Shown here piece after piece: positions 1 through 64,000 of a stretch of DNA of 64,000 nucleotides (position 1 is its first letter; each line of letters begins with the position of its first letter). This DNA comes from Mangrovicoccus algicola (GTDB taxonomy: Bacteria; Pseudomonadota; Alphaproteobacteria; Rhodobacterales; Rhodobacteraceae), in NCBI RefSeq assembly GCF_014903745.1, contig NZ_JACVXA010000005.1, forward strand, positions 62,001-126,000, given 5' to 3'. The position numbers and the translations under genes are program-made. The notes beneath the pieces are model-generated. The model ran no database searches and had not been told where the DNA came from. It was given only the letters and a program-made list of their open reading frames with translations.

Positions 1-1017
1 GGCTATGACGTGATCGGCGTGACGCTGCAGCTTTACGATCACGGGGCCGCGCTGGCCAAGAAAGGCGCCTGCTGCGCGGGACGCGATATCCATGACGCGC
101 GCCGCGTCGCCGAGGATCTGGGCTTTCCCCATTACGTCCTGGATTACGAGAACATCTTCAAGGATGCGGTGATCGACGAATTCGCCGACAGCTACCTCGC
201 CGGGGCCACGCCCGTGCCCTGCATCCGCTGCAACGAGCGGGTGAAGTTCCGCGATCTGCTGCAGACCGCGAAGGACTTGGAGGCCGATTGCATGGCCACG
301 GGCCATTACATCCAGCGCATCGCGGGGACGACCGGGCCGGAGCTGCATGCCGGGGCCGATCCGCAGCGCGACCAGAGCTATTTCCTGTTCTCCACCACCC
401 CCGACCAGCTCGACTATCTGCGCTTCCCGCTGGGCCATCTCGCCTCCAAGGCCGAGACGCGGGCGCTGGCGGCGAAATACGGGCTGATGGTGGCCGACAA
501 GCCCGACAGCCAGGACATCTGCTTCGTTCCCGACGGCAATTATGCCGCCGTGATCGAGAAGCTGCGGCCCAACGCGGCCGATCCCGGCGAGATCGTCGAC
601 ATGCAGGGCAATGTCCTCGGGCAGCATCGCGGCGTGATCCATTACACGATCGGCCAGCGCCGGGGCCTGGGCATCGGCGGGCTGGACACGCCGCTTTACG
701 TGGTCCGGCTCGACCCCGACAGGCGGCAGGTCGTCGTCGGCCCGAAAGAGGCCCTGGCCACGCGCCGGGTGCCGCTGCGCGAGCTGAACTGGCTGGGCGA
801 CGGCAAGCTGACCGACCGCGCCGAATGGGAGGTGACGGCAAAGGTGCGCTCCACCCGGCCGCCGCGCCCGGCGATCCTGCGCCCGGTCAGCGAGACCGAG
901 GCGGAGGTGGAGCTGCTGACCCCCGAGGAAGGCGTCAGCCCCGGCCAAGCCTGCGTGCTGTATCAGCCCGACAGTTCCCGGGTGCTGGGCGGCGGCTGGA
1001 TCTGGCGCGGCCACTGA
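1..1017 (+). CDS. mnmA: tRNA-specific 2-thiouridylase MnmA, 5' truncated by the window edge
   Basis: MnmA transfers sulfur to uridine 34 of the Lys, Glu and Gln tRNAs in the cytoplasm. The reading frame is open from base 1, so the N-terminal PP-loop ATPase motif (SGGVDSS type) lies outside the window and the visible 338 codons are the rest of the protein. Visible family marks are the first catalytic cysteine in PVPCIRCN, the tRNA-contact segment MATGHYIQ, the second catalytic cysteine in [11 protein letters not shown], and the [11 protein letters not shown] motif before the C-terminal beta-barrel. The gene ends with TGA. The next gene on this strand is separated by a regulatory-looking spacer, so the two are probably not co-transcribed. 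Confidence 0.95.
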
Positions 1018-1035
1018 GCGCGGCCCCCGCGGATG

Positions 1036-1051
1036 GTATTGGTGACAATAC
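1036..1051. promoter_or_regulatory. short perfect inverted repeat downstream of mnmA
   Basis: GTATTG and CAATAC form 6-base arms around a 4-base centre (GTGA). The repeat lies about 140 bases upstream of the VPLPA-CTERM gene in an unusually AT-rich spacer. It could be an operator for a dimeric regulator. No regulator can be named from the sequence. Confidence 0.3.
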
Positions 1052-1134
1052 AGATACGGTCCGGCCGGAAAGGCGGATCCTGATCACCATATGGAACCTA
1101 TCCATCTGAAATAAAAGTGATATTCATGGACCTG

Positions 1135-1163
1135 ACCATGCGTCACATGTTAACCATGCGTCA
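1135..1163 (+). promoter_or_regulatory. direct repeat ACCATGCGTCA x2 with an embedded CtrA-type half-site
   Basis: The 11-base word ACCATGCGTCA occurs at 1135-1145 and again at 1153-1163, an 18-base period. TTAACCAT at 1150-1157 matches the CtrA half-site and overlaps the second copy. The pair ends 26 bases before the ATG of the VPLPA-CTERM protein, where an operator or activator site would be expected. Confidence 0.4.
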
Positions 1164-1189
1164 GTGAACTGAATCATCAGGAGTTGATC

Positions 1190-1915
1190 ATGCGTTTCCT
1201 CCCGACGCTTGTCGCGGCCGGCAGCCTCATGGGCGCCCTTCCCGCCGCGGCAGCGACGCTCACCGTCGCGACCGACAACAGCGGCGGCTTTGTCTCCCAG
1301 GACGGCATTGCCGCCTATAACAGCTCCGGCGCCACCCTGGCCGGGGCAACCGTCACGGCGACCTTCGCCGATGGCACGAGCGAAAGCGGCACGATCGCGG
1401 CCTTCGGGCGCAATACCGGCGCGCTCTACGGCTCCGGCTTCGAGCTGGTCCAGACCGGCACGACCTATTCCAACGCCTTCGCGCTGTTCAACGACTATAC
1501 CTCCGCGCTGGTTACCCTGTCGATCGACCTGGTTCCGGCCAGCGCGGTCTTCGACCTGGATTTCGGCGGCGCGACCGGCACTGACGGGTCCAACCTGGGC
1601 CGGACCCTCATCCAGTCGGACAGCTCCGGCTCCGAGGATGGCAGCGGCCTCACGGGCGACGTGGTGGCGACCTATGCGGGCCGTGTCAGCGTCGGCAGCG
1701 CGGCAGCGGTCGGCGATCTCTACACCTCCCTGGTCCTGGACCTCTCGGGGACGCTCGACGGGGGGCTCGCCTCGGGCGGCGAATGGTACTTCATCGCCGA
1801 TACCGACACGCTGAAGACCGCCGGCGACCTGGCGCCGGTTCCGCTTCCGGCGGGGGTGCTGACGCTGGGGGCCGCCCTGGCCGGGCTGGGCCTGCTGCGC
1901 CGCCGCAAGGGCTGA
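1190..1915 (+). CDS. secreted VPLPA-CTERM sorting-domain protein
   Basis: This 241-residue exported protein is probably a surface or matrix protein processed by an exosortase. Residues 1-22 are a signal peptide (hydrophobic stretch ending PAAAA). The middle is rich in Gly, Ser, Thr and Asp and looks like a beta-rich secreted domain with no enzyme motif I recognise. The last 25 residues are a textbook VPLPA-CTERM signal: the VPLPAG motif, a hydrophobic helix and a basic RRRKG end. In Rhodobacterales such tails are the substrate of the VPLPA-specific exosortase XrtD, which is not in this window. ATG 1190 is chosen over an in-frame TTG at 1184 because AGGAG at 1179-1183 is spaced correctly for it. 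A strong terminator follows. Confidence 0.8.
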   Translation: MRFLPTLVAAGSLMGALPAAAATLTVATDNSGGFVSQDGIAAYNSSGATLAGATVTATFADGTSESGTIAAFGRNTGALYGSGFELVQTGTTYSNAFALFNDYTSALVTLSIDLVPASAVFDLDFGGATGTDGSNLGRTLIQSDSSGSEDGSGLTGDVVATYAGRVSVGSAAAVGDLYTSLVLDLSGTLDGGLASGGEWYFIADTDTLKTAGDLAPVPLPAGVLTLGAALAGLGLLRRRKG

Positions 1916-1947
1916 GACCGGGCAATCCGGACAGCAGATCGCGCAGA

Positions 1948-1980
1948 GGGCGGCGGACCGGACAATCCGCCGCCCCTTTT
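1948..1980 (+). terminator. Rho-independent terminator after the VPLPA-CTERM gene
   Basis: A perfect 10-bp stem (GGGCGGCGGA with TCCGCCGCCC) closes an 8-base loop, and C plus four T follow. It lies 32 bases after the TGA of the VPLPA-CTERM gene and abuts the end of the convergent lpxB. Confidence 0.8.
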
Positions 1981-3167
1981 CATGCCCGGCGGCTGTCGCG
2001 CAGGCCCGAGAGCACGGCCTCGGCCGCGCGCAGCCCCGGCGGCGGGCCGCCGCGGCCCAGGCGGTCCATGGTCAGGGCCGCGGCCGCCTTCTGCGCCTCC
2101 GGCTCGGCCAGCACCTGCAGCAGCGCCGCGGCGATCGGTTCCGGCCGGCAATTCTCCATCAGGAATTCCGGCACCACGCGGCTTTCCGACACCAGGTTGA
2201 CCAGCGTCACGGTATCGGTCAGCGCCATGCGCTTCATGATCGCATTCGTCAGGCCGGAGAACCGGTAGGCGATCACCATGGGCGTGGCGCTGGCCGCGAG
2301 CTCCAGGCTGACCGTGCCCGAGGCCGCCAGGGCGACATCCGCCGCGGCGAAGGCCGCCGCCTTCTCGGCCAGCGCGCCGGGGCGGCCGGGATCGAGGATG
2401 ATCGGCGTCACCGGCCAGCCGGCGGCAAGCTCGCGCACCAATCCGGCGACAGGTGCCGCCGCGGGCAGGACGAAGCGCGCCCCGGGCCGCGCCGCGGCGA
2501 CCTGCGCGATGGCCGGGCCGAAGACCGGCGCCAGCCGGGACACCTCGCCCTTGCGCGATCCCGGCAGGACCAGGACCAGCGGCGCATCCGGCGCGATGCC
2601 GTGGCTGTCGCGGAACCGGCGCGCGGCCTCCGGCCCGGGCTGCTGCTCGGCCGCGACCGGGTGGCCGACGAAATCGCAGCGCATCCCCTCGGCCTCCATG
2701 TAGGGCGGCTCGAAGGGCAGGAGCGCCAGCACCTGGTCGATCATGCGCGCCATCTTCTTCGCCCGGCCGGGACGCCAGGCCCAGACGGAGGGGGCGACAT
2801 AGTGGATCGTGCGGATCTCCGGGGCCTGCGCCCGGACCAGCGCAGCGAGGCGCAGCGAGAAATCCGGCGCGTCGATGGTGACCAGCGCGTCGGGCCTGGT
2901 GGCGACGACATGGGCGGCGGTCTGGTGCAGCCGCCGCCGCAGGTCCAGATAGCGCGGCACGATCTCGGCCAGGCCCATGACGCTGAGTTCCTCCATGGGA
3001 AACAGGCTGGGCACGCCGGCCGCGCGCATCAGCGGACCGGCCACCCCGTCGAAGGACACGCCCGGCGCCAGGTCGCGCAGCCCGGCCGCAAGCGCGCCGC
3101 CAAGCGCATCTCCCGAGGGCTCCCCCGCCAGCAGGAACAGCCGCGGCGCGGCAGTCAGATCGCCCAT
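1980..3167 (-). CDS. lpxB: lipid-A-disaccharide synthase LpxB
   Basis: LpxB joins UDP-2,3-diacylglucosamine to lipid X (2,3-diacylglucosamine 1-phosphate) to make the lipid A disaccharide at the inner face of the inner membrane. The product is 395 residues, a normal family length. The N-terminal AGEPSGD motif is at residues 14-20, with MEELSVMG and WAWRPGR further on. The C-terminal ASGTVSLELA donor-site motif (GT-B, family GT19) is intact. The ATG at 3167 overlaps the 3' end of lpxI by 13 bases, so the two are translationally coupled. A much longer open frame continues upstream inside lpxI, but only this start gives the conserved N-terminus. This is the last gene of the minus-strand lipid A block. 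Confidence 0.95.
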   Translation of the reverse strand: MGDLTAAPRLFLLAGEPSGDALGGALAAGLRDLAPGVSFDGVAGPLMRAAGVPSLFPMEELSVMGLAEIVPRYLDLRRRLHQTAAHVVATRPDALVTIDAPDFSLRLAALVRAQAPEIRTIHYVAPSVWAWRPGRAKKMARMIDQVLALLPFEPPYMEAEGMRCDFVGHPVAAEQQPGPEAARRFRDSHGIAPDAPLVLVLPGSRKGEVSRLAPVFGPAIAQVAAARPGARFVLPAAAPVAGLVRELAAGWPVTPIILDPGRPGALAEKAAAFAAADVALAASGTVSLELAASATPMVIAYRFSGLTNAIMKRMALTDTVTLVNLVSESRVVPEFLMENCRPEPIAAALLQVLAEPEAQKAAAALTMDRLGRGGPPPGLRAAEAVLSGLRDSRRA

Positions 3168-3973
3168 ATGCAGATCCCCTTCTCCTCGGCCAGGCGGACG
3201 GCCTCCCCTGCATCGAGGATCATCACCCGGCCCGCCTCCAGACAGATGCCATCCAGCCCCGCCGCGGCAACCCCCGCCACGGTCGCCGGGCCGATCACGG
3301 GCATGTCGGCGCGCATCTCCTGGCCGGGCTTGGCCACCTTGACGAAGGTTCCGCCGGTTTCCGGCCGCCGTTCGGGCCGGTGACGCGCCACGTCCGACAG
3401 AAGCGCATCGGTGCCGTAGATGGACTCGATCCCCAGGCACAGCCCGCGCGCCACCACGCAGGCCTGGGCGACGTCCTGCGGTCCCAGCGCGGCAAGGATC
3501 GCCCGGCCGCGCGCGGCATCCCCCTGCCGGGCCGGGTCGGGCGCGGTACGGGTCATCGCCCCGGGCCGGGCCACGAATTCGGGCAGGAACTCATGGGCGC
3601 CGCGGATGCGGAAGCCGTTCTCCTCGAAGATCGCGATGACCAGCCGCAGCAGCGCGTCATCCCCCGCCTTCAGCCCGCGGAAGATCCGCGGCACCAGCGC
3701 CAGGGTTTTCAGGTCGAAGCGGCGCGGGTCGAAATCCGGACGGTGCAGGATGCCGGCCATCGCGACCTCATCGACGCCGCGGGCCCTCAGGTCGCGGAAC
3801 AGCCGTCCCAGGCGTTCGACCCGGAAGGGCACGACCGGATGGCCGCCCGGCACGCCGGAGGGATGGCCTTCCATCTCGGCCAGCACCACGGCGCGCCCCG
3901 AAGCGGTTGCCGCCGCGGCCAGGGCGACCGGCAGCCCCCCCTGCCCGGCGATGATCCCCAGCGGCCCCGGCAA
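3155..3973 (-). CDS. lpxI: UDP-2,3-diacylglucosamine diphosphatase LpxI (DUF1009)
   Basis: LpxI hydrolyses UDP-2,3-diacylglucosamine to lipid X, the step between lpxA/lpxD and lpxB. It is the alphaproteobacterial replacement for LpxH. The 272-residue product begins with the family motif GIIAGQGGLP and carries the C-terminal segment VAKPGQEMRADMPVIGP typical of DUF1009. The start is a TTG at 3971-3973. No ATG or GTG lies between it and the lpxA stop 4 bases upstream, and the Shine-Dalgarno sequence is weak, which suggests translational coupling to lpxA. Confidence 0.92.
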   Translation of the reverse strand: MPGPLGIIAGQGGLPVALAAAATASGRAVVLAEMEGHPSGVPGGHPVVPFRVERLGRLFRDLRARGVDEVAMAGILHRPDFDPRRFDLKTLALVPRIFRGLKAGDDALLRLVIAIFEENGFRIRGAHEFLPEFVARPGAMTRTAPDPARQGDAARGRAILAALGPQDVAQACVVARGLCLGIESIYGTDALLSDVARHRPERRPETGGTFVKVAKPGQEMRADMPVIGPATVAGVAAAGLDGICLEAGRVMILDAGEAVRLAEEKGICIWAI

Positions 3974-3977
3974 CGGA

Positions 3978-4775
3978 TCAGCGCGGGGTCAGGAAGCTGC
4001 GGTCGGTCTGACCCAGGATGAAGGTGACGATCTCCTTCACATAGGGGCTTTCGGTCTCCTCGCCGAGGCGCCGCGCGCGATCGGCAAAGGCCCCCTCGCC
4101 CTGGGCCAGCATCTGGTAGGCGGCGCGCAGCGCGGTGATGTCCGACCGCGCCACGCCCTTGCGTTTCAGCCCCACGAGGTTCAGCCCGTCCAGCTCGCCG
4201 CGCGGCGCCTGGACCAGCCCGTAGGGGATCACGTCATTAGTGACCATCGTCACCGCGCCGATGATCGCGCCGCGGCCGATGCGCACCCATTGATGAATGC
4301 CCGACAGCCCGCCGATGATGACGTCATCCTCGATCTTGCAGTGCCCGGCCAGGGCGGCCTGGTTGGCCATGATCACGCGGTTGCCGACCATCACGTCGTG
4401 GCCGACATGGGATCCGGTCATGAACAGGCAGTCATCGCCGACCTGCGTCAGCCCGCCGCCGCCCTCGGTGCCGGTGTTCATCGTGACGCCCTCGCGGATG
4501 CGGTTGCGCCGGCCGACGACCAGGCGGGTCTGCTCGCCCTTGAATTTCAGGTCCTGCGGGATCTCGCCGACCACCGCGCCGGGAAAGATCACCGTTTCGT
4601 CGCCGATCTCCGTCCGGCCGGTGACGACCGCGTGGCTTTTCAGATGGACGCCCGCGCCCAGCACCACCTGAGCGCCGACCAGCGAGAACGGCCCGATGAT
4701 CGCGCCGGCACCGATCCGGGCGCCGGGTTCGACCACCGCCGAGGGATGGATCTGGGCTGTCTCGTGGATGCTCAA
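3978..4775 (-). CDS. lpxA: UDP-N-acetylglucosamine acyltransferase LpxA
   Basis: LpxA adds the first 3-hydroxyacyl chain to UDP-GlcNAc, the first step of lipid A synthesis. The 265 residues hold a left-handed beta-helix of hexapeptide repeats (about residues 8-185) and a C-terminal helical domain. The catalytic histidine is in GSHVGHDVMVG, near residue 126. The start is TTG at 4775, supported by AAGGAG seven bases upstream. That ribosome site overlaps the fabZ stop codon, so the two genes are coupled. Confidence 0.95.
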   Translation of the reverse strand: MSIHETAQIHPSAVVEPGARIGAGAIIGPFSLVGAQVVLGAGVHLKSHAVVTGRTEIGDETVIFPGAVVGEIPQDLKFKGEQTRLVVGRRNRIREGVTMNTGTEGGGGLTQVGDDCLFMTGSHVGHDVMVGNRVIMANQAALAGHCKIEDDVIIGGLSGIHQWVRIGRGAIIGAVTMVTNDVIPYGLVQAPRGELDGLNLVGLKRKGVARSDITALRAAYQMLAQGEGAFADRARRLGEETESPYVKEIVTFILGQTDRSFLTPR

Positions 4776-4779
4776 GGCG

Positions 4780-5238
4780 TCACTCCTTCGGAACGTCGAT
4801 CATGGCCATGAATTCGCATTCGCAGGCGGTTTCGCCATCCACCGAGGCCACGCCGCGGAACTTCCACACCTTGCCGCCGCCGCGCAGCGCCTCGACCGTC
4901 AGCAGCAGCTGATCGCCCGGCACCACCTTGCGGCGGAACTTGCACTTGTCCACGCCCATGAAATAGACCAGCGCGTTCTTTCCGGCCAGGTCCAGCGACA
5001 GGCCGACCATGACGCTTGCGGTCTGGGCCAGCGCCTCGATCTGCAGCACGCCGGGAAAGATCGGCGTGGCCGGGAAATGGCCGGTGAACTGCGGTTCGTT
5101 CATGGTGACGTTCTTCAGGCCGACGGCGGATTTCGACGGCACGATATCGGTCACCCGGTCCACCAGCAGGAACGGATAGCGATGCGGAATGACCTTCTGG
5201 ATCAGGTCGATATCGGCGGTGGTCGGGCAATCGGTCAT
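4780..5238 (-). CDS. fabZ: 3-hydroxyacyl-ACP dehydratase FabZ
   Basis: FabZ dehydrates 3-hydroxyacyl-ACP in fatty acid elongation and so competes with LpxA and LpxD for 3-hydroxyacyl-ACP. The product is 152 residues with a single hot-dog fold. [11 protein letters not shown] is at residues 19-29, the catalytic His is in GHFP (residue 54) and the catalytic Glu in FPGVLQIE (residue 68). ATG 5238 is chosen over an upstream in-frame start because it gives the usual short N-terminus. In most proteobacteria lpxD lies directly upstream of fabZ. Here the neighbour is the skp-like gene, with no lpxD between. Confidence 0.95.
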
Positions 5239-5349
5239 GGTCGTCCTGTCTCGGGCTCTGAGGGGCTTGGCACAAGGGGTTAGCAATGAAGGCCCGGCTG
5301 GGCAAGCGATCAGGCCCCGGCGGCGGCCAGGGCCGCCCGCCGGGCGCGT

Positions 5350-6078
5350 TCAGTCGGACGGATCCCCCGGCGGCGGGGGCTCGCCGGGAATGGTCAGCTG
5401 GCGCAGCATGCGCGGGGTCGGGCGCAGGGAGGGACTGGGCTGGGAAGGTCCGGTCGTGCCGCTGCCATCGCCGATCTCCTCGTCCAGGCGCGCGACCGCC
5501 TCGTCGGTGATGTCCACCACGTCGAAGGCCATCAGCACCACGGTATTGTCGAGGATCACCAGCGCGCCGCGATCCTGGGCGATCTCGGCCAGGATCGGGG
5601 CGGCGCGGTTGACGAAATTCTGCCGTTCCGCCTCCAGCCGCTGCTGCAGCGTGCGCGCCTTGCGGTCCTGTTCCTGGCGGATGCGCTGCACCTTGGCGTC
5701 GAACGCATCGGCGAGGTCCTGGAACTCGCCGGCCGGCATGGCCGGGCGCCGGTCCGTCAGATCCTGCTCCTCGGTGGTCAGCTCGGACTCGATGCGGCGG
5801 TTCTCCGCGGCCAGGGCGTTGCGGTCGCGCTCCAGGTCGGAAATGATGCGCTGCCCCAGCAGGCTGTCGGAAAAGACCGTCTCCTGGTTCAGCGTGACGA
5901 CGGGCGTGCCGTTGAAATGCGGCGCGCCGGGCGCCGGGGCCGACGCGGCGGGAGGCGGCGGGGCGCCGCCCTCCTGCGTCTCCTGCGCCATGCCGGAGGC
6001 GGCCGCCAGGACGAGCCCGGCGGCCAGCCAGAGCTCAGAATGCCGTGGAGATCGAGAAGTCAAAGGTCTGCTCGTCAT
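5350..6078 (-). CDS. OmpH/Skp-family periplasmic chaperone
   Basis: The product is a periplasmic chaperone-like protein for unfolded outer membrane proteins. Of its 242 residues, roughly 1-32 form an export signal with a long basic leader (hydrophobic WLAAGLVLAAASG, then AQ). A conserved beta segment beginning VVTLNQETVFSDSLLG follows, then a long charged helical stretch (about residues 75-160) that would form the Skp coiled-coil arms. The C-terminus after the arms contains VVLMAFDVVDITDEAVARL, as in family members. The position directly after bamA is the classical place for skp. ATG 6078 has AAGGAG seven bases upstream and lies 44 bases inside the end of bamA. Confidence 0.85.
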   Translation of the reverse strand: MTSRPLTSRSPRHSELWLAAGLVLAAASGMAQETQEGGAPPPPAASAPAPGAPHFNGTPVVTLNQETVFSDSLLGQRIISDLERDRNALAAENRRIESELTTEEQDLTDRRPAMPAGEFQDLADAFDAKVQRIRQEQDRKARTLQQRLEAERQNFVNRAAPILAEIAQDRGALVILDNTVVLMAFDVVDITDEAVARLDEEIGDGSGTTGPSQPSPSLRPTPRMLRQLTIPGEPPPPGDPSD

Positions 6079-8392
6079 CGTAGCTCTCCTTCTGCACCGC
6101 GCGGGTGAAGTCGAAGCGCAGCGGCCCTAGGGGGGTCGACCAGAAAAGCGAGGCGCCGAGCACAGCGCGCAGGTGGAAGTCGTCATCCACCTCGCCACCG
6201 GTCCCGGCCGTGTCGTCCAGCCCCCAGACAGACCCCGCATCGAAGAACAGCCCGCCGCGCACGCCGTATTCCTCCGGCAGCCCGACCGGGAAGTTCACCT
6301 CGGTGCGCCATGCGGTGTAGTAGTTGCCGCCAAGCGCATCCTCGTTGGTCGCGGTCGTGTCGCGCGGGCCGAAGCCGTTGCGCGAGAAGCCGCGGACACG
6401 GCTGCCGGCGCCGAACCGGTCGAGGACCCAGCTGTCCTGGCCGTTCAGCATGGTCAGCGCCCCGCCCTGCAGTTCCGAGGTCAGCGTCACGTCGCTGCCG
6501 CCCAGCTTGGTCTCGGCGCCCACCAGCGCGGAGGTCTTGATGTAATCCACATCGCCCCCCAGCCCCGCGAAGTCCTGCGAGAACTGGAACCGGATGCCGG
6601 CATCCGGATTGATCCCGACATTGCGCGTATCGAAGCTGAAAGTGTAGCCGACCGAGCTGCTGATCTTGTCGCCTTCCTCGCGCTGCAGGATCACCGAGCT
6701 GCCATTGTCATCCGCATCGTCGCTGTCGCCGTCGCTGACCCCGTAGAGCCGGTCCCCGGAGATCGTGTAGCGCAGGCTCAGCCGCGAATAGTCGCTGACC
6801 CGGAAGCCCAGCGAGGGCGACAGGGACGCCTTGCGGGTCGAGTAATCCGAACTGTACTGATCCGTCGCGCTGTAGCCCGCCGAGATCGTGCCCGACACGT
6901 CGCGGCCCAGCAGCGCGGGCTCGGTCAGGCTGAGATTGGCTGCGGTGTTGTCCACGCCGCCGCTGACCGAGAAGCCCAGCCGCTGGCCGCGGCCCAGGAA
7001 GTTGCGCTCGCTGAGGCTGAACTGCCCGCCGACGCCGTCCCCGACCGAGTAGTTGACGCCGAAGCCGATCTGCCCGGTCGGCTGTTCGTCGACATTGACG
7101 TCGATGATGACCCGGTCCGGCGCCGTGCCGTCGCGCGGCGCGACATCGGCATTGGAGAAATAGTTCAGCGCCCGGATGCGTTCGGCCGCGTTGCGGATTT
7201 CGCGCGGGTTGAACGGGTCGCCCTCGACCGTGTCGAACTGGCGGCGGATCACCTCGTCGCGGGTGGTGGAATTGCCCTCGATGTCGATGCGCTCGACGAA
7301 GATGCGCGGCCCGCGCGTCAGCGTGTAGGTCAGATCCAGCGTCTGGTCGGCCTCGTTGCGGGTGATGCGCGGATCGACCTGGATGAAATCGTTCCCGTTC
7401 ATCAGCGCCTTGCGTTCCAGCCGGGCGATCCCGTCATCGATGCGCAGCGGCGAATACAGCTGGCCGGGCCGGGTCCGGACGATGTCCTCGTAATCGGCCG
7501 CCGCGAGTTCCGGCACCTCCGAGGCGATCCCGACCTTGCCGAAGCGAAACTGCTGCCCTTCGCGGATATTGAAGGTGATGAAGAACGCGTTGCGCTCGCG
7601 GGAGAATTCCGTGGAGACGGAGGTGACCTCGAAATCGATGAAGCCGCGGGCCCGGTAATAATCGGTCAGCACCTGCCGGTCGTAGGCGATGCGGTCCTCG
7701 ACATACTGGTCGCGCGCGACCAGCGCGCGGAAGATCCCCGCCTGCTTGGTGCCCAGCACGTTGCGCAGGCGGCGGTCGCTGAAGGAGCTGTTGCCGACGA
7801 AGGCGATCCGCTCGACCTCGACGACGGCGCTTTCGGTCACCTCGAAGACGACATCGACGCGGTTCTGGCTGCGCGGGATGATCCTGGGCGTGACGACCGC
7901 GCCCAGCCGCCCGGCCTGGCGGTAGGCATCGGCGATGGCGCGGGCATCCGCCTCGGCGGTCGAGGGGCTGTAGACGCGGCGCGGCTGGCTTTTCAGCAGC
8001 GGCGTCAGCGCCTCGTCGTCGATCCGGCGATTGCCCTCGATGGCGATCTCGTTGACCGTCGGAAATTCCTTGACCGTGATGGTCAGCGTGCTGCCCGAGG
8101 GGTCGAAATCGACGCTTTCGAACAGGCCCGAGGCCATGATCCGCTGATAGGCGGCGTTCAGCTGGCCGATGGTCAGCGGCGTGCCCGGGCCGATCCCGGC
8201 ATAGCTCAGCACCGAGACGTCATCGACGCGGATGTTGCCCTCCACATCGATGCGCGAATAGCTTTGCCCCGCGCCCTGCGCGACCGCCCCGAAAGGCATC
8301 GTCACCACCGGCACGGCCAGCGCGAGAGAGGCCGAAAGCCCCCATGCCGCCCCGTTCCGGAGACCCATCCGCCTGCCCGCCTGTCGCGCCAT
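6035..8392 (-). CDS. bamA: outer membrane protein assembly factor BamA
   Basis: BamA is the core of the BAM complex that folds beta-barrel proteins into the outer membrane. The roughly 785-residue product has a signal peptide ending GAVAQ, five POTRA domains (about residues 45-420, with the typical I-x-V-x-G-N motifs) and a C-terminal 16-strand barrel. The conserved VRGF motif of loop 6 is present (GSRVRGFSRNG), and the last residue is Phe, as in barrel proteins. ATG 8392 has GAGG eight bases upstream. An in-frame GTG at 8401 is a possible earlier start. The gene sits between rseP and the skp-like gene, the usual order. Confidence 0.95.
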   Translation of the reverse strand: MARQAGRRMGLRNGAAWGLSASLALAVPVVTMPFGAVAQGAGQSYSRIDVEGNIRVDDVSVLSYAGIGPGTPLTIGQLNAAYQRIMASGLFESVDFDPSGSTLTITVKEFPTVNEIAIEGNRRIDDEALTPLLKSQPRRVYSPSTAEADARAIADAYRQAGRLGAVVTPRIIPRSQNRVDVVFEVTESAVVEVERIAFVGNSSFSDRRLRNVLGTKQAGIFRALVARDQYVEDRIAYDRQVLTDYYRARGFIDFEVTSVSTEFSRERNAFFITFNIREGQQFRFGKVGIASEVPELAAADYEDIVRTRPGQLYSPLRIDDGIARLERKALMNGNDFIQVDPRITRNEADQTLDLTYTLTRGPRIFVERIDIEGNSTTRDEVIRRQFDTVEGDPFNPREIRNAAERIRALNYFSNADVAPRDGTAPDRVIIDVNVDEQPTGQIGFGVNYSVGDGVGGQFSLSERNFLGRGQRLGFSVSGGVDNTAANLSLTEPALLGRDVSGTISAGYSATDQYSSDYSTRKASLSPSLGFRVSDYSRLSLRYTISGDRLYGVSDGDSDDADDNGSSVILQREEGDKISSSVGYTFSFDTRNVGINPDAGIRFQFSQDFAGLGGDVDYIKTSALVGAETKLGGSDVTLTSELQGGALTMLNGQDSWVLDRFGAGSRVRGFSRNGFGPRDTTATNEDALGGNYYTAWRTEVNFPVGLPEEYGVRGGLFFDAGSVWGLDDTAGTGGEVDDDFHLRAVLGASLFWSTPLGPLRFDFTRAVQKESYDDEQTFDFSISTAF

Positions 8393-8514
8393 GCCCACCA
8401 CCTCGAACTCGTTTTCTTGCCTGCCCTGTCCGTAGACCGAGACGGCCGGCTTGTCAAAATGGCTTGCGCGCGCAGCGCCGCCATTTTTGCCGCGCAGGAG
8501 GCGCCGCCGCAGGC

Positions 8515-9849
8515 TCAGCAGAAGATGTCGTTGGTCAGCGCGAAGGCCATCAGCGCCAGGACCAGCGCCAGCCCCCCCGCCATCAGCGCCCGCAGCGCCC
8601 GGTCCGACGGCGGCCGGCCGGCCACGGCCTCATAGGCGAAGAACACCAGGTGGCCGCCATCGAGGACCGGGATCGGGAAGAGGTTCATCAGCCCCACCGC
8701 GGTGGACAGGACGGCGAGGAACCAGATGAAGCTGTCCAGCCCCTGGCTGGCCGCCGCCCCCGAAGTCTCGGCGATGCCGATCGGCCCCGACAGGTTGCAC
8801 GAGGAGATCGCGCCGGTGATCATGTGCCACAGGCCCGACAGGCTCTGCTCTACGATGAACACCACCTGCCCCGCCCCCATGGACACTGCCGCCCCCAGCC
8901 CCGGGCTTTCGGTCACCGGCTCGAAGAACAGCCCGCCCGTGACGCCGATCAGGTAGCGCGTCTCGAAGCCGCCATCCGCGGCGGGCAGATCGGTCTGGCG
9001 CGGCGTCAGTTCGGCCTCGAAACGCGCGCCGTCGCGCCATATCTCCAGATCCAGCGGCGCGCCTTTCGAGGCTGTCACCGCGCTGCGCAGATCCTCGAAG
9101 GCCGCGACGGGGGCCCCGTCGACCGTGCGGATGACATCCCCGGCGCGCAGCCCCGCCTCCTTGGCGGCGGATTTCGGGCTGACCGAGGAGACCAGCGGCG
9201 GATAGGGATAGGGCCCCTGCGCCTCGACCTCGCGGCCGTCGCGCAGCACCGTGTAGGGCAGCTGCGGCACCACCGGCAGATCGGCGACGAAGGCCTCGAA
9301 CCCCTCCAGCGCGGGGACATCGGCGCCGTCGATGCGCAGCAGCTGGTCGCCCGGCTGCAGCGTCTGGCTGTCGGCGGGCATGGGCCGCAGGCTGTCGATG
9401 GTCAGCGGATCGCTGGCCTGGCCCTGCCACAGGATCACCCCGGAAAACAGCAGCACCGAAAGCACGAAATTGAAGACCGGCCCCGCCGCCACCGTGGCCG
9501 CGCGCGCCCAGAGCGGCGCGGCATGCATCGTGCGCCGCAGGGTCGCGGCATCCATCTGCTCCAGGTTGCCATCGTGCCCCGCGCTGGCCGGATCGGCATC
9601 GCCGAGGAACTTGACGTATCCCCCCAGCGGCAGCGCCGAGATCTGCCACAGCGTCCCGCGCCTGTCGCGCCAGGAGGCGATGCGCGGCCCGAAGCCCAGG
9701 CTGAACACCTCCGCATGGATGCCCGACCAGCGGCCAACGATGTAATGGCCGTATTCATGGATGGCCACGATCACGGACAGGGCGACCACGAAGGCGGCGA
9801 CGGTCCAGATGAGATTGCCGAATTGAGGGATCAGCCCGATCAGGTCCAA
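8515..9849 (-). CDS. rseP: RIP metalloprotease RseP (site-2 protease family)
   Basis: This inner membrane zinc protease cleaves transmembrane substrates such as anti-sigma factors and signal peptide remnants. The 444 residues contain the zinc motif HEYGH at 31-35 in the first transmembrane helix, PDZ-like domains in the middle (about residues 115-290) and the second active-site motif PIPVLDGGH near residue 390 in a late helix. The start is TTG at 9849 with GGAAGG seven bases upstream. Because the conserved N-terminus begins immediately (MDLIGLIPQFGN), this unusual start is probably real. It lies between dxr and bamA, as in many proteobacteria. Confidence 0.94.
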   Translation of the reverse strand: MDLIGLIPQFGNLIWTVAAFVVALSVIVAIHEYGHYIVGRWSGIHAEVFSLGFGPRIASWRDRRGTLWQISALPLGGYVKFLGDADPASAGHDGNLEQMDAATLRRTMHAAPLWARAATVAAGPVFNFVLSVLLFSGVILWQGQASDPLTIDSLRPMPADSQTLQPGDQLLRIDGADVPALEGFEAFVADLPVVPQLPYTVLRDGREVEAQGPYPYPPLVSSVSPKSAAKEAGLRAGDVIRTVDGAPVAAFEDLRSAVTASKGAPLDLEIWRDGARFEAELTPRQTDLPAADGGFETRYLIGVTGGLFFEPVTESPGLGAAVSMGAGQVVFIVEQSLSGLWHMITGAISSCNLSGPIGIAETSGAAASQGLDSFIWFLAVLSTAVGLMNLFPIPVLDGGHLVFFAYEAVAGRPPSDRALRALMAGGLALVLALMAFALTNDIFC

Positions 9850-9888
9850 ACGTCTGCCTTCCTTGTCATCATGTCTGCCCGCAGCGCG

Positions 9889-11064
9889 TCAGCGCGCGGC
9901 CTGGTCCAGGCGCAGCGCGTCATCCGCGCTGTCCCGGGCAATCTGGTCGACGCGGCGCACCTCTTCAAGGGTCACCGCCCCCGCCAGCGCGGCGGCCGCC
10001 TGCAGCCGTTCCAGCACCCGCTCCACCAGCTCCGCCATCTCGGTGAAGCGCAGCCGTCCGGCGATGAAATGATCCAGGGCCCGTTCCTTGGCGCCGTTGA
10101 AGGCTGCCCCGTGCAGCCCGCCCGCCGCCATGACCTCGCGCGCGAGGCGCAGCGCGGGATAGCGGGTCTCGCAGGCGGGGCGGAAGCTGAGGCTGCCCAG
10201 GCGCACGAAATCCAGCCGCTCCACGGGCAGCGCGCGGCGCGCGGGCCAGTTCAGCGCGAAACCGATGGCATGGCGCATGTCCGGCGCGCCCAGATGCGCC
10301 AGGATCCCGCCATCGTTATGGGCCACCATGGCGTGGATGATGCTCTCGGGATGGACGACCGCCTCGATCCTGCGCGGGTCGATGCCGAAGAATTCGCGCG
10401 TCTCGATCAGCTCCAGCGCCTTGTTGAACATCGAGGCGCTGTCGATGGTGATGCGCTGGCCCATGTCCCAGTTGGGATGGCTCGACGCCTCCGCCGGGGT
10501 GGCATCGCGCAGCCGGTCCAGCGGCCAATCGCGGAAGGCGCCGCCCGAGGCAGTGATGATCACCCGTTCCACGCTGGCCATGTCCTCGCCCGCCAGCGCC
10601 TGGAAGACGGCCGAATGCTCGCTGTCCACCGGCAGGATCGTGGCGCCGTGGCGACGCGCGGTCTCCATTAGAAGCGGCCCGGCGCAGACCAGGCTTTCCT
10701 TGTTGGCCAGCGCCAGCGTGGTGCCGTGGCGCAGCGCCCGCAGCCCCGGCGGCAGCCCGGCGGCGCCGACGATGGCCGACATGATCCAGTCTGCCGGACG
10801 GTCCGCCGCCTCGATCAGCGCCTGCGGTCCCGCCGCGCAGGCGAGGCCCGTCCCCGCCAGCGCGGCGCGCAGCTCCGGCAACCGCGCGGGATCGGCGGTC
10901 ACCGCGATCTCGGGGCGGAATTCGCGCGCCAGCGCGGCCAGCCCGGCAATGTTCTGCCCGCCGGTCAGCGCCACGAGGCGATAGGCCTCCGGGTCGCGGC
11001 GGATCAGGTCGATCGTGCTAGCGCCGATCGAACCGGTCGCCCCGAAAATGGAAATCCGCCGCAT
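9889..11064 (-). CDS. dxr: 1-deoxy-D-xylulose 5-phosphate reductoisomerase Dxr
   Basis: Dxr is the committed step of the MEP isoprenoid pathway, converting DXP to MEP with NADPH. The product has 391 residues. The N-terminal NADPH-binding motif FGATGSIG is at residues 7-14. The substrate and metal site segments ALANKESLV, PVDSEHSA and the loop with TASGGAFRD are intact. The gene starts 3 bases after the cdsA stop and is followed by rseP. With uppS nearby, it supplies isoprenoid precursors for the lipid carrier of cell-wall synthesis. Confidence 0.96.
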   Translation of the reverse strand: MRRISIFGATGSIGASTIDLIRRDPEAYRLVALTGGQNIAGLAALAREFRPEIAVTADPARLPELRAALAGTGLACAAGPQALIEAADRPADWIMSAIVGAAGLPPGLRALRHGTTLALANKESLVCAGPLLMETARRHGATILPVDSEHSAVFQALAGEDMASVERVIITASGGAFRDWPLDRLRDATPAEASSHPNWDMGQRITIDSASMFNKALELIETREFFGIDPRRIEAVVHPESIIHAMVAHNDGGILAHLGAPDMRHAIGFALNWPARRALPVERLDFVRLGSLSFRPACETRYPALRLAREVMAAGGLHGAAFNGAKERALDHFIAGRLRFTEMAELVERVLERLQAAAALAGAVTLEEVRRVDQIARDSADDALRLDQAAR

Positions 11065-11067
11065 CGC

Positions 11068-11871
11068 TCAGCCCCAGGGCGCAGGCGGAAAACCCACCAC
11101 CTGTTCCACCATCAGGAACAGGACCGTGGCGCCCAGCATGCCGTCGAACCGGTCGAACAGCCCGCCATGGCCGGGGATCAGGTTGGAGCTGTCCTTGACG
11201 CCCGCGCGGCGCTTCAGCGCGCTTTCGGCGATGTCGCCCAGCTGCGAGGCCATCGACAGCCCGATGGACAGCCCGATCACCTCGCTGCCGCCGCCGAGGA
11301 TCGCGATCGCCGCCCAGCCGGTCAGCGCCGCGCCGATCCAGCCCGCCACGGTGCCCGACCAGGTCTTCTTGGGGCTGATCTTGGGCCAGAATTTCGGCCC
11401 CCCGATCAGCCGGCCGGCGAAATAGCCAAAGACATCGGTGACGACCACGACGAGGATCAGCCAGGCCATCCAGGCCGGGCCGAAATCGCCGCGCACATGG
11501 ACCAGCCCGAAGCCGGCCAGCAGGATCAGCACGGCAAAGATGGCAAAGGACATCTTGCGGTGATCCAGCCGGGAAATGCCGATGAAGGCCGGCAGGATCA
11601 GGAAGGGCACGCCCCAGCCCTCGGGCAGCAGCATCGCCAGAAGCGAGGAGACCCCCGCGACCCCGGCCAGAAGCCCCGCCTCGCCCGAGCCGCACATCCG
11701 TGCCAGTTCCCAGACCATCAGCCCGACCGCCGCCGCGACGAAGACCGCCAGAGGCAGGCCGCCGATCGCCACCATGCCCAGTCCCAGCCCGGCCATGACG
11801 AGGCCCGACAGCAGCCGCGGCCCCAGATCGGCCATCTGTGCGGAACCGCCCGGTCCGGCTGCGGGGCTCAT
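11068..11871 (-). CDS. cdsA: phosphatidate cytidylyltransferase CdsA
   Basis: CdsA makes CDP-diacylglycerol from phosphatidate and CTP in the inner membrane, the entry to all phospholipids. The product has 267 residues with about seven hydrophobic segments. The full family signature near the C-terminus is present: SALKRRAGVKDSSNLIPGHG followed by GLFDRFD, with the metal-binding Lys-Asp and the HGG-x-x-DR-x-D core. The ATG overlaps the uppS stop in an ATGA, so the two genes are coupled. A longer frame upstream lies inside uppS and is not used. Confidence 0.95.
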   Translation of the reverse strand: MSPAAGPGGSAQMADLGPRLLSGLVMAGLGLGMVAIGGLPLAVFVAAAVGLMVWELARMCGSGEAGLLAGVAGVSSLLAMLLPEGWGVPFLILPAFIGISRLDHRKMSFAIFAVLILLAGFGLVHVRGDFGPAWMAWLILVVVVTDVFGYFAGRLIGGPKFWPKISPKKTWSGTVAGWIGAALTGWAAIAILGGGSEVIGLSIGLSMASQLGDIAESALKRRAGVKDSSNLIPGHGGLFDRFDGMLGATVLFLMVEQVVGFPPAPWG

Positions 11872-12620
11872 GACAGCACGGCGCCGAAGCGGCGTTCGCG
11901 CGACCCGAACCTTGCCAGGATGCGGCCCAGCTCGGCCCGGCCGAAATCGGGCCAGTAGACCGGGGTGAACTCGAATTCGGAATAGGCCGACTGCCACAGC
12001 AGGAAATTCGACACCCGGCTTTCGCCCGAGGTGCGGATCACCAGGTCGGGATCGGGCAGGTCCGCCGTGTCGAGATAGGGGCGCAGGCTGTCGGCCCCGA
12101 CCGCATCGGCCGATACCCGCCCGGCCGCCACGTCCTGGGCCAGCCGCAGCGCGGCCCGGGACAGCTCGTCGCGGGCGCCGTAATTCAGCGCGACGGTCAG
12201 ATTCAGCGCGCCGTTGCAGGCCGTGGCCTCCTCAAGCCCGGCCATCATGCGGCGCAGCTTGGGATTGAGCGGCCCGCGGTCGCCGATGAAGCGCACCCGC
12301 ACCCCCTGGGCCACCAGCTCCGCCGTCTCGCTGCGGATGAACTGGCGGAACAGCGCCATCAGCCCGGCCACCTCGGAGGGCGCGCGTTTCCAGTTCTCGG
12401 TGGAAAAGGCATAGAGCGTCAGATAGCGCACGCCGTGATCGGGACAGGCCTCGACCACCTCGCGGACCCGCCGCGCGCCCATCTTGTGCCCGTAGAGCCG
12501 CGGCTTGCCCCGGCCCTTTGCCCAGCGGCCGTTGCCATCCATGATGATCGCGACATGGGATGCCGGGGAATGAGAGGTGTCTTTCGCCGCCAATGGATCC
12601 TCATGCGGTGCCCGGAACAT
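11868..12620 (-). CDS. uppS: isoprenyl (undecaprenyl) diphosphate synthase UppS
   Basis: This cis-prenyltransferase makes undecaprenyl diphosphate, the carrier for peptidoglycan and other envelope polymers. The product has 250 residues. The family motif IIMDGNGRWAKGRG holds the catalytic Asp near residue 27. YAFSTENW, NYGARDEL and the C-terminal DLVIRTSGE and SEFEFTPVYWPDF segments are all present. The gene is followed by overlapping cdsA and preceded by frr, the common frr-uppS-cdsA-dxr-rseP order. Confidence 0.95.
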   Translation of the reverse strand: MFRAPHEDPLAAKDTSHSPASHVAIIMDGNGRWAKGRGKPRLYGHKMGARRVREVVEACPDHGVRYLTLYAFSTENWKRAPSEVAGLMALFRQFIRSETAELVAQGVRVRFIGDRGPLNPKLRRMMAGLEEATACNGALNLTVALNYGARDELSRAALRLAQDVAAGRVSADAVGADSLRPYLDTADLPDPDLVIRTSGESRVSNFLLWQSAYSEFEFTPVYWPDFGRAELGRILARFGSRERRFGAVLS

Positions 12621-12680
12621 GCCTGCCCCGGGGGGCGAAGGCTCGGCCGCCTGCCGGGACAGGCCGCCACGAAACAGGTC

Positions 12681-13250
12681 TCAGACCTGCATGATCTCGG
12701 CCTGCTTGGCCTCCAGCGCCTTGTCGATCCCCGCGATGGAGGCATCGGTCAGCTCCTGGATCTCGTCGGCCCAGACCTTCTGGTCGTCTTCGCTCATGCC
12801 CGCGGCCTTGGCCTTCTTGATCTGGTCCATGCCGTCGCGGCGCACGTTGCGAATCGCGACCCGGGCATGTTCCGCATATTGCGCGGCCACCTTGGTCAGC
12901 TGGGTCCTGCGCTCCTCATTCAGCTCGGGGATGGGCAGGCGGATGATGGTGCCGTCGACCACGGGGTTGATCCCCAGGCCGCTTTCGCGCAGCGCCTTCT
13001 CGACCTTGCCGACCATCGACTTGTCCCAGATGTTGATCGTCAGCATCCGCGGCTCGGGCACGTTGACGGTGCCCAGCTGGTTGATCGGCGTCGAGGAGCC
13101 ATAGGCATCGACATGGATCGGATCGAGCATGCTGGCGGCCGCGCGTCCGGTGCGCAGCGACAGGAATTCCTGGCGCAGCGATGCCATCGCGCCGTCCATG
13201 CGCCGTTGCAGGTCGTCAAGATCGATATCCAGGTCGTCGTCGGTCGACAT
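12681..13250 (-). CDS. frr: ribosome recycling factor
   Basis: RRF splits post-termination ribosomes together with EF-G. The product is 189 residues, a normal length. The sequence has the three-helix bundle with family motifs [23 protein letters not shown] and [13 protein letters not shown]. The N-terminus ([12 protein letters not shown]) is more acidic than in enteric RRF, as is common in alphaproteobacteria. The gene lies 102 bases after pyrH, its usual partner. Confidence 0.96.
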
Positions 13251-13352
13251 AAGCGAGCAGCCTCATTCTTTGCTATCGTTGCCGGCGGGGCCCCTGCCGG
13301 AGACCGCCGGGGCGCGCCCACCGGGCGGCACGTCCGGCACAGTCGTATACGC

Positions 13353-14090
13353 CTAAGCGTGTACCCTTGTATAGGCCCCCTCGCCCCGCAAGATGCCGCA
13401 GAAGCCGCCCGGTTCATCCAGCGAGAACACGTAGATCGGCTTGGAATTGTCCCGCGCCAGCGCGATCGCCGAGGCATCCATGACCTTCAGGTTCCTGGTC
13501 AGGACCTCGTCATAGCTGACGCTTTCATAGCGTTTGGCGTCCTCGTGCTTGCGCGGGTCCTTGTCATAGACCCCGTCGACGCCGTTCTTGCCCATGAAGA
13601 TGGCCTCGCAGCTCATCTCGTTGGCGCGCAGCGTCGCGGCTGTGTCGGTGGTGAAATACGGATTGCCGGTCCCGGCCGCGAAGATGCAGACGCGCTTCTT
13701 CTCCAGGTGGCGCACCGCGCGGCGGCGGATATAGGGTTCGGCCACCTCGTCCATGCGGATCGCGGTGATGACCCGCGAATGGATGCCGCGCGATTCCAGC
13801 GAGGACTGCATCGCCAGCGCGTTCATCACGGTGGCGATCATGCCCATGTAATCGGCGGTGGTGCGCTCCATGCCCTGGGCGGATCCCTGCAGCCCGCGGA
13901 AGATGTTGCCGCCGCCGATCACCATGCAGATCTCGACGCCCAGCTGATGGACCTTCTCGACCTCTGCGGCGATGCGCTCGACGGTGGGGGGATGCAGTCC
14001 GAAGCCCTGGTCGCCCATCAGCGCCTCTCCGGAAATCTTCAGCAATACCCGCTTGAACGTCACCGGCGTCGCTGCTTTGACATCACCCAT
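13353..14090 (-). CDS. pyrH: uridylate kinase PyrH
   Basis: PyrH phosphorylates UMP to UDP in pyrimidine nucleotide synthesis. It belongs to the amino acid kinase fold. The 245-residue product carries [11 protein letters not shown], the GGGNIFRG nucleotide loop, [13 protein letters not shown] and [12 protein letters not shown], all diagnostic. ATG 14090 is chosen because it gives the normal N-terminus, while an in-frame extension upstream has no conservation. It is the first gene of the pyrH-frr-uppS-cdsA-dxr-rseP-bamA block and is divergent from miaA. Confidence 0.95.
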
Positions 14091-14197
14091 GGCACACAGA
14101 TCCTCGAAGTCCTCACTTGCCAATGGACATTGGCTGAATACCGGCGCGGGCACAACCGTCCTTCCGGTCGCGCCCGCCGGGACGGCGGAGAATCGCG

Positions 14198-15079
14198 GTG
14201 GATAACCCCCTGCGCGACATCGACCCCGGACGGGTGGTGCTGCTGTCGGGCTGCACCGCCTCGGGAAAATCCGCGCTGGCGCTGGATCTGGCGCGCCGCC
14301 AGGGCCGTGCGGTGGTCAATGCCGATGCGCTGCAGGTCTATGACGGCTGGCGCATCCTGACCGCACGCCCCGGCGATGAGGATCTCGCCCGGGCCCCGCA
14401 CCTGCTTTACGGGCATGTCGATCACCGCGCCGCCTATTCCGCGGGAGACTGGCTGCGCGAGGTCGCGCCGCTTCTCGATGCGCGCCCCGCCCCCGTCATC
14501 GTCGGCGGCACCGGGCTGTATTTCCAGGCGCTGACCCGCGGCCTGGCCGAGATCCCCCCCACCGATCCGCAGGTGCGCGCCGCGGCGAATGCGCGGATGG
14601 CCGAGGCGGGCAACCCGGCCATGGCGGCCGAGCTCGATGCCGCGACCCGGGCGCGCATCGACCTGCGCAACCCCGCGCGGGTGCAGCGCGCCTGGGAGGT
14701 GCTGCGCCAGACCGGGCGCGGCCTGGCCGCCTGGCAGGACGAGACCGGCCCGGCGCTGCTGCCCGAGGCGCAGGCCGCCTGCGTGCTGGTCCAGGCCGGG
14801 CGCGATGCGCTCAATGCCCGCATCGACCGGCGGTTCGATGCGATGCTGGAGGGCGGCGCCTGGGAGGAGGCGCGCGCGATGGCGCCCGGCTGGGACCCGG
14901 CCCTGCAATCCTCCCGCGCGATCGGCGCAGGCGAGCTGATCGCCGCCCTGGCCGGCGAGATGACGCCTGACGAGGCGATTTCCGCCGCCAAGACCGCGAC
15001 CCACCGGTATGCCAAGCGGCAAAGGACCTGGATGCGCAGCAAGATGGGCGGCTGGAGGCAGGTGGTTTCCGGAATTTAA
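14198..15079 (+). CDS. miaA: tRNA dimethylallyltransferase MiaA
   Basis: MiaA transfers a dimethylallyl group to adenine 37 of tRNAs that read UNN codons. The product has 293 residues. The P-loop [15 protein letters not shown] is at residues 18-32, then [10 protein letters not shown] (the catalytic Asp region), [17 protein letters not shown] and the C-terminal [15 protein letters not shown] segment. The start is GTG at 14198 with a GGAG eight bases upstream. The stop codon TAA at 15077-15079 lies within the first half of a full CtrA-type site. Confidence 0.95.
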
Positions 15080-15091
15080 CCTCTTGTTAAC
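15076..15091 (+). promoter_or_regulatory. full CtrA-type binding site TTAA-N7-TTAAC
   Basis: TTAA, seven bases (CCTCTTG), then TTAAC: an exact match to the full CtrA consensus of alphaproteobacteria. It overlaps the end of miaA and lies about 110 bases upstream of the AraC-like gene, the only gene it could plausibly control. An AT-rich stretch and an imperfect GGCG/CGCC inverted repeat follow. Confidence 0.6.
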
Positions 15092-15203
15092 ATTATCGGC
15101 GTGTTATCGCCTCTATGGGGGGAGTCTGTCGGGAATCCGCGATCCGGCCTTGGCCGAATCTCCGTGATTTCCTAGTATCCTGCAAAGTTGCGAGGAAGTT
15201 CCC

Positions 15204-15728
15204 ATGTTTGACGCACAGGGCAGTGAAAACGTATCCCATCCGCTTCGCGTCGTGCCGCTGTCCCAGCTCGCGCGGGCGGGCGGGCTCGGCCTGGGCGCGG
15301 AGCGCAGCTATATCGCGCCCGTCCTGTTCTGGATCGCCCATGGCCAGGGACGGCTCAGCGTCGGCGGCCAGCTGCGCGGCTATACCGGCCATAACGCGAT
15401 CTTCCTTCCCGGAAACCTGTCCCACGGCATCGAGATCTCGCCGCGCTGCCAGGGCACGGCCATCTTCTTTGCCGAGAAGAGCATGCTGCCCTTCCCGCCC
15501 AACGAGCTGCACCTGCGGATGCAGGGCGTGCAGATGCAATCCGAAATGAATGCGCTGATCGAGGATCTGCGTCAGGAATCGCAAGGGACCAGCCCGGATC
15601 GCGACCTGGTCCTTTACCATCGCGCCGCGCTGATGCTGCTTTGGCTGAACCGCCAGGCCGGGCGCCCGCATGTGCCCAATGTCCAGGTCTCGGACATGCT
15701 GCGCGCCATAGCGCAGCCCAAGCGCTGA
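15204..15728 (+). CDS. AraC-type N-terminal sensor (cupin-like) domain protein without HTH
   Basis: The 174-residue cytoplasmic protein resembles the effector and dimerisation half of AraC-family regulators: a small beta-barrel (roughly residues 15-90, with LFWIAHGQGRLSVGG and FLPGNLSHGIEISP) followed by helices ending in LYHRAALMLLWLNRQAG. The chain stops where the two helix-turn-helix motifs would normally begin, and I see no HTH remnant in the 160 bases after it. It could act as a stand-alone sensor, partner another regulator, or be a truncated regulator. The ribosome site GAGGAA precedes ATG 15204. A full CtrA-type site lies upstream. Confidence 0.65.
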   Translation: MFDAQGSENVSHPLRVVPLSQLARAGGLGLGAERSYIAPVLFWIAHGQGRLSVGGQLRGYTGHNAIFLPGNLSHGIEISPRCQGTAIFFAEKSMLPFPPNELHLRMQGVQMQSEMNALIEDLRQESQGTSPDRDLVLYHRAALMLLWLNRQAGRPHVPNVQVSDMLRAIAQPKR

Positions 15729-15896
15729 GCGCCGCGGCACCGGCCGCGACACCGGGGCTGCCTGCGCGCGCCGCGCAACACTTGCCCCGCCCCCCCGAAC
15801 ACCCCATCATCCTCCCGGACGGCCGGACCCGGCCCCGCGCGGAGCCTTCCGCCGGGCGCGCCCCGGCGTGACATCCGCGCCGCGAGGAGCCCGACG

Positions 15897-17534
15897 ATGC
15901 GCCATTTCCGCCGCCGCCTTGCCGCCCCGCCCCGGGACGCCCTTGCCATGCTGCGCCGGGATTACGGCCAAGGCGCCATCGGGCGTCGCGAATTCCTGAC
16001 CCGCGCCACGGCACTGGGCGTGGCGGCGCAGGCCTTCGGCCCGCTGGGCGCCGCGCGCGCCCAGGAGGCACGGGGCGGCAGCCTGCGCATCCAGATGCGG
16101 GTGCTGCCGCAGGGCGATCCGCGTCTGTGGGATTTCACCGAGAAATCCAATGCCTGCGCCGGGCTGCTCGACCGGCTGGTCCATGCCCGCCATGACGGGC
16201 GCATGGAGGGGGCGCTGGCCGAAAGCTGGGAAACCTCCGAGGACGCGGCCTCCTATGTGCTTCACCTGCGCCCGGGCGTGACCTGGTCGAATGGCGATCC
16301 CTTCGGCGCCGAGGATGTCCTCGCCAATTTCGAGGGCTGGTGCGATGCCGGGCTGGCGGGAAATTCCATGGCCTCGCGGCTGGCGCCGCTGATCGACCCG
16401 GGGACCGGACGCCTGCGCGAGGGGGCGGTCACGATCCTCGACCCGCTGACCCTGCGGCTGGACCTGGCCTGGCCGGACATCACGCTGATCCCCGGCCTGT
16501 CGGATTACCCGGCGGCCGTGATGCATCGCTCGGCCATCGGCGAATCTCCCCTGGACCGCCAGATCGGCACCGGCGCCTACCGCATTGCCGAATACCAGCC
16601 CGGCACGGGCGCCGTTCTGGAACGGGACCCGCAGCGGCGCCCCTGGCGCGCGGGCCAGCTGGAGCGGATCGCGTTCGTCGATCTCGGGCCCGATCCCGTG
16701 GCGATGGTGGAGGCGGCCGAGGATGGCCGCATCGACATGACCTATGACACGATCGGGGCCTATGTGCCGGTGATGGACGGGCTGGGCTGGCGCCGCTCGG
16801 AGATCGACACATCGGCCACAATCGTGCTGCGCGCCCGGCAAAGCCACGAGCTGGGCGGGTTCCGTCCCTATGCCGACCTGCGGGTGCGCCGGGCGCTGCA
16901 ACTGGCCGTCGACAACGAGGTGCTGCTGGAACTGGGCTATGACGGGCGCGGGCTGGCCGCGGAAAACCACCATGTCTCGCCCCTGCATCCCGCCTATGCC
17001 GCCATCCCGCCCCAGCGTCCCGACCCGGCGCAGGCGCGGGCGCTGATGGAAGAGGCCGGGATGATGGAATACGAGCATGAGCTGGTCTCCATCGACGATG
17101 ACTGGCGGCGCTTCACCACCGACGTGATGGCCGCGCAGCTGCGCGATGCCGGGTTCCGTGTCCGGCGGATCATCCTGCCCGCCGCCGACTACCACGCGGG
17201 CTGGCGCGACTTCGGCTTTTCCTCCACCAACTGGAACGCGCGCGAACTGGGGGTGCAGGCGCTGGATCTGGGCTACCGCTCGGGCGCCGCCTGGAACGAG
17301 AGCGGCTTTGCCGACCCGGAATTCGATGCGCTGCTGGACCGCGCCAAGGGCCTGCCCGGCGCGGCAGAGCGGCGCGAGGTCATGACCCGGCTGCAGCAGC
17401 GGCTGCGCGACCAGGCGGTGATCGTGCAGCCCTACTGGCGGCGGCTGATGCGCCATGTCCGCCCCGGCGTCACCGGGGCAGATCGCCATCCCAAGGACAT
17501 GATCGACCTGCACGCGCTGTCGCTGGCGCCCTGA
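15897..17534 (+). CDS. ABC transporter periplasmic substrate-binding protein (family 5, peptide/nickel type)
   Basis: This 545-residue binding protein resembles DppA/OppA-type receptors (SBP_bac_5). It has a long N-terminus with a twin-arginine motif GRREFL (RR at residues 30-31) before a hydrophobic stretch and an ARAQ cleavage site near residue 55, so it is probably exported folded by Tat. Family marks include GRMEGALAESWE, LHLRPGVTWSNGDPFGAEDV, IGTGAYRI and VRRALQLAVD. No permease or ATPase genes are next to it, so it is an orphan whose partner lies elsewhere. GAGGAG seven bases upstream supports the start. The substrate cannot be read from the sequence. Confidence 0.88.
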   Translation: MRHFRRRLAAPPRDALAMLRRDYGQGAIGRREFLTRATALGVAAQAFGPLGAARAQEARGGSLRIQMRVLPQGDPRLWDFTEKSNACAGLLDRLVHARHDGRMEGALAESWETSEDAASYVLHLRPGVTWSNGDPFGAEDVLANFEGWCDAGLAGNSMASRLAPLIDPGTGRLREGAVTILDPLTLRLDLAWPDITLIPGLSDYPAAVMHRSAIGESPLDRQIGTGAYRIAEYQPGTGAVLERDPQRRPWRAGQLERIAFVDLGPDPVAMVEAAEDGRIDMTYDTIGAYVPVMDGLGWRRSEIDTSATIVLRARQSHELGGFRPYADLRVRRALQLAVDNEVLLELGYDGRGLAAENHHVSPLHPAYAAIPPQRPDPAQARALMEEAGMMEYEHELVSIDDDWRRFTTDVMAAQLRDAGFRVRRIILPAADYHAGWRDFGFSSTNWNARELGVQALDLGYRSGAAWNESGFADPEFDALLDRAKGLPGAAERREVMTRLQQRLRDQAVIVQPYWRRLMRHVRPGVTGADRHPKDMIDLHALSLAP

Positions 17535-17545
17535 ACCCCGGCGTT

Positions 17546-18325
17546 TCAGCGCCCCTCGAACCGGGCGGGACGCTTCTCCAGGAAGGCCATGACGCCTTCG
17601 GTGAAATCGCGCGTGCGGCCGCATTCGCCCTGAAGCTGCGCCTCCAGTCCCAGCTGCGCGTCCAGCCCGTTCTGCGTGCTGGCCCGCAGCGCCTGCTTGA
17701 TCCGCGCCAGCGCCTCGGTCGGGCCCTGCGCCAGCTGCGCTGCTCGCGCCTGCCAGTGCGCCGCAAATTCCTGCGCGGGCACGGCCTTCCAGATCATGCC
17801 CCATTCCTCGGCCCGGGCGGCCGTCACCGGTTCGGCGAACAGCATCGCGCCCATGGCCCGCGCGAACCCCACCTGCCGCGGCAGCCAATAGCTGGCCCCG
17901 GCATCCGGGATCAGGCCGATGCGCGAGAACGCCTGGACGAAGACCGCGCTATCGGCGGCGATGACCACATCGGCACAGAGCGCCAGGCTGGCCCCGGCCC
18001 CCGCCGCGGCGCCATTGACCGCGGCGATCACCGGCAAGCGGCAGTCATGCACCGCCCGCAGCAGCGGTTCGTATTCGTCGCGCAGCGTCCGCTCGATATC
18101 CAGGCTGGCCGCATTGCCGCGATCCGCCAGGTCCTGCCCGGCGCAGAAGGCCTCGCCCGCCCCGGTCAGCACGATGACCCGGGCGTCGCGCTCGGCCGCC
18201 TTCAGGGCATGCAGAAGCTCCGCGCGCATCCGCACGTTCAGCGCGTTGCGCCGGTCCGGCCGGGACAGGCGGATGACCGCCACCCCCTGCGCATCCTGCT
18301 CCAGCGCGATCGTCTCGTAATCCAT
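17546..18325 (-). CDS. enoyl-CoA hydratase/isomerase family protein, PaaG-like
   Basis: The 259-residue crotonase-fold enzyme has oxyanion-hole segments AFCAGQDLADRG and NGAAAGAGASLALCAD, and FSRIGLIPDAGASYWLPR with Asp in the position typical of PaaG-type isomerases. Its closest functional group is therefore 2-(1,2-epoxy-1,2-dihydrophenyl)acetyl-CoA isomerase, but no other phenylacetate genes are near, so the exact substrate is uncertain. It follows ccmF-ccmH on the same strand after 68 bases. The 3' end is convergent with the binding-protein gene, 11 bases away. Confidence 0.88.
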   Translation of the reverse strand: MDYETIALEQDAQGVAVIRLSRPDRRNALNVRMRAELLHALKAAERDARVIVLTGAGEAFCAGQDLADRGNAASLDIERTLRDEYEPLLRAVHDCRLPVIAAVNGAAAGAGASLALCADVVIAADSAVFVQAFSRIGLIPDAGASYWLPRQVGFARAMGAMLFAEPVTAARAEEWGMIWKAVPAQEFAAHWQARAAQLAQGPTEALARIKQALRASTQNGLDAQLGLEAQLQGECGRTRDFTEGVMAFLEKRPARFEGR

Positions 18326-18393
18326 GGCCGTCCTCCGCCGGTCTCCTGCGCCAGACTAGCCCCGCCGCGGCGGAAGAAAAGCGCAACGCGGGG

Positions 18394-18867
18394 TCACGGG
18401 TCGCGATCCTGCAGGATCGCCCGGAGCCGCGCCGCCTCGGCCGTGCTGAGTTCCTCGGGCGGCGTTTCGCGCGACAGGCGGTTGCGCCGCTGATGGGCCA
18501 GCCCGATCCCGGCGCCGAGAATCAGAAGCACCGGCCCCGCGCCCCACAGGATCAGGTTCACCCCGGTCTTCTGCGGGCGCAGCAGCACATATTCGCCGTA
18601 GCGGTCGGTGACGAAGGCGATCACCTCGGCATCGCCATCGCCTGCCAGCAGCCGCTCGCGCACCAGGATCCGCAGGTCGCGCGCCAGGTCGGCATTGGAT
18701 TCGTCGATGCTCTCGTTGCGGCAGACGAGACAGCGCAGCTCCTTCGACAGCTCGCGCGCCCGCGCCTCCAGCGCCGGATCGGCCAGCATTTCATCGGGCT
18801 GAACCGCCAGGACCGGCCCGGCCAGCGCGATCAGGGCCGCCGCGATCAGCACACGCATCCCGGTCAT
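18394..18867 (-). CDS. ccmH: cytochrome c maturation protein CcmH (CcmH/CycL/Ccl2)
   Basis: CcmH is a periplasm-facing thiol protein that reduces apocytochrome c before heme attachment. The 157-residue product has a signal peptide (residues 1-21, ending VLA), the redox motif LRCLVCRN with its two cysteines, the following ESIDESNADLARDLR, and a C-terminal transmembrane helix (about residues 104-125). The ATG overlaps the ccmF stop codon in an ATGA. A far longer upstream frame lies inside ccmF and is not a gene. Confidence 0.93.
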   Translation of the reverse strand: MTGMRVLIAAALIALAGPVLAVQPDEMLADPALEARARELSKELRCLVCRNESIDESNADLARDLRILVRERLLAGDGDAEVIAFVTDRYGEYVLLRPQKTGVNLILWGAGPVLLILGAGIGLAHQRRNRLSRETPPEELSTAEAARLRAILQDRDP

Positions 18868-20834
18868 TCCGCCGCCACCGGCCGGACCGGGCGCTGCCGC
18901 GGGGCGCCTGCCGCCACGCGGAACCGCCGGTCGGTGAGGCTCAAGAGCCCCCCCAGCGCCATGATGATCGCCCCCGCCCAGATCCAGTTGGCGAAGGGTT
19001 TGACATAGGTGCGCACCGCATAGCCGCCGCCCTGCTGGGGATCGCCGATCACCAGGTAGAAGTCGCGCCAGATGCCGTTGTCGATCGCCGCCTCCGTGGT
19101 CGGCATCTGCGCCACCGGATAGACGCGTTTCTCGGGATGCAGGGTCGCAAGCGGGCGGTCGCCGTCCCAGACCGTCATCGTCGCCATGGTGGTGTAGTAG
19201 TTCGGGCCGCGCGTGTCCTCGACCGCGTCGAGGCTGATGCCGTAGCCCGCCACCTCGAAACGGTCGCCGATGCGGGCGACGCGGATATCCTCGACCTGCC
19301 AGGCGGTCATCGCGGCGATGCCGATGAAGGTCACGCCCAGCCCGGCATGGGCCACCGCCTTGCCCCAGTCGGCGCGCGGCAGATGGGCCAGCCGCCGCAG
19401 CCGCGCCTCGCCCCGCCCCGTGCGCAGCCACAAATCGCGCAGCGCGCCGAGCACGAGCCAGGTGCCAAGGGCGATGCCCGCGGGGGCCAGCGCCGACCGG
19501 CCGCTCTGCACCGCATAGGCCAGGAGCCCGGCCGCCTCCGCCAGGGCCGCCGCGGTCGCCAGCTGCGCCGCCGCGCGCCCCGCCCGCCCGCGTTTCCAGG
19601 GCAGCACCGCGCCGACGGGCAGGATCACCGCCAGCGCGATCATGAAGGGCGTGAAGGCGGCATTGAAGAAGGGCGCCCCCACGGTCAGCTTGCGCCCGAA
19701 GAGAAGCTCCGCCACCAGGGGCCAGATCGTGCCGATGAAGACCACGAAACACGCCACCGCCAGCAGCAGGTTGTTGGCCACCAGCGCGCTCTCGCGGCTG
19801 ACCAGCCCGAATACCCCCTTGGAGGTCATCGCCCCCGCCCGCGCCGCGAAGAGGGTCAGCGCGCCGCCCATGAAGACGGCGAGGATCGCCAGGATGAAGA
19901 CCCCCCGCTCGGGATCGTTGGCGAAGGCATGGACCGAGGTGATGACCCCCGAGCGCACGATGAAGGTGCCGATCAGCGAAAACCCGAAGGCCAGGATCGC
20001 CAGAAGGATGGTCCAGGTCTTCAGGCTCTCGCGCTTCTCCACCACGATGGCGCAATGCAGCAGCGCCGCGGTGATCAGCCAGGGCATGAAGGAGGCGTTC
20101 TCCACCGGATCCCAGAACCAGAACCCGCCCCAGCCCAGCTCGTAATAGGCCCACCAGGATCCCAGCGCGATGCCCACCGTCAGGAACATCCAGCTGACCA
20201 GCGTCCAGGGCCGCACCCAGCGGCCCCAGGCGGCATCCACCCGCCCCTCGATCAGCGCTGCAACCGCGAAGGAGAAGGTCAGGCTCAGCCCGACATAGCC
20301 GAGGTAGAGAAAGGGGGGATGGAAGGCGAGCCCCGGATCCTGCAGCAGCGGATTGAGGTCCTGCCCGTCCATCGGCGGCCGCGCCAGGCGCAGGAACGGG
20401 TTGGAGGTGAACAGGATGAAGGCGAAGAAGGCAGCCGCGATCATCGCCTGCACCGCCAGCACCCGCGCCTTCAGCCCGGGCGGCAGGTCGCTGCCGAACC
20501 AGGCGCAGAGCGCCCCGAACAGGGTCAGGATCAGCACCCATAGCAGCATCGAGCCCTCGTGGTTCCCCCAGACGCCCGAGACCTTGTAAAGCATCGGCTT
20601 CAGGCTGTGGGAATTCTCGACGACAAGCTTCAGCGAGAAATCCGAGGTGACGAAGGCATGGGTCAGGGCCGCGAAGCTGCCCGCCGTCAGCAGGAACTGC
20701 GCCGTGGCGGCGGGCACCGCCGCCGCCATCCATCCCGTCCAGCCGCGGGCCGCCCCGATGAAGGGAACCACCGCCTGGAACAGCGCGACGAAGGCGGCGA
20801 GGATCAGGGCGAAATGGCCGAGCTCTGCGATCAT
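18864..20834 (-). CDS. ccmF: heme lyase subunit CcmF (cytochrome c maturation)
   Basis: CcmF is the multi-spanning inner membrane core of the system I heme lyase that joins heme to apocytochrome c. The product has 656 residues with about 14-15 hydrophobic segments. The WWD heme-handling region WGGFWFWDPVENASFMPW is complete, and the conserved NLLLAVACFVVFIGTIWPL follows. ATG 20834 begins MIAELGHFALILA, the normal N-terminus. It is coupled to ccmH. The other ccm genes are not in the window. This matches the ccl1-ccl2 arrangement known from Rhodobacter. Confidence 0.95.
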   Translation of the reverse strand: MIAELGHFALILAAFVALFQAVVPFIGAARGWTGWMAAAVPAATAQFLLTAGSFAALTHAFVTSDFSLKLVVENSHSLKPMLYKVSGVWGNHEGSMLLWVLILTLFGALCAWFGSDLPPGLKARVLAVQAMIAAAFFAFILFTSNPFLRLARPPMDGQDLNPLLQDPGLAFHPPFLYLGYVGLSLTFSFAVAALIEGRVDAAWGRWVRPWTLVSWMFLTVGIALGSWWAYYELGWGGFWFWDPVENASFMPWLITAALLHCAIVVEKRESLKTWTILLAILAFGFSLIGTFIVRSGVITSVHAFANDPERGVFILAILAVFMGGALTLFAARAGAMTSKGVFGLVSRESALVANNLLLAVACFVVFIGTIWPLVAELLFGRKLTVGAPFFNAAFTPFMIALAVILPVGAVLPWKRGRAGRAAAQLATAAALAEAAGLLAYAVQSGRSALAPAGIALGTWLVLGALRDLWLRTGRGEARLRRLAHLPRADWGKAVAHAGLGVTFIGIAAMTAWQVEDIRVARIGDRFEVAGYGISLDAVEDTRGPNYYTTMATMTVWDGDRPLATLHPEKRVYPVAQMPTTEAAIDNGIWRDFYLVIGDPQQGGGYAVRTYVKPFANWIWAGAIIMALGGLLSLTDRRFRVAAGAPRQRPVRPVAAE

Positions 20835-21199
20835 GGATGGGGCGCTCCTTGCCTTGTCTGCGTCCCTTCTAACCGCCGGGCCGGCCTGCGCCAAGAGCCG
20901 CCGCCCCGCGCCGGGATGCCGTCCCGCGTCGGCCGCCGCATCCGGCAGCAGCGCGGACCGGGGGCGCCCCGGCCGCGCATCGCAGGGTCCCGGCACGGAT
21001 CACGGCAGGTGGCAGATGCCCGCCTGTCCCAGGCGCCGGGACCGGACATTGCGGCGCGTCCCCGATGCCGCGCGGGGCAAGGGAACATGGCCCGCCCCCG
21101 GTTCAGGCGGATCCGGACAGATCACCGGCAGCCCGGCCCGCTGCGCATGGTCACGCCGCCGCCCGCGCCCGGCACGCCCGAGGGACGGCGAGGCGCGGC
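20835..21199. other. 365-base GC-rich spacer, no gene seen
   Basis: Open frames here are low-complexity Arg/Pro/Ala/Gly readings of GC-rich DNA with no recognisable domain and no convincing ribosome site. The stretch separates ccmF from the end of fliG on the same strand and would hold the ccmF promoter. I see no clear terminator with a T-run for it. Confidence 0.5.
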
Positions 21200-22243
21200 C
21201 TAGGCGTCATCCTCCCCGTCGCTCAAGAGCAGAAGCTCGCCGGCCGATTCCATTTCCCGGATCGCGCCGACAATGGCGCTCATGGCCTCCTCGGCATCCT
21301 TGGCCTTGATCTTGCCGGCATCGTTGATCTCGTCGCGCAGCTGCTGCGCCATTCGCTGGGACATGTTGGACAGGATGAATTCGCCGGCCTTGGCATCCGC
21401 TCCCTGGCCGCCGCCGATGGCCGTGACCAGCACCGCCTGGTCCACCGCGCGGGTGATCTTGGGAATGTCGCGCGGATCGATCCGGGTGGGGATGTTGCCG
21501 AAGGTGAAGATCGCCTTGCGCACCTCCTCGGCAAAGCCTGCATCCTTCTCCTCCAGCCCTTCCAGCACGCCGTCGCGCGTCAGGGCGGGCGTCGAATTCA
21601 GGATCGCGCCCACGCGCTGCACCGGGCCGTCGGTGAAGGCCGCGACAGGCCGCGAGGACAGCTGCAGCGCGATGGCCGAACCGATCGTCTGCACGGTCTC
21701 GGGATCGATGGCGCTGGTCTGGGAGATGGCATAGGCGATGCGCCGCGCCCGGGCGCCATCCATCTGGCCGAGGATCTCCGCCGATTTCTGGACCGGCAGC
21801 TTGGACAGGACCACCGCCGCGACCTCCTCGCTCTCGGCATCGATCACCTCCAGCAGCCGCGCGGCATCCAGCCCGCCGATCATGCCCCAGGGATCGCGAT
21901 GCACCGGAACCCCGGCCTGCTTGCGGATCCGCGCCGCGGTGGATGCGCTGATCGAGCCGTCCAGCGCATCCAGCGCCCCGGCGAGGCCGCCGGGAAAGGT
22001 CATGCCCACGGCGTCCAGCTCGGCCAGGAATTCCTCGATCACCTCGCCCAGCGACGTGTGGTCGATCTGGCGCAGGGCGCCCATCTCGTGGGTCAGCTCC
22101 TCCTGCAGGGCCTCCGGCAGGTCAGACAGGCTCAGCTCGGCGCCTTCCTGCATCAGGATGCGCACGATGATCGCCGCCTTGCGCTTCTGCGTCAGCTGCG
22201 GCGCGGCGGGATCGAGGCTGGCAAGCGAGGGCATCTGGCTCAT
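21200..22243 (-). CDS. fliG: flagellar motor switch protein FliG
   Basis: FliG is the rotor protein that interacts with the stator and helps set rotation direction. The 347-residue product matches along its length: N-terminal helices starting LTQKRKAAIIVRILMQEGAE, middle domain AAVVLSKLPVQKSAEILGQM, and a C-terminal domain with FGNIPTRIDPRDIPKITRAV, NMSQRMAQQLRDEI and a GELLLL end. The EHPQ motif is changed to ESEE. ATG 22243 follows GGAAGG with six bases of spacing. An in-frame ATG at 22249 is an alternative. No other flagellar structural gene is in the window. A near-consensus CtrA site lies about 50 bases upstream. Confidence 0.92.
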   Translation of the reverse strand: MSQMPSLASLDPAAPQLTQKRKAAIIVRILMQEGAELSLSDLPEALQEELTHEMGALRQIDHTSLGEVIEEFLAELDAVGMTFPGGLAGALDALDGSISASTAARIRKQAGVPVHRDPWGMIGGLDAARLLEVIDAESEEVAAVVLSKLPVQKSAEILGQMDGARARRIAYAISQTSAIDPETVQTIGSAIALQLSSRPVAAFTDGPVQRVGAILNSTPALTRDGVLEGLEEKDAGFAEEVRKAIFTFGNIPTRIDPRDIPKITRAVDQAVLVTAIGGGQGADAKAGEFILSNMSQRMAQQLRDEINDAGKIKAKDAEEAMSAIVGAIREMESAGELLLLSDGEDDA

Positions 22244-22291
22244 GGGCATCCTTCCGACTTCTGCCGACGGGGTCAGCTTTGGCGGAGGCGC

Positions 22292-22307
22292 GTTAACAGC
22301 CGGTTTA
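22292..22307 (-). promoter_or_regulatory. near-consensus CtrA site upstream of fliG
   Basis: Read on the fliG strand the sequence is TAAA-N7-TTAAC, one base away from the full CtrA consensus in the distal half. It ends about 49 bases before the fliG start. CtrA control of flagellar genes is well known in Caulobacter and Rhodobacterales. Confidence 0.4.
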
Positions 22308-22386
22308 TCGCGATGGCCGAGGCGGAAAACACCGCCCCCGCCCGTGCTGTCCCGCCCCGGTCCCGCAGGGAACCGGGGCCGCCCGG

Positions 22387-23691
22387 TCAGCTGCCGAAGA
22401 CCCGCGCGAAGATGGTGTCGACATGCTTGGTATGATAGGCCAGATCGAATTTCTCCTCGATCTCGGCGGGCGACAGCGCGGCGGTCACCTCGCCATCGGC
22501 CAGAAGCTCGGTCTTGAAATCCTTGCCCTGCTCCCAGACCTTCATCGCGTTGCGCTGCACCAGGCGATAGGCATCCTCCCGGCTCACGCCCGCCTGGGTC
22601 AGCGCCAGCAGCACCCGCTGCGACATGACCAGGCCGCGGAACTTGTTCATGTTGGCCAGCATGGTCTCGGGATAGACGACCAGCTTGTCGATCACCTGGG
22701 TCAGACGCGCCAGCGCGAAATCCAGCGTCACCGTGGCATCGGGGCCGATCATCCGCTCCACGGAGGAATGCGAGATGTCCCGCTCGTGCCACAGCGCCAC
22801 GTTCTCCATCGCCGGAACCACCGACATGCGCACCAGCCGCGCCAGGCCCGTGAGGTTCTCGGTCAGCACCGGGTTGCGCTTGTGCGGCATGGCGGAGCTG
22901 CCCTTCTGCCCCTTGGAGAAGAACTCCTCGGCTTCCAGCACCTCGGTGCGCTGCATGTGGCGGATCTCGATCGCGACGTTCTCGATCGAGGAGGCGATCA
23001 CGCCCAGGCAGGCGAAGAAGGCGGCATGGCGGTCGCGCGGGATCACCTGGGTGGAGATCGGCTCGGGCACCAGCCCCATCCTGGCGCAGACATGCTCCTC
23101 CACCGCCGGGTCGATATTGGCGAAGGTGCCCACCGCGCCCGAGATGGCGCCGGTGGCGATCTCCGCCCGCGCGGTCTCCAGCCGGGTGCGGTTGCGCGCC
23201 ATCTCGGCATAGAACCGCGCGAAGGTCAGCCCCATCGTGGTGGGTTCGGCATGGATGCCGTGGCTGCGGCCGATGCGGACCGTATCCTTGTGCTCGAAGG
23301 CGCGGCGCTTGAGCGCGTCGAGCAGCTTGTCCATGTCGGCCAGAAGGATGTCGGCGGCCCGCACCAGCTGCACGTTGAAGGTCGTGTCCAGCACGTCCGA
23401 GGAGGTCATCCCCTGATGGACGAAGCGCGCCTCGTCATTGCCGATGATCTCGGCCAGGTGGGTCAGGAAGGCGATGACGTCATGCTTGGTGACCGCCTCG
23501 ATCTCGTCGATGCGCGCGACATTGAACTCCGCGTCCTTCGCCTTCCAGACGGCCGCCGCGTTTTCCTTCGGAATGACGCCCAGCTCGGCTTGCGCATCGC
23601 AGGCATGGGCCTCAATCTCGTACCAGATGCGGAACTTGGTCTCGGGGGACCAGATGGCAACCATGTCGGGACGGGAATAGCGTGGGATCAT
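22387..23691 (-). CDS. purB: adenylosuccinate lyase PurB
   Basis: PurB cleaves SAICAR in purine synthesis and adenylosuccinate in AMP synthesis. The product has 434 residues. The superfamily signature GSSAMPHKRNP and the catalytic-loop regions TSSDVLDT and GRSHGIHAEPTTMG are present. ATG 23691 begins MIPRYSRPDMVAIW, the usual N-terminus. The in-frame extension upstream is unconserved. The 5' end overlaps by about 10 bases the start proposed for the divergent DUF6314 gene. Confidence 0.96.
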   Translation of the reverse strand: MIPRYSRPDMVAIWSPETKFRIWYEIEAHACDAQAELGVIPKENAAAVWKAKDAEFNVARIDEIEAVTKHDVIAFLTHLAEIIGNDEARFVHQGMTSSDVLDTTFNVQLVRAADILLADMDKLLDALKRRAFEHKDTVRIGRSHGIHAEPTTMGLTFARFYAEMARNRTRLETARAEIATGAISGAVGTFANIDPAVEEHVCARMGLVPEPISTQVIPRDRHAAFFACLGVIASSIENVAIEIRHMQRTEVLEAEEFFSKGQKGSSAMPHKRNPVLTENLTGLARLVRMSVVPAMENVALWHERDISHSSVERMIGPDATVTLDFALARLTQVIDKLVVYPETMLANMNKFRGLVMSQRVLLALTQAGVSREDAYRLVQRNAMKVWEQGKDFKTELLADGEVTAALSPAEIEEKFDLAYHTKHVDTIFARVFGS

Positions 23692-24182
23692 CGTCGGACC
23701 TTTCCTGCGGCGCTTCGGCGCCCTGCCTCTACGGGGAAGAGGCCCGCGACGCAAGCCTGCCGGGCGCCGCGGCGCTGTTCACCCGCGACGGGCTGGCCGG
23801 GCGCTGGCATGTCCGCCGCCGGATCCGCGATGCCCGCGCGGGCGGCACCGCGCAGATGGAAGGCGAGGCGCGGTTCCTGCCCGACGCGGAGGGGCTGCGC
23901 TACGAGGAAACGGGCACGCTGACCCTGCCCGGAGGGCAGCGCCTGGCCTCCGGGCAGGTCTATCTGTGGCGCTTCGATCCGCTGCCGCGGGTGCTCTTTG
24001 CCGATGGCAGGCTGTTCCACCTGCTCGACCCGTCCCGCCTCCGGACCGTGATCCGCCATCTCTGCGGCGAGGACCTCTATACCGGGCGCTACCGGATGCA
24101 CCCTGCCCGGTGGGAGATGCTGTGGCATGTCCGCGGCCCGCGCAAGGACCAGCTCAGCCGCATCGCCTATCGCCGCAGGTGA
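23682..24182 (+). CDS. DUF6314 family protein
   Basis: The 166-residue protein matches the DUF6314 pattern: LAGRWHVRRRI, a glycine-rich strand region, EGLRYEETGTL, LWRFDP and VLFADGRLFHLLD, ending with a conserved HLCGEDLYTGRY and WHVRGPRKD segment. The fold is probably a small lipocalin-like or calycin-like beta-barrel (inference). The function is unknown. The only ordinary start in frame is the GTG at 23682, which lies inside the divergent purB start region and has a weak ribosome site, so the true start could be a rarer codon downstream. The conserved part begins near residue 32. Confidence 0.68.
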   Translation: MGSSSDLSCGASAPCLYGEEARDASLPGAAALFTRDGLAGRWHVRRRIRDARAGGTAQMEGEARFLPDAEGLRYEETGTLTLPGGQRLASGQVYLWRFDPLPRVLFADGRLFHLLDPSRLRTVIRHLCGEDLYTGRYRMHPARWEMLWHVRGPRKDQLSRIAYRRR

Positions 24183-24250
24183 GCGATTCCGCACCCGCCG
24201 GAGCGGGCGCGATGCGATAGGATGCCCCGACCCCAGCCGGAGGAGACCCC

Positions 24251-25255
24251 ATGCCCGCATCGCCGCCCGTTGCCGCCATCCTGTTCGGTCTTGCCGCCGC
24301 CTTCGGCACGGCGCTGCCGGGCACGGCCGGAACACTGGTCCGCGACACCCTGCCTGCCGCCGCCCATCCCGAAAGCCGGGACCGCGACTATGCGCTCTAT
24401 CTTCCCGACGGGCTCCCCGCCGATGGCAGCGCGGCGCTGGTGACGGTGCTGCATGGCTGCAAGCAGACCCAGGACGACATGCTGGAGCAGACCGGGTTCC
24501 GCGCGCTGGCCGATGTCGAGGGCTTCGCCGTGCTCTACCCCTTCATCACCAGCTATGACGGGCGGCGCAGCGAGAATTGCTGGGGCTTCTGGATCGACCA
24601 TCACCGCCATGAGGGGGCCGGCGAGCCCGCCGATCTGCGCCGGTTGATCGCGGCGGCCGAGACCCGCGCGGGCACCGATCCCGCGCGGCGCTATGTGGCG
24701 GGGCTGAGTTCCGGCGCCGCCATGTCGGTGGTCATGGCCGTCGCCTGGTCCGAGGACATCGCCGCGGCGGGCGCGGTGGCCGGGCTGGGCTATGCCGAGG
24801 ATGCCTGGGCGGTGCGGACCCTGCCGGGCTGTTCCTGGCCGGTCTGGACCGACACGCCCGAGGAGATGGTCGAGGAGATGCGCGCCGAGCAGGACGCGCC
24901 CGGCGAGGACCGGCTGGTGCCGCTGATGGTGATGCACAGCCTCAATGACTGCCGCGTGCCGGTGCAGAACGGCCAGGCGCTGGCCGCGTCCTGGATCCGC
25001 CGCTACGACGCCCTGCCCGATCCCGTCTCGCAGAGCGATTGCAGCGACGACGCCATCCCCTGCCTGCAGTCCCGTTTCGAGGATGCGCAGGGGCGCGAGG
25101 TGCTGGAAACCGTGTTCTTCGAGGGGCCCGACATCAGCGGCACGCATTACTGGCCGGGCGACGGCACCGGCGACTATGCCCGGCCCGAAGGTCCGCCCGC
25201 CGCGCAGCTCCTGTGGGCGTTCTTCCGCGACAAGCGCCTGGATCCCGCGCCCTGA
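24251..25255 (+). CDS. secreted PHB depolymerase/feruloyl-esterase family hydrolase
   Basis: The 334-residue alpha/beta-hydrolase has an N-terminal export signal (about residues 1-27). The oxyanion segment VLHGCKQTQDDM is near residue 67. The nucleophile elbow GLSSG has Ser 153, with the Asp and His expected in the C-terminal part (SLNDCRVPVQNG and GTHYWPGDG). The family includes short-chain polyhydroxybutyrate depolymerases and polyester or ferulate esterases. The substrate is not certain. Several cysteines fit a secreted, disulfide-bonded protein. It ends 6 bases from the convergent barrel-protein gene. Confidence 0.85.
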   Translation: MPASPPVAAILFGLAAAFGTALPGTAGTLVRDTLPAAAHPESRDRDYALYLPDGLPADGSAALVTVLHGCKQTQDDMLEQTGFRALADVEGFAVLYPFITSYDGRRSENCWGFWIDHHRHEGAGEPADLRRLIAAAETRAGTDPARRYVAGLSSGAAMSVVMAVAWSEDIAAAGAVAGLGYAEDAWAVRTLPGCSWPVWTDTPEEMVEEMRAEQDAPGEDRLVPLMVMHSLNDCRVPVQNGQALAASWIRRYDALPDPVSQSDCSDDAIPCLQSRFEDAQGREVLETVFFEGPDISGTHYWPGDGTGDYARPEGPPAAQLLWAFFRDKRLDPAP

Positions 25256-25261
25256 GCGGGA

Positions 25262-26029
25262 TCAGAACCGGTAGGAGACGCCCAGCACCGGCCCCGAATA
25301 GGTCGGCTGCATCTCCAGGGGCCCGTCCTCGTAATCGAAGGTGAAGTATTTCCACCCGCCGAAGGCGCGCCAGCCGTTGGACCATTGCCGGTCGATGGTG
25401 ATCTCCGCAGAGGTGCTGAATTCCGAGCCGGCCCCGAACCCGCCCAGATCGATCCAGCCCGCAAGCCCCCAGGCGTCGTTCCAGACATGTTTCGCCCGCA
25501 GCGCGACGACCGGGTCGGTGAATTCGACGCGCTTGCCGAAATCGCGCCGCGTCTCGCGGCCGAAGGCGGCCAGCGAGGCATCGACATCCATGTCGATGGA
25601 GACATAGCGCAGCCCGCCCAGCAGATCGGCGGTCAGCCGCCCCGCCTGCGTCGCGCGATCCGTCACGCGATAGCCCGCGAAGCCCTGCACCGTCCATTGC
25701 GCCATGCCCGCGCGTGCCTCGACCGAGACCGGCCCGCGCGAGGTCTCGGCCTCGAACCCGTCGAGATCCATGTATTCGGCACGGGCGAAATAGATCCAGT
25801 TGCCGCGGCGATGCTCGGCATAGGCCAGGACAAGCCCCTCCAGCGCGTCCCAGACATCGCCGAAGGGCAGGTCGATATCCATCTCGGCCCCGCCCGCGGA
25901 GGCATCGCCGCCGATCGCCACGCCAAAGCCGTAGATCCCGATCTCGGTCTCGATCCCGGGCGCCTGCTGCGCCGCGACCGGACCGGCCGCCGCCGCCAGG
26001 GCCAGCCCGCAGGCCGCCAGATATCGCAT
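25262..26029 (-). CDS. outer membrane beta-barrel protein, function unknown
   Basis: The 255-residue protein has a signal peptide (residues 1-20, ending VAA) and alternating amphipathic strands with aromatic girdle residues (GNWIYFARAEYMDLDG, WTVQGFAGYRVTD, GLRYVSIDMDVD). It ends VLGVSYRF with a C-terminal Phe, as in proteins folded by the BAM complex. About 8-10 strands can be guessed. It resembles small OmpA-barrel or OMP_b-brl proteins. No enzyme or porin signature is visible. ATG 26029 begins MRYLAACGLALA and an upstream in-frame extension is discarded. Confidence 0.75.
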   Translation of the reverse strand: MRYLAACGLALAAAAGPVAAQQAPGIETEIGIYGFGVAIGGDASAGGAEMDIDLPFGDVWDALEGLVLAYAEHRRGNWIYFARAEYMDLDGFEAETSRGPVSVEARAGMAQWTVQGFAGYRVTDRATQAGRLTADLLGGLRYVSIDMDVDASLAAFGRETRRDFGKRVEFTDPVVALRAKHVWNDAWGLAGWIDLGGFGAGSEFSTSAEITIDRQWSNGWRAFGGWKYFTFDYEDGPLEMQPTYSGPVLGVSYRF

Positions 26030-26125
26030 GAAAGATCCCCCGTGCCGCGGAAGGCGCGATCCGCCTCCCCTCGCGGATATGTGACCGCTCCCGCGGCGGC
26101 GGGTCAAGCCCGCCGCCCGGGGGGG

Positions 26126-27046
26126 TCAGTATTTCGACGGCACGTAGAGTTCCGGCGGCAGCACCGAGCGTTCGTATTCGGGATTGTACTTGCGCTCGGG
26201 CAGCGCGACCTCCTCATGCGGCACCGGCTCGTAGGGGATCATCGACAGGAGATGGTCGATGCAGTTCAGCCGCGCGCGTTTCTTGTCATTGCCGGGCACG
26301 ATGTACCAGGGCGCCTCGGGGATGTTGGTGCGCGCCATCATCTCTTCCTTGGCCAGGGTGTAATCCTCCCAGCGGACGCGGCTCTGCAGATCCATCGGCG
26401 ACAGCTTCCACTGCTTCAGCGGGTCGTGGATGCGCATCAGGAACCGCATCTGCTGTTCCTCGTCGGTGATCGAGAACCAGTACTTGATGACCCGGATCCC
26501 CGAGCGCACCAGCATCCTCTCGAATTCCGGCACGTCCTCGAAGAACTGCTCCACCTGGCCCTCATCGGCAAAGCCCATGACGCGCTCCACCCCGGCGCGG
26601 TTGTACCAGGACCGGTCGAACAGCACGATTTCCCCGGCGGCGGGCAGATGCGGCACGTAGCGCTGGAAATACCACTGGGTCTTCTCGCGCTCCGACGGCG
26701 CCGGCAGCGCCACGACCCGGCAGACCCGCGGATTCAGCCGCTGGGTGATGCGCTTGATGACGCCGCCCTTGCCCGCGCTGTCGCGGCCCTCGAACAGCAC
26801 CACGACCTTCTCGCCCGAGTATTTCACCCAGTCATGCATCTTGATCAGTTCGGACTGCAGGAACAGCAGCTTGCGGAAATAATCCTTGCGCTCCAGGCTG
26901 GGAGGATGCGCCTTCTCGTAGATCTTGCGGATCTCCAGGGACAGCGCCGGTTCGGACATCTCCAGCTCGTAATCCTCGTCCAGCGTGTCGGCAAGCTCCG
27001 CCTCCAGCCAGTCCATCTCATGGGGGTCTTTCTGTCCGTCCATCAT
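26126..27046 (-). CDS. ppk2: polyphosphate kinase 2 (PPK2 family)
   Basis: PPK2 transfers phosphate between polyphosphate and nucleoside diphosphates. The product has 306 residues, the size of single-domain class I members. Walker A is EGRDSAGKGG near residues 86-95, the lid and Walker B region DRSWYNRAGVERVMGF is at 144-159, and conserved KYWFSITDEEQ and SRVRWEDYT follow. The N-terminal 45 residues are acidic and variable. It is transcribed alone; the hemC gene upstream ends 136 bases away. Confidence 0.93.
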   Translation of the reverse strand: MMDGQKDPHEMDWLEAELADTLDEDYELEMSEPALSLEIRKIYEKAHPPSLERKDYFRKLLFLQSELIKMHDWVKYSGEKVVVLFEGRDSAGKGGVIKRITQRLNPRVCRVVALPAPSEREKTQWYFQRYVPHLPAAGEIVLFDRSWYNRAGVERVMGFADEGQVEQFFEDVPEFERMLVRSGIRVIKYWFSITDEEQQMRFLMRIHDPLKQWKLSPMDLQSRVRWEDYTLAKEEMMARTNIPEAPWYIVPGNDKKRARLNCIDHLLSMIPYEPVPHEEVALPERKYNPEYERSVLPPELYVPSKY

Positions 27047-27182
27047 CGGTCTCCGCTTGGCCCGCGGGCCAGGCGGGCTGTTCAGGCCGCCCTATAGCAA
27101 CGGGGCCGCGACAGATTTGTGACAACCTGCCTCCCGGGGGGCAAGTCCCGGGCGATGACCCGGCGGCAGCCGCGAAACGGGC

Positions 27183-28142
27183 TCAGCCGCGCCAGTCGAA
27201 GAATCCCGGCGCCGCCCGCGCCAGCAACCGCGCCGCGAGGGCCCGGCCGAGTTCCGCCGCATCGAGCAGCGGCGCGCGGCCCTCCTCGGCCAGCGCCTCG
27301 GACCCGTCCGGGCGCAGGATCTCGCCGCGCAGCCAGATATCGCCGCCCTCGTGGATCGCCAGCCCCGCGATCGGCGTCTCGCAGGAGCCGTCCAGCGCCG
27401 CCAGGAAGGCCCGCTCCGCCGCCAGCCTCTCGGCGGTGGGGATGTCGTGGATCGGCTCCAGCATCGCGGCGGCCCGGGTGTCGGCGCTGCGCCGCTCGAT
27501 GCCGATGGCGCCCTGCGCGACGGCGGGCAGCATCTCCTCGGGGTCGATCGCGCCCTTGGCCAGGTCGGACAGGCCCAGCCGGTTCAGCCCGGCCATTGCC
27601 AGGAAGGTCGCCTGCGCCACCCCGTCCTGCAGCTTGCGCATCCGCGTCTGCACATTGCCGCGGAATTCCACCAGCTGCAGGTCGGGACGCCGGTTGGCCA
27701 GCTGCGCGCGGCGGCGCAGCGAGGAGGAGCCCACCACCGCGCCCTCGGGCAGATCGGCGATGGACCCCGCCTGCGCGGAGATGAAGGCATCGCGCACATC
27801 CTCGCGCGGCAGGTAGCAGTCGATCACCAGGCCCGTGGGCTGCTCGGTCGGCATGTCCTTCATGGAATGGACCGCCAGGTCGATATCGCCGCGGGTCAGC
27901 GCCTCCTCGATCTCGCGGGTGAACAGCCCCTTGTTGCCGATCTCTTTCAGCGGACGGTCGGCGGCGATCAGCGCGCGGTTGTCCCCGGTCGTGTGGATCA
28001 CGACCACCTCGAAGGCCTCGCGCGGCAGATCATGCGCGGCCGCCAGCCGGTCGCAGGTCTCGTTGGCCTGGGCCAGCGCCAGCGGCGAACCGCGCGTGCC
28101 GAGTTTCAGGGGGTCAGCGGGGGAAGGCAAGGTGAAGCTCAT
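27183..28142 (-). CDS. hemC: porphobilinogen deaminase (hydroxymethylbilane synthase) HemC
   Basis: HemC polymerises four porphobilinogens to hydroxymethylbilane in heme synthesis. The product has 319 residues. The N-terminal KLGTRGSPLALAQ, VIHTTGDN, AVHSMKDMP and the RRRAQL arginine cluster are present. Cys 254 in DGSCETPIAG anchors the dipyrromethane cofactor. It is divergent from hemE with 106 bases between the starts, so the two heme genes probably share a regulatory region. Confidence 0.96.
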   Translation of the reverse strand: MSFTLPSPADPLKLGTRGSPLALAQANETCDRLAAAHDLPREAFEVVVIHTTGDNRALIAADRPLKEIGNKGLFTREIEEALTRGDIDLAVHSMKDMPTEQPTGLVIDCYLPREDVRDAFISAQAGSIADLPEGAVVGSSSLRRRAQLANRRPDLQLVEFRGNVQTRMRKLQDGVAQATFLAMAGLNRLGLSDLAKGAIDPEEMLPAVAQGAIGIERRSADTRAAAMLEPIHDIPTAERLAAERAFLAALDGSCETPIAGLAIHEGGDIWLRGEILRPDGSEALAEEGRAPLLDAAELGRALAARLLARAAPGFFDWRG

Positions 28143-28248
28143 GCCTTCGCTTTACCGCCCGCGCCGCGGCGAGGCAATCGCCCGGCGGGCGCGCATTGAC
28201 TTTGCGCCCCCGCACCGGCAGTCACGCCCCCAGCAGTGAGAGGACAGG

Positions 28249-29289
28249 ATGGCACAGATGAAGACGATCCTTCGCGCCCTGAACGGCGAAACCCAGCCGG
28301 TGCCGCCCGTCTGGATGATGCGGCAGGCCGGACGCTACCTGCCCGAATACCGCGCCACGCGCGCCCGGGCCGGGGACTTCCTGACCCTGTGCTACACGCC
28401 GGACCTGGCCGCGGAAGTGACGCTCCAGCCGATCCGCCGCTATGGTTTCGACGCGGCGATCCTGTTCGCCGACATCCTGCTGATCCCCGATGCCCTGGGG
28501 GCCGAGGTCGGCTTCGTCAAGGGCGAGGGCCCGAAGCTGTCCACCGTGACCACAGATGCCGATTTCGCCCGGCTGGGCGATGCCGAGGGCGTCCATGCCA
28601 CGCTGTCGCCGGTCTACGAGACGCTGCGCATCCTACGCGGCGCCCTGCCCGCCGAGACCGCGCTGATCGGCTTTGCCGGGGCGCCCTGGACGGTGGCCAC
28701 CTACATGATCGCAGGCCATGGCACGCCCGATCAGGGGCCCGCGCACCGGCTGAAGGACGAGAACCGCGCCTTGTTCGACGCGCTGATGGCGCGGCTGACG
28801 GAAGCCACGATCGAGTATCTCTCGGCCCAGATCGAGGCCGGGGCCGAGGTGGTCAAGCTGTTCGACAGCTGGGCGGGATCCCTCGAGGGGCCCGATTTCG
28901 CCGCCTATTCCCTGGGGCCCATCCGCGCCATCACCCATGCCCTCCAGCAGCGTCATCCCGGCGTGCCGGTCATCGCCTTCCCGCGCGGGACCAGCCGCGC
29001 GAATTACGTGACCTTCGCGCAGGAAACGGGCGTCCGGGCCGTGGCGATCGACGAGCATGCCGATGCCGACTGGGCGGCGCAGGCGCTGCAGCCGCTGACC
29101 TGCGTGCAGGGCAATCTGGCGCCGGGCCACATGGTCACCGGAGGCGCGCCGCTGGTCGAGGAGGTGCGGCGCATCCGCCGCGCCCTGTCGGGGGGGCCGC
29201 ATATCTTCAATCTCGGCCATGGCATCACGCCCGATGCCGATCCCGAGAATGTGGCGCTGATGATCGAGACCCTGCGCGAAACGGCTTGA
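28249..29289 (+). CDS. hemE: uroporphyrinogen decarboxylase HemE
   Basis: HemE decarboxylates uroporphyrinogen III to coproporphyrinogen III. The product has 346 residues. The family signature [14 protein letters not shown] is at residues 22-35, with the second signature region [13 protein letters not shown] and the catalytic Asp region [19 protein letters not shown] precedes the ATG. A TTGACT hexamer about 60 bases upstream could be its -35 element, but no good -10 partner is visible. Confidence 0.96.
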
Positions 29290-29512
29290 TCGCCCCGCCG
29301 CGCGGCTTCGGCCGCCGCGCGATGGCCCCACGCCCGATTCCGGTTCCGGAAACCTCCCGCCGATGGGCCGGACCCTGTGCGGCGGGCTGCAAGACGGCGT
29401 GACGGCATCTGCGCCGGGGACCGCCTCCCCCGGCCGGGGGCCGGTCCGCTTCGCCGCGCGGACCCGCATCATGCATCCCCGGCCGCCCCCGCGGGGCGCG
29501 CCGGGACCGGGA

Positions 29513-29878
29513 TCACTCGCCCGCCATCTCCGCCGCGGCCTCCGCGCGGGCGGCCAGCGCCTCCAGGCGGGCGGCCATCTCTTCGGTCATCGGCCCGGGT
29601 TCGGCAGCGCGTGCGCCGAGTTCCTCCACCAGCGCCTGCTGGCTGGCCAGCTGCGCCGAGAGATCGGCCAGCTGGTCCTCCAGACCCGCGGTCTTGTCGG
29701 CCAGCATAAGCCCGGCCATCAGCAGCATGCGCAGTTCCGGCATGCGGCCGATCTGCTGGGCCAGGGTCTGCGCCTCGGCATCCAGCATCCGTGCCGCCGT
29801 CTCGAGGAAGGGCTGCTCGCCCTCCTGGCAGGCGACATCGAAATCGCGCCCGCCGATGGAAATGGTGACCTCAGGCAT
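29513..29878 (-). CDS. zapA: cell division protein ZapA
   Basis: ZapA bundles FtsZ filaments and stabilises the Z-ring. The product has 121 residues. The N-terminal head starts VTISIGGRDFDVACQEGE and continues with FLETAARMLDAEAQTL, then a long C-terminal coiled coil (about residues 55-121). This matches alphaproteobacterial ZapA, with a somewhat longer tail. The ATG lies 8 bases inside the end of the coiled-coil gene upstream, so the two are translationally coupled. The 3' end is convergent with hemE. Confidence 0.9.
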   Translation of the reverse strand: MPEVTISIGGRDFDVACQEGEQPFLETAARMLDAEAQTLAQQIGRMPELRMLLMAGLMLADKTAGLEDQLADLSAQLASQQALVEELGARAAEPGPMTEEMAARLEALAARAEAAAEMAGE

Positions 29879-31007
29879 GTCCGTCCTCCTTCAGCGCGGG
29901 TTCCAGCGCGGCCAGGATACTGTCAAGCTCGGCGCGGTCGGCGGCGCGGGCCGCCTCCAGTGCCTCCAGATCGGCCTTCAGCGCGGCATCCACCAGCGAC
30001 GCCTCCGACAGGCCCGTCTCGATGGCACCGCGCAGCGCGGCATTGTTGGTGCGCAGCTGCGCATTCACCCGCTGCAATTCCGCCAGCACCGCCTCGGAGC
30101 GGCTGAGCAGCCCCTGCATCGCCTCGGTCTCCCCGCGGGCGGCCATGGCGCGCGCCTCGGCCCCGCCCCGGGTCTCCTGCAGGCCCGCCATTGCGGCCCT
30201 TGCCTCCTCCAGCTCGGCCTGAAGGGCGGCCAGACGTTCCTGCCCGGCCTCAAGATTGGCTTCGGCCTGCTCTGCGCGGGCCCGGGCCGCGGCCAGATCG
30301 GGGCGCATCTGGTCCAGCTCCGCCGTGGCGGCGGCCAGGTCCTCGCCCGCGCTGCGCGACTGCTCCAGCTCGGCGGTGACGCGTTCTGCCTCGGCGCTCC
30401 ATTGCTCCACCTCGCTGGAGAGCCGCTCGGCCTGCGCGCGGGCCTCTTCCAGCTCGGCGGAAAGCCGCGCAGCCTCGGTCCCGGCGGCCTCCTGCTCGGC
30501 GGAAAGCCGCGCGTTTTCCTCGCGGGCCCCGGCAAGTTCCTGCTCCAGCTGCGCGACGGAGGCCTGCGCGGCGCCGAGATCCTGCGCGATGCGCGCCGCC
30601 TCGCCGTCATCCTGCGGCAGCGACACCCCGGCCTCGCTGCGCGCGGCCTGCGCCTCCTCCAGCTCGACGCCAAGCCGCGCCAGCGCCTCCTGCGCCTCGG
30701 CCAGCTCGGCGGAAAGGCGGGCGACATCCGCCGCATCCTCCGCCCCGTCATGCTGCGGCGCGGCGGCGGCGGCCTCGAGTTCCGCAACCCTTGCCTCCGC
30801 GGCTTCTGCGCGGGCCACGGCCTCTGCCAGCGCGGCATCGCCGGGCTCCAGATCCTCCAGCGCATCGCGCGCCTCGGCCGCCGCGGTTTCGGCTGCGCGC
30901 GCGCGCGCGCGCTCCTGCGCCAGCGCCTCGGCCAGTCCCGCCACGCGCTCTTCGATGGCGCCCATGGCTGCCTCGAAGCGCGCGGCTATCGTTTCCAATT
31001 CGCTCAT
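29871..31007 (-). CDS. long coiled-coil protein overlapping zapA, function unknown
   Basis: The 378-residue cytoplasmic protein consists almost entirely of Ala/Glu/Leu/Arg heptads (about residues 10-330). It has no signal peptide, no membrane helix and no catalytic motif. The C-terminal 80 residues (AELQRVNAQLRTNNAALRGA, then AALKADLEALEAARA) are less repetitive and may be the conserved functional part. ATG 31007 begins MSELETIAARFEAAMG. The gene ends 8 bases inside zapA, so it is probably made together with ZapA. A role in Z-ring organisation is inference from position and architecture only. The DNA includes an 18-base GC dinucleotide run at 30895-30912. Confidence 0.75.
   Translation of the reverse strand: MSELETIAARFEAAMGAIEERVAGLAEALAQERARARAAETAAAEARDALEDLEPGDAALAEAVARAEAAEARVAELEAAAAAPQHDGAEDAADVARLSAELAEAQEALARLGVELEEAQAARSEAGVSLPQDDGEAARIAQDLGAAQASVAQLEQELAGAREENARLSAEQEAAGTEAARLSAELEEARAQAERLSSEVEQWSAEAERVTAELEQSRSAGEDLAAATAELDQMRPDLAAARARAEQAEANLEAGQERLAALQAELEEARAAMAGLQETRGGAEARAMAARGETEAMQGLLSRSEAVLAELQRVNAQLRTNNAALRGAIETGLSEASLVDAALKADLEALEAARAADRAELDSILAALEPALKEDGHA
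30895..30912. repeat. (GC)9 dinucleotide run inside the coiled-coil gene
   Basis: Nine uninterrupted GC dinucleotides encode part of the RARARA stretch of the coiled-coil protein. Runs like this can form Z-DNA and may slip during replication. A change by one unit would shift the frame near the N-terminus. Confidence 0.7.
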
Positions 31008-31269
31008 ATCCCGTCCTGTCGCGGTGCCGCCCGGTTCCTCTTCGATGGCCCATGAGTACAGACTTGGCCGGGGGGAGCAAGGCCGGAAGGCGGCCCCGCC
31101 CGGCGGCAATTCCCCGTTAACCAGAACATGCCCGACCTCCTTAGCGCTTGCACATTACTGATGTGTTGCTAAGAGGCGGGCCGACGCGCCCCGCTGCGGG
31201 GTGCCCGAAACGCCGCATGGATGCCGCTTTGCCGGCCATCAACCACCCCGCCGGACGAGGAGACCTCAC

Positions 31270-33288
31270 GTGACCATCACTCCCGCGCAAGAGACCCATC
31301 CCGACCACTGGAAGAAGGCCGCCGCGATCCGCACGCTGACGCTGGACGCCGTGGCCGCGGCCAATTCCGGCCATTCCGGCATGCCGATGGGGATGGCGGA
31401 CGTGGCGACCGTGCTCTACGAGAAGCATCTGAAATTCGACGCCGCCGCCCCCGGCTGGCCGGATCGCGACCGGTTCATCCTGTCTGCGGGGCACGGCTCG
31501 ATGCTGCTCTACGCGCTGCTGCATCTCACCGGCTCGCCGGAGATGACCCTCGACGAGCTGAAGAATTTCCGCCAGTGGGGCGCCAGGACCGCCGGGCATC
31601 CCGAATACGGCCACGCGCCGGGGATCGAGACCACCACCGGCCCGCTGGGCCAGGGCATCGCCACCGCCGTCGGCTTCGCCATGGCCGAGGAAGTGCTGCG
31701 CGCCCGCTACGGCCGCAAGCTGGTGGATCACTACACCTGGTGCATCGCCGGCGACGGCTGCCTGATGGAAGGCGTCTCCCAGGAGGCGATCGGCCTGGCC
31801 GGCAAGCAGGAGCTGTCGAAGCTGATCGTGCTGTGGGACAACAACAACATCACCATCGACGGCACCGTCGACATGGCGGACCGCACCGACCAGATGGCGC
31901 GGTTCCGCGCCTCCGGCTGGTCGGTCTTCGAATGCGACGGGCATGACCCCGAGGAAATCGACCAGGCCATCACCGAGGCGAAGAAATCCCAGAAGCCCTC
32001 GATGATCGCCTGCCGCACGCATATCGCGCTCGGCTCCGCGGCCCAGGACACGTCGAAGGGCCACGGGGCGCTGACCGATGCCGGGCTGGTGGCCGATACC
32101 AAGGCCGCCTATGGCTGGCATCACGGCCCCTTCGAGGTGCCCGCCGATGTCAAATCCGCCTGGGAAGCCATCGGCGCGCGCGGCGCAGCCGATCACGCCG
32201 CCTGGCGCGACCGCCTGGACGCCGTCTCCGCGTCGCGCCAGGCCGAATTCGCCCGCGTCATGGCAGGCGATCCGCCCAAGCGCCTGGCCGCCACCGTCCG
32301 CGCGCTGAAGAAATCCTTCGCCGAGGACATGCCCAAGCTGGCCACCCGCGCTGCCAGCCAGAAGGCGCTGGACGCGATCAACCCGATCGCGCCGGAAACC
32401 CTGGGCGGCTCGGCCGACCTGACCGGGTCGAACAACACCAAGGCCGGCGGGATCGAGGTCTTCGAGCCCGGCAACCGCAAGGGACGCTACGTCCATTACG
32501 GCATCCGCGAACACGGCATGGCCGCGGCGATGAACGGCCTGGCGCTGCATGGCGGGGTCAAGCCCTATGGCGGCACCTTCATGTGCTTTGCCGACTATGC
32601 CCGCGGGGCGATGCGCCTCTCGGCGCTGATGGGCGTTCCGGCAGTCTATGTGCTGAGCCATGATTCCATCGGCCTGGGCGAGGACGGCCCGACCCACCAG
32701 CCGGTGGAACACCTGGCGATGCTGCGCGCGACGCCCAACACCCTGGTGATCCGTCCGGCGGATGCCACCGAGACGGCCGAAGCCTGGGAGATCGCGCTGG
32801 AGCAGAAATCCACGCCCTCCGTCCTGGCCCTCTCGCGCCAGGGCACGCCCGCCCTGCGCGACAGCTACTCGGCCAAGAACCTGACGGCGCGCGGCGGCTA
32901 CATCATGGCCGAGGCCACCGGCAAGCGCCAGGCGATCCTGATGGCCACCGGCACCGAGGTCGCCATCGCCATGGAGGCCCGCAAGCTGCTGGAGGCCGAC
33001 GGCATCGGCACCCGCGTCGTGTCCATGCCCTGCTGGGAGCTGTTCGAGCAGCAGGACGAGGCCTGGCGCCGCAAGGTCCTGCCGGCGGGTCCGGTCCGCG
33101 TGGCCGTCGAGGCGGGCCTGCGCTTCGGCTGGGACCGCTGGCTCTGCGACGAGCGCGGGCGCCGGGAAAAGGCGGGGTTCATCGGGATGGAAGGCTTCGG
33201 CGCCTCCGCCCCGGCCGAGGTGCTCTACGAGAAATTCGGCATCACCGCCGAAGCCGCGGCGCAGAAGGTTCGCGACCTTCTGGGCTGA
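31270..33288 (+). CDS. tkt: transketolase
   Basis: Transketolase exchanges two-carbon units in the pentose phosphate and Calvin pathways with thiamine diphosphate. The product has 672 residues. The thiamine site [16 protein letters not shown] ... [35 protein letters not shown] and the second signature [13 protein letters not shown] are intact. The start is GTG at 31270 with GAGGAG seven bases upstream. An earlier in-frame GTG at 31201 gives an unconserved Arg/Pro-rich extension and is rejected. No other pentose phosphate gene is adjacent. An imperfect GC-rich hairpin without a T-run follows the stop. Confidence 0.96.
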
Positions 33289-34496
33289 GCCCGGTCCGGC
33301 TCCTGCCCGGCCCCGCGCCGGACAGGACCCCTCCCGCAGGTCGCGGTCGACAGCACCCGGCCTGCACCGCCGCCCCGGCGGGGCGGGCCCATCCGCCTCC
33401 CGCATCGGCTCACCTGACGGGCAGGGCTGGCAGCCCGGGATTTCCGCAGGCGCCGCGCCGGTCGCCCCCCGTCGCCGCCGCCCTGGCCAGACCATGTCCG
33501 CGCCGGAGAGAACAGGCCGCCTGCGCCCTTGCCGGTCGACATGTCGGCATCGCCATCCGCCGGGAGCGGCCCCGCACCGGCCTCCGGCCCAGCCCAGCCC
33601 CTCCCGCAGCCCCGGATCGGCGCGACAGGGCCCTTCGCCCGCCGCCATGTCCGGCCAGCCGGTCCCCCGGGCGGATGCAGGAACCCCGTCGAACTCTCCT
33701 CCCGATCCGGTCCCTGCAGCGTCTCCGTCCTCGGACAGACCGCATCATCCAGCCCTTGCTATGGACCCGCACGCGCCCTCCGACCGGGGCGGCGCCCCCC
33801 TTCCAGAAGAGGCGGGACATGCTGCAGGGGCCGCTCCGCCCCCGCCGCCGGGTCCTGCGGCGAAGCGCGGGCGAACGCCCTCCCGGGCAATCCGCGGACC
33901 GGCCGGCGGCAGCAGGGCCGACCGGAAGGCCGGGTCCTGTCCGCCGGTCACGCCGATGCCCTGCCCCATCCTCCCTGCGGATCGGCCCCGTCGGCGCCTG
34001 GCATGACCGCCCCCGGGGCCGGGACGATGAGTCCCGATCGCATGAGACCGGCCGTGACCGGGACGCGCCAGCCACTCCTCCGGCAACGGAGCCCGTCTCC
34101 GCCGCGCGGGACCGCTCCGTCAGGGTGTCGGCAGGGCGCAGACGGGGGGTATCGGCAGCGTTCGCGGCCTTGCCGTTCCGCATCCCGCCCCGCCCTGTCC
34201 CGCCCCGGCCTCGAGCCGGGGCCACCTGCCCCGACAAGACAGCGGCTCCTGCCGGGCAGGCCGGGCGAACGCGCCATTGCGGGTCCGCCGGTGCCGTGGA
34301 TGAGGCCGGAGGCAGCGGCGCCGGGCAGTGCCCGGACCCGAGACCTTCGCCGGGCGCCGACAAGGGCCGTACGGAACCGGAGGGGGCGAAACGGGCGGAA
34401 GGACACGCGCCGTTCCGGAACGGAGACGGCGGATGAAAGAAAGGCGCGACCGCCTGATCCGCTCTGCCGCCGATCCCGCCCCGTGCCTCCCGGATG
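33289..34496. other. 1.2-kb GC-rich stretch with no recognisable gene
   Basis: Every long open frame here (on both strands, up to 363 codons) reads as low-complexity Arg/Pro/Gly/Ala with no domain, no hydrophobic core pattern and no coupled ribosome site. I do not see tRNA, an IS end or a CRISPR repeat. An imperfect inverted repeat at about 33303-33327 could terminate tkt. The stretch may be decayed sequence or hold an RNA I cannot see. It is the longest gene-free stretch in the window. Confidence 0.55.
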
Positions 34497-35261
34497 TCAG
34501 GCGGCGCGCGGGCCGGGCTGCAATTCCTGCCCCGGCAGGCTGCCGCCGCAAAGCGCAGCCTGCCAGCGCGGATCCAGACCCAGCTGCCGCATCCGGGCGA
34601 CCGCCCCGCCCAGGTCGTAATCCAGCCGGTGAAGCCGGGCCTGTCCGGCCCGGATCATCACGAACCGGGTCCGGCGGCTGCCATCGCCCGGCGGCAGGCC
34701 CAGCATGCCCGTGCCGATCCATTCCACGCCCGCCGCAACGCGCCGGAAGGCCGGGCCCGCCCCGCTGCTGAAAATCGTGTCGCAGCGGCCCAGATGCGGT
34801 TCCAGCCGTGCCGCCAGGGCACCAAGATCGCACTCCGGCAGATCGGCTTCCGGTGCCGTGCCTGCGCACGGCGCGATCACGCCATACTGCCGCCCCCGGT
34901 GACGGAACACGGCCGCGCCCGGCAGGGCGTCCAGCCACATCCGGTCGCGATCGGGCAGCCGGTCATCGGCCAGCCGGTACCAGTCGCGCCCGGCCAGCGG
35001 CCCGCCGCGGCGCGGCCCGGCCCCGAGCCTGCGCTCCGTCTCCGCCGCGAGAACCGGGCCGCCCAGCGTGCGCAGGGTCGAGACCACGGCGCCGGGATCG
35101 CCGCAGGGCCCGACCAGCCCGCCGTTACAGATCAGCGCAGCCCGGTCGACGCGGCGCCGCGCCGCCTCCCCCAGCAGGGCCATGAGCGCCTGCAGATTCG
35201 AGGCCGGCGCGCCCGAAACCAGGACCGGTCCGTCCAACTGCCCGAGTGCCGCGACCTTCAT
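34497..35261 (-). CDS. metallophosphoesterase-like protein lacking the metal ligands (probable pseudoenzyme)
   Basis: The 254-residue protein follows the order of calcineurin-like (YfcE-type) phosphoesterases but has lost their active site. VSGAPASNLQAL stands where family members have SDIHGNLPAL. CNGGLVGPCGDP replaces LGDLVGYGPDP. AAETE stands for GNHD. IAPCAG stands for the HG motif, and SSGAGPAF for GHTHRP. The flanking hydrophobic and spacing pattern is kept, including DALPGAAVFRHRGRQYGVI and the C-terminal WIGTGMLGLPPGDG in place of NPGSVGQPRDG. It should not bind two metal ions. It may be a binding or regulatory protein, or a decaying gene. ATG 35261 follows AGGAAGG. It is divergent from the CorC-type gene, 71 bases away. 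Confidence 0.65.
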   Translation of the reverse strand: MKVAALGQLDGPVLVSGAPASNLQALMALLGEAARRRVDRAALICNGGLVGPCGDPGAVVSTLRTLGGPVLAAETERRLGAGPRRGGPLAGRDWYRLADDRLPDRDRMWLDALPGAAVFRHRGRQYGVIAPCAGTAPEADLPECDLGALAARLEPHLGRCDTIFSSGAGPAFRRVAAGVEWIGTGMLGLPPGDGSRRTRFVMIRAGQARLHRLDYDLGGAVARMRQLGLDPRWQAALCGGSLPGQELQPGPRAA

Positions 35262-35332
35262 CGGCTGCCCTTCCTGAACCGCCCGCCCTGCCCTATCATG
35301 TGGCTTCCAGTCAGACACAAGGACGTTAAGGA

Positions 35333-36661
35333 ATGGACACCGCCGCCCCGGTTTTCGACGCCGCATTCTGGATCACCACACTCGCGGTGCTGGGATTGCT
35401 GGTCATGTCGGGCTTCTTCTCGGGATCGGAAACCGCGCTGACCGCCGCCTCGCGGGGAAAGCTGAAGGCCAAGGCCGATGCCGGCAGCCGCGGCGCCGGC
35501 GAGGCGCTGCGGATCACCGAGGACAACGAGCGGCTCATCGGCTCGGTGCTTCTGGGCAACAACCTGGTCAACATCCTCGCCACCTCGCTGACCACGGCGC
35601 TGTTCACCCGCGCCTTCGGCGATGGCGGGGCGACGCTGGCCCTGGCGACGCTGATCATGACCTTCCTGGTGCTGATCTTCGCCGAAGTGCTGCCCAAGAC
35701 CTACGCGATCACCAATGCCGAGGTCGCCGCCGCCGCGGTGGCGCGGCCGATCTCGATCATCATCCGCGTCTTCTCGCCGGTGGTGATGGCCGTGCGCGCG
35801 CTGGTGCGCACGGTGCTGAAGCTCTTCGGGGTGGAGACCGACCCCCAGAACAACGTGCTTGCCGTGCGCGAGGAAATCTCGGGCGCGCTGGCGCTGGGGC
35901 ATTCCGAGGGCGTGGTGCAGAAGGAGGATCGCGACCGGCTGCTGGGCGCGCTCGACCTGGGCGACCGCACGGTCGAGGAGATCATGAAGCATCGCAGCGA
36001 AATCGAGATGATCGATGCCGACGCGCCCTCCGAGGAGGTGCTGGCGCAATGCCTGGCCTCGCCGCATACCCGCCTGCCCGTCTTCCGCGAGAGCCACGAG
36101 AACATCATCGGCGTGATCCATGCCAAGGACCTGCTGCGCGGCCTGGCGAAGGCCCGCGAGGAGGCCGGGGACGGCGCGGTCCTGCCCGCGGCCTTCGACA
36201 TCCTCTCGGTCGCGCGCAAGGCCTATTTCGTGCCCGAGACGACCACGCTTGATGACCAGATGCGCCAGTTCCTGAAACGGCACACGCATTTCGCGCTGGT
36301 GGTGGACGAATACGGCGTGCTGCAGGGGCTGATCACGCTGGAGGACATCCTGGAGGAGATCGTCGGCGAGATCACCGACGAATTCGACACCGGCGAGACC
36401 CAGGGCATCGAACGCGGCCCGGACGGGCAATACGTGGTCGATGGCTGGGTGACGATCCGCGACCTCAACCGCGCCAATGAATGGCAGCTGCCCGATACCG
36501 AGGCCAATACCATCGCCGGGCTGGTGATCCACGAGGCCCAGATGATCCCGGTCGTGGGACAGGTGTTCAATTTCCACAATTTCCGCTTCGAGATCCTCGG
36601 CCGCGAAAAGAACCGGATCAGCCAGATCCGCATCGCCCCGGTCGGCAGCGCGGCCGGATAG
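35333..36661 (+). CDS. HlyC/CorC (CNNM-type) membrane protein with CBS domains
   Basis: The 442-residue protein has a DUF21 membrane domain (about residues 10-190, four hydrophobic segments, with SGFFSGSETALTAASRGKL and FAEVLPKTYAI), then two CBS domains (about 205-340) and a C-terminal CorC_HlyC domain starting near residue 360 (DGWVTIRDLN). The family is linked to magnesium and cobalt export or homeostasis (CNNM/MpfA). Haemolysin names are historical. TAAGGA before the ATG is a good ribosome site. A UUCG-loop terminator lies about 100 bases after the stop. Confidence 0.9.
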   Translation: MDTAAPVFDAAFWITTLAVLGLLVMSGFFSGSETALTAASRGKLKAKADAGSRGAGEALRITEDNERLIGSVLLGNNLVNILATSLTTALFTRAFGDGGATLALATLIMTFLVLIFAEVLPKTYAITNAEVAAAAVARPISIIIRVFSPVVMAVRALVRTVLKLFGVETDPQNNVLAVREEISGALALGHSEGVVQKEDRDRLLGALDLGDRTVEEIMKHRSEIEMIDADAPSEEVLAQCLASPHTRLPVFRESHENIIGVIHAKDLLRGLAKAREEAGDGAVLPAAFDILSVARKAYFVPETTTLDDQMRQFLKRHTHFALVVDEYGVLQGLITLEDILEEIVGEITDEFDTGETQGIERGPDGQYVVDGWVTIRDLNRANEWQLPDTEANTIAGLVIHEAQMIPVVGQVFNFHNFRFEILGREKNRISQIRIAPVGSAAG

Positions 36662-36699
36662 CCCCTGCAGAGGATACCTTAACCTTTGCGCGCTAGTGT

Positions 36700-36788
36700 C
36701 GGGGATGCGGGACACGGGCCGCCCCTCCGGCGGCGCCCGCATCTTCCTCCCTGTTGACCTGGCCACGCCTTCGGGCGTGGCTTTTTTT
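36700..36788 (+). ncRNA. candidate small RNA (or structured 3' UTR) with a CCUCC loop
   Basis: An 8-bp stem (GATGCGGG 36704-36711 with CCCGCATC 36736-36743) encloses a 5-bp stem with a CCTCC loop (36724-36728). A single-stranded TTCCTCCCTG follows, then a terminator. The anti-Shine-Dalgarno-like CCTCC loop recalls stress-induced sRNAs of Rhodobacter, whose loops carry CCUCCUCCC. A TAGTGT at 36694-36699 could be a -10 element, but no convincing -35 is seen. It could instead be the 3' UTR of the CorC-type gene. Confidence 0.35.
36762..36788 (+). terminator. UUCG-loop Rho-independent terminator
   Basis: GCCACGCC and GGCGTGGC form a perfect 8-bp stem closed by a C(TTCG)G tetraloop and followed by seven T. 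It ends transcription of the CorC-type gene or of the candidate sRNA at 36700. Confidence 0.88.
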
Positions 36789-36852
36789 CGGGCAGCTGCG
36801 CCGCCGCGCCGCGTCGCGGGCCATGCGGCCACCGCCTGCCCCGCCTTTCCTG

Positions 36853-36881
36853 TTGACCGCCTGACGGAGTCGTCCTAGCGT
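36853..36881 (+). promoter_or_regulatory. candidate sigma-70-type promoter between two terminators
   Basis: TTGACC (36853-36858), a 17-base spacer and TAGCGT (36876-36881) fit an alphaproteobacterial housekeeping promoter. It lies just after one terminator and about 60 bases before the next, so it would drive a very short transcript. Confidence 0.4.
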
Positions 36882-36887
36882 TCCGTC

Positions 36888-36954
36888 ACAACAAGTCGGC
36901 CAGTCCGACAGGGAGCAAAATCACATTTAAAAGAGGCCCTCCGGGCCTCTTTTT
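36888..36954 (+). ncRNA. candidate small RNA or attenuated leader upstream of ialB
   Basis: From the promoter above, a transcript of about 67 bases would hold one hairpin (GTCGG-CCAGT-CCGAC, 36895-36909), an unpaired A/T-rich linker and the terminator at 36930-36954. No protein start with a ribosome site fits. It may be an independent sRNA, or a leader with an attenuator for the ialB gene 140 bases further on. Confidence 0.4.
36930..36954 (+). terminator. Rho-independent terminator, possibly bidirectional
   Basis: A stem of AAAGAGGCCC with GGGCCTCTTT closes a TCC loop and is followed by further T. The A-run on the other side means it could also stop transcription on the minus strand. Confidence 0.88.
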
Positions 36955-37095
36955 CTTTGGCGCCCGCATCCGGGCGGGGACGGCGCCGCAGCATGTCCAG
37001 GCGCAGGCCCGGCGCCGCAACTGGGGGCCTGACATCCGCCCCGCGCCCGTGCTAGGCCTGCCGCACCGATGCAATCCCGAAAGGATACGCCGATC
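36955..37095. other. spacer between the second terminator and ialB
   Basis: About 140 bases, GC-rich at the start. It must hold the ialB ribosome site (GAAAGGAT about 10 bases before the ATG), and its promoter if the upstream terminator is complete. I see no clear -35/-10 pair here. Confidence 0.4.
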
Positions 37096-37761
37096 ATGAC
37101 CATTCGCTTTGGCGCGGGCCTCCTCCTGTCGCTTGCCCTTGCCACGGCAGCGGCCGCGCAGGAAACGGCCCAGCCCGCACCCGCCGAGGCCCCGGCCCCG
37201 GACGTCCAGGATGACGGCACCGCGGGCCTCTCTGCCGGGGAGCCGGTCACCCGCGAACGTCCCACCAGCCGCGACCAGGTCGAACAGGGCCAGCTCTACG
37301 TGCCGCGCAGCCAGCAGGATTGGGAAATCCGCTGCGCCCGCGCGCCCGACGGCCAGGAAGATCCCTGCCAGATGTACCAGCTGATGCGCGACCAGTCCGG
37401 CACGCCGACCGCGGAATTCACGCTGTTCAAGATCGAGGGCTCGTCCTTCGCCGCCGGCGCGCTGGTCGTCACGCCGCTGGAGACGCTGCTGCCGCGGGGC
37501 GTCAGCCTGTCGATCGATGGCGCGGGGGCCAAGCGCTACCCGTTCAAGTATTGCAGCGACTCGGGCTGCGTCTCGGAGGTCGGGCTGACCGCCGAGGAGG
37601 TCGCCGCGCTGAAGCGCGGGGTCACGGCCACGCTGCAGATCGTGCCGATGGTCGCGCAGAACACCAATGTCGACCTGACCCTGTCGCTGGCAGGCTTCAC
37701 CGCCGCCTTCGACGGGCTGCCCGCCCGGCGCATGGCGCCCGGCCCGGCTGCCCAGCAGTGA
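37096..37761 (+). CDS. invasion-associated locus B (IalB) family protein
   Basis: The 221-residue periplasmic protein has a signal peptide (residues 1-21, ending AAA-QE), an Ala/Pro/Glu-rich linker (about 22-65) and an IalB domain (about 70-215). Conserved features include WEIRCARA, EDPCQMYQ and YCSDSGC with the usual cysteines, and the end pattern VDLTLSLAGFTAAFDGL. The family was named in Bartonella but is widespread in non-pathogenic alphaproteobacteria, where its role is unknown. ATG 37096 is chosen over an in-frame ATG at 37069 because it starts directly at the signal peptide. Confidence 0.85.
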   Translation: MTIRFGAGLLLSLALATAAAAQETAQPAPAEAPAPDVQDDGTAGLSAGEPVTRERPTSRDQVEQGQLYVPRSQQDWEIRCARAPDGQEDPCQMYQLMRDQSGTPTAEFTLFKIEGSSFAAGALVVTPLETLLPRGVSLSIDGAGAKRYPFKYCSDSGCVSEVGLTAEEVAALKRGVTATLQIVPMVAQNTNVDLTLSLAGFTAAFDGLPARRMAPGPAAQQ

Positions 37762-37767
37762 CATGCC

Positions 37768-37803
37768 GGGCGGCGGCCGGGTCATCACCCACGGCCGCCG
37801 CCC
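37768..37803. terminator. 12-bp hairpin between convergent ialB and ketosynthase genes
   Basis: GGGCGGCGGCCG and CGGCCGCCGCCC pair perfectly around a 12-base loop that can fold further (GGT with ACC). No T-run follows, so it is either a Rho-assisted end or a shared transcription block for the two convergent genes. Confidence 0.45.
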
Positions 37804-37813
37804 TCCGCCGGTC

Positions 37814-39022
37814 TCAGGCGGCGCGCAGCGCCAGAACCGCGTTCAGGCCGCCGAAGGCGAAGGCATTGGACAGCACGACATCGACCTTCGCCTCGCGCGC
37901 CTCGTTGGGCACCACGTCCAGCGCGCATTCCGGATCGGCCTCCTCATAGCCGATCGTGGGCGCGATCACCCCGTCGCGCAGCGCCATGATGCAGGCCAGA
38001 AGCTCCACCGCCCCGGTGCCGCCGATCAGGTGGCCGTGCATCGACTTGGTCGAGGAGATCATCAGGCTGTCGGCATGCGCCCCGAAGACATCCGCCACGG
38101 CGGCGCATTCGGTCTTGTCATTGGCGGCCGTGCCGGTGCCATGGGCGTTGATGTAGCCCACCGCCTCCAGCGGAACGCGCGCATCTTCCACCGCCCCGCG
38201 GATCGCCCGCGCGGCTCCCTGTTTCGAGGGCATCACGATATCGGCCGCGTCGGAGGTCATGGCGAAGCCGATCACCTCGGCCAGGATCTCGGCGCCGCGC
38301 GCGCGGGCATGCTCGTATTCCTCGAAGACGAAGACGCCCGCGCCCTCGCCCTGGACCATGCCGTTGCGATTGGCCGAGAACGGGCGGCAGGCATCGCGCG
38401 ACATGACGCGCAGCCCTTCCCAGGCCTTCACCCCGCCGAAGCACAGCATCGATTCCGACCCGCCCGTGACCATGACCGTCGCCATGCCGCAGCGGATCAG
38501 GTTGAAAGCCTGGCCCATCGCGTGGTTCGACGAGGCGCAGGCGGTGGCGACGGTGAAGCTCGGCCCCTTGAGATTGAAGGCCATGGAGACATGGCTTGCG
38601 GCGGCGTTGTTCATCAGCTTGGGCACGACGAAGGGATGGACGCGGTTCTTGCCCTCCTCGTAGACCGAGCGGTAATTCTCGTCCGAGGTCTGCAGACCGC
38701 CGCCCGAGGTGCCCAGCACCACGCCCGAGCGCGCCGCCAGTTCTCCGCCGAAACTCAGCCCCGACTGGGAGATCGCCTCGCGCGCGGCCAGCAGGGTGAA
38801 TTGCGTGAAACGATCGTAGAGCGCGATCTGCTGGCGATTGAACTCGGCCTCGGGATCATAGCCCTTTACCTGCCCGCCGATCCGGATCGCCAGCCTCTCC
38901 ACATCGCGGAATTCCAGGGCCCCGATGCCGCAGCGGCCCTCGCGCATCGCCTCGGTGGTCTCGGCGACCGAACGGCCCAGGGGGTTGATCGTCCCCTGGC
39001 CGGTAATCACCACGCGCTTCAT
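37814..39022 (-). CDS. beta-ketoacyl-ACP synthase (FabF/KAS II-like)
   Basis: The 402-residue condensing enzyme elongates acyl-ACP with malonyl-ACP. The catalytic triad is intact: Cys 162 in TACASSNHAMG, His 294 in INAHGTGT and His 331 in KSMHGHLIGG. It differs from housekeeping FabF in several blocks and overlaps a dedicated acyl carrier protein gene by 4 bases (ATGA), with lpxD just upstream. That points to a specialised acyl chain, probably for lipid A or another envelope lipid (inference), as with the Rhizobium acpXL-fabF cluster. Confidence 0.88.
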   Translation of the reverse strand: MKRVVITGQGTINPLGRSVAETTEAMREGRCGIGALEFRDVERLAIRIGGQVKGYDPEAEFNRQQIALYDRFTQFTLLAAREAISQSGLSFGGELAARSGVVLGTSGGGLQTSDENYRSVYEEGKNRVHPFVVPKLMNNAAASHVSMAFNLKGPSFTVATACASSNHAMGQAFNLIRCGMATVMVTGGSESMLCFGGVKAWEGLRVMSRDACRPFSANRNGMVQGEGAGVFVFEEYEHARARGAEILAEVIGFAMTSDAADIVMPSKQGAARAIRGAVEDARVPLEAVGYINAHGTGTAANDKTECAAVADVFGAHADSLMISSTKSMHGHLIGGTGAVELLACIMALRDGVIAPTIGYEEADPECALDVVPNEAREAKVDVVLSNAFAFGGLNAVLALRAA

Positions 39023-39282
39023 GCGTGCTGTTCCGCCACCAGCCCCTCGACCGCCCGCACGATGGCGGCAACGGAGGAAATGTCGAACTCGCTGGAAGCG
39101 GGATCATTGGCGTTGAACGGGATCTGGATGTCGAAGGCTTCCTCGATGGCGAAGATGCTTTCCACCAGGCCCAGGCTGTCGATCCCCAGATCCTCCAGCG
39201 TCTGATCCATGCTCACGTCGCCCTCGTCCAGAACCGCCTGTTCGGCGATGATGCCGATGACCCTGTTTGCCACATCAGCCAT
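39019..39282 (-). CDS. acyl carrier protein, probably specialised
   Basis: The 87-residue ACP has the phosphopantetheine attachment motif LGIDSLGLVE with Ser 36. Compared with housekeeping AcpP it has an extended, less acidic C-terminal half (FNANDPASSEFDISSVAAIV), like accessory ACPs such as AcpXL. It lies between lpxD (33 bases upstream) and the ketosynthase (4-base overlap), so the three genes form one operon. Confidence 0.88.
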   Translation of the reverse strand: MADVANRVIGIIAEQAVLDEGDVSMDQTLEDLGIDSLGLVESIFAIEEAFDIQIPFNANDPASSEFDISSVAAIVRAVEGLVAEQHA

Positions 39283-39315
39283 GTTCCGACCCCTTCTGCG
39301 GATTTGCCGCGTGAT

Positions 39316-40407
39316 CTAGTCGCTTTCCCCCGGCTTTTGAACCGCCTTTTTCAGGGCCGCGACATCCCGGTAGAGCCGCGGCAGCCGGCGCAGCCCCTTG
39401 TTGATCTCCATCTGCGTGGACATCTCCACGGCGGGCGAGCCGAGGATCACGCGGCCCGCGGGCACCTTGGTGAAGATCTTGCTGGCCCCGCCCGCGACCA
39501 CGTCATCGCCGATGGTGATGTTGTCATTCACCCCCACCTGGCCGGCCAGCACCACGCGGTTGCCGATCCTGGTGGAACCTGCAATGCCCACGAGCCCGCA
39601 CAGAAGGCAATCCTCGCCGATCTGCACGTTGTGTCCGATCTGGACGAGGTTGTCGATCTTGGTGCCGCGGCCGATGCGGGTGGCGCGGATCGTGCCGCTG
39701 TCGACAGTCGAATTGGCGCCGATCTCGACATCGTCGCCGATCTCCACGCCCCCGAGGCTGTGGATCCGCGTCCAGGCGGTGTTGCGCGTCTCCTGCCGGT
39801 CGCCCAGGCTTTCGCGGACGTTTTCCACCGCCGATTTCTCGGGCGTCACGAAGGAGAACCCGTCGCCGCCGATGGCTGCGCCCGGCTGGACGATCACCCG
39901 GTCGCCCAGGGTCACGCGCCGCCCGATCCGGGCGCCGGCGCAAAGCAGCACGTCATCGCCGATCACGCTGTCCTCGGCCACCGAGACATGCGGACAGATC
40001 ACCGCGCGCGCCCCGATCCGCACCCGCGGCCCGATCACCGCCAGCGGTCCGATGGCGGCGCCCTCGCCGATCTCGGCCGTGGGATCGATCACCGCCGCGG
40101 AGTGGATGCCCGGCGCCACCGCGGCGCCCGGATCCAGCGCGCGGGTGATCCCGGCCATGGCATAGCGCGGGCGCGGCACGAACAGCGCCGCCTCCAGCCC
40201 GTGGCTCTGCCAGTCGGCCCCGTCCCACATCACCGCCGCACGGGCCCGCCCCGTGCGCAGCCCCTCGGCATAGGCGGGCTGCATCGCCAGCGCCAGGTCG
40301 CCGGGACCGGCCGCGGCGGGCTCCGCGGCGCCGGTGATGGCGATGTCGCCCTTGCCTTCCAGCCGCGCATCGAGCGCCGCCGCCAGATCGGAAAGCAGAA
40401 TGTCCAT
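39316..40407 (-). CDS. lpxD: UDP-3-O-(3-hydroxyacyl)glucosamine N-acyltransferase LpxD
   Basis: LpxD adds the N-linked 3-hydroxyacyl chain to the lipid A precursor. The product has 363 residues: an N-terminal uridine-binding domain (about 1-100), a left-handed beta-helix of hexapeptide repeats (about 101-320) with the catalytic His 259 in LVQIGHNVQIG, and a C-terminal helix. In most proteobacteria the gene lies between skp and fabZ. Here it heads an operon with an ACP and a ketosynthase, about 34 kb away. ATG 40407 starts MDILLSDLAAALDARLEG. A frame extending further upstream is discarded. Confidence 0.94.
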   Translation of the reverse strand: MDILLSDLAAALDARLEGKGDIAITGAAEPAAAGPGDLALAMQPAYAEGLRTGRARAAVMWDGADWQSHGLEAALFVPRPRYAMAGITRALDPGAAVAPGIHSAAVIDPTAEIGEGAAIGPLAVIGPRVRIGARAVICPHVSVAEDSVIGDDVLLCAGARIGRRVTLGDRVIVQPGAAIGGDGFSFVTPEKSAVENVRESLGDRQETRNTAWTRIHSLGGVEIGDDVEIGANSTVDSGTIRATRIGRGTKIDNLVQIGHNVQIGEDCLLCGLVGIAGSTRIGNRVVLAGQVGVNDNITIGDDVVAGGASKIFTKVPAGRVILGSPAVEMSTQMEINKGLRRLPRLYRDVAALKKAVQKPGESD

Positions 40408-40787
40408 GAGGGTCCCCCGGGGCTTGTGACGGGGCCGTGTTAGCCCCTCGCGCCGGGGATTGATACCCCGGCCCGCACGGGCGCGGAACACGCATCCGCA
40501 AGGCCGCCCCGGCGGAAGGCGCGCCTCATCGTCGGAAGCCGGCGCCCGGGGCCTTCGGTCGCAATTGACGGGGGCGGCGCAGGAACGGTCCGGAATGGGA
40601 GAATCAAGCCCACATATTAAGGTATGACCTTTTTCGGCGGATTTATGCTTATAGGGAAAAGGTTCCCCGAAATGACCGGGTTTTTCTTTGCGATTCATCA
40701 AATCTATGGCAATTCCCTGTTAGGCAGAAAGCGAATTGAGCCGGAACGGCCGGTCGCGAAATGAGGCAGATCGAGCGGGGACTACAA
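40408..40787. other. 380-base spacer with an AT-rich core, promoters for lpxD and the YcbK-like gene
   Basis: The half next to lpxD is GC-rich. About 40600-40740 is markedly more AT-rich than the rest of the window (CACATATTAAGGTATGACC, GGATTTATGCTTATAGGG, GGGTTTTTCTTTGCG), as expected for promoter DNA or for sequence of different origin. A weak CCCG/CGGG hairpin followed by five T near 40665-40687 may end a short transcript. No gene is seen. Confidence 0.5.
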
Positions 40788-41354
40788 ATGAGCGACAGCG
40801 CAAGCTGCGTCAGCAGGCGTACAATACTCAGAGCCTTTGCCGCGACCATGGTCGCAGCAGCACCCACCTATTCCAAGGCCGCGGGTTTCCTGCGCGGCGG
40901 GGGCGATATCCGGAAACTCCAGATGTATTCGGGGCGCACCGGCGAGCGGATCGACGTGATCTATTGGATCGACGGCAAGTACATCAAGGAATCCCTCAAG
41001 GAAATCAATGTCTTCATGCGCGACTGGCGGCAGAACAAGGCCATCGCGATGGATACCAGGACGCTGGACATCATGTCGGCCTCGCACAACCTCATGGGAA
41101 CGAGCGAGCCCTATCTGATGCTCTCGGGCTACCGCTCGCCGCAGACCAACGCCTATCTGCGCTCGCGCTCCAGCGGGGTGGCGCGCAACTCGCTGCACAT
41201 GAAGGGCCAGGCCGCCGACCTGCGGCTGAAATCGCGCTCGGTCGGCCAGATGTCCCAGGCGGCAGCCTCCTTCCAGGCCGGTGGCGTCGGGTCCTATTAC
41301 GGCTCCAACTTCGTGCACATGGATTGCGGCACGGTCCGCAGCTGGCGCGGCTGA
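40788..41354 (+). CDS. YcbK/DUF882-family (M15A) putative murein endopeptidase, Tat-exported
   Basis: The 188-residue protein has a twin-arginine signal (SRRTILRAFAATM, RR at residues 10-11) and an M15A-type domain. The putative zinc ligands are visible: His 137 and Asp 144 in SLHMKGQAADLRL and His 177 in FVHMDCG, with the preceding GYRSPQTNAYLRS. E. coli YcbK (MepK) cleaves 3-3 cross-links in peptidoglycan, which is the likely activity. An in-frame ATG at 40761 would place nine residues before the Tat signal. 40788 is preferred because GGGGA is spaced six bases before it. Confidence 0.85.
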   Translation: MSDSASCVSRRTILRAFAATMVAAAPTYSKAAGFLRGGGDIRKLQMYSGRTGERIDVIYWIDGKYIKESLKEINVFMRDWRQNKAIAMDTRTLDIMSASHNLMGTSEPYLMLSGYRSPQTNAYLRSRSSGVARNSLHMKGQAADLRLKSRSVGQMSQAAASFQAGGVGSYYGSNFVHMDCGTVRSWRG

Positions 41355-41397
41355 TCCCCTGCGCGGGAGGGGCGGCCGCTCCGCCCCCCGCCGCGTT

Positions 41398-42006
41398 TCA
41401 GCGAATCATCTCCTTGATCGCCGCTGCATGAGCGGGGTCCGCGGCCAGTACCACCGCCGCCAGATCGCGTGATGCCGCGTCGAGATCCTCCGCAGGCACC
41501 ACCCGGTCCACGAGCCCCCAGGCCAGCGCCTCCTCGACACCCACCTTCTGCCCCGCCAGCAACAGCATCGCGGCCCGGCCAGGTCCAGCCAGCCGCGCCA
41601 GCCGCACCGGATCGGAGGGCTGCGGCAGGTAGCCCCGCGCCATCACCGGATAGAAAATCTGTGCCCCCGGCACCGCGATGCGCAGGTCGCAGGCCAGCAC
41701 CATTCCCAGCGCGCCCCCTGCCGCCGTGCCGTTCAGCGCCGCGATGCTGAGCCCGCGGAAGGCCGCGACCGCCCCGGATACCCGTTCCCACAGGGGGTCC
41801 GCCGCCAGATCCTCCGCCTCGGTCAGGTCCATCCCCGCCGAAAAGACCCGCCCGGTCCCGGTAAGCACCAGCGCGCGGGCGCGTCCCTGCGCGGTTTCGG
41901 CAAACGCCGCCAGATCCGTCAGCATCGCCCGGGTCAGCGCATTGGCCTTCGCCGGGCGGGACAGGCGGGCGACCCACAGATCGCCCCCGCATTCGGTCTC
42001 GATCAC
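41398..42006 (-). CDS. short enoyl-CoA hydratase/isomerase family protein
   Basis: This 202-residue crotonase-fold protein is shorter than the usual 255-265 because it lacks most of the C-terminal helical region. Oxyanion segments RVFSAGMDLTEAED and NGTAAGGALGMVLACDLRI are kept, but the usual catalytic glutamates are not evident in YPVMARGYLPQPSDPVRL. It starts at a GTG that overlaps the SDR stop codon (GTGA), so the two are coupled. The substrate is unknown; acyl-CoA chemistry is implied by the fold. Confidence 0.8.
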   Translation of the reverse strand: MIETECGGDLWVARLSRPAKANALTRAMLTDLAAFAETAQGRARALVLTGTGRVFSAGMDLTEAEDLAADPLWERVSGAVAAFRGLSIAALNGTAAGGALGMVLACDLRIAVPGAQIFYPVMARGYLPQPSDPVRLARLAGPGRAAMLLLAGQKVGVEEALAWGLVDRVVPAEDLDAASRDLAAVVLAADPAHAAAIKEMIR

Positions 42007-42758
42007 CCGGTCAGCCCCGCGCGGCGCCGGATCCCGGGGTCGCGCAGCGACACTTCGGTGCCGACCAGGTCCTCCGCCTCCGCGCCGCAAAGCCAGACCA
42101 GCACCTGCGCCGGCCAGTCCGCCGGAATATGCTCCGACCAGTCGAGGCGGCTGACGGCATTGACGCCCGAATCGCGGATCTGCTCCTGCATGCCGGTGGC
42201 AACCGTACCCGGGCTGAGGCCGATGGCGCGGATGCCGTGGCCGCGGCCTTCCTCGTCCGCGCAGCGTGTCAGCATCGCCGCCCCGGCCTTCGCGCTGCAA
42301 TAGGCGCTCCAGCCTTCCAGCGGGCGCGAGGCCGCCCCGGAAGAGACGGTCAGGATGGTGCCGCCGCCCTGCGCGATCATCGCCGGCAGGGCCGCGCGCA
42401 TTCCGTGATAGACGCCCTTGAGATTGATATCGATCGCCTTGCCCCAGTCCTCCGGGTCCGAGGCGGAGAGCGGGGCGATCGGCTCGATCACCCCGGCATT
42501 GTTCACCAGCACGTCGATCCGCCCGAAGCTCTGGCGCGTCGCGTCGATGGCGGCCTCCACCTCCCAGTAGCGCGAGACATCGCAGGTGATGGCCACCGCG
42601 TCGGGTCCCAGTTCGCCCGCAAGATCGGCGATCGCCTCGCGCGAACGCGCCGCCAGTGCCACGCGCGCCCCCGCGGCAGCGAAGGCGCGCGCGGCAGCCG
42701 CCCCGATGCCCCGGCTCGCGCCGGTGATCAGCACTGCCTTCCCGGTCAGATCGGTCAT
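42003..42758 (-). CDS. short-chain dehydrogenase/reductase
   Basis: This 251-residue classical SDR has the cofactor motif TGASRGIG near residue 13 and NNAG, with the catalytic Tyr and Lys in YCSAKAG and Ser in TVSSGAAS. AARS after the second strand suggests NADPH preference (inference). AAAGGAG six bases upstream supports ATG 42758. The enoyl-CoA hydratase-like gene is coupled behind it, so the pair may act on the same acyl-CoA or carbonyl compound. Confidence 0.88.
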   Translation of the reverse strand: MTDLTGKAVLITGASRGIGAAAARAFAAAGARVALAARSREAIADLAGELGPDAVAITCDVSRYWEVEAAIDATRQSFGRIDVLVNNAGVIEPIAPLSASDPEDWGKAIDINLKGVYHGMRAALPAMIAQGGGTILTVSSGAASRPLEGWSAYCSAKAGAAMLTRCADEEGRGHGIRAIGLSPGTVATGMQEQIRDSGVNAVSRLDWSEHIPADWPAQVLVWLCGAEAEDLVGTEVSLRDPGIRRRAGLTG

Positions 42759-42849
42759 GGTCACTCCTTTGCAAGGCATCGAATTTTCGGACTTCCGCCG
42801 CACCCTGCCAGAAGATACGCAAAGGGCAACCCCATCCGGAGACTTGCCC

Positions 42850-44331
42850 ATGCGCCCGCTGCTGCCTGCCCTCGCCCTGATGCTGACGACCGCCGCGCCG
42901 CTCCATGCCGAGGTGACGGCAGGCCGGGTCTGGCAGAACTGGCAGGACACCGCGCAGGCCTGGGGGGTCACGCTGCAGGCCCGGTCGGTGACGCCGGGCA
43001 CGGACGGTCTGACCCTCGGCGGGCTCGGGGCAGAGCTGGATCTGGGGCTGCTGGGCCGGGTGCGGGTCTCGGCGCCCGAGCTGCGCCTGCAGGAAGAGGC
43101 GGATGGCGCGGTCTCCGTGCAAGCCGGGGCGCCGCTGGCGATCAGCCATCACGCCGCCTTCGACGACGCCGGCGCGGATTACGCCCTCGACATCGCCATC
43201 CCCCGGGGCCAGGGCCGCCTGCGGGCAAGCGGCGTTCCGGGCGGGCTGCGCTATGACTTCACTGCCCCGCGGCTTGACTGGACGGGCGAAAGCCGGATGT
43301 CGGCCATGGAAGCGGAGGAACAGGCCACCCCGCTGCAGTCCGGCGCGATGACCGGCAGCGCCGAGGAGATCACCGCGCATTGGCTGGCCGCCGAGGGCGC
43401 GGATGCCGGAACCGGCACCGGCGGATACGAGGCGGCCCGCACCAGCCGGGTCCTGCTCCGGACATCTTCGGACGGCACCGAAATCGCGCGCGACACTGCG
43501 CTGTCAGAGGATCATTCCGGCTCTCTTGCCATCGAAGCCCGGGACGGCCGGGATCTGCGATTGACGGGCGACATCCGCCGCGCGCGCCTGCAGACACAGG
43601 GAACGACTCTGCTGCCCGATATCGCCGAGCTGCCGTTTCTGATCGAAACCAATGACATAAGCAGCAGTTTCGCGATCGCCGACGGGCGCGGCGATTTCGA
43701 TGGCCGCTACGGGACAAGCAACCTGACGGTGAGCCTTCCCGGGATGCTGCCCGGCCCGCTGGAGTTCTCCAGCGACGCCATGCGCACGCAGCTCGACCTG
43801 CCCTATGCGCCCGGCCCCGGCGGCGATACCGCCGAAATGCGGCTGGAGTCGGAGGCGCTCCGCGCCAGCGAGGCCACCTGGGCGCTGGTCGATCCCGATG
43901 CCCATATCGACCGCGCGCCAGGGCGGCTGCTGCTTGACCTCGGCGCCGCATTCACCCCGGTTGCGCCCGGTGCGGCCCCGCAGGTCCCCGGCCTGCCGCT
44001 GGCGCTGTCGCAGTTCGAGATCCGCGACCTCCTCGTGGCATTCGGCGGCGCAACGCTGACCGGGGCCGGCGCGCTCGATATCGGGACCGGGGCGGACGGG
44101 CTGCCGGAACCGGTGGGCACCGTGTCGCTGGCGCTGGAGAACGGGCTGGCGCTGCTGGATGCGCTGGGACAGGCCGGGATCGTCCCGCAGGAGCAGATGT
44201 TCGGCATCCGCATGATGCTTGGCGTCGTCGCGACGCGCGATGGCACCGGGGACCGGCTGACCAGCGAGATCGGGCTTCTGCCCGGCCGGAGCCTGTCGCT
44301 GAACGGCGTCACGATGCCCGGCATGCCGTAA
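42850..44331 (+). CDS. DUF2125 family exported protein
   Basis: The 493-residue protein has an N-terminal signal (MRPLLPALALMLTTAAPLHA) and a long beta-rich body with repeated amphipathic strands, matching the DUF2125 family of alphaproteobacterial envelope proteins. Visible family-like segments are WQNWQDTAQAWGVTL and IRDLLVAFGGATLTGAGAL. Its shape suggests an AsmA- or YdgA-like periplasmic lipid-binding fold (inference). GGAG eight bases upstream supports ATG 42850. An in-frame upstream extension covers the SDR start region and is rejected. Confidence 0.78.
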   Translation: MRPLLPALALMLTTAAPLHAEVTAGRVWQNWQDTAQAWGVTLQARSVTPGTDGLTLGGLGAELDLGLLGRVRVSAPELRLQEEADGAVSVQAGAPLAISHHAAFDDAGADYALDIAIPRGQGRLRASGVPGGLRYDFTAPRLDWTGESRMSAMEAEEQATPLQSGAMTGSAEEITAHWLAAEGADAGTGTGGYEAARTSRVLLRTSSDGTEIARDTALSEDHSGSLAIEARDGRDLRLTGDIRRARLQTQGTTLLPDIAELPFLIETNDISSSFAIADGRGDFDGRYGTSNLTVSLPGMLPGPLEFSSDAMRTQLDLPYAPGPGGDTAEMRLESEALRASEATWALVDPDAHIDRAPGRLLLDLGAAFTPVAPGAAPQVPGLPLALSQFEIRDLLVAFGGATLTGAGALDIGTGADGLPEPVGTVSLALENGLALLDALGQAGIVPQEQMFGIRMMLGVVATRDGTGDRLTSEIGLLPGRSLSLNGVTMPGMP

Positions 44332-44602
44332 ATCCCGCCGCCGCCAGCGCGGCACGCCGCTCGGCGCCCGGCCACAGCCGCGCCGCGCGCTGCCAGCCCG
44401 GACCGCCTATTAAATACGTGCACCGGAAAGGCGGCGGCGGGGCGCCTTTTGCCGCCAGCGTGTCGCATGGCTTGGGTCGGGCCAGGATGCCCGTTCCCGG
44501 CGCGGCAGAGAGCCCGGCAAGGGCCGCCTGCCACATCGCCGCCACCGCCGCGGCGGCCGCATCGATGGCGGCGGCCGGTACATCCGGGCACGGGTGCTGC
44601 AT
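44309..44602 (-). CDS. possible small protein in the ftsA-DUF2125 spacer, doubtful
   Basis: A 97-residue frame starts at ATG 44602 with AGGA four bases upstream and ends 23 bases inside the end of the DUF2125 gene. The reading has no known domain. Ala-rich N-terminal helices are followed by a Cys/Pro/Gly-rich middle. Codon third positions are mostly G or C, except a short TAT-TTA-ATA island. It could be a real short gene or chance in GC-rich DNA. Confidence 0.22.
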   Translation of the reverse strand: MQHPCPDVPAAAIDAAAAAVAAMWQAALAGLSAAPGTGILARPKPCDTLAAKGAPPPPFRCTYLIGGPGWQRAARLWPGAERRAALAAAGFTACRAS

Positions 44603-44680
44603 GGCGTCCTGCCTGCGCGATCAGCCTCGCGGGGCGTGTCGGCATGCATGGAAAAGAAAGGGTCTCCCGCTGCGGGGGGA
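44332..44680. other. 349-base spacer where ftsZ would be expected
   Basis: This spacer lies between the convergent DUF2125 and ftsA genes. It contains only the doubtful small frame at 44309-44602 and no part of ftsZ. No terminator with a T-run is visible at the ftsA end. Confidence 0.6.
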
Positions 44681-46012
44681 TCACCAGTTTTCCTTCAGCC
44701 ACTTGACCGCGCGGCGCAGCGAGCGGCCGGGATAGCGTTCGGCCGGGATCTCGAAATCCCACCATTCGTCCTGCGGATGGGCGGCGAACATCGACAGGCC
44801 CACGGCCGCCGAGAATCCCGGTCCGGTCGCCGCCTGCGGCAGCCCCTGCACGCGCAGCGGACGGCCCAGACGCACCTGGTGGCCCAGCATCCGCGCGGCC
44901 AGCCCCATCAGCCCCGGCACCTGGCTGGCGCCGCCGGTCAGCACGATCTTCTGGCTGGGCAGCGCCTCGAACCCGGCCGCATCCAGGCGTTCGCGCACCG
45001 CCTCCAGCGTCTCCTCGACGCGCGGGCGCATGATGCCGATCAGTTCGGACCGGCTGATCTCGCGGCGGTCATGTTCCCAGTCCCCGGTCTCGCCGGTCAG
45101 CTCGATCATGTCGCGGTCGTCGCGGCCGGTGGGCACAAGACCCCCATGATAGCACTTGATCTTCTCCGCCAGGCTCAGCGAGATGCCGAAGCCCTTGGAG
45201 ATGTCCGAGGTCACATGCGCGCCGCCGATGCGCACGCTGTCGGCATAGATCATGTGGCCGCGCATGAAGATGGAAATGCCGGTGGTGCCGCCGCCCATGT
45301 CGATGCAGGCCGCGCCGATGGACTGTTCGTCCTCCACCAGCGCCGCGATCCCCGAGGCATAGGCCGAGGAGGCGATCCCCGCCAGTTCCAGATCGCAGCG
45401 CTTGACGCAATGCAGAAGGTTGCGCACCACCCCGGCATCGACCGACAGAAGATGCAGGTCGGCGGCCAGCGTGTTGCCCACCTGCCCGCGCGGATCGGTC
45501 AGGCCCGACCGGTGGTCGAGCGCGAAATTCACCGGCTGGGCATGCAGGACGGTGCGGTCGGGCCCCAGATCCGGCACCTCGCAGCTGGCCAGCACGGCGG
45601 CGATATCCGCCTCGCGCACCGACTCGCCCGACAGGTCGATCTGCCCGGCCAGCCCGTAGCTGCGCGGCCCCGCCCCCGAGAAACAGGCGATCGCGTGATC
45701 GACCCGCACCTGCGCCATCTTCTGCGCCGCCTGGACAACGGTGCGCAGGGCGCGTTCGGTTTCCTGCATCACGTCGATCTCGCCGAAGCGCATGCCGCGC
45801 GACCGCGTCGTCGCCGCGCCGATCACGCGGAAGCGCGACTGCCCGGCCAGGGGCCCTACCCCGTCCGTGCCCGGCACATGACCGCCATCGAAGCGCAGGA
45901 TCAGGCAGGTCGTCTGGGAGGTCCCCAGATCGAGGATCGCGACGACGCCCCGCTGCATCGCGGCCTTGCGCATCTGGCGCATCGCCCGCTGGATCTCGTA
46001 GAGGTCGATCAT
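44681..46012 (-). CDS. ftsA: cell division protein FtsA
   Basis: FtsA is the actin-like protein that tethers FtsZ to the membrane. The product has 443 residues: AILDLGTSQTTCLIL phosphate-1 loop, the SHS2 (1C) domain (about residues 90-180), IDMGGGTTGISIF phosphate-2 loop, VLTGGASQVPG adenosine motif, and a C-terminal amphipathic tail ending LRRAVKWLKENW that should be the membrane anchor. It follows ftsQ by 7 bases. It is the last gene of the cluster, and ftsZ, normally next, is absent here. Confidence 0.95.
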   Translation of the reverse strand: MIDLYEIQRAMRQMRKAAMQRGVVAILDLGTSQTTCLILRFDGGHVPGTDGVGPLAGQSRFRVIGAATTRSRGMRFGEIDVMQETERALRTVVQAAQKMAQVRVDHAIACFSGAGPRSYGLAGQIDLSGESVREADIAAVLASCEVPDLGPDRTVLHAQPVNFALDHRSGLTDPRGQVGNTLAADLHLLSVDAGVVRNLLHCVKRCDLELAGIASSAYASGIAALVEDEQSIGAACIDMGGGTTGISIFMRGHMIYADSVRIGGAHVTSDISKGFGISLSLAEKIKCYHGGLVPTGRDDRDMIELTGETGDWEHDRREISRSELIGIMRPRVEETLEAVRERLDAAGFEALPSQKIVLTGGASQVPGLMGLAARMLGHQVRLGRPLRVQGLPQAATGPGFSAAVGLSMFAAHPQDEWWDFEIPAERYPGRSLRRAVKWLKENW

Positions 46013-46019
46013 CTGCTGC

Positions 46020-46886
46020 TCATCCTTTTTCCAGCCCGCGCAGGGTCTTCAGATAGGCAAAGGCCTCGTCGCCCAGCCGGATCGTCGGCCGGGCGGGGTT
46101 TCTCATGTCGATGATGCGGATATCGCGGCCCAGAAGGTCGCCCGCCTCGTCCATCGCCAGCACCCGCTCCAGCGCCTCGACGGCGCCGGTCTCGGGCAGC
46201 TGGATCACCTGGCCGCCGGTCAGCGCGACGTCCCAGCGACGTTCGCCCTGGCGCACCAGGCCGCGCATCCGGTCCCTCAGCGGGGCCGCGGCAGCGACGA
46301 TGGCCAGCGCCTCGGGGATGGCCCGCTCCGCCCCGGCGGCCGCGATCAAGGGCAGCTCGGGAGCGGCGTCGCGCCGTTCGGCCAGCGCGACGCGATGGCC
46401 TTCCTCGTCCAGCAGGGCCAGCCCCCCGGCATTGCGCCAGATCACCGCCGGCGCGCGCTGCGTGACATCGAGCATCAGCGCCCCGCCCAGCACGATATGC
46501 GCCTCGACATGCTGCACGGCGTCGAAGGCCGAGACCTTGACCCGGATCGCGTCGAGGTCCAGATCGATCACGCTGACGGGGAATTCGAGAGCCAGCACGC
46601 GGCGGATCTCGCGGGTCAGCTCGGGGGACGCCCCGCGCACGGCCATCTGCTTGACCTGGAAATCCGGCTGGTCGCGCATCCGCGCCATCACCGCCATGCG
46701 CACGTTCTGGATCAGCTCCTGCGATCCCGGCTGGCTGGCCCAGAGCCCGGCGCCGCCGCCGATCACCGCCATCGGCAGAAGCCACAGAGTCGCCACCCGG
46801 AAGACCGGCGACAGCCACAGGCGGTTCACCCGGTAGGCGATGCGCGAGGGCGCGTAATCCTCGCGGGGCGACCTCACCGCGCACAT
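46020..46886 (-). CDS. ftsQ: cell division protein FtsQ
   Basis: FtsQ is a bitopic divisome protein that links early and late division proteins. The product has 288 residues: a cytoplasmic tail, one transmembrane helix (about residues 33-52), a POTRA domain starting [15 protein letters not shown], and the FtsQ beta domain with [21 protein letters not shown]. The ATG lies 13 bases inside the ddlB end, indicating coupling. A longer frame upstream lies inside ddlB. Confidence 0.93.
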
Positions 46887-47782
46887 GAGGCATCCTCCAC
46901 CATCCAGCGGCAGAGCTCGGGGAAGGAATAGCCGCAATGCGCCGCCTGTTCGGGAGCCAGCGAGGTCGGGGTCAGCCCGGGCTGGGTATTGACCTCCAGC
47001 AGGATCAGCCCGTCCAGCCCGCGCGCCTCGTCCCAGCGGAAGTCGGTCCGGCTCATCCCGCGACATCCCAGCGCCCGATGCGCGCGCTCGGCATAGTCCA
47101 TGCAGGCGGCGAAGATCTCGGCCGGAATTTCGGCGGGAATGACATGGCGCGACCCGCCGGGCCGATACTTGGCGTCGTAGTCATACCAGCCGTCGGTCAG
47201 GATGTCGGTCACGGTCAGCGCCTTGCCATCCATCACCGCCGTCGTCATCTCGCGGCCCGGGGCGAAGGTTTCCACCATCACCTCGGCGGGCATGGTCGCG
47301 GCCAGCTTCGGCGGCGCGTTGGCGCCCTCCTGCACGAGATAGACGCCGACGGAGGAGCCCTCGTTGTTGGGCTTGACCACATAGGGCGGCGGCAGGACAT
47401 GCGCCGCCTCGGCCTCATCCCGGGACACGATCCGGCTTTCCATCACCGGCAGCCCGGCCCAGGCCAGCACCGCCTTGGATTTCTGCTTGTCCATGGCAAG
47501 CGCGGAGGCCGCCACGCCAGAATGGGTATAGGGGATGCGCATCCATTCGAGGATGCCCTGCACCGCGCCATCCTCGCCGCCGCGGCCATGCAGCGCGTTG
47601 AACACGACATCGGGCGCCGCCTCGGCCAGCTGCGCCGCGATCCCGGCGCCGGGATCGATTTCGGTGACGCGAAAGCCCGCGGCCTTCAGCGCCTTCACGC
47701 ATTCGGCACCCGAGGACAAGGATACCTCGCGCTCCGAAGACGGCCCTCCAAGGAGAACCGCAACCAAGGGGTCTGGTGACAT
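46874..47782 (-). CDS. ddlB: D-alanine-D-alanine ligase
   Basis: Ddl makes D-Ala-D-Ala for the peptidoglycan stem peptide. The product has 302 residues. ATP-grasp family marks are [16 protein letters not shown] at the N-terminus, [31 protein letters not shown] and the C-terminal [15 protein letters not shown]. It lies between murB and ftsQ in the dcw order. A full CtrA-type site is about 70 bases upstream of the ATG. Confidence 0.95.
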
Positions 47783-47851
47783 GCCCCTGCCTCTCGCTCG
47801 GGCCGTTGACGGCCTCTGACTGCTCTGCCGTCCGGGTTATTCCCGGATCGG

Positions 47852-47867
47852 TTAATCTTTGGTTAAC
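47852..47867. promoter_or_regulatory. full CtrA-type binding site upstream of ddlB-ftsQ-ftsA
   Basis: TTAA, seven bases (TCTTTGG), TTAAC: exact match to the CtrA consensus. It overlaps the murB stop codon and lies 70 bases before the ddlB start. In Caulobacter CtrA controls ftsQA transcription, so a cell-cycle promoter for ddlB-ftsQ-ftsA here is plausible. Confidence 0.6.
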
Positions 47868-48769
47868 TCGGGATGAACGGAAAGCGGATCGCCCACCCGT
47901 TGCACTTCCCAGATTAGCTCAATCCCGTGGAAATCCCAAACCTTTTTCCGCACCAGCTCGCCCAATCCTTCCAGATCGGCGGCGGTCGCCCCTTCGGCAT
48001 TCACCAGGAAATTGGAATGCATCGGCGACATCTGCGCCCCGCCCAGCCGGGCGCCGCGCATCCCGGCCGCATCGATCAGCGACCAGGCCTTCAGCTCGTG
48101 CGTGTCATCGGCGCGCCCGGTGGAGGAAAACCCGGCCGGATTGCGGAAGGTGCTGCCGGCCGTGCGGTCCCTGGTCGGCTGCGACGCGTCGCGCCGGGCC
48201 AGCTGCTCCTCCATCTTCGCGGCCAGGGCCTCCGGGTCGCCCGGCGCGGCGGCCAGGGTGACGCGCGTGATCACCAGATCGGGCGGCAGGTCGGTGTGCC
48301 GATAGGCGAATCCCATGTCCTGCGGCAGCAGCGTGACCACCTCGCCCTGCCGCGTCACCGCCTGCGCCTCGAGGAAGTGATCCGCCAGGTAGCTGCCGTA
48401 GCAGCCGGCATTCATCCGCGCCGCGCCGCCAATGCTGCCCGGGATGGTGCGCAGGAATGTCAGGTCCAACCCCGCCATTGCGGCACGCTTGGCCGCCTGC
48501 GCATCGGGCACGGCGGCGCCCAGGACGGCCCGGTCCCCGGAAAATTCCATGCCGTTGAAGCCGCGCCCCAGCCGGATCACCAGCCCCCGGATGCCGCCGT
48601 CGCGGATGATCAGGTTGGAGCCGAGGCCCAGCGGAAACACCGGAATTTCCGGGGCGAGCCCGGAAAGCGTTGCGCAAAGATCCTCGAGGTCCTTCGGCAT
48701 GAAGAACCTCTCGGCCGGCCCGCCGACGCGGAGCCAGGTGAGCGGGGCAAGGGGGCGGTTGCTTTCCAT
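47852..48769 (-). CDS. murB: UDP-N-acetylenolpyruvoylglucosamine reductase MurB
   Basis: MurB reduces UDP-GlcNAc-enolpyruvate to UDP-MurNAc with FAD and NADPH. The product has 305 residues. FAD-binding motifs [13 protein letters not shown] and [17 protein letters not shown], the catalytic region [17 protein letters not shown] and the C-terminal [10 protein letters not shown] are intact, as in type I/IIa enzymes with YRHTDLP. A small opposite-strand lipoprotein gene separates it from murC. Confidence 0.95.
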
Positions 48770-48850
48770 GGGGGCCGGATTACTTCGTCATCACGAGCTT
48801 GTCACCCCGGCGCACCATCGCGCCCCGCCCCGACCGGAAGGAGTCCGCCG

Positions 48851-49033
48851 ATGAAACCCGCCGCCCTGTGCCTTGCCCTTGCCGCCGCCCTGTCGGGCTG
48901 CGTCGAATACTCGACCTCCTCCAGCACGACGACGACGACCACGCCCGACGGCATGCCGCAGGTGGTCGCCGCCGAGGATTGCACCAGCTGGGGCACGACC
49001 GGCTCCGTCACTCCGGAGCAATGCGAGGCCTGA
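48851..49033 (+). CDS. small lipoprotein
   Basis: The 60-residue protein has a lipoprotein signal peptide (MKPAALCLALAAALSGC) with lipobox LSGC, so mature Cys 17 would be lipidated. A Ser/Thr-rich stretch and two further cysteines (AEDCTSW, PEQCEA) follow, which could form a disulfide. AAGGAG with seven bases of spacing precedes the ATG. It is on the plus strand between minus-strand murB and murC, 81 bases from the murB start. The function is unknown. Confidence 0.7.
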   Translation: MKPAALCLALAAALSGCVEYSTSSSTTTTTTPDGMPQVVAAEDCTSWGTTGSVTPEQCEA

Positions 49034-49052
49034 CCCGGCCCCGCAGCCGTAT

Positions 49053-50474
49053 TCAGCCCTTCAGCCGTTCCGCCAGGCGGTTCGCCCAGGAGGAGATCGT
49101 GCCGGCGCCGAGGCAGACGACCATGTCGCCGGGACGGGCCTGTTCGCGGACCAGCCGCGCCAGGTCGTCCTCGTCCATCACCGCGCGGGCATGGCGGTGG
49201 CCATGGCCGATCAGCCCGGCGACCAGGCTTTCGCGGGTCGCGCCCTCGATCGGCGCCTCGCCCGCGGCATAGACCTCGGCGATGCCGACCACGTCGGCCT
49301 CGTTGAAGCAGGTGCAGAAATCCTCGAATAGCGAGGAAAGCCGCGAATAGCGGTGCGGCTGGTGCACGGCGATGACGCGGGCGCCCGGTTCGACCGACTG
49401 GCGCGCGGCCTTCAGCACGGCGGCGATCTCCACCGGATGATGGCCGTAATCGTCGATGATCGCCACGCCATTGGCCTCGCCCACCCGGGTGAAGCGCCGG
49501 TTGACGCCGCCGAAGGCGGCCAGCGCCTCGCGGATCGCGTCCAGCTCCATCCCCAGGTAGCGGGCGACCGCGACGGCGGCCAGCGCGTTCGACACGTTGT
49601 GGTCGCCCGGCATCGGCAGGGTGCAGCCCGCGATGCGTTCGCCATCGGGCAGCGCGATGTCGAAATGCGCCACGCCCTTCTCATAGCGCAGCCCGGTGGC
49701 GCGCACATCGGCCTGGGCGTTGAAGCCGAAGGTCAGGATGCGGCGGTCATGGGTGCGCCCGACCAGCGCCTGCACTTCCGGATGGTCGGTGCAGCACACG
49801 GCCAGCCCGTAGAAGGGGATGCCGTGGACGAAATCGTCGAAGCCCCGGCGCAGGTTCTCCACCGAGCCCCAATGCTCCATGTGCTCGGGGTCGATATTCG
49901 TGACGATGGCAATCGTCGCGGGCAGGCGGTTGAAGGTGCCGTCGGATTCGTCGGCCTCCACCACCATCCATTCGCCCTGCCCCATCCGCGCGTTGGAGCC
50001 ATAGGCATGGATGATCCCGCCATTGATCACCGTCGGGTCGATCCCCCCGGCATCCAGAAGCGTCGCCACCATCGTCGTGGTGGTGGTCTTGCCATGGGTG
50101 CCCGCGACGGCGACATTGGATTTCAGCCGCATCAATTCGGCCAGCATCTCGGCGCGGCGCACGATCGGCAGGCCGCGGCGGCGCGCCTCGTCATATTCGG
50201 CATTGCCCGGCTTGATCGCGGAGGAAATCACCACGACCTCGGCCCCGTCCAGGTTCCCGGCGCGCTGCCCCTCGAAGACCTTCGCCCCCAGCGAGACCAG
50301 CCGGTCGGTGATCTTCGAGGTCTTCGCATCCGATCCCTGGATGGTGTAGCCGTGATTGAGCAGGACCTCGGCGATCCCGGACATGCCGATCCCGCCGATC
50401 CCGACGAAATGGATGGCCCCGAGACCCAGGGGAAGTTTCGTGGCGGCGTGCATCGCGGCCTCCCAGTGTTTCAT
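49053..50474 (-). CDS. murC: UDP-N-acetylmuramate-L-alanine ligase MurC
   Basis: MurC adds L-Ala to UDP-MurNAc. The product has 473 residues. The N-terminal [14 protein letters not shown] nucleotide loop, the ATP loop [22 protein letters not shown], and the central and C-terminal [14 protein letters not shown] and [12 protein letters not shown] are typical. The first ATG gives [13 protein letters not shown]; an in-frame ATG seven codons later is also possible. It follows murG by 18 bases. Confidence 0.95.
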
Positions 50475-50492
50475 CTGCTCTTCCTCTTCTTG

Positions 50493-51584
50493 TTAGCCGG
50501 TTCCGGCAATGGATTCGACAAGCGCGGCCAGGCGGGGGGCGGCATCGGGATGGCCCGCGGCCAGCGCGGAATGGGCCATCTTGATCGCGGTCCCGGGATC
50601 GCCCAGGATCGCGGCGATCTGCGCGGCCAGCCCCTCGGCGTCAAGGCGGCTTTCGGGGATCAGGATCGCGCCCCCCGCCTCGACCAGCGCACGGGCATTG
50701 GCGGTCTGATGGTCGGCAGCGGCGGCGGCAAAGGGCACCAGGATCGCCGGGCGGCCGATCACCGTGATATCGGCGATCGAGGAGGCCCCGGCCCGGGCGA
50801 TGGCCAGCTGGCACTCGGCGAGGCGGGCGGGAATGTCGTCGAAGAAGTCGCGCACATCCGCCTGCACCCCGGCCGCCTCATAGGCGGCGCGCACGCGGTC
50901 CAGGTCCTCGGGCCGGGCCTGCTGCGACACGCGCAGCCGCGCGCGCAGCGCCTCCGGCAGGGCGCAGACCGCCTCGGGCACCACGTCCGAGAGGATCCGC
51001 GCGCCCTGGCTGCCGCCGAAGACCGTCAGGCTCAGCGGGTAGTCGCCGGGCGGGATATAGGGGGCGCCCGCCCGCTCCTGCACCACCTGGCGCACCGGGT
51101 TGCCGACGGGTTTGCCTTCGACGCCCGCAGGCAGAACGGCCGGCCAGGTGCCACAGGCCACGACCGGTACACGACGGGCGAAGACCTCGTTGACGCGACC
51201 CAGGACGCCGTTCTGTTCATGGATCATCCGCGGCAGGCGCAGCAGCCAGGCCGCCGCCAGGGCCGGGATCGAGGGATAGCCGCCGAACCCCACCACCGCG
51301 GCCGGGCGGTCGCGGCGCATCGCCTGCGCGGCCGAGGCAACGCCGGCGAGGATCTTCAGCGGCACTGCCGCCCTGGCCAGACCGCCGCCGCGGGCGAAGG
51401 TGGCGGAGGCCACGATCTCGCGCTCCACCGCATCGGGAAATCCCCCGGCATAGCGCGCGCCGCGTTCGTCGGTCGACAGCTTGACCCGCCAGCCGCGCGC
51501 CAGCATCTCCTCGGCCAGCGCCTGGGCAGGAAACATGTGCCCGCCAGTCCCGCCGGCGGCAATCACCAGAAGCCGTCCGCTCAT
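50493..51584 (-). CDS. murG: UDP-GlcNAc:lipid I N-acetylglucosaminyltransferase MurG
   Basis: MurG converts lipid I to lipid II at the inner face of the membrane. The product has 363 residues with the GT-B fold. The G-loops [19 protein letters not shown] and [16 protein letters not shown], the [12 protein letters not shown] segment and the donor motif [20 protein letters not shown] are intact. The ATG overlaps the ftsW stop (ATGA). Confidence 0.95.
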
Positions 51585-52750
51585 CCCCGGTCGGCCCGTG
51601 CCAGCACATCCGCCATGCGTCCCTGCGGCCGCTTGCGGGTCAGCGCCAGCAGCGCCCCCACCGTCAGCCCGGCCGCGATCACCGAGGATCCGCCATAGGA
51701 CACGAAGGGCAGCGTCATCCCCTTGGTCGGCAGCAGCCGCACCGCCACGCCCATGTTGATCGCCGCCTGCATGCCCAGCCCGCAGGCCAGCCCGGTGCCC
51801 GCGATGCGCACGAAGGGGTCGCGTTCGGCCAGCAGCCGCCCCAGCGAGCGCATCACCACCGTCGCGTAGAGCGCGATGATGATCAGCACCAGGATCAGCC
51901 CGTATTCCTCGGCCGCCACCGCGATGATGAAATCGGTATGGGCATCCGGCAGGGTGGATTTCACCTCGCCACCGCCCAGGCCGACGCCGAAGACTCCGCC
52001 CTCGCGGATCGCGTTGGAGGCATAGCCGATCTGGCTGGTGGGATCGACGGTAGTGGCCAGGAACCCGTCGATCCGACCGGCGAAATGGCTCGACAGCTCA
52101 TAGGCCGCCACCCCGCCGGCGATCACCAGCCCGGCCACCCCGAAGAGGATCCACCAGGGCGCGCCCGCCACGAAATACATCACGCCCCAGGCGAAGACGA
52201 TCAGCGAGGCCTGGCCGAAATCGGGCTGCATCGCCAGGATGCCGACGATCAGGACCGCGACGCAGAAGCTCATGAACCGCCCCGGCGGTCCGTCGATCTG
52301 ATGCGCCGCCGCCATCAGCCAGGCCGAGAGGATGGCAAAGCAGGGTTTCATGAATTCCGAGGGCTGCACCGAACCGAAGCCCAGCGAGTACCAGCGGATC
52401 GCGCCCTTGCCGAAATTCGTCCCGAAGACCGGCAGCAGCAGCAGCGCCGCCAGGCAGATCGCGAAGCCCATGACGCCGAAGCGGCGGATCGAGGTCACCG
52501 GCAGCACCGAGGCCGCCAGCATCGCGGCCAGCCCCATGGCGCCGAAGATCAGCTGTTTCTTGACGTACCAGAACGGTTCCAGCCCGTTGCGTTCGGCCAG
52601 CGGCGGCGAGGCCGCCAGGCCCAGCAGCAGGCCGATGCCCATCAGGATGATGATGCTGATCAGCGACCATCTGTCGACGGTCCGCCACCAGCGGGGGATC
52701 ATCGGATCGCCGCGCACCACCGGCGCCGCGCCGTACACCATTTCTGTCAT
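51581..52750 (-). CDS. ftsW: peptidoglycan glycosyltransferase FtsW (SEDS family)
   Basis: FtsW polymerises lipid II at the septum. The product has 389 residues with about ten transmembrane helices. SEDS marks include [15 protein letters not shown], the periplasmic loop before [37 protein letters not shown] with the catalytic Asp region, and the late [18 protein letters not shown]. It is the first gene of the cluster in this window. murD, normally just upstream, is absent. Confidence 0.95.
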
Positions 52751-53082
52751 GGTAGCCTGCCTGTCTGCCCAGCCCGGTTTTCCGGGTCTGGGGCAAGACT
52801 ACCGCATGCCGCCCCGCATTTCCAGCTTCATGACCGTGCCCGGGCGAGGTCCCGCCGTCCGTCTTCCGCGCTGCCGCAGGCCCTTCCTTCCGCGCTGCCG
52901 CAGGCCCTTCGCGCCGCGACCGGCGACCCGGCCTGCGGCAACCGGGCAGGTCCGCCTCCGGACGGGCCCGCCACATCGCAGACACCTCGCCGCGCAACGC
53001 CGGGACGCGGCGCCCCGGGGCGATCCTTCCGGCCGCCTGTCCTGTTCCGCCCCCGGTTCGCCGCCCCCGGGGCGGGATCGCG
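52751..53082. other. 332-base spacer between cheD and ftsW, no gene seen
   Basis: This is GC-rich non-coding DNA that must hold the ftsW promoter. It contains the 24-base tandem duplication at 52863-52910. No terminator with a T-run is seen for cheD, which ends at its far side. Confidence 0.55.
52863..52910. repeat. perfect 24-base tandem duplication
   Basis: Two identical 24-base units, each starting CTTCCGCGCTGCC and ending GGCCCTTC, lie head to tail. They are outside any gene, between ftsW and cheD, where conserved gene order is broken. This looks like a recent duplication by slippage or repair. Confidence 0.9.
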
Positions 53083-53598
53083 CTAGAACAGCTCGACCTC
53101 CTCGGCTTTCGGCTTGGGCGGGGCGGCGGGAAGTTCGGTGAAGGCGGCCTCCATGAATTTCTGGCGGGCTTTGCCGCTATGCGGCCAGAACTGGATCCGC
53201 CGCCCGGAATTGCCGCCCGTGCTTTCCCCGATGCAGGCGATATGCTCGGCCTCGAGAAAGCGCATGACGAATTCGCGGTTGCGCTTGCCGATATCGGACA
53301 GCCCGGCGACCATCCGCCCCCCGCCGAAGACCTTTGCCTCCAGGTGCCTGCGATCGGCGCCAAGCTTGATGACGCCGTTGATCAGCAATTCCATCGCGTT
53401 CACCCCGAAACTTGCGCCGGTTGCGGCACCGCCGGTCTCCTCGGGCAGCAGGATATGGTTCATGCCGCCGACATGGTTGCGCGGATCGTGCAGGCAGACC
53501 GCGACGCAGGAGCCAAGTAGCGTGGTTATCATGTGTTCGGGATCCGCGCCGACCGCGTATTCGCCCTGATTGATGTGTTCGGTTCGGCCCTCGGCCAT
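53083..53598 (-). CDS. cheD: chemoreceptor glutamine deamidase CheD
   Basis: CheD deamidates glutamines of chemoreceptors and binds CheC/CheY-P in some bacteria. The product has 171 residues. The catalytic Cys and His are in TLLGSCVAVCL and GGMNHILLPE, and the conserved KVFGGGRMV and GGNSGRRIQF follow. ATG 53598 has AAGGAG five bases upstream and lies 13 bases after the cheB stop. No other chemotaxis gene apart from cheB is near. Confidence 0.92.
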   Translation of the reverse strand: MAEGRTEHINQGEYAVGADPEHMITTLLGSCVAVCLHDPRNHVGGMNHILLPEETGGAATGASFGVNAMELLINGVIKLGADRRHLEAKVFGGGRMVAGLSDIGKRNREFVMRFLEAEHIACIGESTGGNSGRRIQFWPHSGKARQKFMEAAFTELPAAPPKPKAEEVELF

Positions 53599-53611
53599 GG
53601 GGTCTCCTTGC

Positions 53612-54652
53612 TCAGGCGGTCTGAAGACCGGGTTGCATGCACAGTTCCAAGAGGGTGGGCGCGATGCGCTGCAGCGGCACCGCCCGCTCCGCCCCGCCAT
53701 TTTCCAGCGCGACGCGCGGCATGCCGAAGACGGTGCAGCTGTCGCGGTCCTGGGCGATCGTGCGCGCCCCTGCGCCGCGCAGCTCCAGCATCCCCTGCGC
53801 CCCATCGGCGCCCATCCCCGTGAGGATCGCGGCCACGACGCGCCCCGCATGGGGCACCGCCGAGCGGAAGAGCACATCGACCGAAGGCCGGTGCCCGGAG
53901 ACCTTGTCGCGCGGATCGAGGCGGCAGACGGGCGTCGCCCTTCCGTCCAGCGCCAGGTGGAAATCGCCGCCGGGCGCGAGGAAGACCGTCCCCTCGCGAA
54001 GCGGCGCCCCCTCCTCGGCAAGCCGGACCTCGGGGGCGCACATGCCGTTGAGCCGGGCAGAGAAGCTGCGCAGGAACTCTGCCGGCATGTGCTGCGTGAT
54101 CAGGGTCGGCGGACAGGCGGCGGGGAACCCGCCGATCACCTGTTCCAGCGCATCCACCCCGCCGGTGGAGGAGCCGATCAGGACGATGCGCCCGCGATTG
54201 CGGAACCCGCTTCCCGCCCCCGCATTCTGGACCCGCGGCTGCGCCAGCGTCGCCCCGGCGGCCATGCGCACCAGCGGCGCGATCTGCTGCAGCGTGCCGT
54301 CGGTGGCCAGTGTCGGGGTCTTGCCGAGGCAATCGACGGCGCCGATCGACAGCGCCTCCAGGGCGGCCCCGGCCCCGCGCCGGGTGAGAGACGAGAACAT
54401 CAGCACCGGCATGGGCCGCAGCGCCATGATCTTCTTGAGGAAATCGAGGCCGTTCATATGCGGCATCTCGATGTCGAGGATCAGCACGTCGGGATTGATC
54501 GACTTGATCATCACCCGCGCCTGGTAGGGATGCTCGGCCTCGCCGACCAGGTCGATATCGCGATGCCGCGCGAGTTCCAGCGCGACAAGTTTCCGGATCG
54601 TGGCAGAGTCGTCCACGATCGCCACGCGGATAGGCCTAGCTGATACCGCCAT
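53612..54652 (-). CDS. cheB: chemotaxis response regulator protein-glutamate methylesterase CheB
   Basis: CheB removes methyl groups from chemoreceptors when phosphorylated. The product has 346 residues: a receiver domain (about 8-125) with VDDS near residues 13-16, phospho-acceptor Asp 60 in ILDIEMP and a downstream SSLT switch; a linker; and the methylesterase domain with IGSSTGGVDALE (catalytic Ser), TQHMPAEF (His) and ILTGMGADGAQG (Asp). It forms a two-gene unit with cheD. Confidence 0.94.
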   Translation of the reverse strand: MAVSARPIRVAIVDDSATIRKLVALELARHRDIDLVGEAEHPYQARVMIKSINPDVLILDIEMPHMNGLDFLKKIMALRPMPVLMFSSLTRRGAGAALEALSIGAVDCLGKTPTLATDGTLQQIAPLVRMAAGATLAQPRVQNAGAGSGFRNRGRIVLIGSSTGGVDALEQVIGGFPAACPPTLITQHMPAEFLRSFSARLNGMCAPEVRLAEEGAPLREGTVFLAPGGDFHLALDGRATPVCRLDPRDKVSGHRPSVDVLFRSAVPHAGRVVAAILTGMGADGAQGMLELRGAGARTIAQDRDSCTVFGMPRVALENGGAERAVPLQRIAPTLLELCMQPGLQTA

Positions 54653-54799
54653 CGGTTGGTCGCGCCTCCCCGGAACCGGAACCCGGGGCCCGCATCCGGC
54701 CCCGCCTTCCCGGTGCTACCCGGCGAACCGCAAACAAAGTCTTTACGGGGGAGAAATCATCTGGCCGGGGCGCCGCCGCGCAGCAGCCCCGGGCCGGGC

Positions 54800-55066
54800 T
54801 CAGGCCATGCCGAGCGCTTCCTTGTAGAGGTCGAGCACCGCCTCTTCCTCGGCGATGTCGTCGCGGTCGCGCTTGCGCAGGGCGATCAGCTTGCGCATGA
54901 CCTTGGTGTCGTAGCCGCGCCCCTTGGCCTCGGCCATGACTTCCTTGATCTGCTCGCCCAGGTCCTTCTTCTCCGCCTCAAGCCGTTCCACCCGTTCGAT
55001 GAACTGGCGCAGCTCGGCAGCGGTCACGCGGAACTGGTCGCTCTTTTGATCTTCTTCGATATCCAT
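54800..55066 (-). CDS. gapR: nucleoid-associated protein GapR (DUF2312)
   Basis: The 88-residue protein matches GapR, a clamp-like protein that binds overtwisted DNA ahead of replication forks in Caulobacter. Features are a first helix ELRQFIERVERLEAEKKDLG, the loop with AEAKGRGYDTKVMRKLIALR, and the last helix EEEAVLDLYKEALGMA. ATG 55066 starts MDIEEDQKSDQF. The upstream in-frame extension is Arg/Ala-rich noise. It stands alone between cheB and the small membrane protein. Confidence 0.92.
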   Translation of the reverse strand: MDIEEDQKSDQFRVTAAELRQFIERVERLEAEKKDLGEQIKEVMAEAKGRGYDTKVMRKLIALRKRDRDDIAEEEAVLDLYKEALGMA

Positions 55067-55163
55067 GGGGCTCCCCTGATCACAGGCCCCGCGTGGTAAG
55101 CGAGCGCCCCTGACCATGCAAGCCCCGCTTGCCTTCGGCGGCCGGTCGAAGTAGGGCACCGCC

Positions 55164-55379
55164 ATGGAAGCGCTGATCTGGATCGGAGCCGCGGTATCGC
55201 TCTGCGGACTTGGCGGGCTGGTGGCCTGCATCGTCATGGCCATGAAGGCCCGCGCCGCGGGGCTCGGGGATGACGCGCTGCGGGCGCGGCTGAAACGTGT
55301 CGTCGCCCTGAATTTCGCCGCCCTGATGATTTCCGCGCTGGGTCTGATGAGCGTCGTCCTGGGGATCATCCTGGGCTGA
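55164..55379 (+). CDS. small two-helix membrane protein, function unknown
   Basis: The 71-residue protein has two transmembrane helices (about residues 4-26 and 48-70) joined by a basic loop (ARAAGLGDDALRARLKR). No known domain is evident. Its start is 97 bases from the divergent gapR start. The plain membrane topology and codon pattern favour a real gene. Confidence 0.6.
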   Translation: MEALIWIGAAVSLCGLGGLVACIVMAMKARAAGLGDDALRARLKRVVALNFAALMISALGLMSVVLGIILG

Positions 55380-55770
55380 TCCCTGCAGGCGAATCGCGCC
55401 GCCTTCCCCCCTGCCTCCATTCCGCCGGCGCAAGGCCGCCATGCGCATCGCGCAAGCTGCGCCGCGCCCTCCCCCGATGGCGTCGCCCCCGGCCTCCATC
55501 GCCGCCGCGCGCGGGCGCCCCGCCTGCGGCAGGGCAGGACGTCCTCCACGCCTTCCCGCTAAGGTCCTCAAAATGCGCGCCAATCCGCCGATGTGAAAAC
55601 ACCTTCACAAAAACATCGGCAAATTCGTCAATGCATTTACAGAAAAAGCGCGCCTCCTCAGACAGTTATTCCTGCCGAGGACGGGCGTGTTAATCTTGCT
55701 TCCAGCCAAGGATGCACGGGCAACCCGCGGGAGAGGAGCCCGCCGCATCCGGAAGACCAGGGAGAGAGAC
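55380..55770. other. 391-base spacer with the acs promoter region
   Basis: The first 190 bases are GC-rich with no gene. The stretch 55570-55710 is AT-rich, holds the inverted repeat at 55588-55619 and a GTTAATC at about 55689, and must contain the acs promoter. AGGGAGAGAGAC precedes the acs ATG. Confidence 0.5.
55588..55619. promoter_or_regulatory. inverted repeat upstream of acs, candidate operator
   Basis: CCGATGT and ACATCGG (outer arms) flank an inner GTGAA/TTCAC pair around AACACC. The offset of the two pairs means the repeat is imperfect as one hairpin. It lies about 150 bases before the acs start in AT-rich DNA, and could bind a dimeric regulator of acetate genes. Confidence 0.45.
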
Positions 55771-57729
55771 ATGCTTGAGAAGGTCGAGGGGGTCTATCCT
55801 CCTTCCGCAGCGCTGCAGGAATCGGCGCTGGTGGATGAGGCGCGCTATACCGAGATGTACGAGCGTTCGATCCGCGATCCCGAAGGGTTCTGGGGCGAAG
55901 AGGCCCGCGCCCGGCTTGACTGGATCAAGCCGTTCACCAAGGTGAAGGATGCGTCCTTCCAGCCCGGCAATGTCTCGATCGAGTGGTTCGCCGACGGCAC
56001 GCTGAACGTCGCCGCGAACTGCGTCGACCGTCACCTGGCGACGCGCGCCGACCAGACGGCGATCCTGTTCGAGCCGGACGACCCCAACGAGCCCGCGCGC
56101 CACATCACCTATCGCCAGCTGCATGCCGAGGTCTGCAAGTTCGCCAACATCCTGGAGGATCTCGGCGTCCGCAAGGGCGACCGCGTCGTGCTGTACCTGC
56201 CGATGATCCCCGAGGCGGCCTATGCGATGCTGGCCTGCGCGCGCATCGGGGCGATCCATTCCATCGTCTTCGCGGGCTTCTCGCCGGATGCGCTGTCGGC
56301 GCGGATCAACGGGGCGGGGGCGAAACTGCTGATCACCGCCGATTACGCCCCGCGCGGCGGGCGGCAGACGCCGCTCAAATCCAATGCCGATGCCGCGCTG
56401 CTGCATTGCCCGGACGACGTCAAGATGCTGGTGGTGCGCCGCACCGGCGGCCAGACGACCTGGGTCGCCGACCGCGATTTCGACTATGGCGAACTTCACG
56501 CCGAAGCCGAGGACCGCCATCGCCCCGCCGAGGTGAATGCCGAGGATCCGCTTTTCATCCTCTACACCTCGGGCTCCACCGGACAGCCCAAGGGCGTCGT
56601 GCATTCCTCCGCGGGCTACCTGCTCTACTCCGCGATGACCATGCAGACGGTCTTCGACTACAAGGACGGGGACGTGTTCTGGTGCACCGCCGATATCGGC
56701 TGGGTGACCGGGCACAGCTATATCGTCTACGGGCCGCTGGCCAATGGCGCCACGACGGTGATGTTCGAGGGCGTGCCGACCTGGCCCGATGCCAGCCGGT
56801 TCTGGCAGATCGTGGAAAAGCACCGCGTCACCCAGTTCTACACCGCCCCCACCGCGATCCGCGCGCTGATGGGCAAGGGGCCCGAACATGTCGAGGGCTG
56901 CGACCTGTCCTCGCTGCGCATCCTGGGGACGGTGGGCGAGCCGATCAATCCCGAGGCCTGGGCCTGGTACAGCCGCCATGTCGGCAAGGACCGCTGCCCG
57001 ATCGTCGATACCTGGTGGCAGACGGAAACCGGCGGCCACCTGCTGACCCCCCTGCCCGGCGCCACCGCGCTGAAACCGGGATCGGCCACGCTGCCCTTCT
57101 TCGGGGTGGAGCCGGTCGTGCTCGATCCGCATACCGGCAAGGAGATTGCCGAGACCGAATGCGAGGGCGTCTTGTGCATCAAGTCCAGCTGGCCGGGGCA
57201 GATGCGCACCGTCTGGGGCGACCATGCGCGGTTCGAGAAGACCTATTTCTCGGATTACAAGGGCTACTACTTCTCCGGCGACGGCTGCCGCCGCGATGCC
57301 GACGGCTATTACTGGATCACCGGGCGCGTCGATGACGTGATCAACGTCTCGGGCCACCGGATGGGCACGGCCGAGGTGGAATCCGCGCTGGTCGCGCATT
57401 CCAAGGTCGCCGAGGCGGCGGTGGTCGGCTATCCCCACCAGATCAAGGGACAGGGCATCTACTGCTATGTCACGCTGATGAACGGGGTGGAGCCCTCCGA
57501 GGCGCTGGAGAAGGAGCTGCGCGCCTGGGTGCGCAACGAGATCGGCCCGATCGCCAGCCCCGACCTGATCCAGTGGGCCCCGGGCCTGCCCAAGACCCGC
57601 TCGGGCAAGATCATGCGCCGCATCCTGCGCAAGATCGCCGAGAATGATTACGGCGCCTTGGGCGACACCTCGACCCTGGCCGATCCCGGCGTGGTCGACG
57701 ACCTGATCGAGAACCGCCGCAGCGGCTGA
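55771..57729 (+). CDS. acs: acetyl-CoA synthetase Acs
   Basis: Acs activates acetate to acetyl-CoA through acetyl-AMP. The product has 652 residues. The AMP-binding motif [26 protein letters not shown], the hinge region and the C-terminal [11 protein letters not shown] with the lysine acetylated in known Acs are all present. ATG 55771 begins [16 protein letters not shown] longer in-frame start at 55687 lies in the AT-rich promoter zone and is rejected. The sodium symporter genes follow, so this is an acetate uptake and activation block. Confidence 0.96.
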
Positions 57730-57985
57730 GCCGGAAAAGGGGGGCGGCCGCCCCCCGTCCCCGGCCCCTGTCACCAGTCACCGAGACGATCCGCTTCCCG
57801 GACAAAGACATGTCGCCCAAGACATGCGGGGAAGCGGCAGGACGGCGCGTGCCTGCGCGCCGCCCGCGGCCAGGCCGGGGCCTGATCCGGCCGCATGTCC
57901 GGCGCCCCCCGCAGGGCCGCCCGGAAAGGGAGAGCCGCCGCCCCCGCGGGCGGCGCGCGGAGCAACCGACAAGGGAGAGACCGCC

Positions 57986-58240
57986 ATGGCGGAGAATTCT
58001 GACAACGACTACTGGGAGGCCAATCTGGGCCTCATCAAGATATGCCTGGTGATCTGGGCGCTGGTTTCCTTCGGCTTCGGCATCGTGCTCAGGCCGCTGC
58101 TGAGCGGCATATCCGTCGGCGGCACCGACCTGGGCTTCTGGTTTGCCCAGCAGGGGTCGATCCTGGTCTTCCTGGCGCTGATCTTCTTCTACGCCTGGCG
58201 GATGAACAAGCTCGACCGCGATTACGGCGTCGAGGAATAA
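57986..58240 (+). CDS. sodium/solute symporter small subunit (DUF4212)
   Basis: The 84-residue membrane protein has two transmembrane helices (about 17-40 and 49-72). The family mark is YWEANLGLIKICLVIWALVS, and the charged end MNKLDRDYGVEE also fits. DUF4212 proteins pair with the large subunit encoded 15 bases downstream. AAGGGAGA precedes ATG 57986. An in-frame upstream extension is Arg/Pro-rich noise. Confidence 0.9.
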   Translation: MAENSDNDYWEANLGLIKICLVIWALVSFGFGIVLRPLLSGISVGGTDLGFWFAQQGSILVFLALIFFYAWRMNKLDRDYGVEE

Positions 58241-58255
58241 GGGACCACGGGACAG

Positions 58256-60037
58256 ATGGATCAGTTCACCCTAAACCTGCTGTTCGTGGGGGCCTCCTTC
58301 GCCCTCTATATCGGCATCGCGATCTGGGCCCGCGCCGGGTCCACCTCGGAATTCTATGCCGCCGGGCGCGGCGTGCACCCGATCACCAACGGCATGGCCA
58401 CGGCGGCCGACTGGATGTCGGCGGCCTCCTTCCTGTCGATGGCGGGTCTCATCGCCTTCGTCGGCTATGACAACTCGGCCTATCTGATGGGCTGGACCGG
58501 CGGCTACGTTCTGCTGGCGCTGCTTCTGGCGCCCTATCTGCGGAAATTCGGCAAGTTCACCGTGCCGGAATTCATCGGCGACCGCTTCTACAGCCCGACC
58601 GCGCGCCTGGTCGCGGTGATCTGCCTGATCGTCGCCTCGGTGACCTACGTGATCGGCCAGATGACCGGCGTGGGCGTGGCCTTCGGCCGCTTCCTGGAAG
58701 TCGACAACACCACCGGCCTCCTGATCGGTGCCGTCGTCGTCTTCGCCTATGCCGTCTTCGGCGGGATGAAGGGCGTGACCTACACGCAGGTGGCGCAGTA
58801 CATCGTGCTGATCACCGCCTATACCATCCCGGCGGTCTTCATCTCGCTGCAGCTCACCGGCAACCCGATCCCGGCGCTGGGGCTGTTCGGCGATCACGTC
58901 GCCTCGGGCGAGCCGCTGCTGGCGCGGCTGGACCAGATCGTCGCCGAGCTGGGCTTCTCCACCTATACCGAACGCCAGACCGACCTTCTGAACATGGTGC
59001 TCTTCACCCTGTCGCTGATGATCGGGACGGCCGGCCTGCCGCATGTGATCATGCGGTTCTTCACCGTGCCGCGCGTTGCCGATGCCCGCTGGTCGGCCGG
59101 CTGGGCGCTGGTCTTCATCGCGCTTCTCTACCTCACCGCCCCGGCGGTCGGCGCGATGGCGCGGATGAACATCACGGACCAGATGTGGCCGAACGGCACC
59201 TCGGGCGATGCGGTCACGCTGGAACAGGTGGAAACCGACCCGGCCTATGACTGGATGGCCAACTGGCAGAAAACCGGGCTGCTGGCGCTGGAGGACAAGA
59301 ACGGCGACGGCATGATCCAGTACTACAACGACAAGTCGGCCGCGCTGCAGGAACGCGCCACGGCGGCGGGCTGGACCGGAAACGAGCTGACGATCAACAA
59401 CGACATCCTCGTCCTGGCCAATCCCGAGATCGCCAACCTGCCCGGCTGGGTGATCGGCCTGATCGCGGCCGGCGGCCTGGCGGCGGCGCTGTCGACGGCG
59501 GCGGGCCTGCTGCTGGCGATTTCCTCGGCGGTGTCGCATGACCTGTTCAAGGGCCAGCTGACCCCGGACATGTCCGAGAAATCCGAGCTGCTGACCGCGC
59601 GGATCGCCATGGCCGTGGCCATCGCGGTGGCCACCTATCTGGGCATCAACCCGCCCGGCTTTGCCGCGCAGACCGTTGCCCTGGCCTTCGGCCTGGCCGC
59701 CAGCTCGATCTTCCCGGCGCTGATGATGGGGATCTTCTCCAAGCGCATCAACGACAAGGGTGCCGTCGCCGGCATGCTGGTCGGGCTGGGCGTGACGCTG
59801 GTCTACATCTTCCTGCACAAGGGCTGGCTGTTCATCCCGGACACCAACTCCTTCACGGATGCGGATCCGCTGCTGCTGGGCATCAAGTCGACCTCTTTCG
59901 GGGCGGTGGGTGCGATGCTGAACTTCGCGACCGCCATCCTGGTGTCGCGCTCCACCGAGGAGCCGCCCCAGGAAATCCAGGACCTCGTCGCCTCGGTGCG
60001 CATCCCGCGCGGCGCAGGCGCGGCGATCGACCACTGA
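58256..60037 (+). CDS. sodium/solute symporter large subunit (SSS family, VC_2705 type)
   Basis: The 593-residue transporter has about 13 transmembrane helices in the SSS (ActP-like) pattern. Marks are GRGVHPITNGMATAADWMSAASFL, the long central segment VTYVIGQMTGVGVAFGRFLE and the late GLAAALSTAAGLLLAISSAVSHD. A periplasmic or cytoplasmic loop of about 80 residues (TLEQVETDPAYDWMANW onwards, with an EDKNGDGMIQYYND stretch) is typical of this subfamily. Pairing with DUF4212 and its position behind acs suggest uptake of acetate or a similar short carboxylate with sodium (inference). Confidence 0.92.
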   Translation: MDQFTLNLLFVGASFALYIGIAIWARAGSTSEFYAAGRGVHPITNGMATAADWMSAASFLSMAGLIAFVGYDNSAYLMGWTGGYVLLALLLAPYLRKFGKFTVPEFIGDRFYSPTARLVAVICLIVASVTYVIGQMTGVGVAFGRFLEVDNTTGLLIGAVVVFAYAVFGGMKGVTYTQVAQYIVLITAYTIPAVFISLQLTGNPIPALGLFGDHVASGEPLLARLDQIVAELGFSTYTERQTDLLNMVLFTLSLMIGTAGLPHVIMRFFTVPRVADARWSAGWALVFIALLYLTAPAVGAMARMNITDQMWPNGTSGDAVTLEQVETDPAYDWMANWQKTGLLALEDKNGDGMIQYYNDKSAALQERATAAGWTGNELTINNDILVLANPEIANLPGWVIGLIAAGGLAAALSTAAGLLLAISSAVSHDLFKGQLTPDMSEKSELLTARIAMAVAIAVATYLGINPPGFAAQTVALAFGLAASSIFPALMMGIFSKRINDKGAVAGMLVGLGVTLVYIFLHKGWLFIPDTNSFTDADPLLLGIKSTSFGAVGAMLNFATAILVSRSTEEPPQEIQDLVASVRIPRGAGAAIDH

Positions 60038-60056
60038 TCGCGCGACGCGACAATAA

Positions 60057-60084
60057 ATCAGGCCGGGCGCATGCCCGGCCTGAT
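60057..60084 (+). terminator. 12-bp perfect hairpin after the symporter gene
   Basis: ATCAGGCCGGGC and GCCCGGCCTGAT pair completely around GCAT, and CTTCCC follows. The T-run is poor, so read-through into the DUF294 gene is likely at some level. Confidence 0.6.
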
Positions 60085-60149
60085 CTTCCCAGGACATCCC
60101 CTGTGCTATGCTGCCCGCGAAGGCATCGCATGGAGGGCGGAACCCGAAA

Positions 60150-61976
60150 ATGACCCTGACGACCGGCGAGATCGCGGATTTCCTCCGTTCCGTGCATCCC
60201 TATGACAGTTTCGAGCCCGAGGAGCTGGCCCGCACCGCGGCGCGATTCAGCGTGCTGCAGGTGGCGCGCGACGACCAGGTCTATGCGCTCGGCGCGCCGC
60301 TGGAGGGGCTCTACCTGATCTACCAGGGCACCGTGGACGTGCGCGACCATCGCGGCGCCAAGGTCTCGCTTCTGGGCTGCCGCAATTCCTTCGGCGAACG
60401 CGGGCTGATGCGCGACGGGCTGGCCGCGACGACCGCCTATGCCGCCGAGGCCGCGACCCTGCTGCTGCTGCCCGCCTCGGAATTCCGCCGGCTGACCGGC
60501 GCCAATGCGGGCTTTGCCCGGTTCTTCCGCCGCAGCGGCACCGAGCGCGAGGATCGCGGCCAGTCGCTGGCCACCATGCCGGTGCGCCAGATCCTGGCCG
60601 GGCCGCCGATCACCTGCCCGCCGCACACGCCGATCCTGGAGGCCGCGCGGATCATGCGCGACCGCAACATCTCCAGCCTGGCCGTGGTGGAGGAGGACCG
60701 GCTGACCGGCATCCTGACCACCTCCGACCTGTCCAACCGCTGCCTGGCCGAGGGGATCGACCCCGCCCTGCCGATCCGCCACATCATGACCACCGCGCCG
60801 GTGACGCTCTCGCCCGAGAGCCTGGGCACCGATGTCCTGCACGTGATGCATGAACGCCATATCGGCCATCTGCCCATCGTCGAGCAGGACCGCCTCGTCG
60901 GCATGGTCACCCAGACCGACCTGACGCGGCTGCAGGCGCTGACCTCGGCGCAGTTCGTCTCGGACGTGGCGCGGGCGCGCTCGGTGGCGGGCCTGGCCAA
61001 GGTGACGGCGCAGATCCCGCGGCTGCTGGCGCAGCTGGTGGGCAGCGGCAACCGCCATGACGTGGTGACGCGGCTGATCACCGACATCGCCGATGCGGTC
61101 ACGCGGCGGCTGCTGCGGCTGGCCGAGGACCGGCTGGGCCCGCCGCCCGTCCCCTATGCCTGGTGCGCCTGCGGCAGCCAGGGGCGGCGCGAACAGACCG
61201 GCGTCTCCGACCAGGACAACTGCCTGATCCTCGACGACCGCGCCAGCCCGGCGGACGATGCCTATTTCGCCGCGCTGGCGGAATTCGTCTGCGACGGGCT
61301 GAATGATTGCGGCTATGTCTACTGCCCCGGCGAGATGATGGCGGTGACCGATCGCTGGCGGCAGCCGCTGAAGGTCTGGCAGGACTATTTCCGCGGCTGG
61401 ATCGCCCGGCCCAGCCCCGAGGCGCAGATGCTGGCCTCGGTGATGTTCGACCTGCGCCCCATCGGCGGAGCCGCGACGCTGTGGCAGCAGCTGCAGGCCG
61501 AGACGCTGCGCGCGGCCTCGGAGAACTCGATCTTCACCGCCCACATGATCGCGAATTCGCTGAAGCACGCCCCGCCGCTGGGAATGATCCGCGGCTTTGC
61601 CACGATCCGGTCGGGCGAATACAAGAACCGGCTGGACCTGAAACATAACGGCGTCGTGCCGATCGCCGACCTGGCGCGGGTCTATGCGCTGCAGGGACGG
61701 CTGGGGGCGCAGAATACCCGCGCCCGGCTGGAGGCGGCGCGCGACCGGGGCGTGCTATCGAAATCGGGGGCGGGCGACCTGATCGACGCCTATGACCTGA
61801 TCGCGCAGGCCCGGCTGGACCACCAGGCGGCACTGGTGCGGCGCGGCGAGACGCCCGACAACTACCTGGCGCCCACCGAATTGTCGGATTTCGAGCGCAG
61901 CCACCTGCGCGATGCCTTCGTCGTGGTGCGGACCATGCAATCCGCCATCGGCCAGGGCAAGGGCATGATCACCTAG
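60150..61976 (+). CDS. cNMP-binding/CBS/DUF294 nucleotidyltransferase-like regulator
   Basis: The 608-residue cytoplasmic protein has three parts: a cyclic-nucleotide-binding fold (about residues 10-130, with YALGAPLEGLYLIYQGTVDV and FGERGLM), two CBS domains (about 150-270, PVRQILAGPPITCPPHTP and HIMTTAPVTLSPESLG), and a DUF294 nucleotidyltransferase-like domain with its C-terminal helical domain (about 290-605) carrying CGSQGRREQTGVSDQDN. Similar proteins accompany acetate symporter genes in Pseudomonas and are thought to sense nucleotide state. ATG 60150 is chosen over an in-frame start at 60108 because that upstream region has no family match. Confidence 0.9.
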   Translation: MTLTTGEIADFLRSVHPYDSFEPEELARTAARFSVLQVARDDQVYALGAPLEGLYLIYQGTVDVRDHRGAKVSLLGCRNSFGERGLMRDGLAATTAYAAEAATLLLLPASEFRRLTGANAGFARFFRRSGTEREDRGQSLATMPVRQILAGPPITCPPHTPILEAARIMRDRNISSLAVVEEDRLTGILTTSDLSNRCLAEGIDPALPIRHIMTTAPVTLSPESLGTDVLHVMHERHIGHLPIVEQDRLVGMVTQTDLTRLQALTSAQFVSDVARARSVAGLAKVTAQIPRLLAQLVGSGNRHDVVTRLITDIADAVTRRLLRLAEDRLGPPPVPYAWCACGSQGRREQTGVSDQDNCLILDDRASPADDAYFAALAEFVCDGLNDCGYVYCPGEMMAVTDRWRQPLKVWQDYFRGWIARPSPEAQMLASVMFDLRPIGGAATLWQQLQAETLRAASENSIFTAHMIANSLKHAPPLGMIRGFATIRSGEYKNRLDLKHNGVVPIADLARVYALQGRLGAQNTRARLEAARDRGVLSKSGAGDLIDAYDLIAQARLDHQAALVRRGETPDNYLAPTELSDFERSHLRDAFVVVRTMQSAIGQGKGMIT

Positions 61977-62022
61977 CCGCCGCAAGGGCGGCCACCCCCT
62001 GCGGGGGAGAAAGGGAGGAGCG

Positions 62023-62544
62023 ATGTTTCTGGAACTGATCGCCACGGTCTTTGCCGGGATCGGCGCGGCCGGGCTGGTGATGGCCCTGAACTGGACGACG
62101 GGGCGGCGGCTGCCGCGCTGGCTGATGCCGGTGGGCGCGGGCGCGGCAATGATCGCCATGACGCTGTGGTCGGAATACAACTGGTACGACCGCACCGTCG
62201 CGGGGCTGCCCGAGGGGATCGAGGTGGCCGAGGTCAGCGAGGCGCGCCAGATCTACCGCCCCTGGACCTATGCCCTGCCCTATGTCGACCGCTTCCTGGC
62301 CGTCGATGTCGGCGGCATGCAGAGCAACCCCGCCCGGCCCGGCGAGCATATCGCGAATATCTACCTGATGGGCCGCTGGCAGCCGGTCAAGAGCTTCCCC
62401 GTGGCGGTCGATTGCGGCGGGCTGCGCCGCGCCGCCCTGATGGACGAGGCCCGCTTCGGCGAGGATGGCGCGGTCGAGGGCGCCGCCTGGACACAGGTCA
62501 GCGCCGGCGATCCGGTCCTGTCGGCGGCCTGCGCGCAGGGCTGA
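62023..62544 (+). CDS. conserved membrane protein, function unknown
   Basis: The 173-residue protein has two N-terminal transmembrane helices (about 4-22 and 34-50) and a roughly 120-residue soluble part with segments RPWTYALPYVDRFLAVDVGG and SFPVAVDCGGLRRAAL. I do not recognise a characterised family. GGGAGGAG precedes the ATG, and it lies 46 bases after the DUF294 gene, so the two are probably co-transcribed. Confidence 0.75.
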   Translation: MFLELIATVFAGIGAAGLVMALNWTTGRRLPRWLMPVGAGAAMIAMTLWSEYNWYDRTVAGLPEGIEVAEVSEARQIYRPWTYALPYVDRFLAVDVGGMQSNPARPGEHIANIYLMGRWQPVKSFPVAVDCGGLRRAALMDEARFGEDGAVEGAAWTQVSAGDPVLSAACAQG

Positions 62545-62876
62545 ACCGTTGAGGACCCCTGCCCCCGCCGCCCTGCCGGGCCGTACCGTGATCCCCGGGC
62601 GTTCCCCGCGCATGGCGGAAGAGGGCGCCGCCGGGGACCGTCCCGGCCCGCGGGACGGATGCGCCGCCACGGGCGGCATGAGCCTGCGGGCCGCGGCACG
62701 CGCAGGACAGGGCGATGCCTGCCGCCCGCTGCAGGGCGATCAGGCACGGCGCCCGGCGGGTCGCCCCTGCTCCGCCCCCCATCCCAGCGGCGGCGGGACG
62801 GCCGGGCGCCGACGGTCGCAGGCGCTGCGCGCGCCGCTGCTGCGGCCTGCTTCGGCGGGTCGCTTGGAGAGCTGAG
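62545..62876. other. 332-base GC-rich spacer, no gene seen
   Basis: Open frames on both strands are low-complexity Arg/Pro/Gly/Ala readings. The only clear signal is the ribosome site GGAGAGCTGAG just before the next ATG. No terminator with a T-run is seen. Confidence 0.5.
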
Positions 62877-64000
62877 ATGTCCGCGGGACCTTCCCTCCGG
62901 CAACGCATCCTGCTGGTTTTCGCTGCCGCCTGTCTCGGCGGGCTGGCGATCCTGGCCGGGTCCGGGGCGCTGGCCCTGGCGCGCGGCGGCAGCCCCGCAC
63001 AGGTGCTGCTGACCGCCGCGATTCCGGCAGGGTTCGGCCTGCTGGGGCTTGCCGTTCTGCTGTGGCGCCTGGCCGATGAACGGCTGGCGCGTCCGGCCGA
63101 CCGCCTGGCGGCCGCGCTGCGCGCCCGGGCGCATGGCGGCCCGCAAGCCCCGCTTGATCCTGCGCGGGCGCGGGATCTCGGCGACCTGGCCCCGGCGGCG
63201 GCGGCCCTGGCGGAGCAGCTGAACGAGGCCCGGGACGGCGTGGCGCGCGCCGTCGAGACCCGGACCGAGGCCCTGAGCCTCAAGGCCGGGACGCTGGCCG
63301 CGCTGGTCTCGGATGTGCCGGTCGGGCTGATCGTCGCCGGACCCGCGCATCAGATCGTGTTCTACAACACCCCCGCGCGGCGAATGCTGTCGGGGACCGG
63401 GCAGCCGCGGCTGGGCCGGCCGGTCTTCGACCTCCTGCGCGAATCCCCGATCCGCCGCGCCTATGACCGGCTGCGCGCCACCGGCACGCATGACGATGAT
63501 GACGACCTGCTGGTCTCCACCACCGGCGACGGGCGCGCGCTGGCCGCGCATATCCGGCTGATCCGGCGCGACCTGGGGATGACCCATGACCAGCCGGGCT
63601 ATGTCCTGACGCTGCGCGACGTGACCGCCGAGCTGGCCGTCCATCGCGACCGCGACCGGTTGCTGCGCGACATGGCGGACCGCCTGGGCGCCCCCGCCGC
63701 GGCCCTGCGCTCGCAGATCGGGGCGGCCCCGGTCCCCTCCCTGCCCCCCGGGCTCGTCGCGGCCGCGCAGGACATGGAAGACGCCATCGACGCCGCGATC
63801 CGCGATTGCGACGGCGCCTGGCGCGGGTCCTGGCCGCTGCGCGACATCCGCGCCGCGGAACTGGCGGACGGGCTGGTCGCGCTTTTGGGCGCTGACGGTC
63901 CCGCGGTGACGGCCGATCCGCCCGCGCTGCTCCTGCGCTGCGATGGCGGGGCGCTGGCGGAACTTCTGGCGGCGCTGGCGCGCGAGGCCGAGGACCGGGC
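62877..64000 (+). CDS. PAS-domain membrane sensor, 3' truncated by the window edge (possibly a sensor-exonuclease fusion)
   Basis: 374 residues are visible without a stop. There are two N-terminal transmembrane helices (about 12-34 and 44-64), a HAMP-like linker (about 65-115), a coiled segment, a PAS domain (about 140-255, with ALVSDVPVGLIVAGPAHQIV and GYVLTLRDVTAELAVHRDRD), then a degenerate kinase-like dimerisation region. In relatives, the gene behind the symporter and DUF294 genes encodes a DnaQ/DNA polymerase III epsilon-like exonuclease with such an N-terminus. That end would lie beyond this window, so the fusion is inference. GGAG seven bases before the ATG supports the start. Confidence 0.75.
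   Translation, partial: MSAGPSLRQRILLVFAAACLGGLAILAGSGALALARGGSPAQVLLTAAIPAGFGLLGLAVLLWRLADERLARPADRLAAALRARAHGGPQAPLDPARARDLGDLAPAAAALAEQLNEARDGVARAVETRTEALSLKAGTLAALVSDVPVGLIVAGPAHQIVFYNTPARRMLSGTGQPRLGRPVFDLLRESPIRRAYDRLRATGTHDDDDDLLVSTTGDGRALAAHIRLIRRDLGMTHDQPGYVLTLRDVTAELAVHRDRDRLLRDMADRLGAPAAALRSQIGAAPVPSLPPGLVAAAQDMEDAIDAAIRDCDGAWRGSWPLRDIRAAELADGLVALLGADGPAVTADPPALLLRCDGGALAELLAALAREAEDR

Follow-up and report, generated by a model that had tools for sequence, protein, structure and literature searches.

The gene at 34497..35261 on the minus strand of the window (the whole 64,000-nucleotide stretch of Mangrovicoccus algicola DNA analysed here) is best read as encoding a pseudoenzyme, a protein with the metallophosphoesterase (MPE) fold that has lost all of its metal ligands and is kept as a folded protein; by its locus the gene is the ortholog of an MPE-like family whose members do carry ligands. 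We give this reading a probability of about 0.7. The frame runs for 254 codons plus a stop from an ATG at 35261, a start position common to all four genomes sampled from the window's genus. With every metal ligand lost, the protein cannot carry out two-metal phosphoester hydrolysis as it is known, and what is left is a homolog of an enzyme family without the catalytic motifs, which is how pseudoenzymes, a recognised class, are defined (PMC10211241). A first-pass annotation, made from the letters alone, had already favoured a pseudoenzyme, and the predicted fold, the missing ligands and purifying selection in three genes of the genus bear that reading out.

The predicted fold is that of a metallophosphoesterase

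The AlphaFold2 model of the window protein (pLDDT 87.4, pTM 0.87) has the MPE fold over its full length; its C-terminus is weak, with the last 9 residues below pLDDT 50 and another 26 residues at 50-70. The model of an intact relative reaches pLDDT 96.2. Both models have the same best matches among solved structures, 3qfm/3qfn (SapH), 2gju, 1nnw and 3rqz, at Z 24-26.5, and for both the next structure group follows at Z of about 17. For the window model the individual values are 25.4 to 2gju (228 residues aligned, 2.7 Å), 25.3 to 1nnw, 24.7 to 3rqz and 24.3 to SapH 3qfm, the next group standing at 16.8. Structure prediction had been set beforehand as a test and returned the MPE fold and not another, so that, as modelled, the window protein is an MPE (calcineurin-like) fold. 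The claim that the calcineurin-like order and spacing can still be read agrees with an alignment to family members and five canonical MPEs.

Profile searches give a more graded picture. Pfam and NCBIfam scans of the window protein returned zero matches at E 10; the Pfam Metallophos and Metallophos_2 gathering cut-offs were reached neither by it (P0001) nor by L003 and L004, all three lacking a match at E 10, and at its curated cut-off the YfcE family TIGR00040 had no match in the window protein. A profile of the parent family (A2) does match it, at E 1e-51 over positions 1-261 of 269. Among five relatives scanned, four exceed the PF12850 cut-off and the fifth that of PF00149, and three match TIGR00040 at 11-24 bits (cut-off 56); their DUF and PSP matches lay below the respective cut-offs and were ignored. 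The proposed comparison with YfcE-type enzymes needs correcting on this point: the profiles place the nearest kin among Metallophos/Metallophos_2 proteins close to 3rqz, 1nnw and SapH, and not in YfcE in its strict sense.

All metal ligands are gone

MPE enzymes carry five motifs, D-x-H, GDxx, GNH(D/E), H and GHxH. In the window protein SGAPASN (residues 16-22, 35196..35216, minus strand, as are all sites given here) takes the place of SDIHGN at motif I, where the family mostly has FGGPYSN; NGGLVGP (residues 46-52, 35106..35126) stands at motif II, its NGGLVG in the place of GDLVG; and AAETE (residues 72-76, 35034..35048) replaces GNHD at motif III, where the family has GNCE. Further along, VIAPCAG (residues 128-134, 34860..34880) replaces the HG of motif IV (VxHGG), and SSGAGP (residues 165-170, 34752..34769) replaces GHTH at motif V (GHxH; family mostly AGH[SC]G). 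These are the substitutions the first-pass annotation had named, and each recurs in our alignment. Between motifs III and IV, a cysteine segment that reads DCGCGFxxGSxCD in the family is deleted, leaving PRRGGP (residues 83-88, 34998..35015). A five-motif ligand test on the alignment finds 0 of the canonical metal ligands in the window protein, and Asp48, Asn74, His139, His179, Cys86, Cys88 and Cys96 (family numbering) are kept at 0/7 positions in 3/3 genus members with a full frame.

Newly missing in the window's genus are Asp-II, Asn-III, His-IV, the cysteine segment and, from motif V, the first His. Asp-II (family column 48) has become Gly and the motif III Asn has become Glu in 3/3 members, and since D48G, N74E, C86G and N195G are identical across all three, ligand loss most likely precedes the divergence of the three full-length members. 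Gly, Ala or Ser now occupies D48, H139, H179 and N195. At motifs IV and V the replacement residues vary among the three members, which gives no sign of a new function at those sites, and the residues newly fixed in the genus include N74E, Q78R, G244R and Y245W.

Erosion targets the site and is not uniform. We took the 61 alignment columns that are at least 95% constant among 75 relatives and compared them with the three genus members: none of the 8 ligand, Cys and Asn195 columns is kept in all three, as against 30 of the 53 other constant columns (Fisher p 0.005, the 8 having been picked after viewing the alignment).

A parent family with a putative unusual centre at a shared locus

Of 394 genomes sampled from the taxonomic family, 80 gave a match in a search with the window protein, among them G150 with a 66-residue match bearing five stops that we took as chance, and a profile built from 30 relatives matched 83/394. 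Four genomes (G030, G274, G304 and G395) were set aside as carriers because they hold only canonical MPEs of other families, and after their removal the gene is detected in 79/394. From the genome collection at least 546 relatives were confirmed among 593 listed pattern stretches; a direct query of genome contigs with the window protein sequence returned nothing.

Motif counts were made on an alignment of 137 distinct relatives with five canonical MPEs of the same taxonomic family, in which the five keep every motif intact. The motif-I Asp is absent in 137/137 relatives (Gly in 136, Arg in 1) and the motif-I His in 133, being kept in 4; the His of GNH is absent in all 137 (Cys in 119, else Val, Met or Ile), as is the last His of GHxH (Gly in 136, Ser in 1). 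Asp-II is kept in 136, and Asn-III, His-IV and the first motif-V His in 137 each. The four retained residues are presumably the second-metal ligands, and those lost the first metal's own. The claim that all five motifs were lost thus holds in the window's genus, with the correction that the loss came in two steps, part of it being older and extending outside the genus.

Three near-invariant cysteines (CGCGF...C; columns 86, 88 and 96) were also observed across L037-L116 of the parent family, which is without the first-metal ligands; in the 137 relatives Cys86 is kept in 136, Cys88 in 135 (one miss being an unread residue) and Cys96 in 136. Judged from these residues, a textbook two-metal site is not possible in the family proteins studied, and the Cys-bearing centre is a putative unusual metal or redox site.

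A gene with CNNM, CBS and CorC_HlyC domains is present in 109/116 family stretches and lies divergently within 1 kb in 103/116; as the 116 include some loci fetched twice, the count by distinct protein is 91/104. The median gap between the two genes is 74-76 bp. The window has the same arrangement, with the family's usual syntenic partner at 35333..36661 on the plus strand and a gap of 71 bp between the divergent starts (35262..35332, assigned to neither strand), which we read by eye; likewise by eye, a purine-rich run resembling a ribosome-binding site precedes the ATG in 4/4 genus genomes. In the protein tree the genus members fall inside the Rhodobacteraceae/Roseobacter MPE-like family, and the family profile has a single match in each of the 4/4 genus genomes, with no second family copy found in these four (one of them, G001, 84% complete). 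Other Metallophos_2 matches occur elsewhere in the window's genome, and the family profile did not detect them. The shared locus, the tree and the one match per genome make the window gene an ortholog by locus, not a duplicate with an active sister copy.

On the other flank, a convergent ORF seen at L039:7096-8232 (minus strand) has homologs in 69 other family loci of the 77 examined, and the L039 copy, the only one scanned, is a Phage_integrase-family tyrosine recombinase; we rejected the convergent ORF as an operon partner. Coding-strand ORFs also recur, in up to 55 other loci, at places overlapping the convergent ORF, and from their position we take them for antisense of the recombinase ORF. 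At the corresponding place the window has an apparent transketolase instead. The stretch of about 1.2 kb between transketolase and gene (33289-34496) is very GC-rich, with abundant overlapping ORFs and no evident gene, and an Rfam scan of 33200-35500 gave no hit.

Purifying selection, and how else the gene might be explained

Our genus sample comprises 4 genomes, 3 with a full frame and 1 (G001) with codons 1-42 only; the two full-length congener orthologs are 63% and 61% identical to the window protein. Differences per codon position among the three full genes are 0.22-0.25, 0.19-0.26 and 0.43-0.51. When a codon model is fitted to each of the six frames across these genes, the sense frame has an omega of 0.009-0.091, with omega=1 rejected (2dlnL 87-166). 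This sense omega is only rough, because no reliable dS could be obtained for the window gene (estimates of 2.98, 12.65 and unbounded), and we therefore also scaled its dN (0.21-0.27) by dS of the neighbouring HlyC gene (0.76-0.90). The quotient is 0.28-0.30 in the window's genus versus 0.04-0.15 in six pairs of intact relatives. As far as codon comparisons can tell, purifying selection acts on the three genus genes and is weaker than in the intact relatives. The annotated intact full-length frame, of 254 aa, is accordingly confirmed by the congener orthologs and an omega far below 1, and the proposed ortholog check came out mixed: 3/4 genus genomes have the full frame under purifying selection, and against this stand the weaker constraint and the 42 codons left in G001.

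That weaker constraint, roughly two to seven times below the six intact pairs, is also an argument for the strongest alternative, that the ancestral function has become dispensable in this genus and the gene is on its way out, its site eroded and its frame yet unbroken in three species. Protein identity points the same way, being 61-68% within the genus at HlyC identity of 93-94% and 70.5-91.1% in 10 pairs of relatives whose HlyC proteins are 92-96% identical. Other observations fit this alternative too: G001 retains just 42 codons with a transposase close by, the frame of G401 is broken, G211 has an internal TGA, and the gene is found in just 79 of the 394 sampled genomes of the taxonomic family. 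Yet ligand loss is most likely older than the split of the genus and omega has been far below 1 since, structural residues are kept, and a neutral gene is not expected to hold a 254-codon frame at an HlyC dS of 0.76-0.90. We consider decay unlikely on this balance, though it deserves to be taken seriously.

A second alternative is that the protein is still a catalyst, its metal or catalytic residues having migrated, for example to the newly fixed Glu74, or its chemistry having become metal-free. N74E is indeed fixed in 3/3 genus members, and migration of catalytic residues is reported for some pseudoenzymes (PMC10211241). With 0/4 ligand columns and 0/3 Cys columns kept, and with Gly, Ala or Ser now at D48, H139, H179 and N195, we think continued catalysis very improbable. 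Finally, that there is no such gene or that sequencing errors made the motifs can be practically dismissed: only one sense and one antisense frame of the six lack stops in all three genes, and the 315-aa antisense ORF (34494-35441, plus strand), open in a GC-rich stretch with a main frame that is stop-free across the three genes, was rejected as the true gene because its omega is 1.4-1.6 versus 0.009-0.091 in sense (frame anti+1 has a low omega too, 0.14-0.24, but stops in every pair), while assembly error was rejected because the same changes are common to three genomes.

Separate losses and decay in other lineages

The window's genus is not the only lineage in which the site has eroded. G358, from another genus, no longer has Asn-III, His-IV, the cysteines or the His of motif V but keeps Asp-II and Asn195, and its congener G420 is intact (L175 eroded versus L174 intact). 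For the protein tree, a clade uniting the window genus with G358 was not rejected by the AU test (p 0.64), and the tree constrained to this grouping outscored the free quick tree by 9.6 log units. We ascribe this failure to reject to long branches, and set aside a single shared loss, since G420 is intact and the HlyC tree groups G358 with G420 and the intact L098, apart from the window genus. On this reading G358 lost three of four ligands and the cysteines separately. G360 has Asp48 replaced by Asn and its cysteines gone, with the other ligands kept; it falls in the same starred group as the window genus in the protein tree and apart from it in the HlyC tree, and in the AU analysis the pairing of the two has a support of 3.

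Each of the three eroded lineages has lost cysteines together with at least one ligand, a hint that these residues form one common site. A broader proposal, possible in our view and rather doubtful, is that the parent family represents a new type of MPE centre in which the first metal site was abolished and the second-site ligands would join the three cysteines of CxC...C, in most members with the GNC cysteine as well, in a mixed Cys/His/Asp/Asn metal or redox site. This unit would then have disappeared as a whole on separate occasions, in the window genus, in G358 and in part in G360, with the full-length frame open each time, as a repeated conversion from metalloprotein to binding protein. 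Purifying selection after site loss was tested in the window genus only.

In the protein tree the window genus stands beside Aliiroseovarius sequences, and in the HlyC tree it groups with Pseudoruegeria SK021 (support 90), so that the two trees discord on the nearest relatives of the genus (L010/L011/L122 versus L037/L038/L177); the discord could stem from a long branch or from a transfer. We accordingly call the gene an ortholog by locus, whose descent may not have been strictly vertical.

Decay was also observed in the wider family, where G401 has a frame broken with internal loss and G211 an internal TGA (L121 and L026). In G001 the ortholog stops short after its first 42 codons, with a DDE transposase ORF close by (L117:7952-8854), which indicates that one congener may have lost the gene; since the neighbouring HlyC frame is disrupted too, with two ambiguous bases, and the assembly is 84% complete, the break could be partly a matter of assembly.

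Discussion

Having argued that the window gene encodes a pseudoenzyme, we can ask how it might have come about and what it might do. The sampled family would mark a first stage, in which the Asp of motif I and the final His of GHTH are already missing and Asp-Asn-His-His and three cysteines remain. The window genus would next have lost the four ligands and the Cys segment before its species split, and the protein would afterwards have stayed folded and under purifying selection. The gene is probably expressed and its product would bind no catalytic metal. Its present job is probably binding or scaffolding, of which purifying selection is an indirect sign; most likely it still serves the process in which the ancestral protein took part, perhaps together with the divergent CNNM/CorC neighbour; the usual neighbourhood suggests such a link to the CorC/HlyC membrane protein. 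A fold kept under purifying selection after site loss most likely binds something, either a partner or, in the emptied cleft, a ligand, and the place left by D48G, H139A/S, H179G/S, N195G and H204G is a candidate for this, with N74E, Q78R, G244R and Y245W as candidate changes accompanying it. The ligand-binding role, floated in the first-pass annotation, is one we infer, and the faster evolution, the variable replacements at motifs IV and V and the G001 remnant count against a firm new role.

At one syntenic position, related bacteria carry versions of the gene that range from intact through partly and fully eroded to broken. This makes it possible to trace the step at which catalysis was lost and the reason why an empty fold is retained, and G358 (eroded) and G420 (intact) offer a clean before/after comparison within one genus. 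The finding also draws attention to an uncharacterised MPE-like family.

Inactive MPE folds are already known. Vps29 keeps the calcineurin-like fold, is catalytically inactive and serves as a scaffold; its likeness to the window model is a fold match only (TM of about 0.4). Most of the inactive MPEs that have been studied well are ancient and come from eukaryotes. The B-subunits of eukaryotic replicative DNA polymerases are another case, described as an inactive calcineurin-like fold turned scaffold (PMC4996933), and they differ from the window protein in being eukaryotic, multi-subunit and far in sequence. Among the papers listed in our literature searches there is no description of this MPE-like family, of its loss route or of a bacterial MPE pseudoenzyme of such kind.

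Closer to hand, Metallophos/Metallophos_2 MPEs of the 3rqz and SapH/Spr1479 type have the same fold along almost their full length (Z 24-26.5), whereas the window protein has no metal ligand and no Pfam or NCBIfam match at E 10. The parent Rhodobacteraceae/Roseobacter family shares locus, tree, fold and a similar length at 29-42% identity; it keeps Asp48, Asn74, His139, His179 and the three cysteines in nearly all 137 relatives, and the window genus keeps none. The nearest solved folds by Z are archaeal, 1nnw from P. furiosus and 2gju (PH1004) from P. horikoshii, at 15-18% identity and in a separate lineage. In our alignment motifs II-V of 1nnw read GNIVG, RGKYD, VYGSP and VASPM, so that it looks degenerate too, and an apparently emptied MPE of such size has thus already been crystallised.
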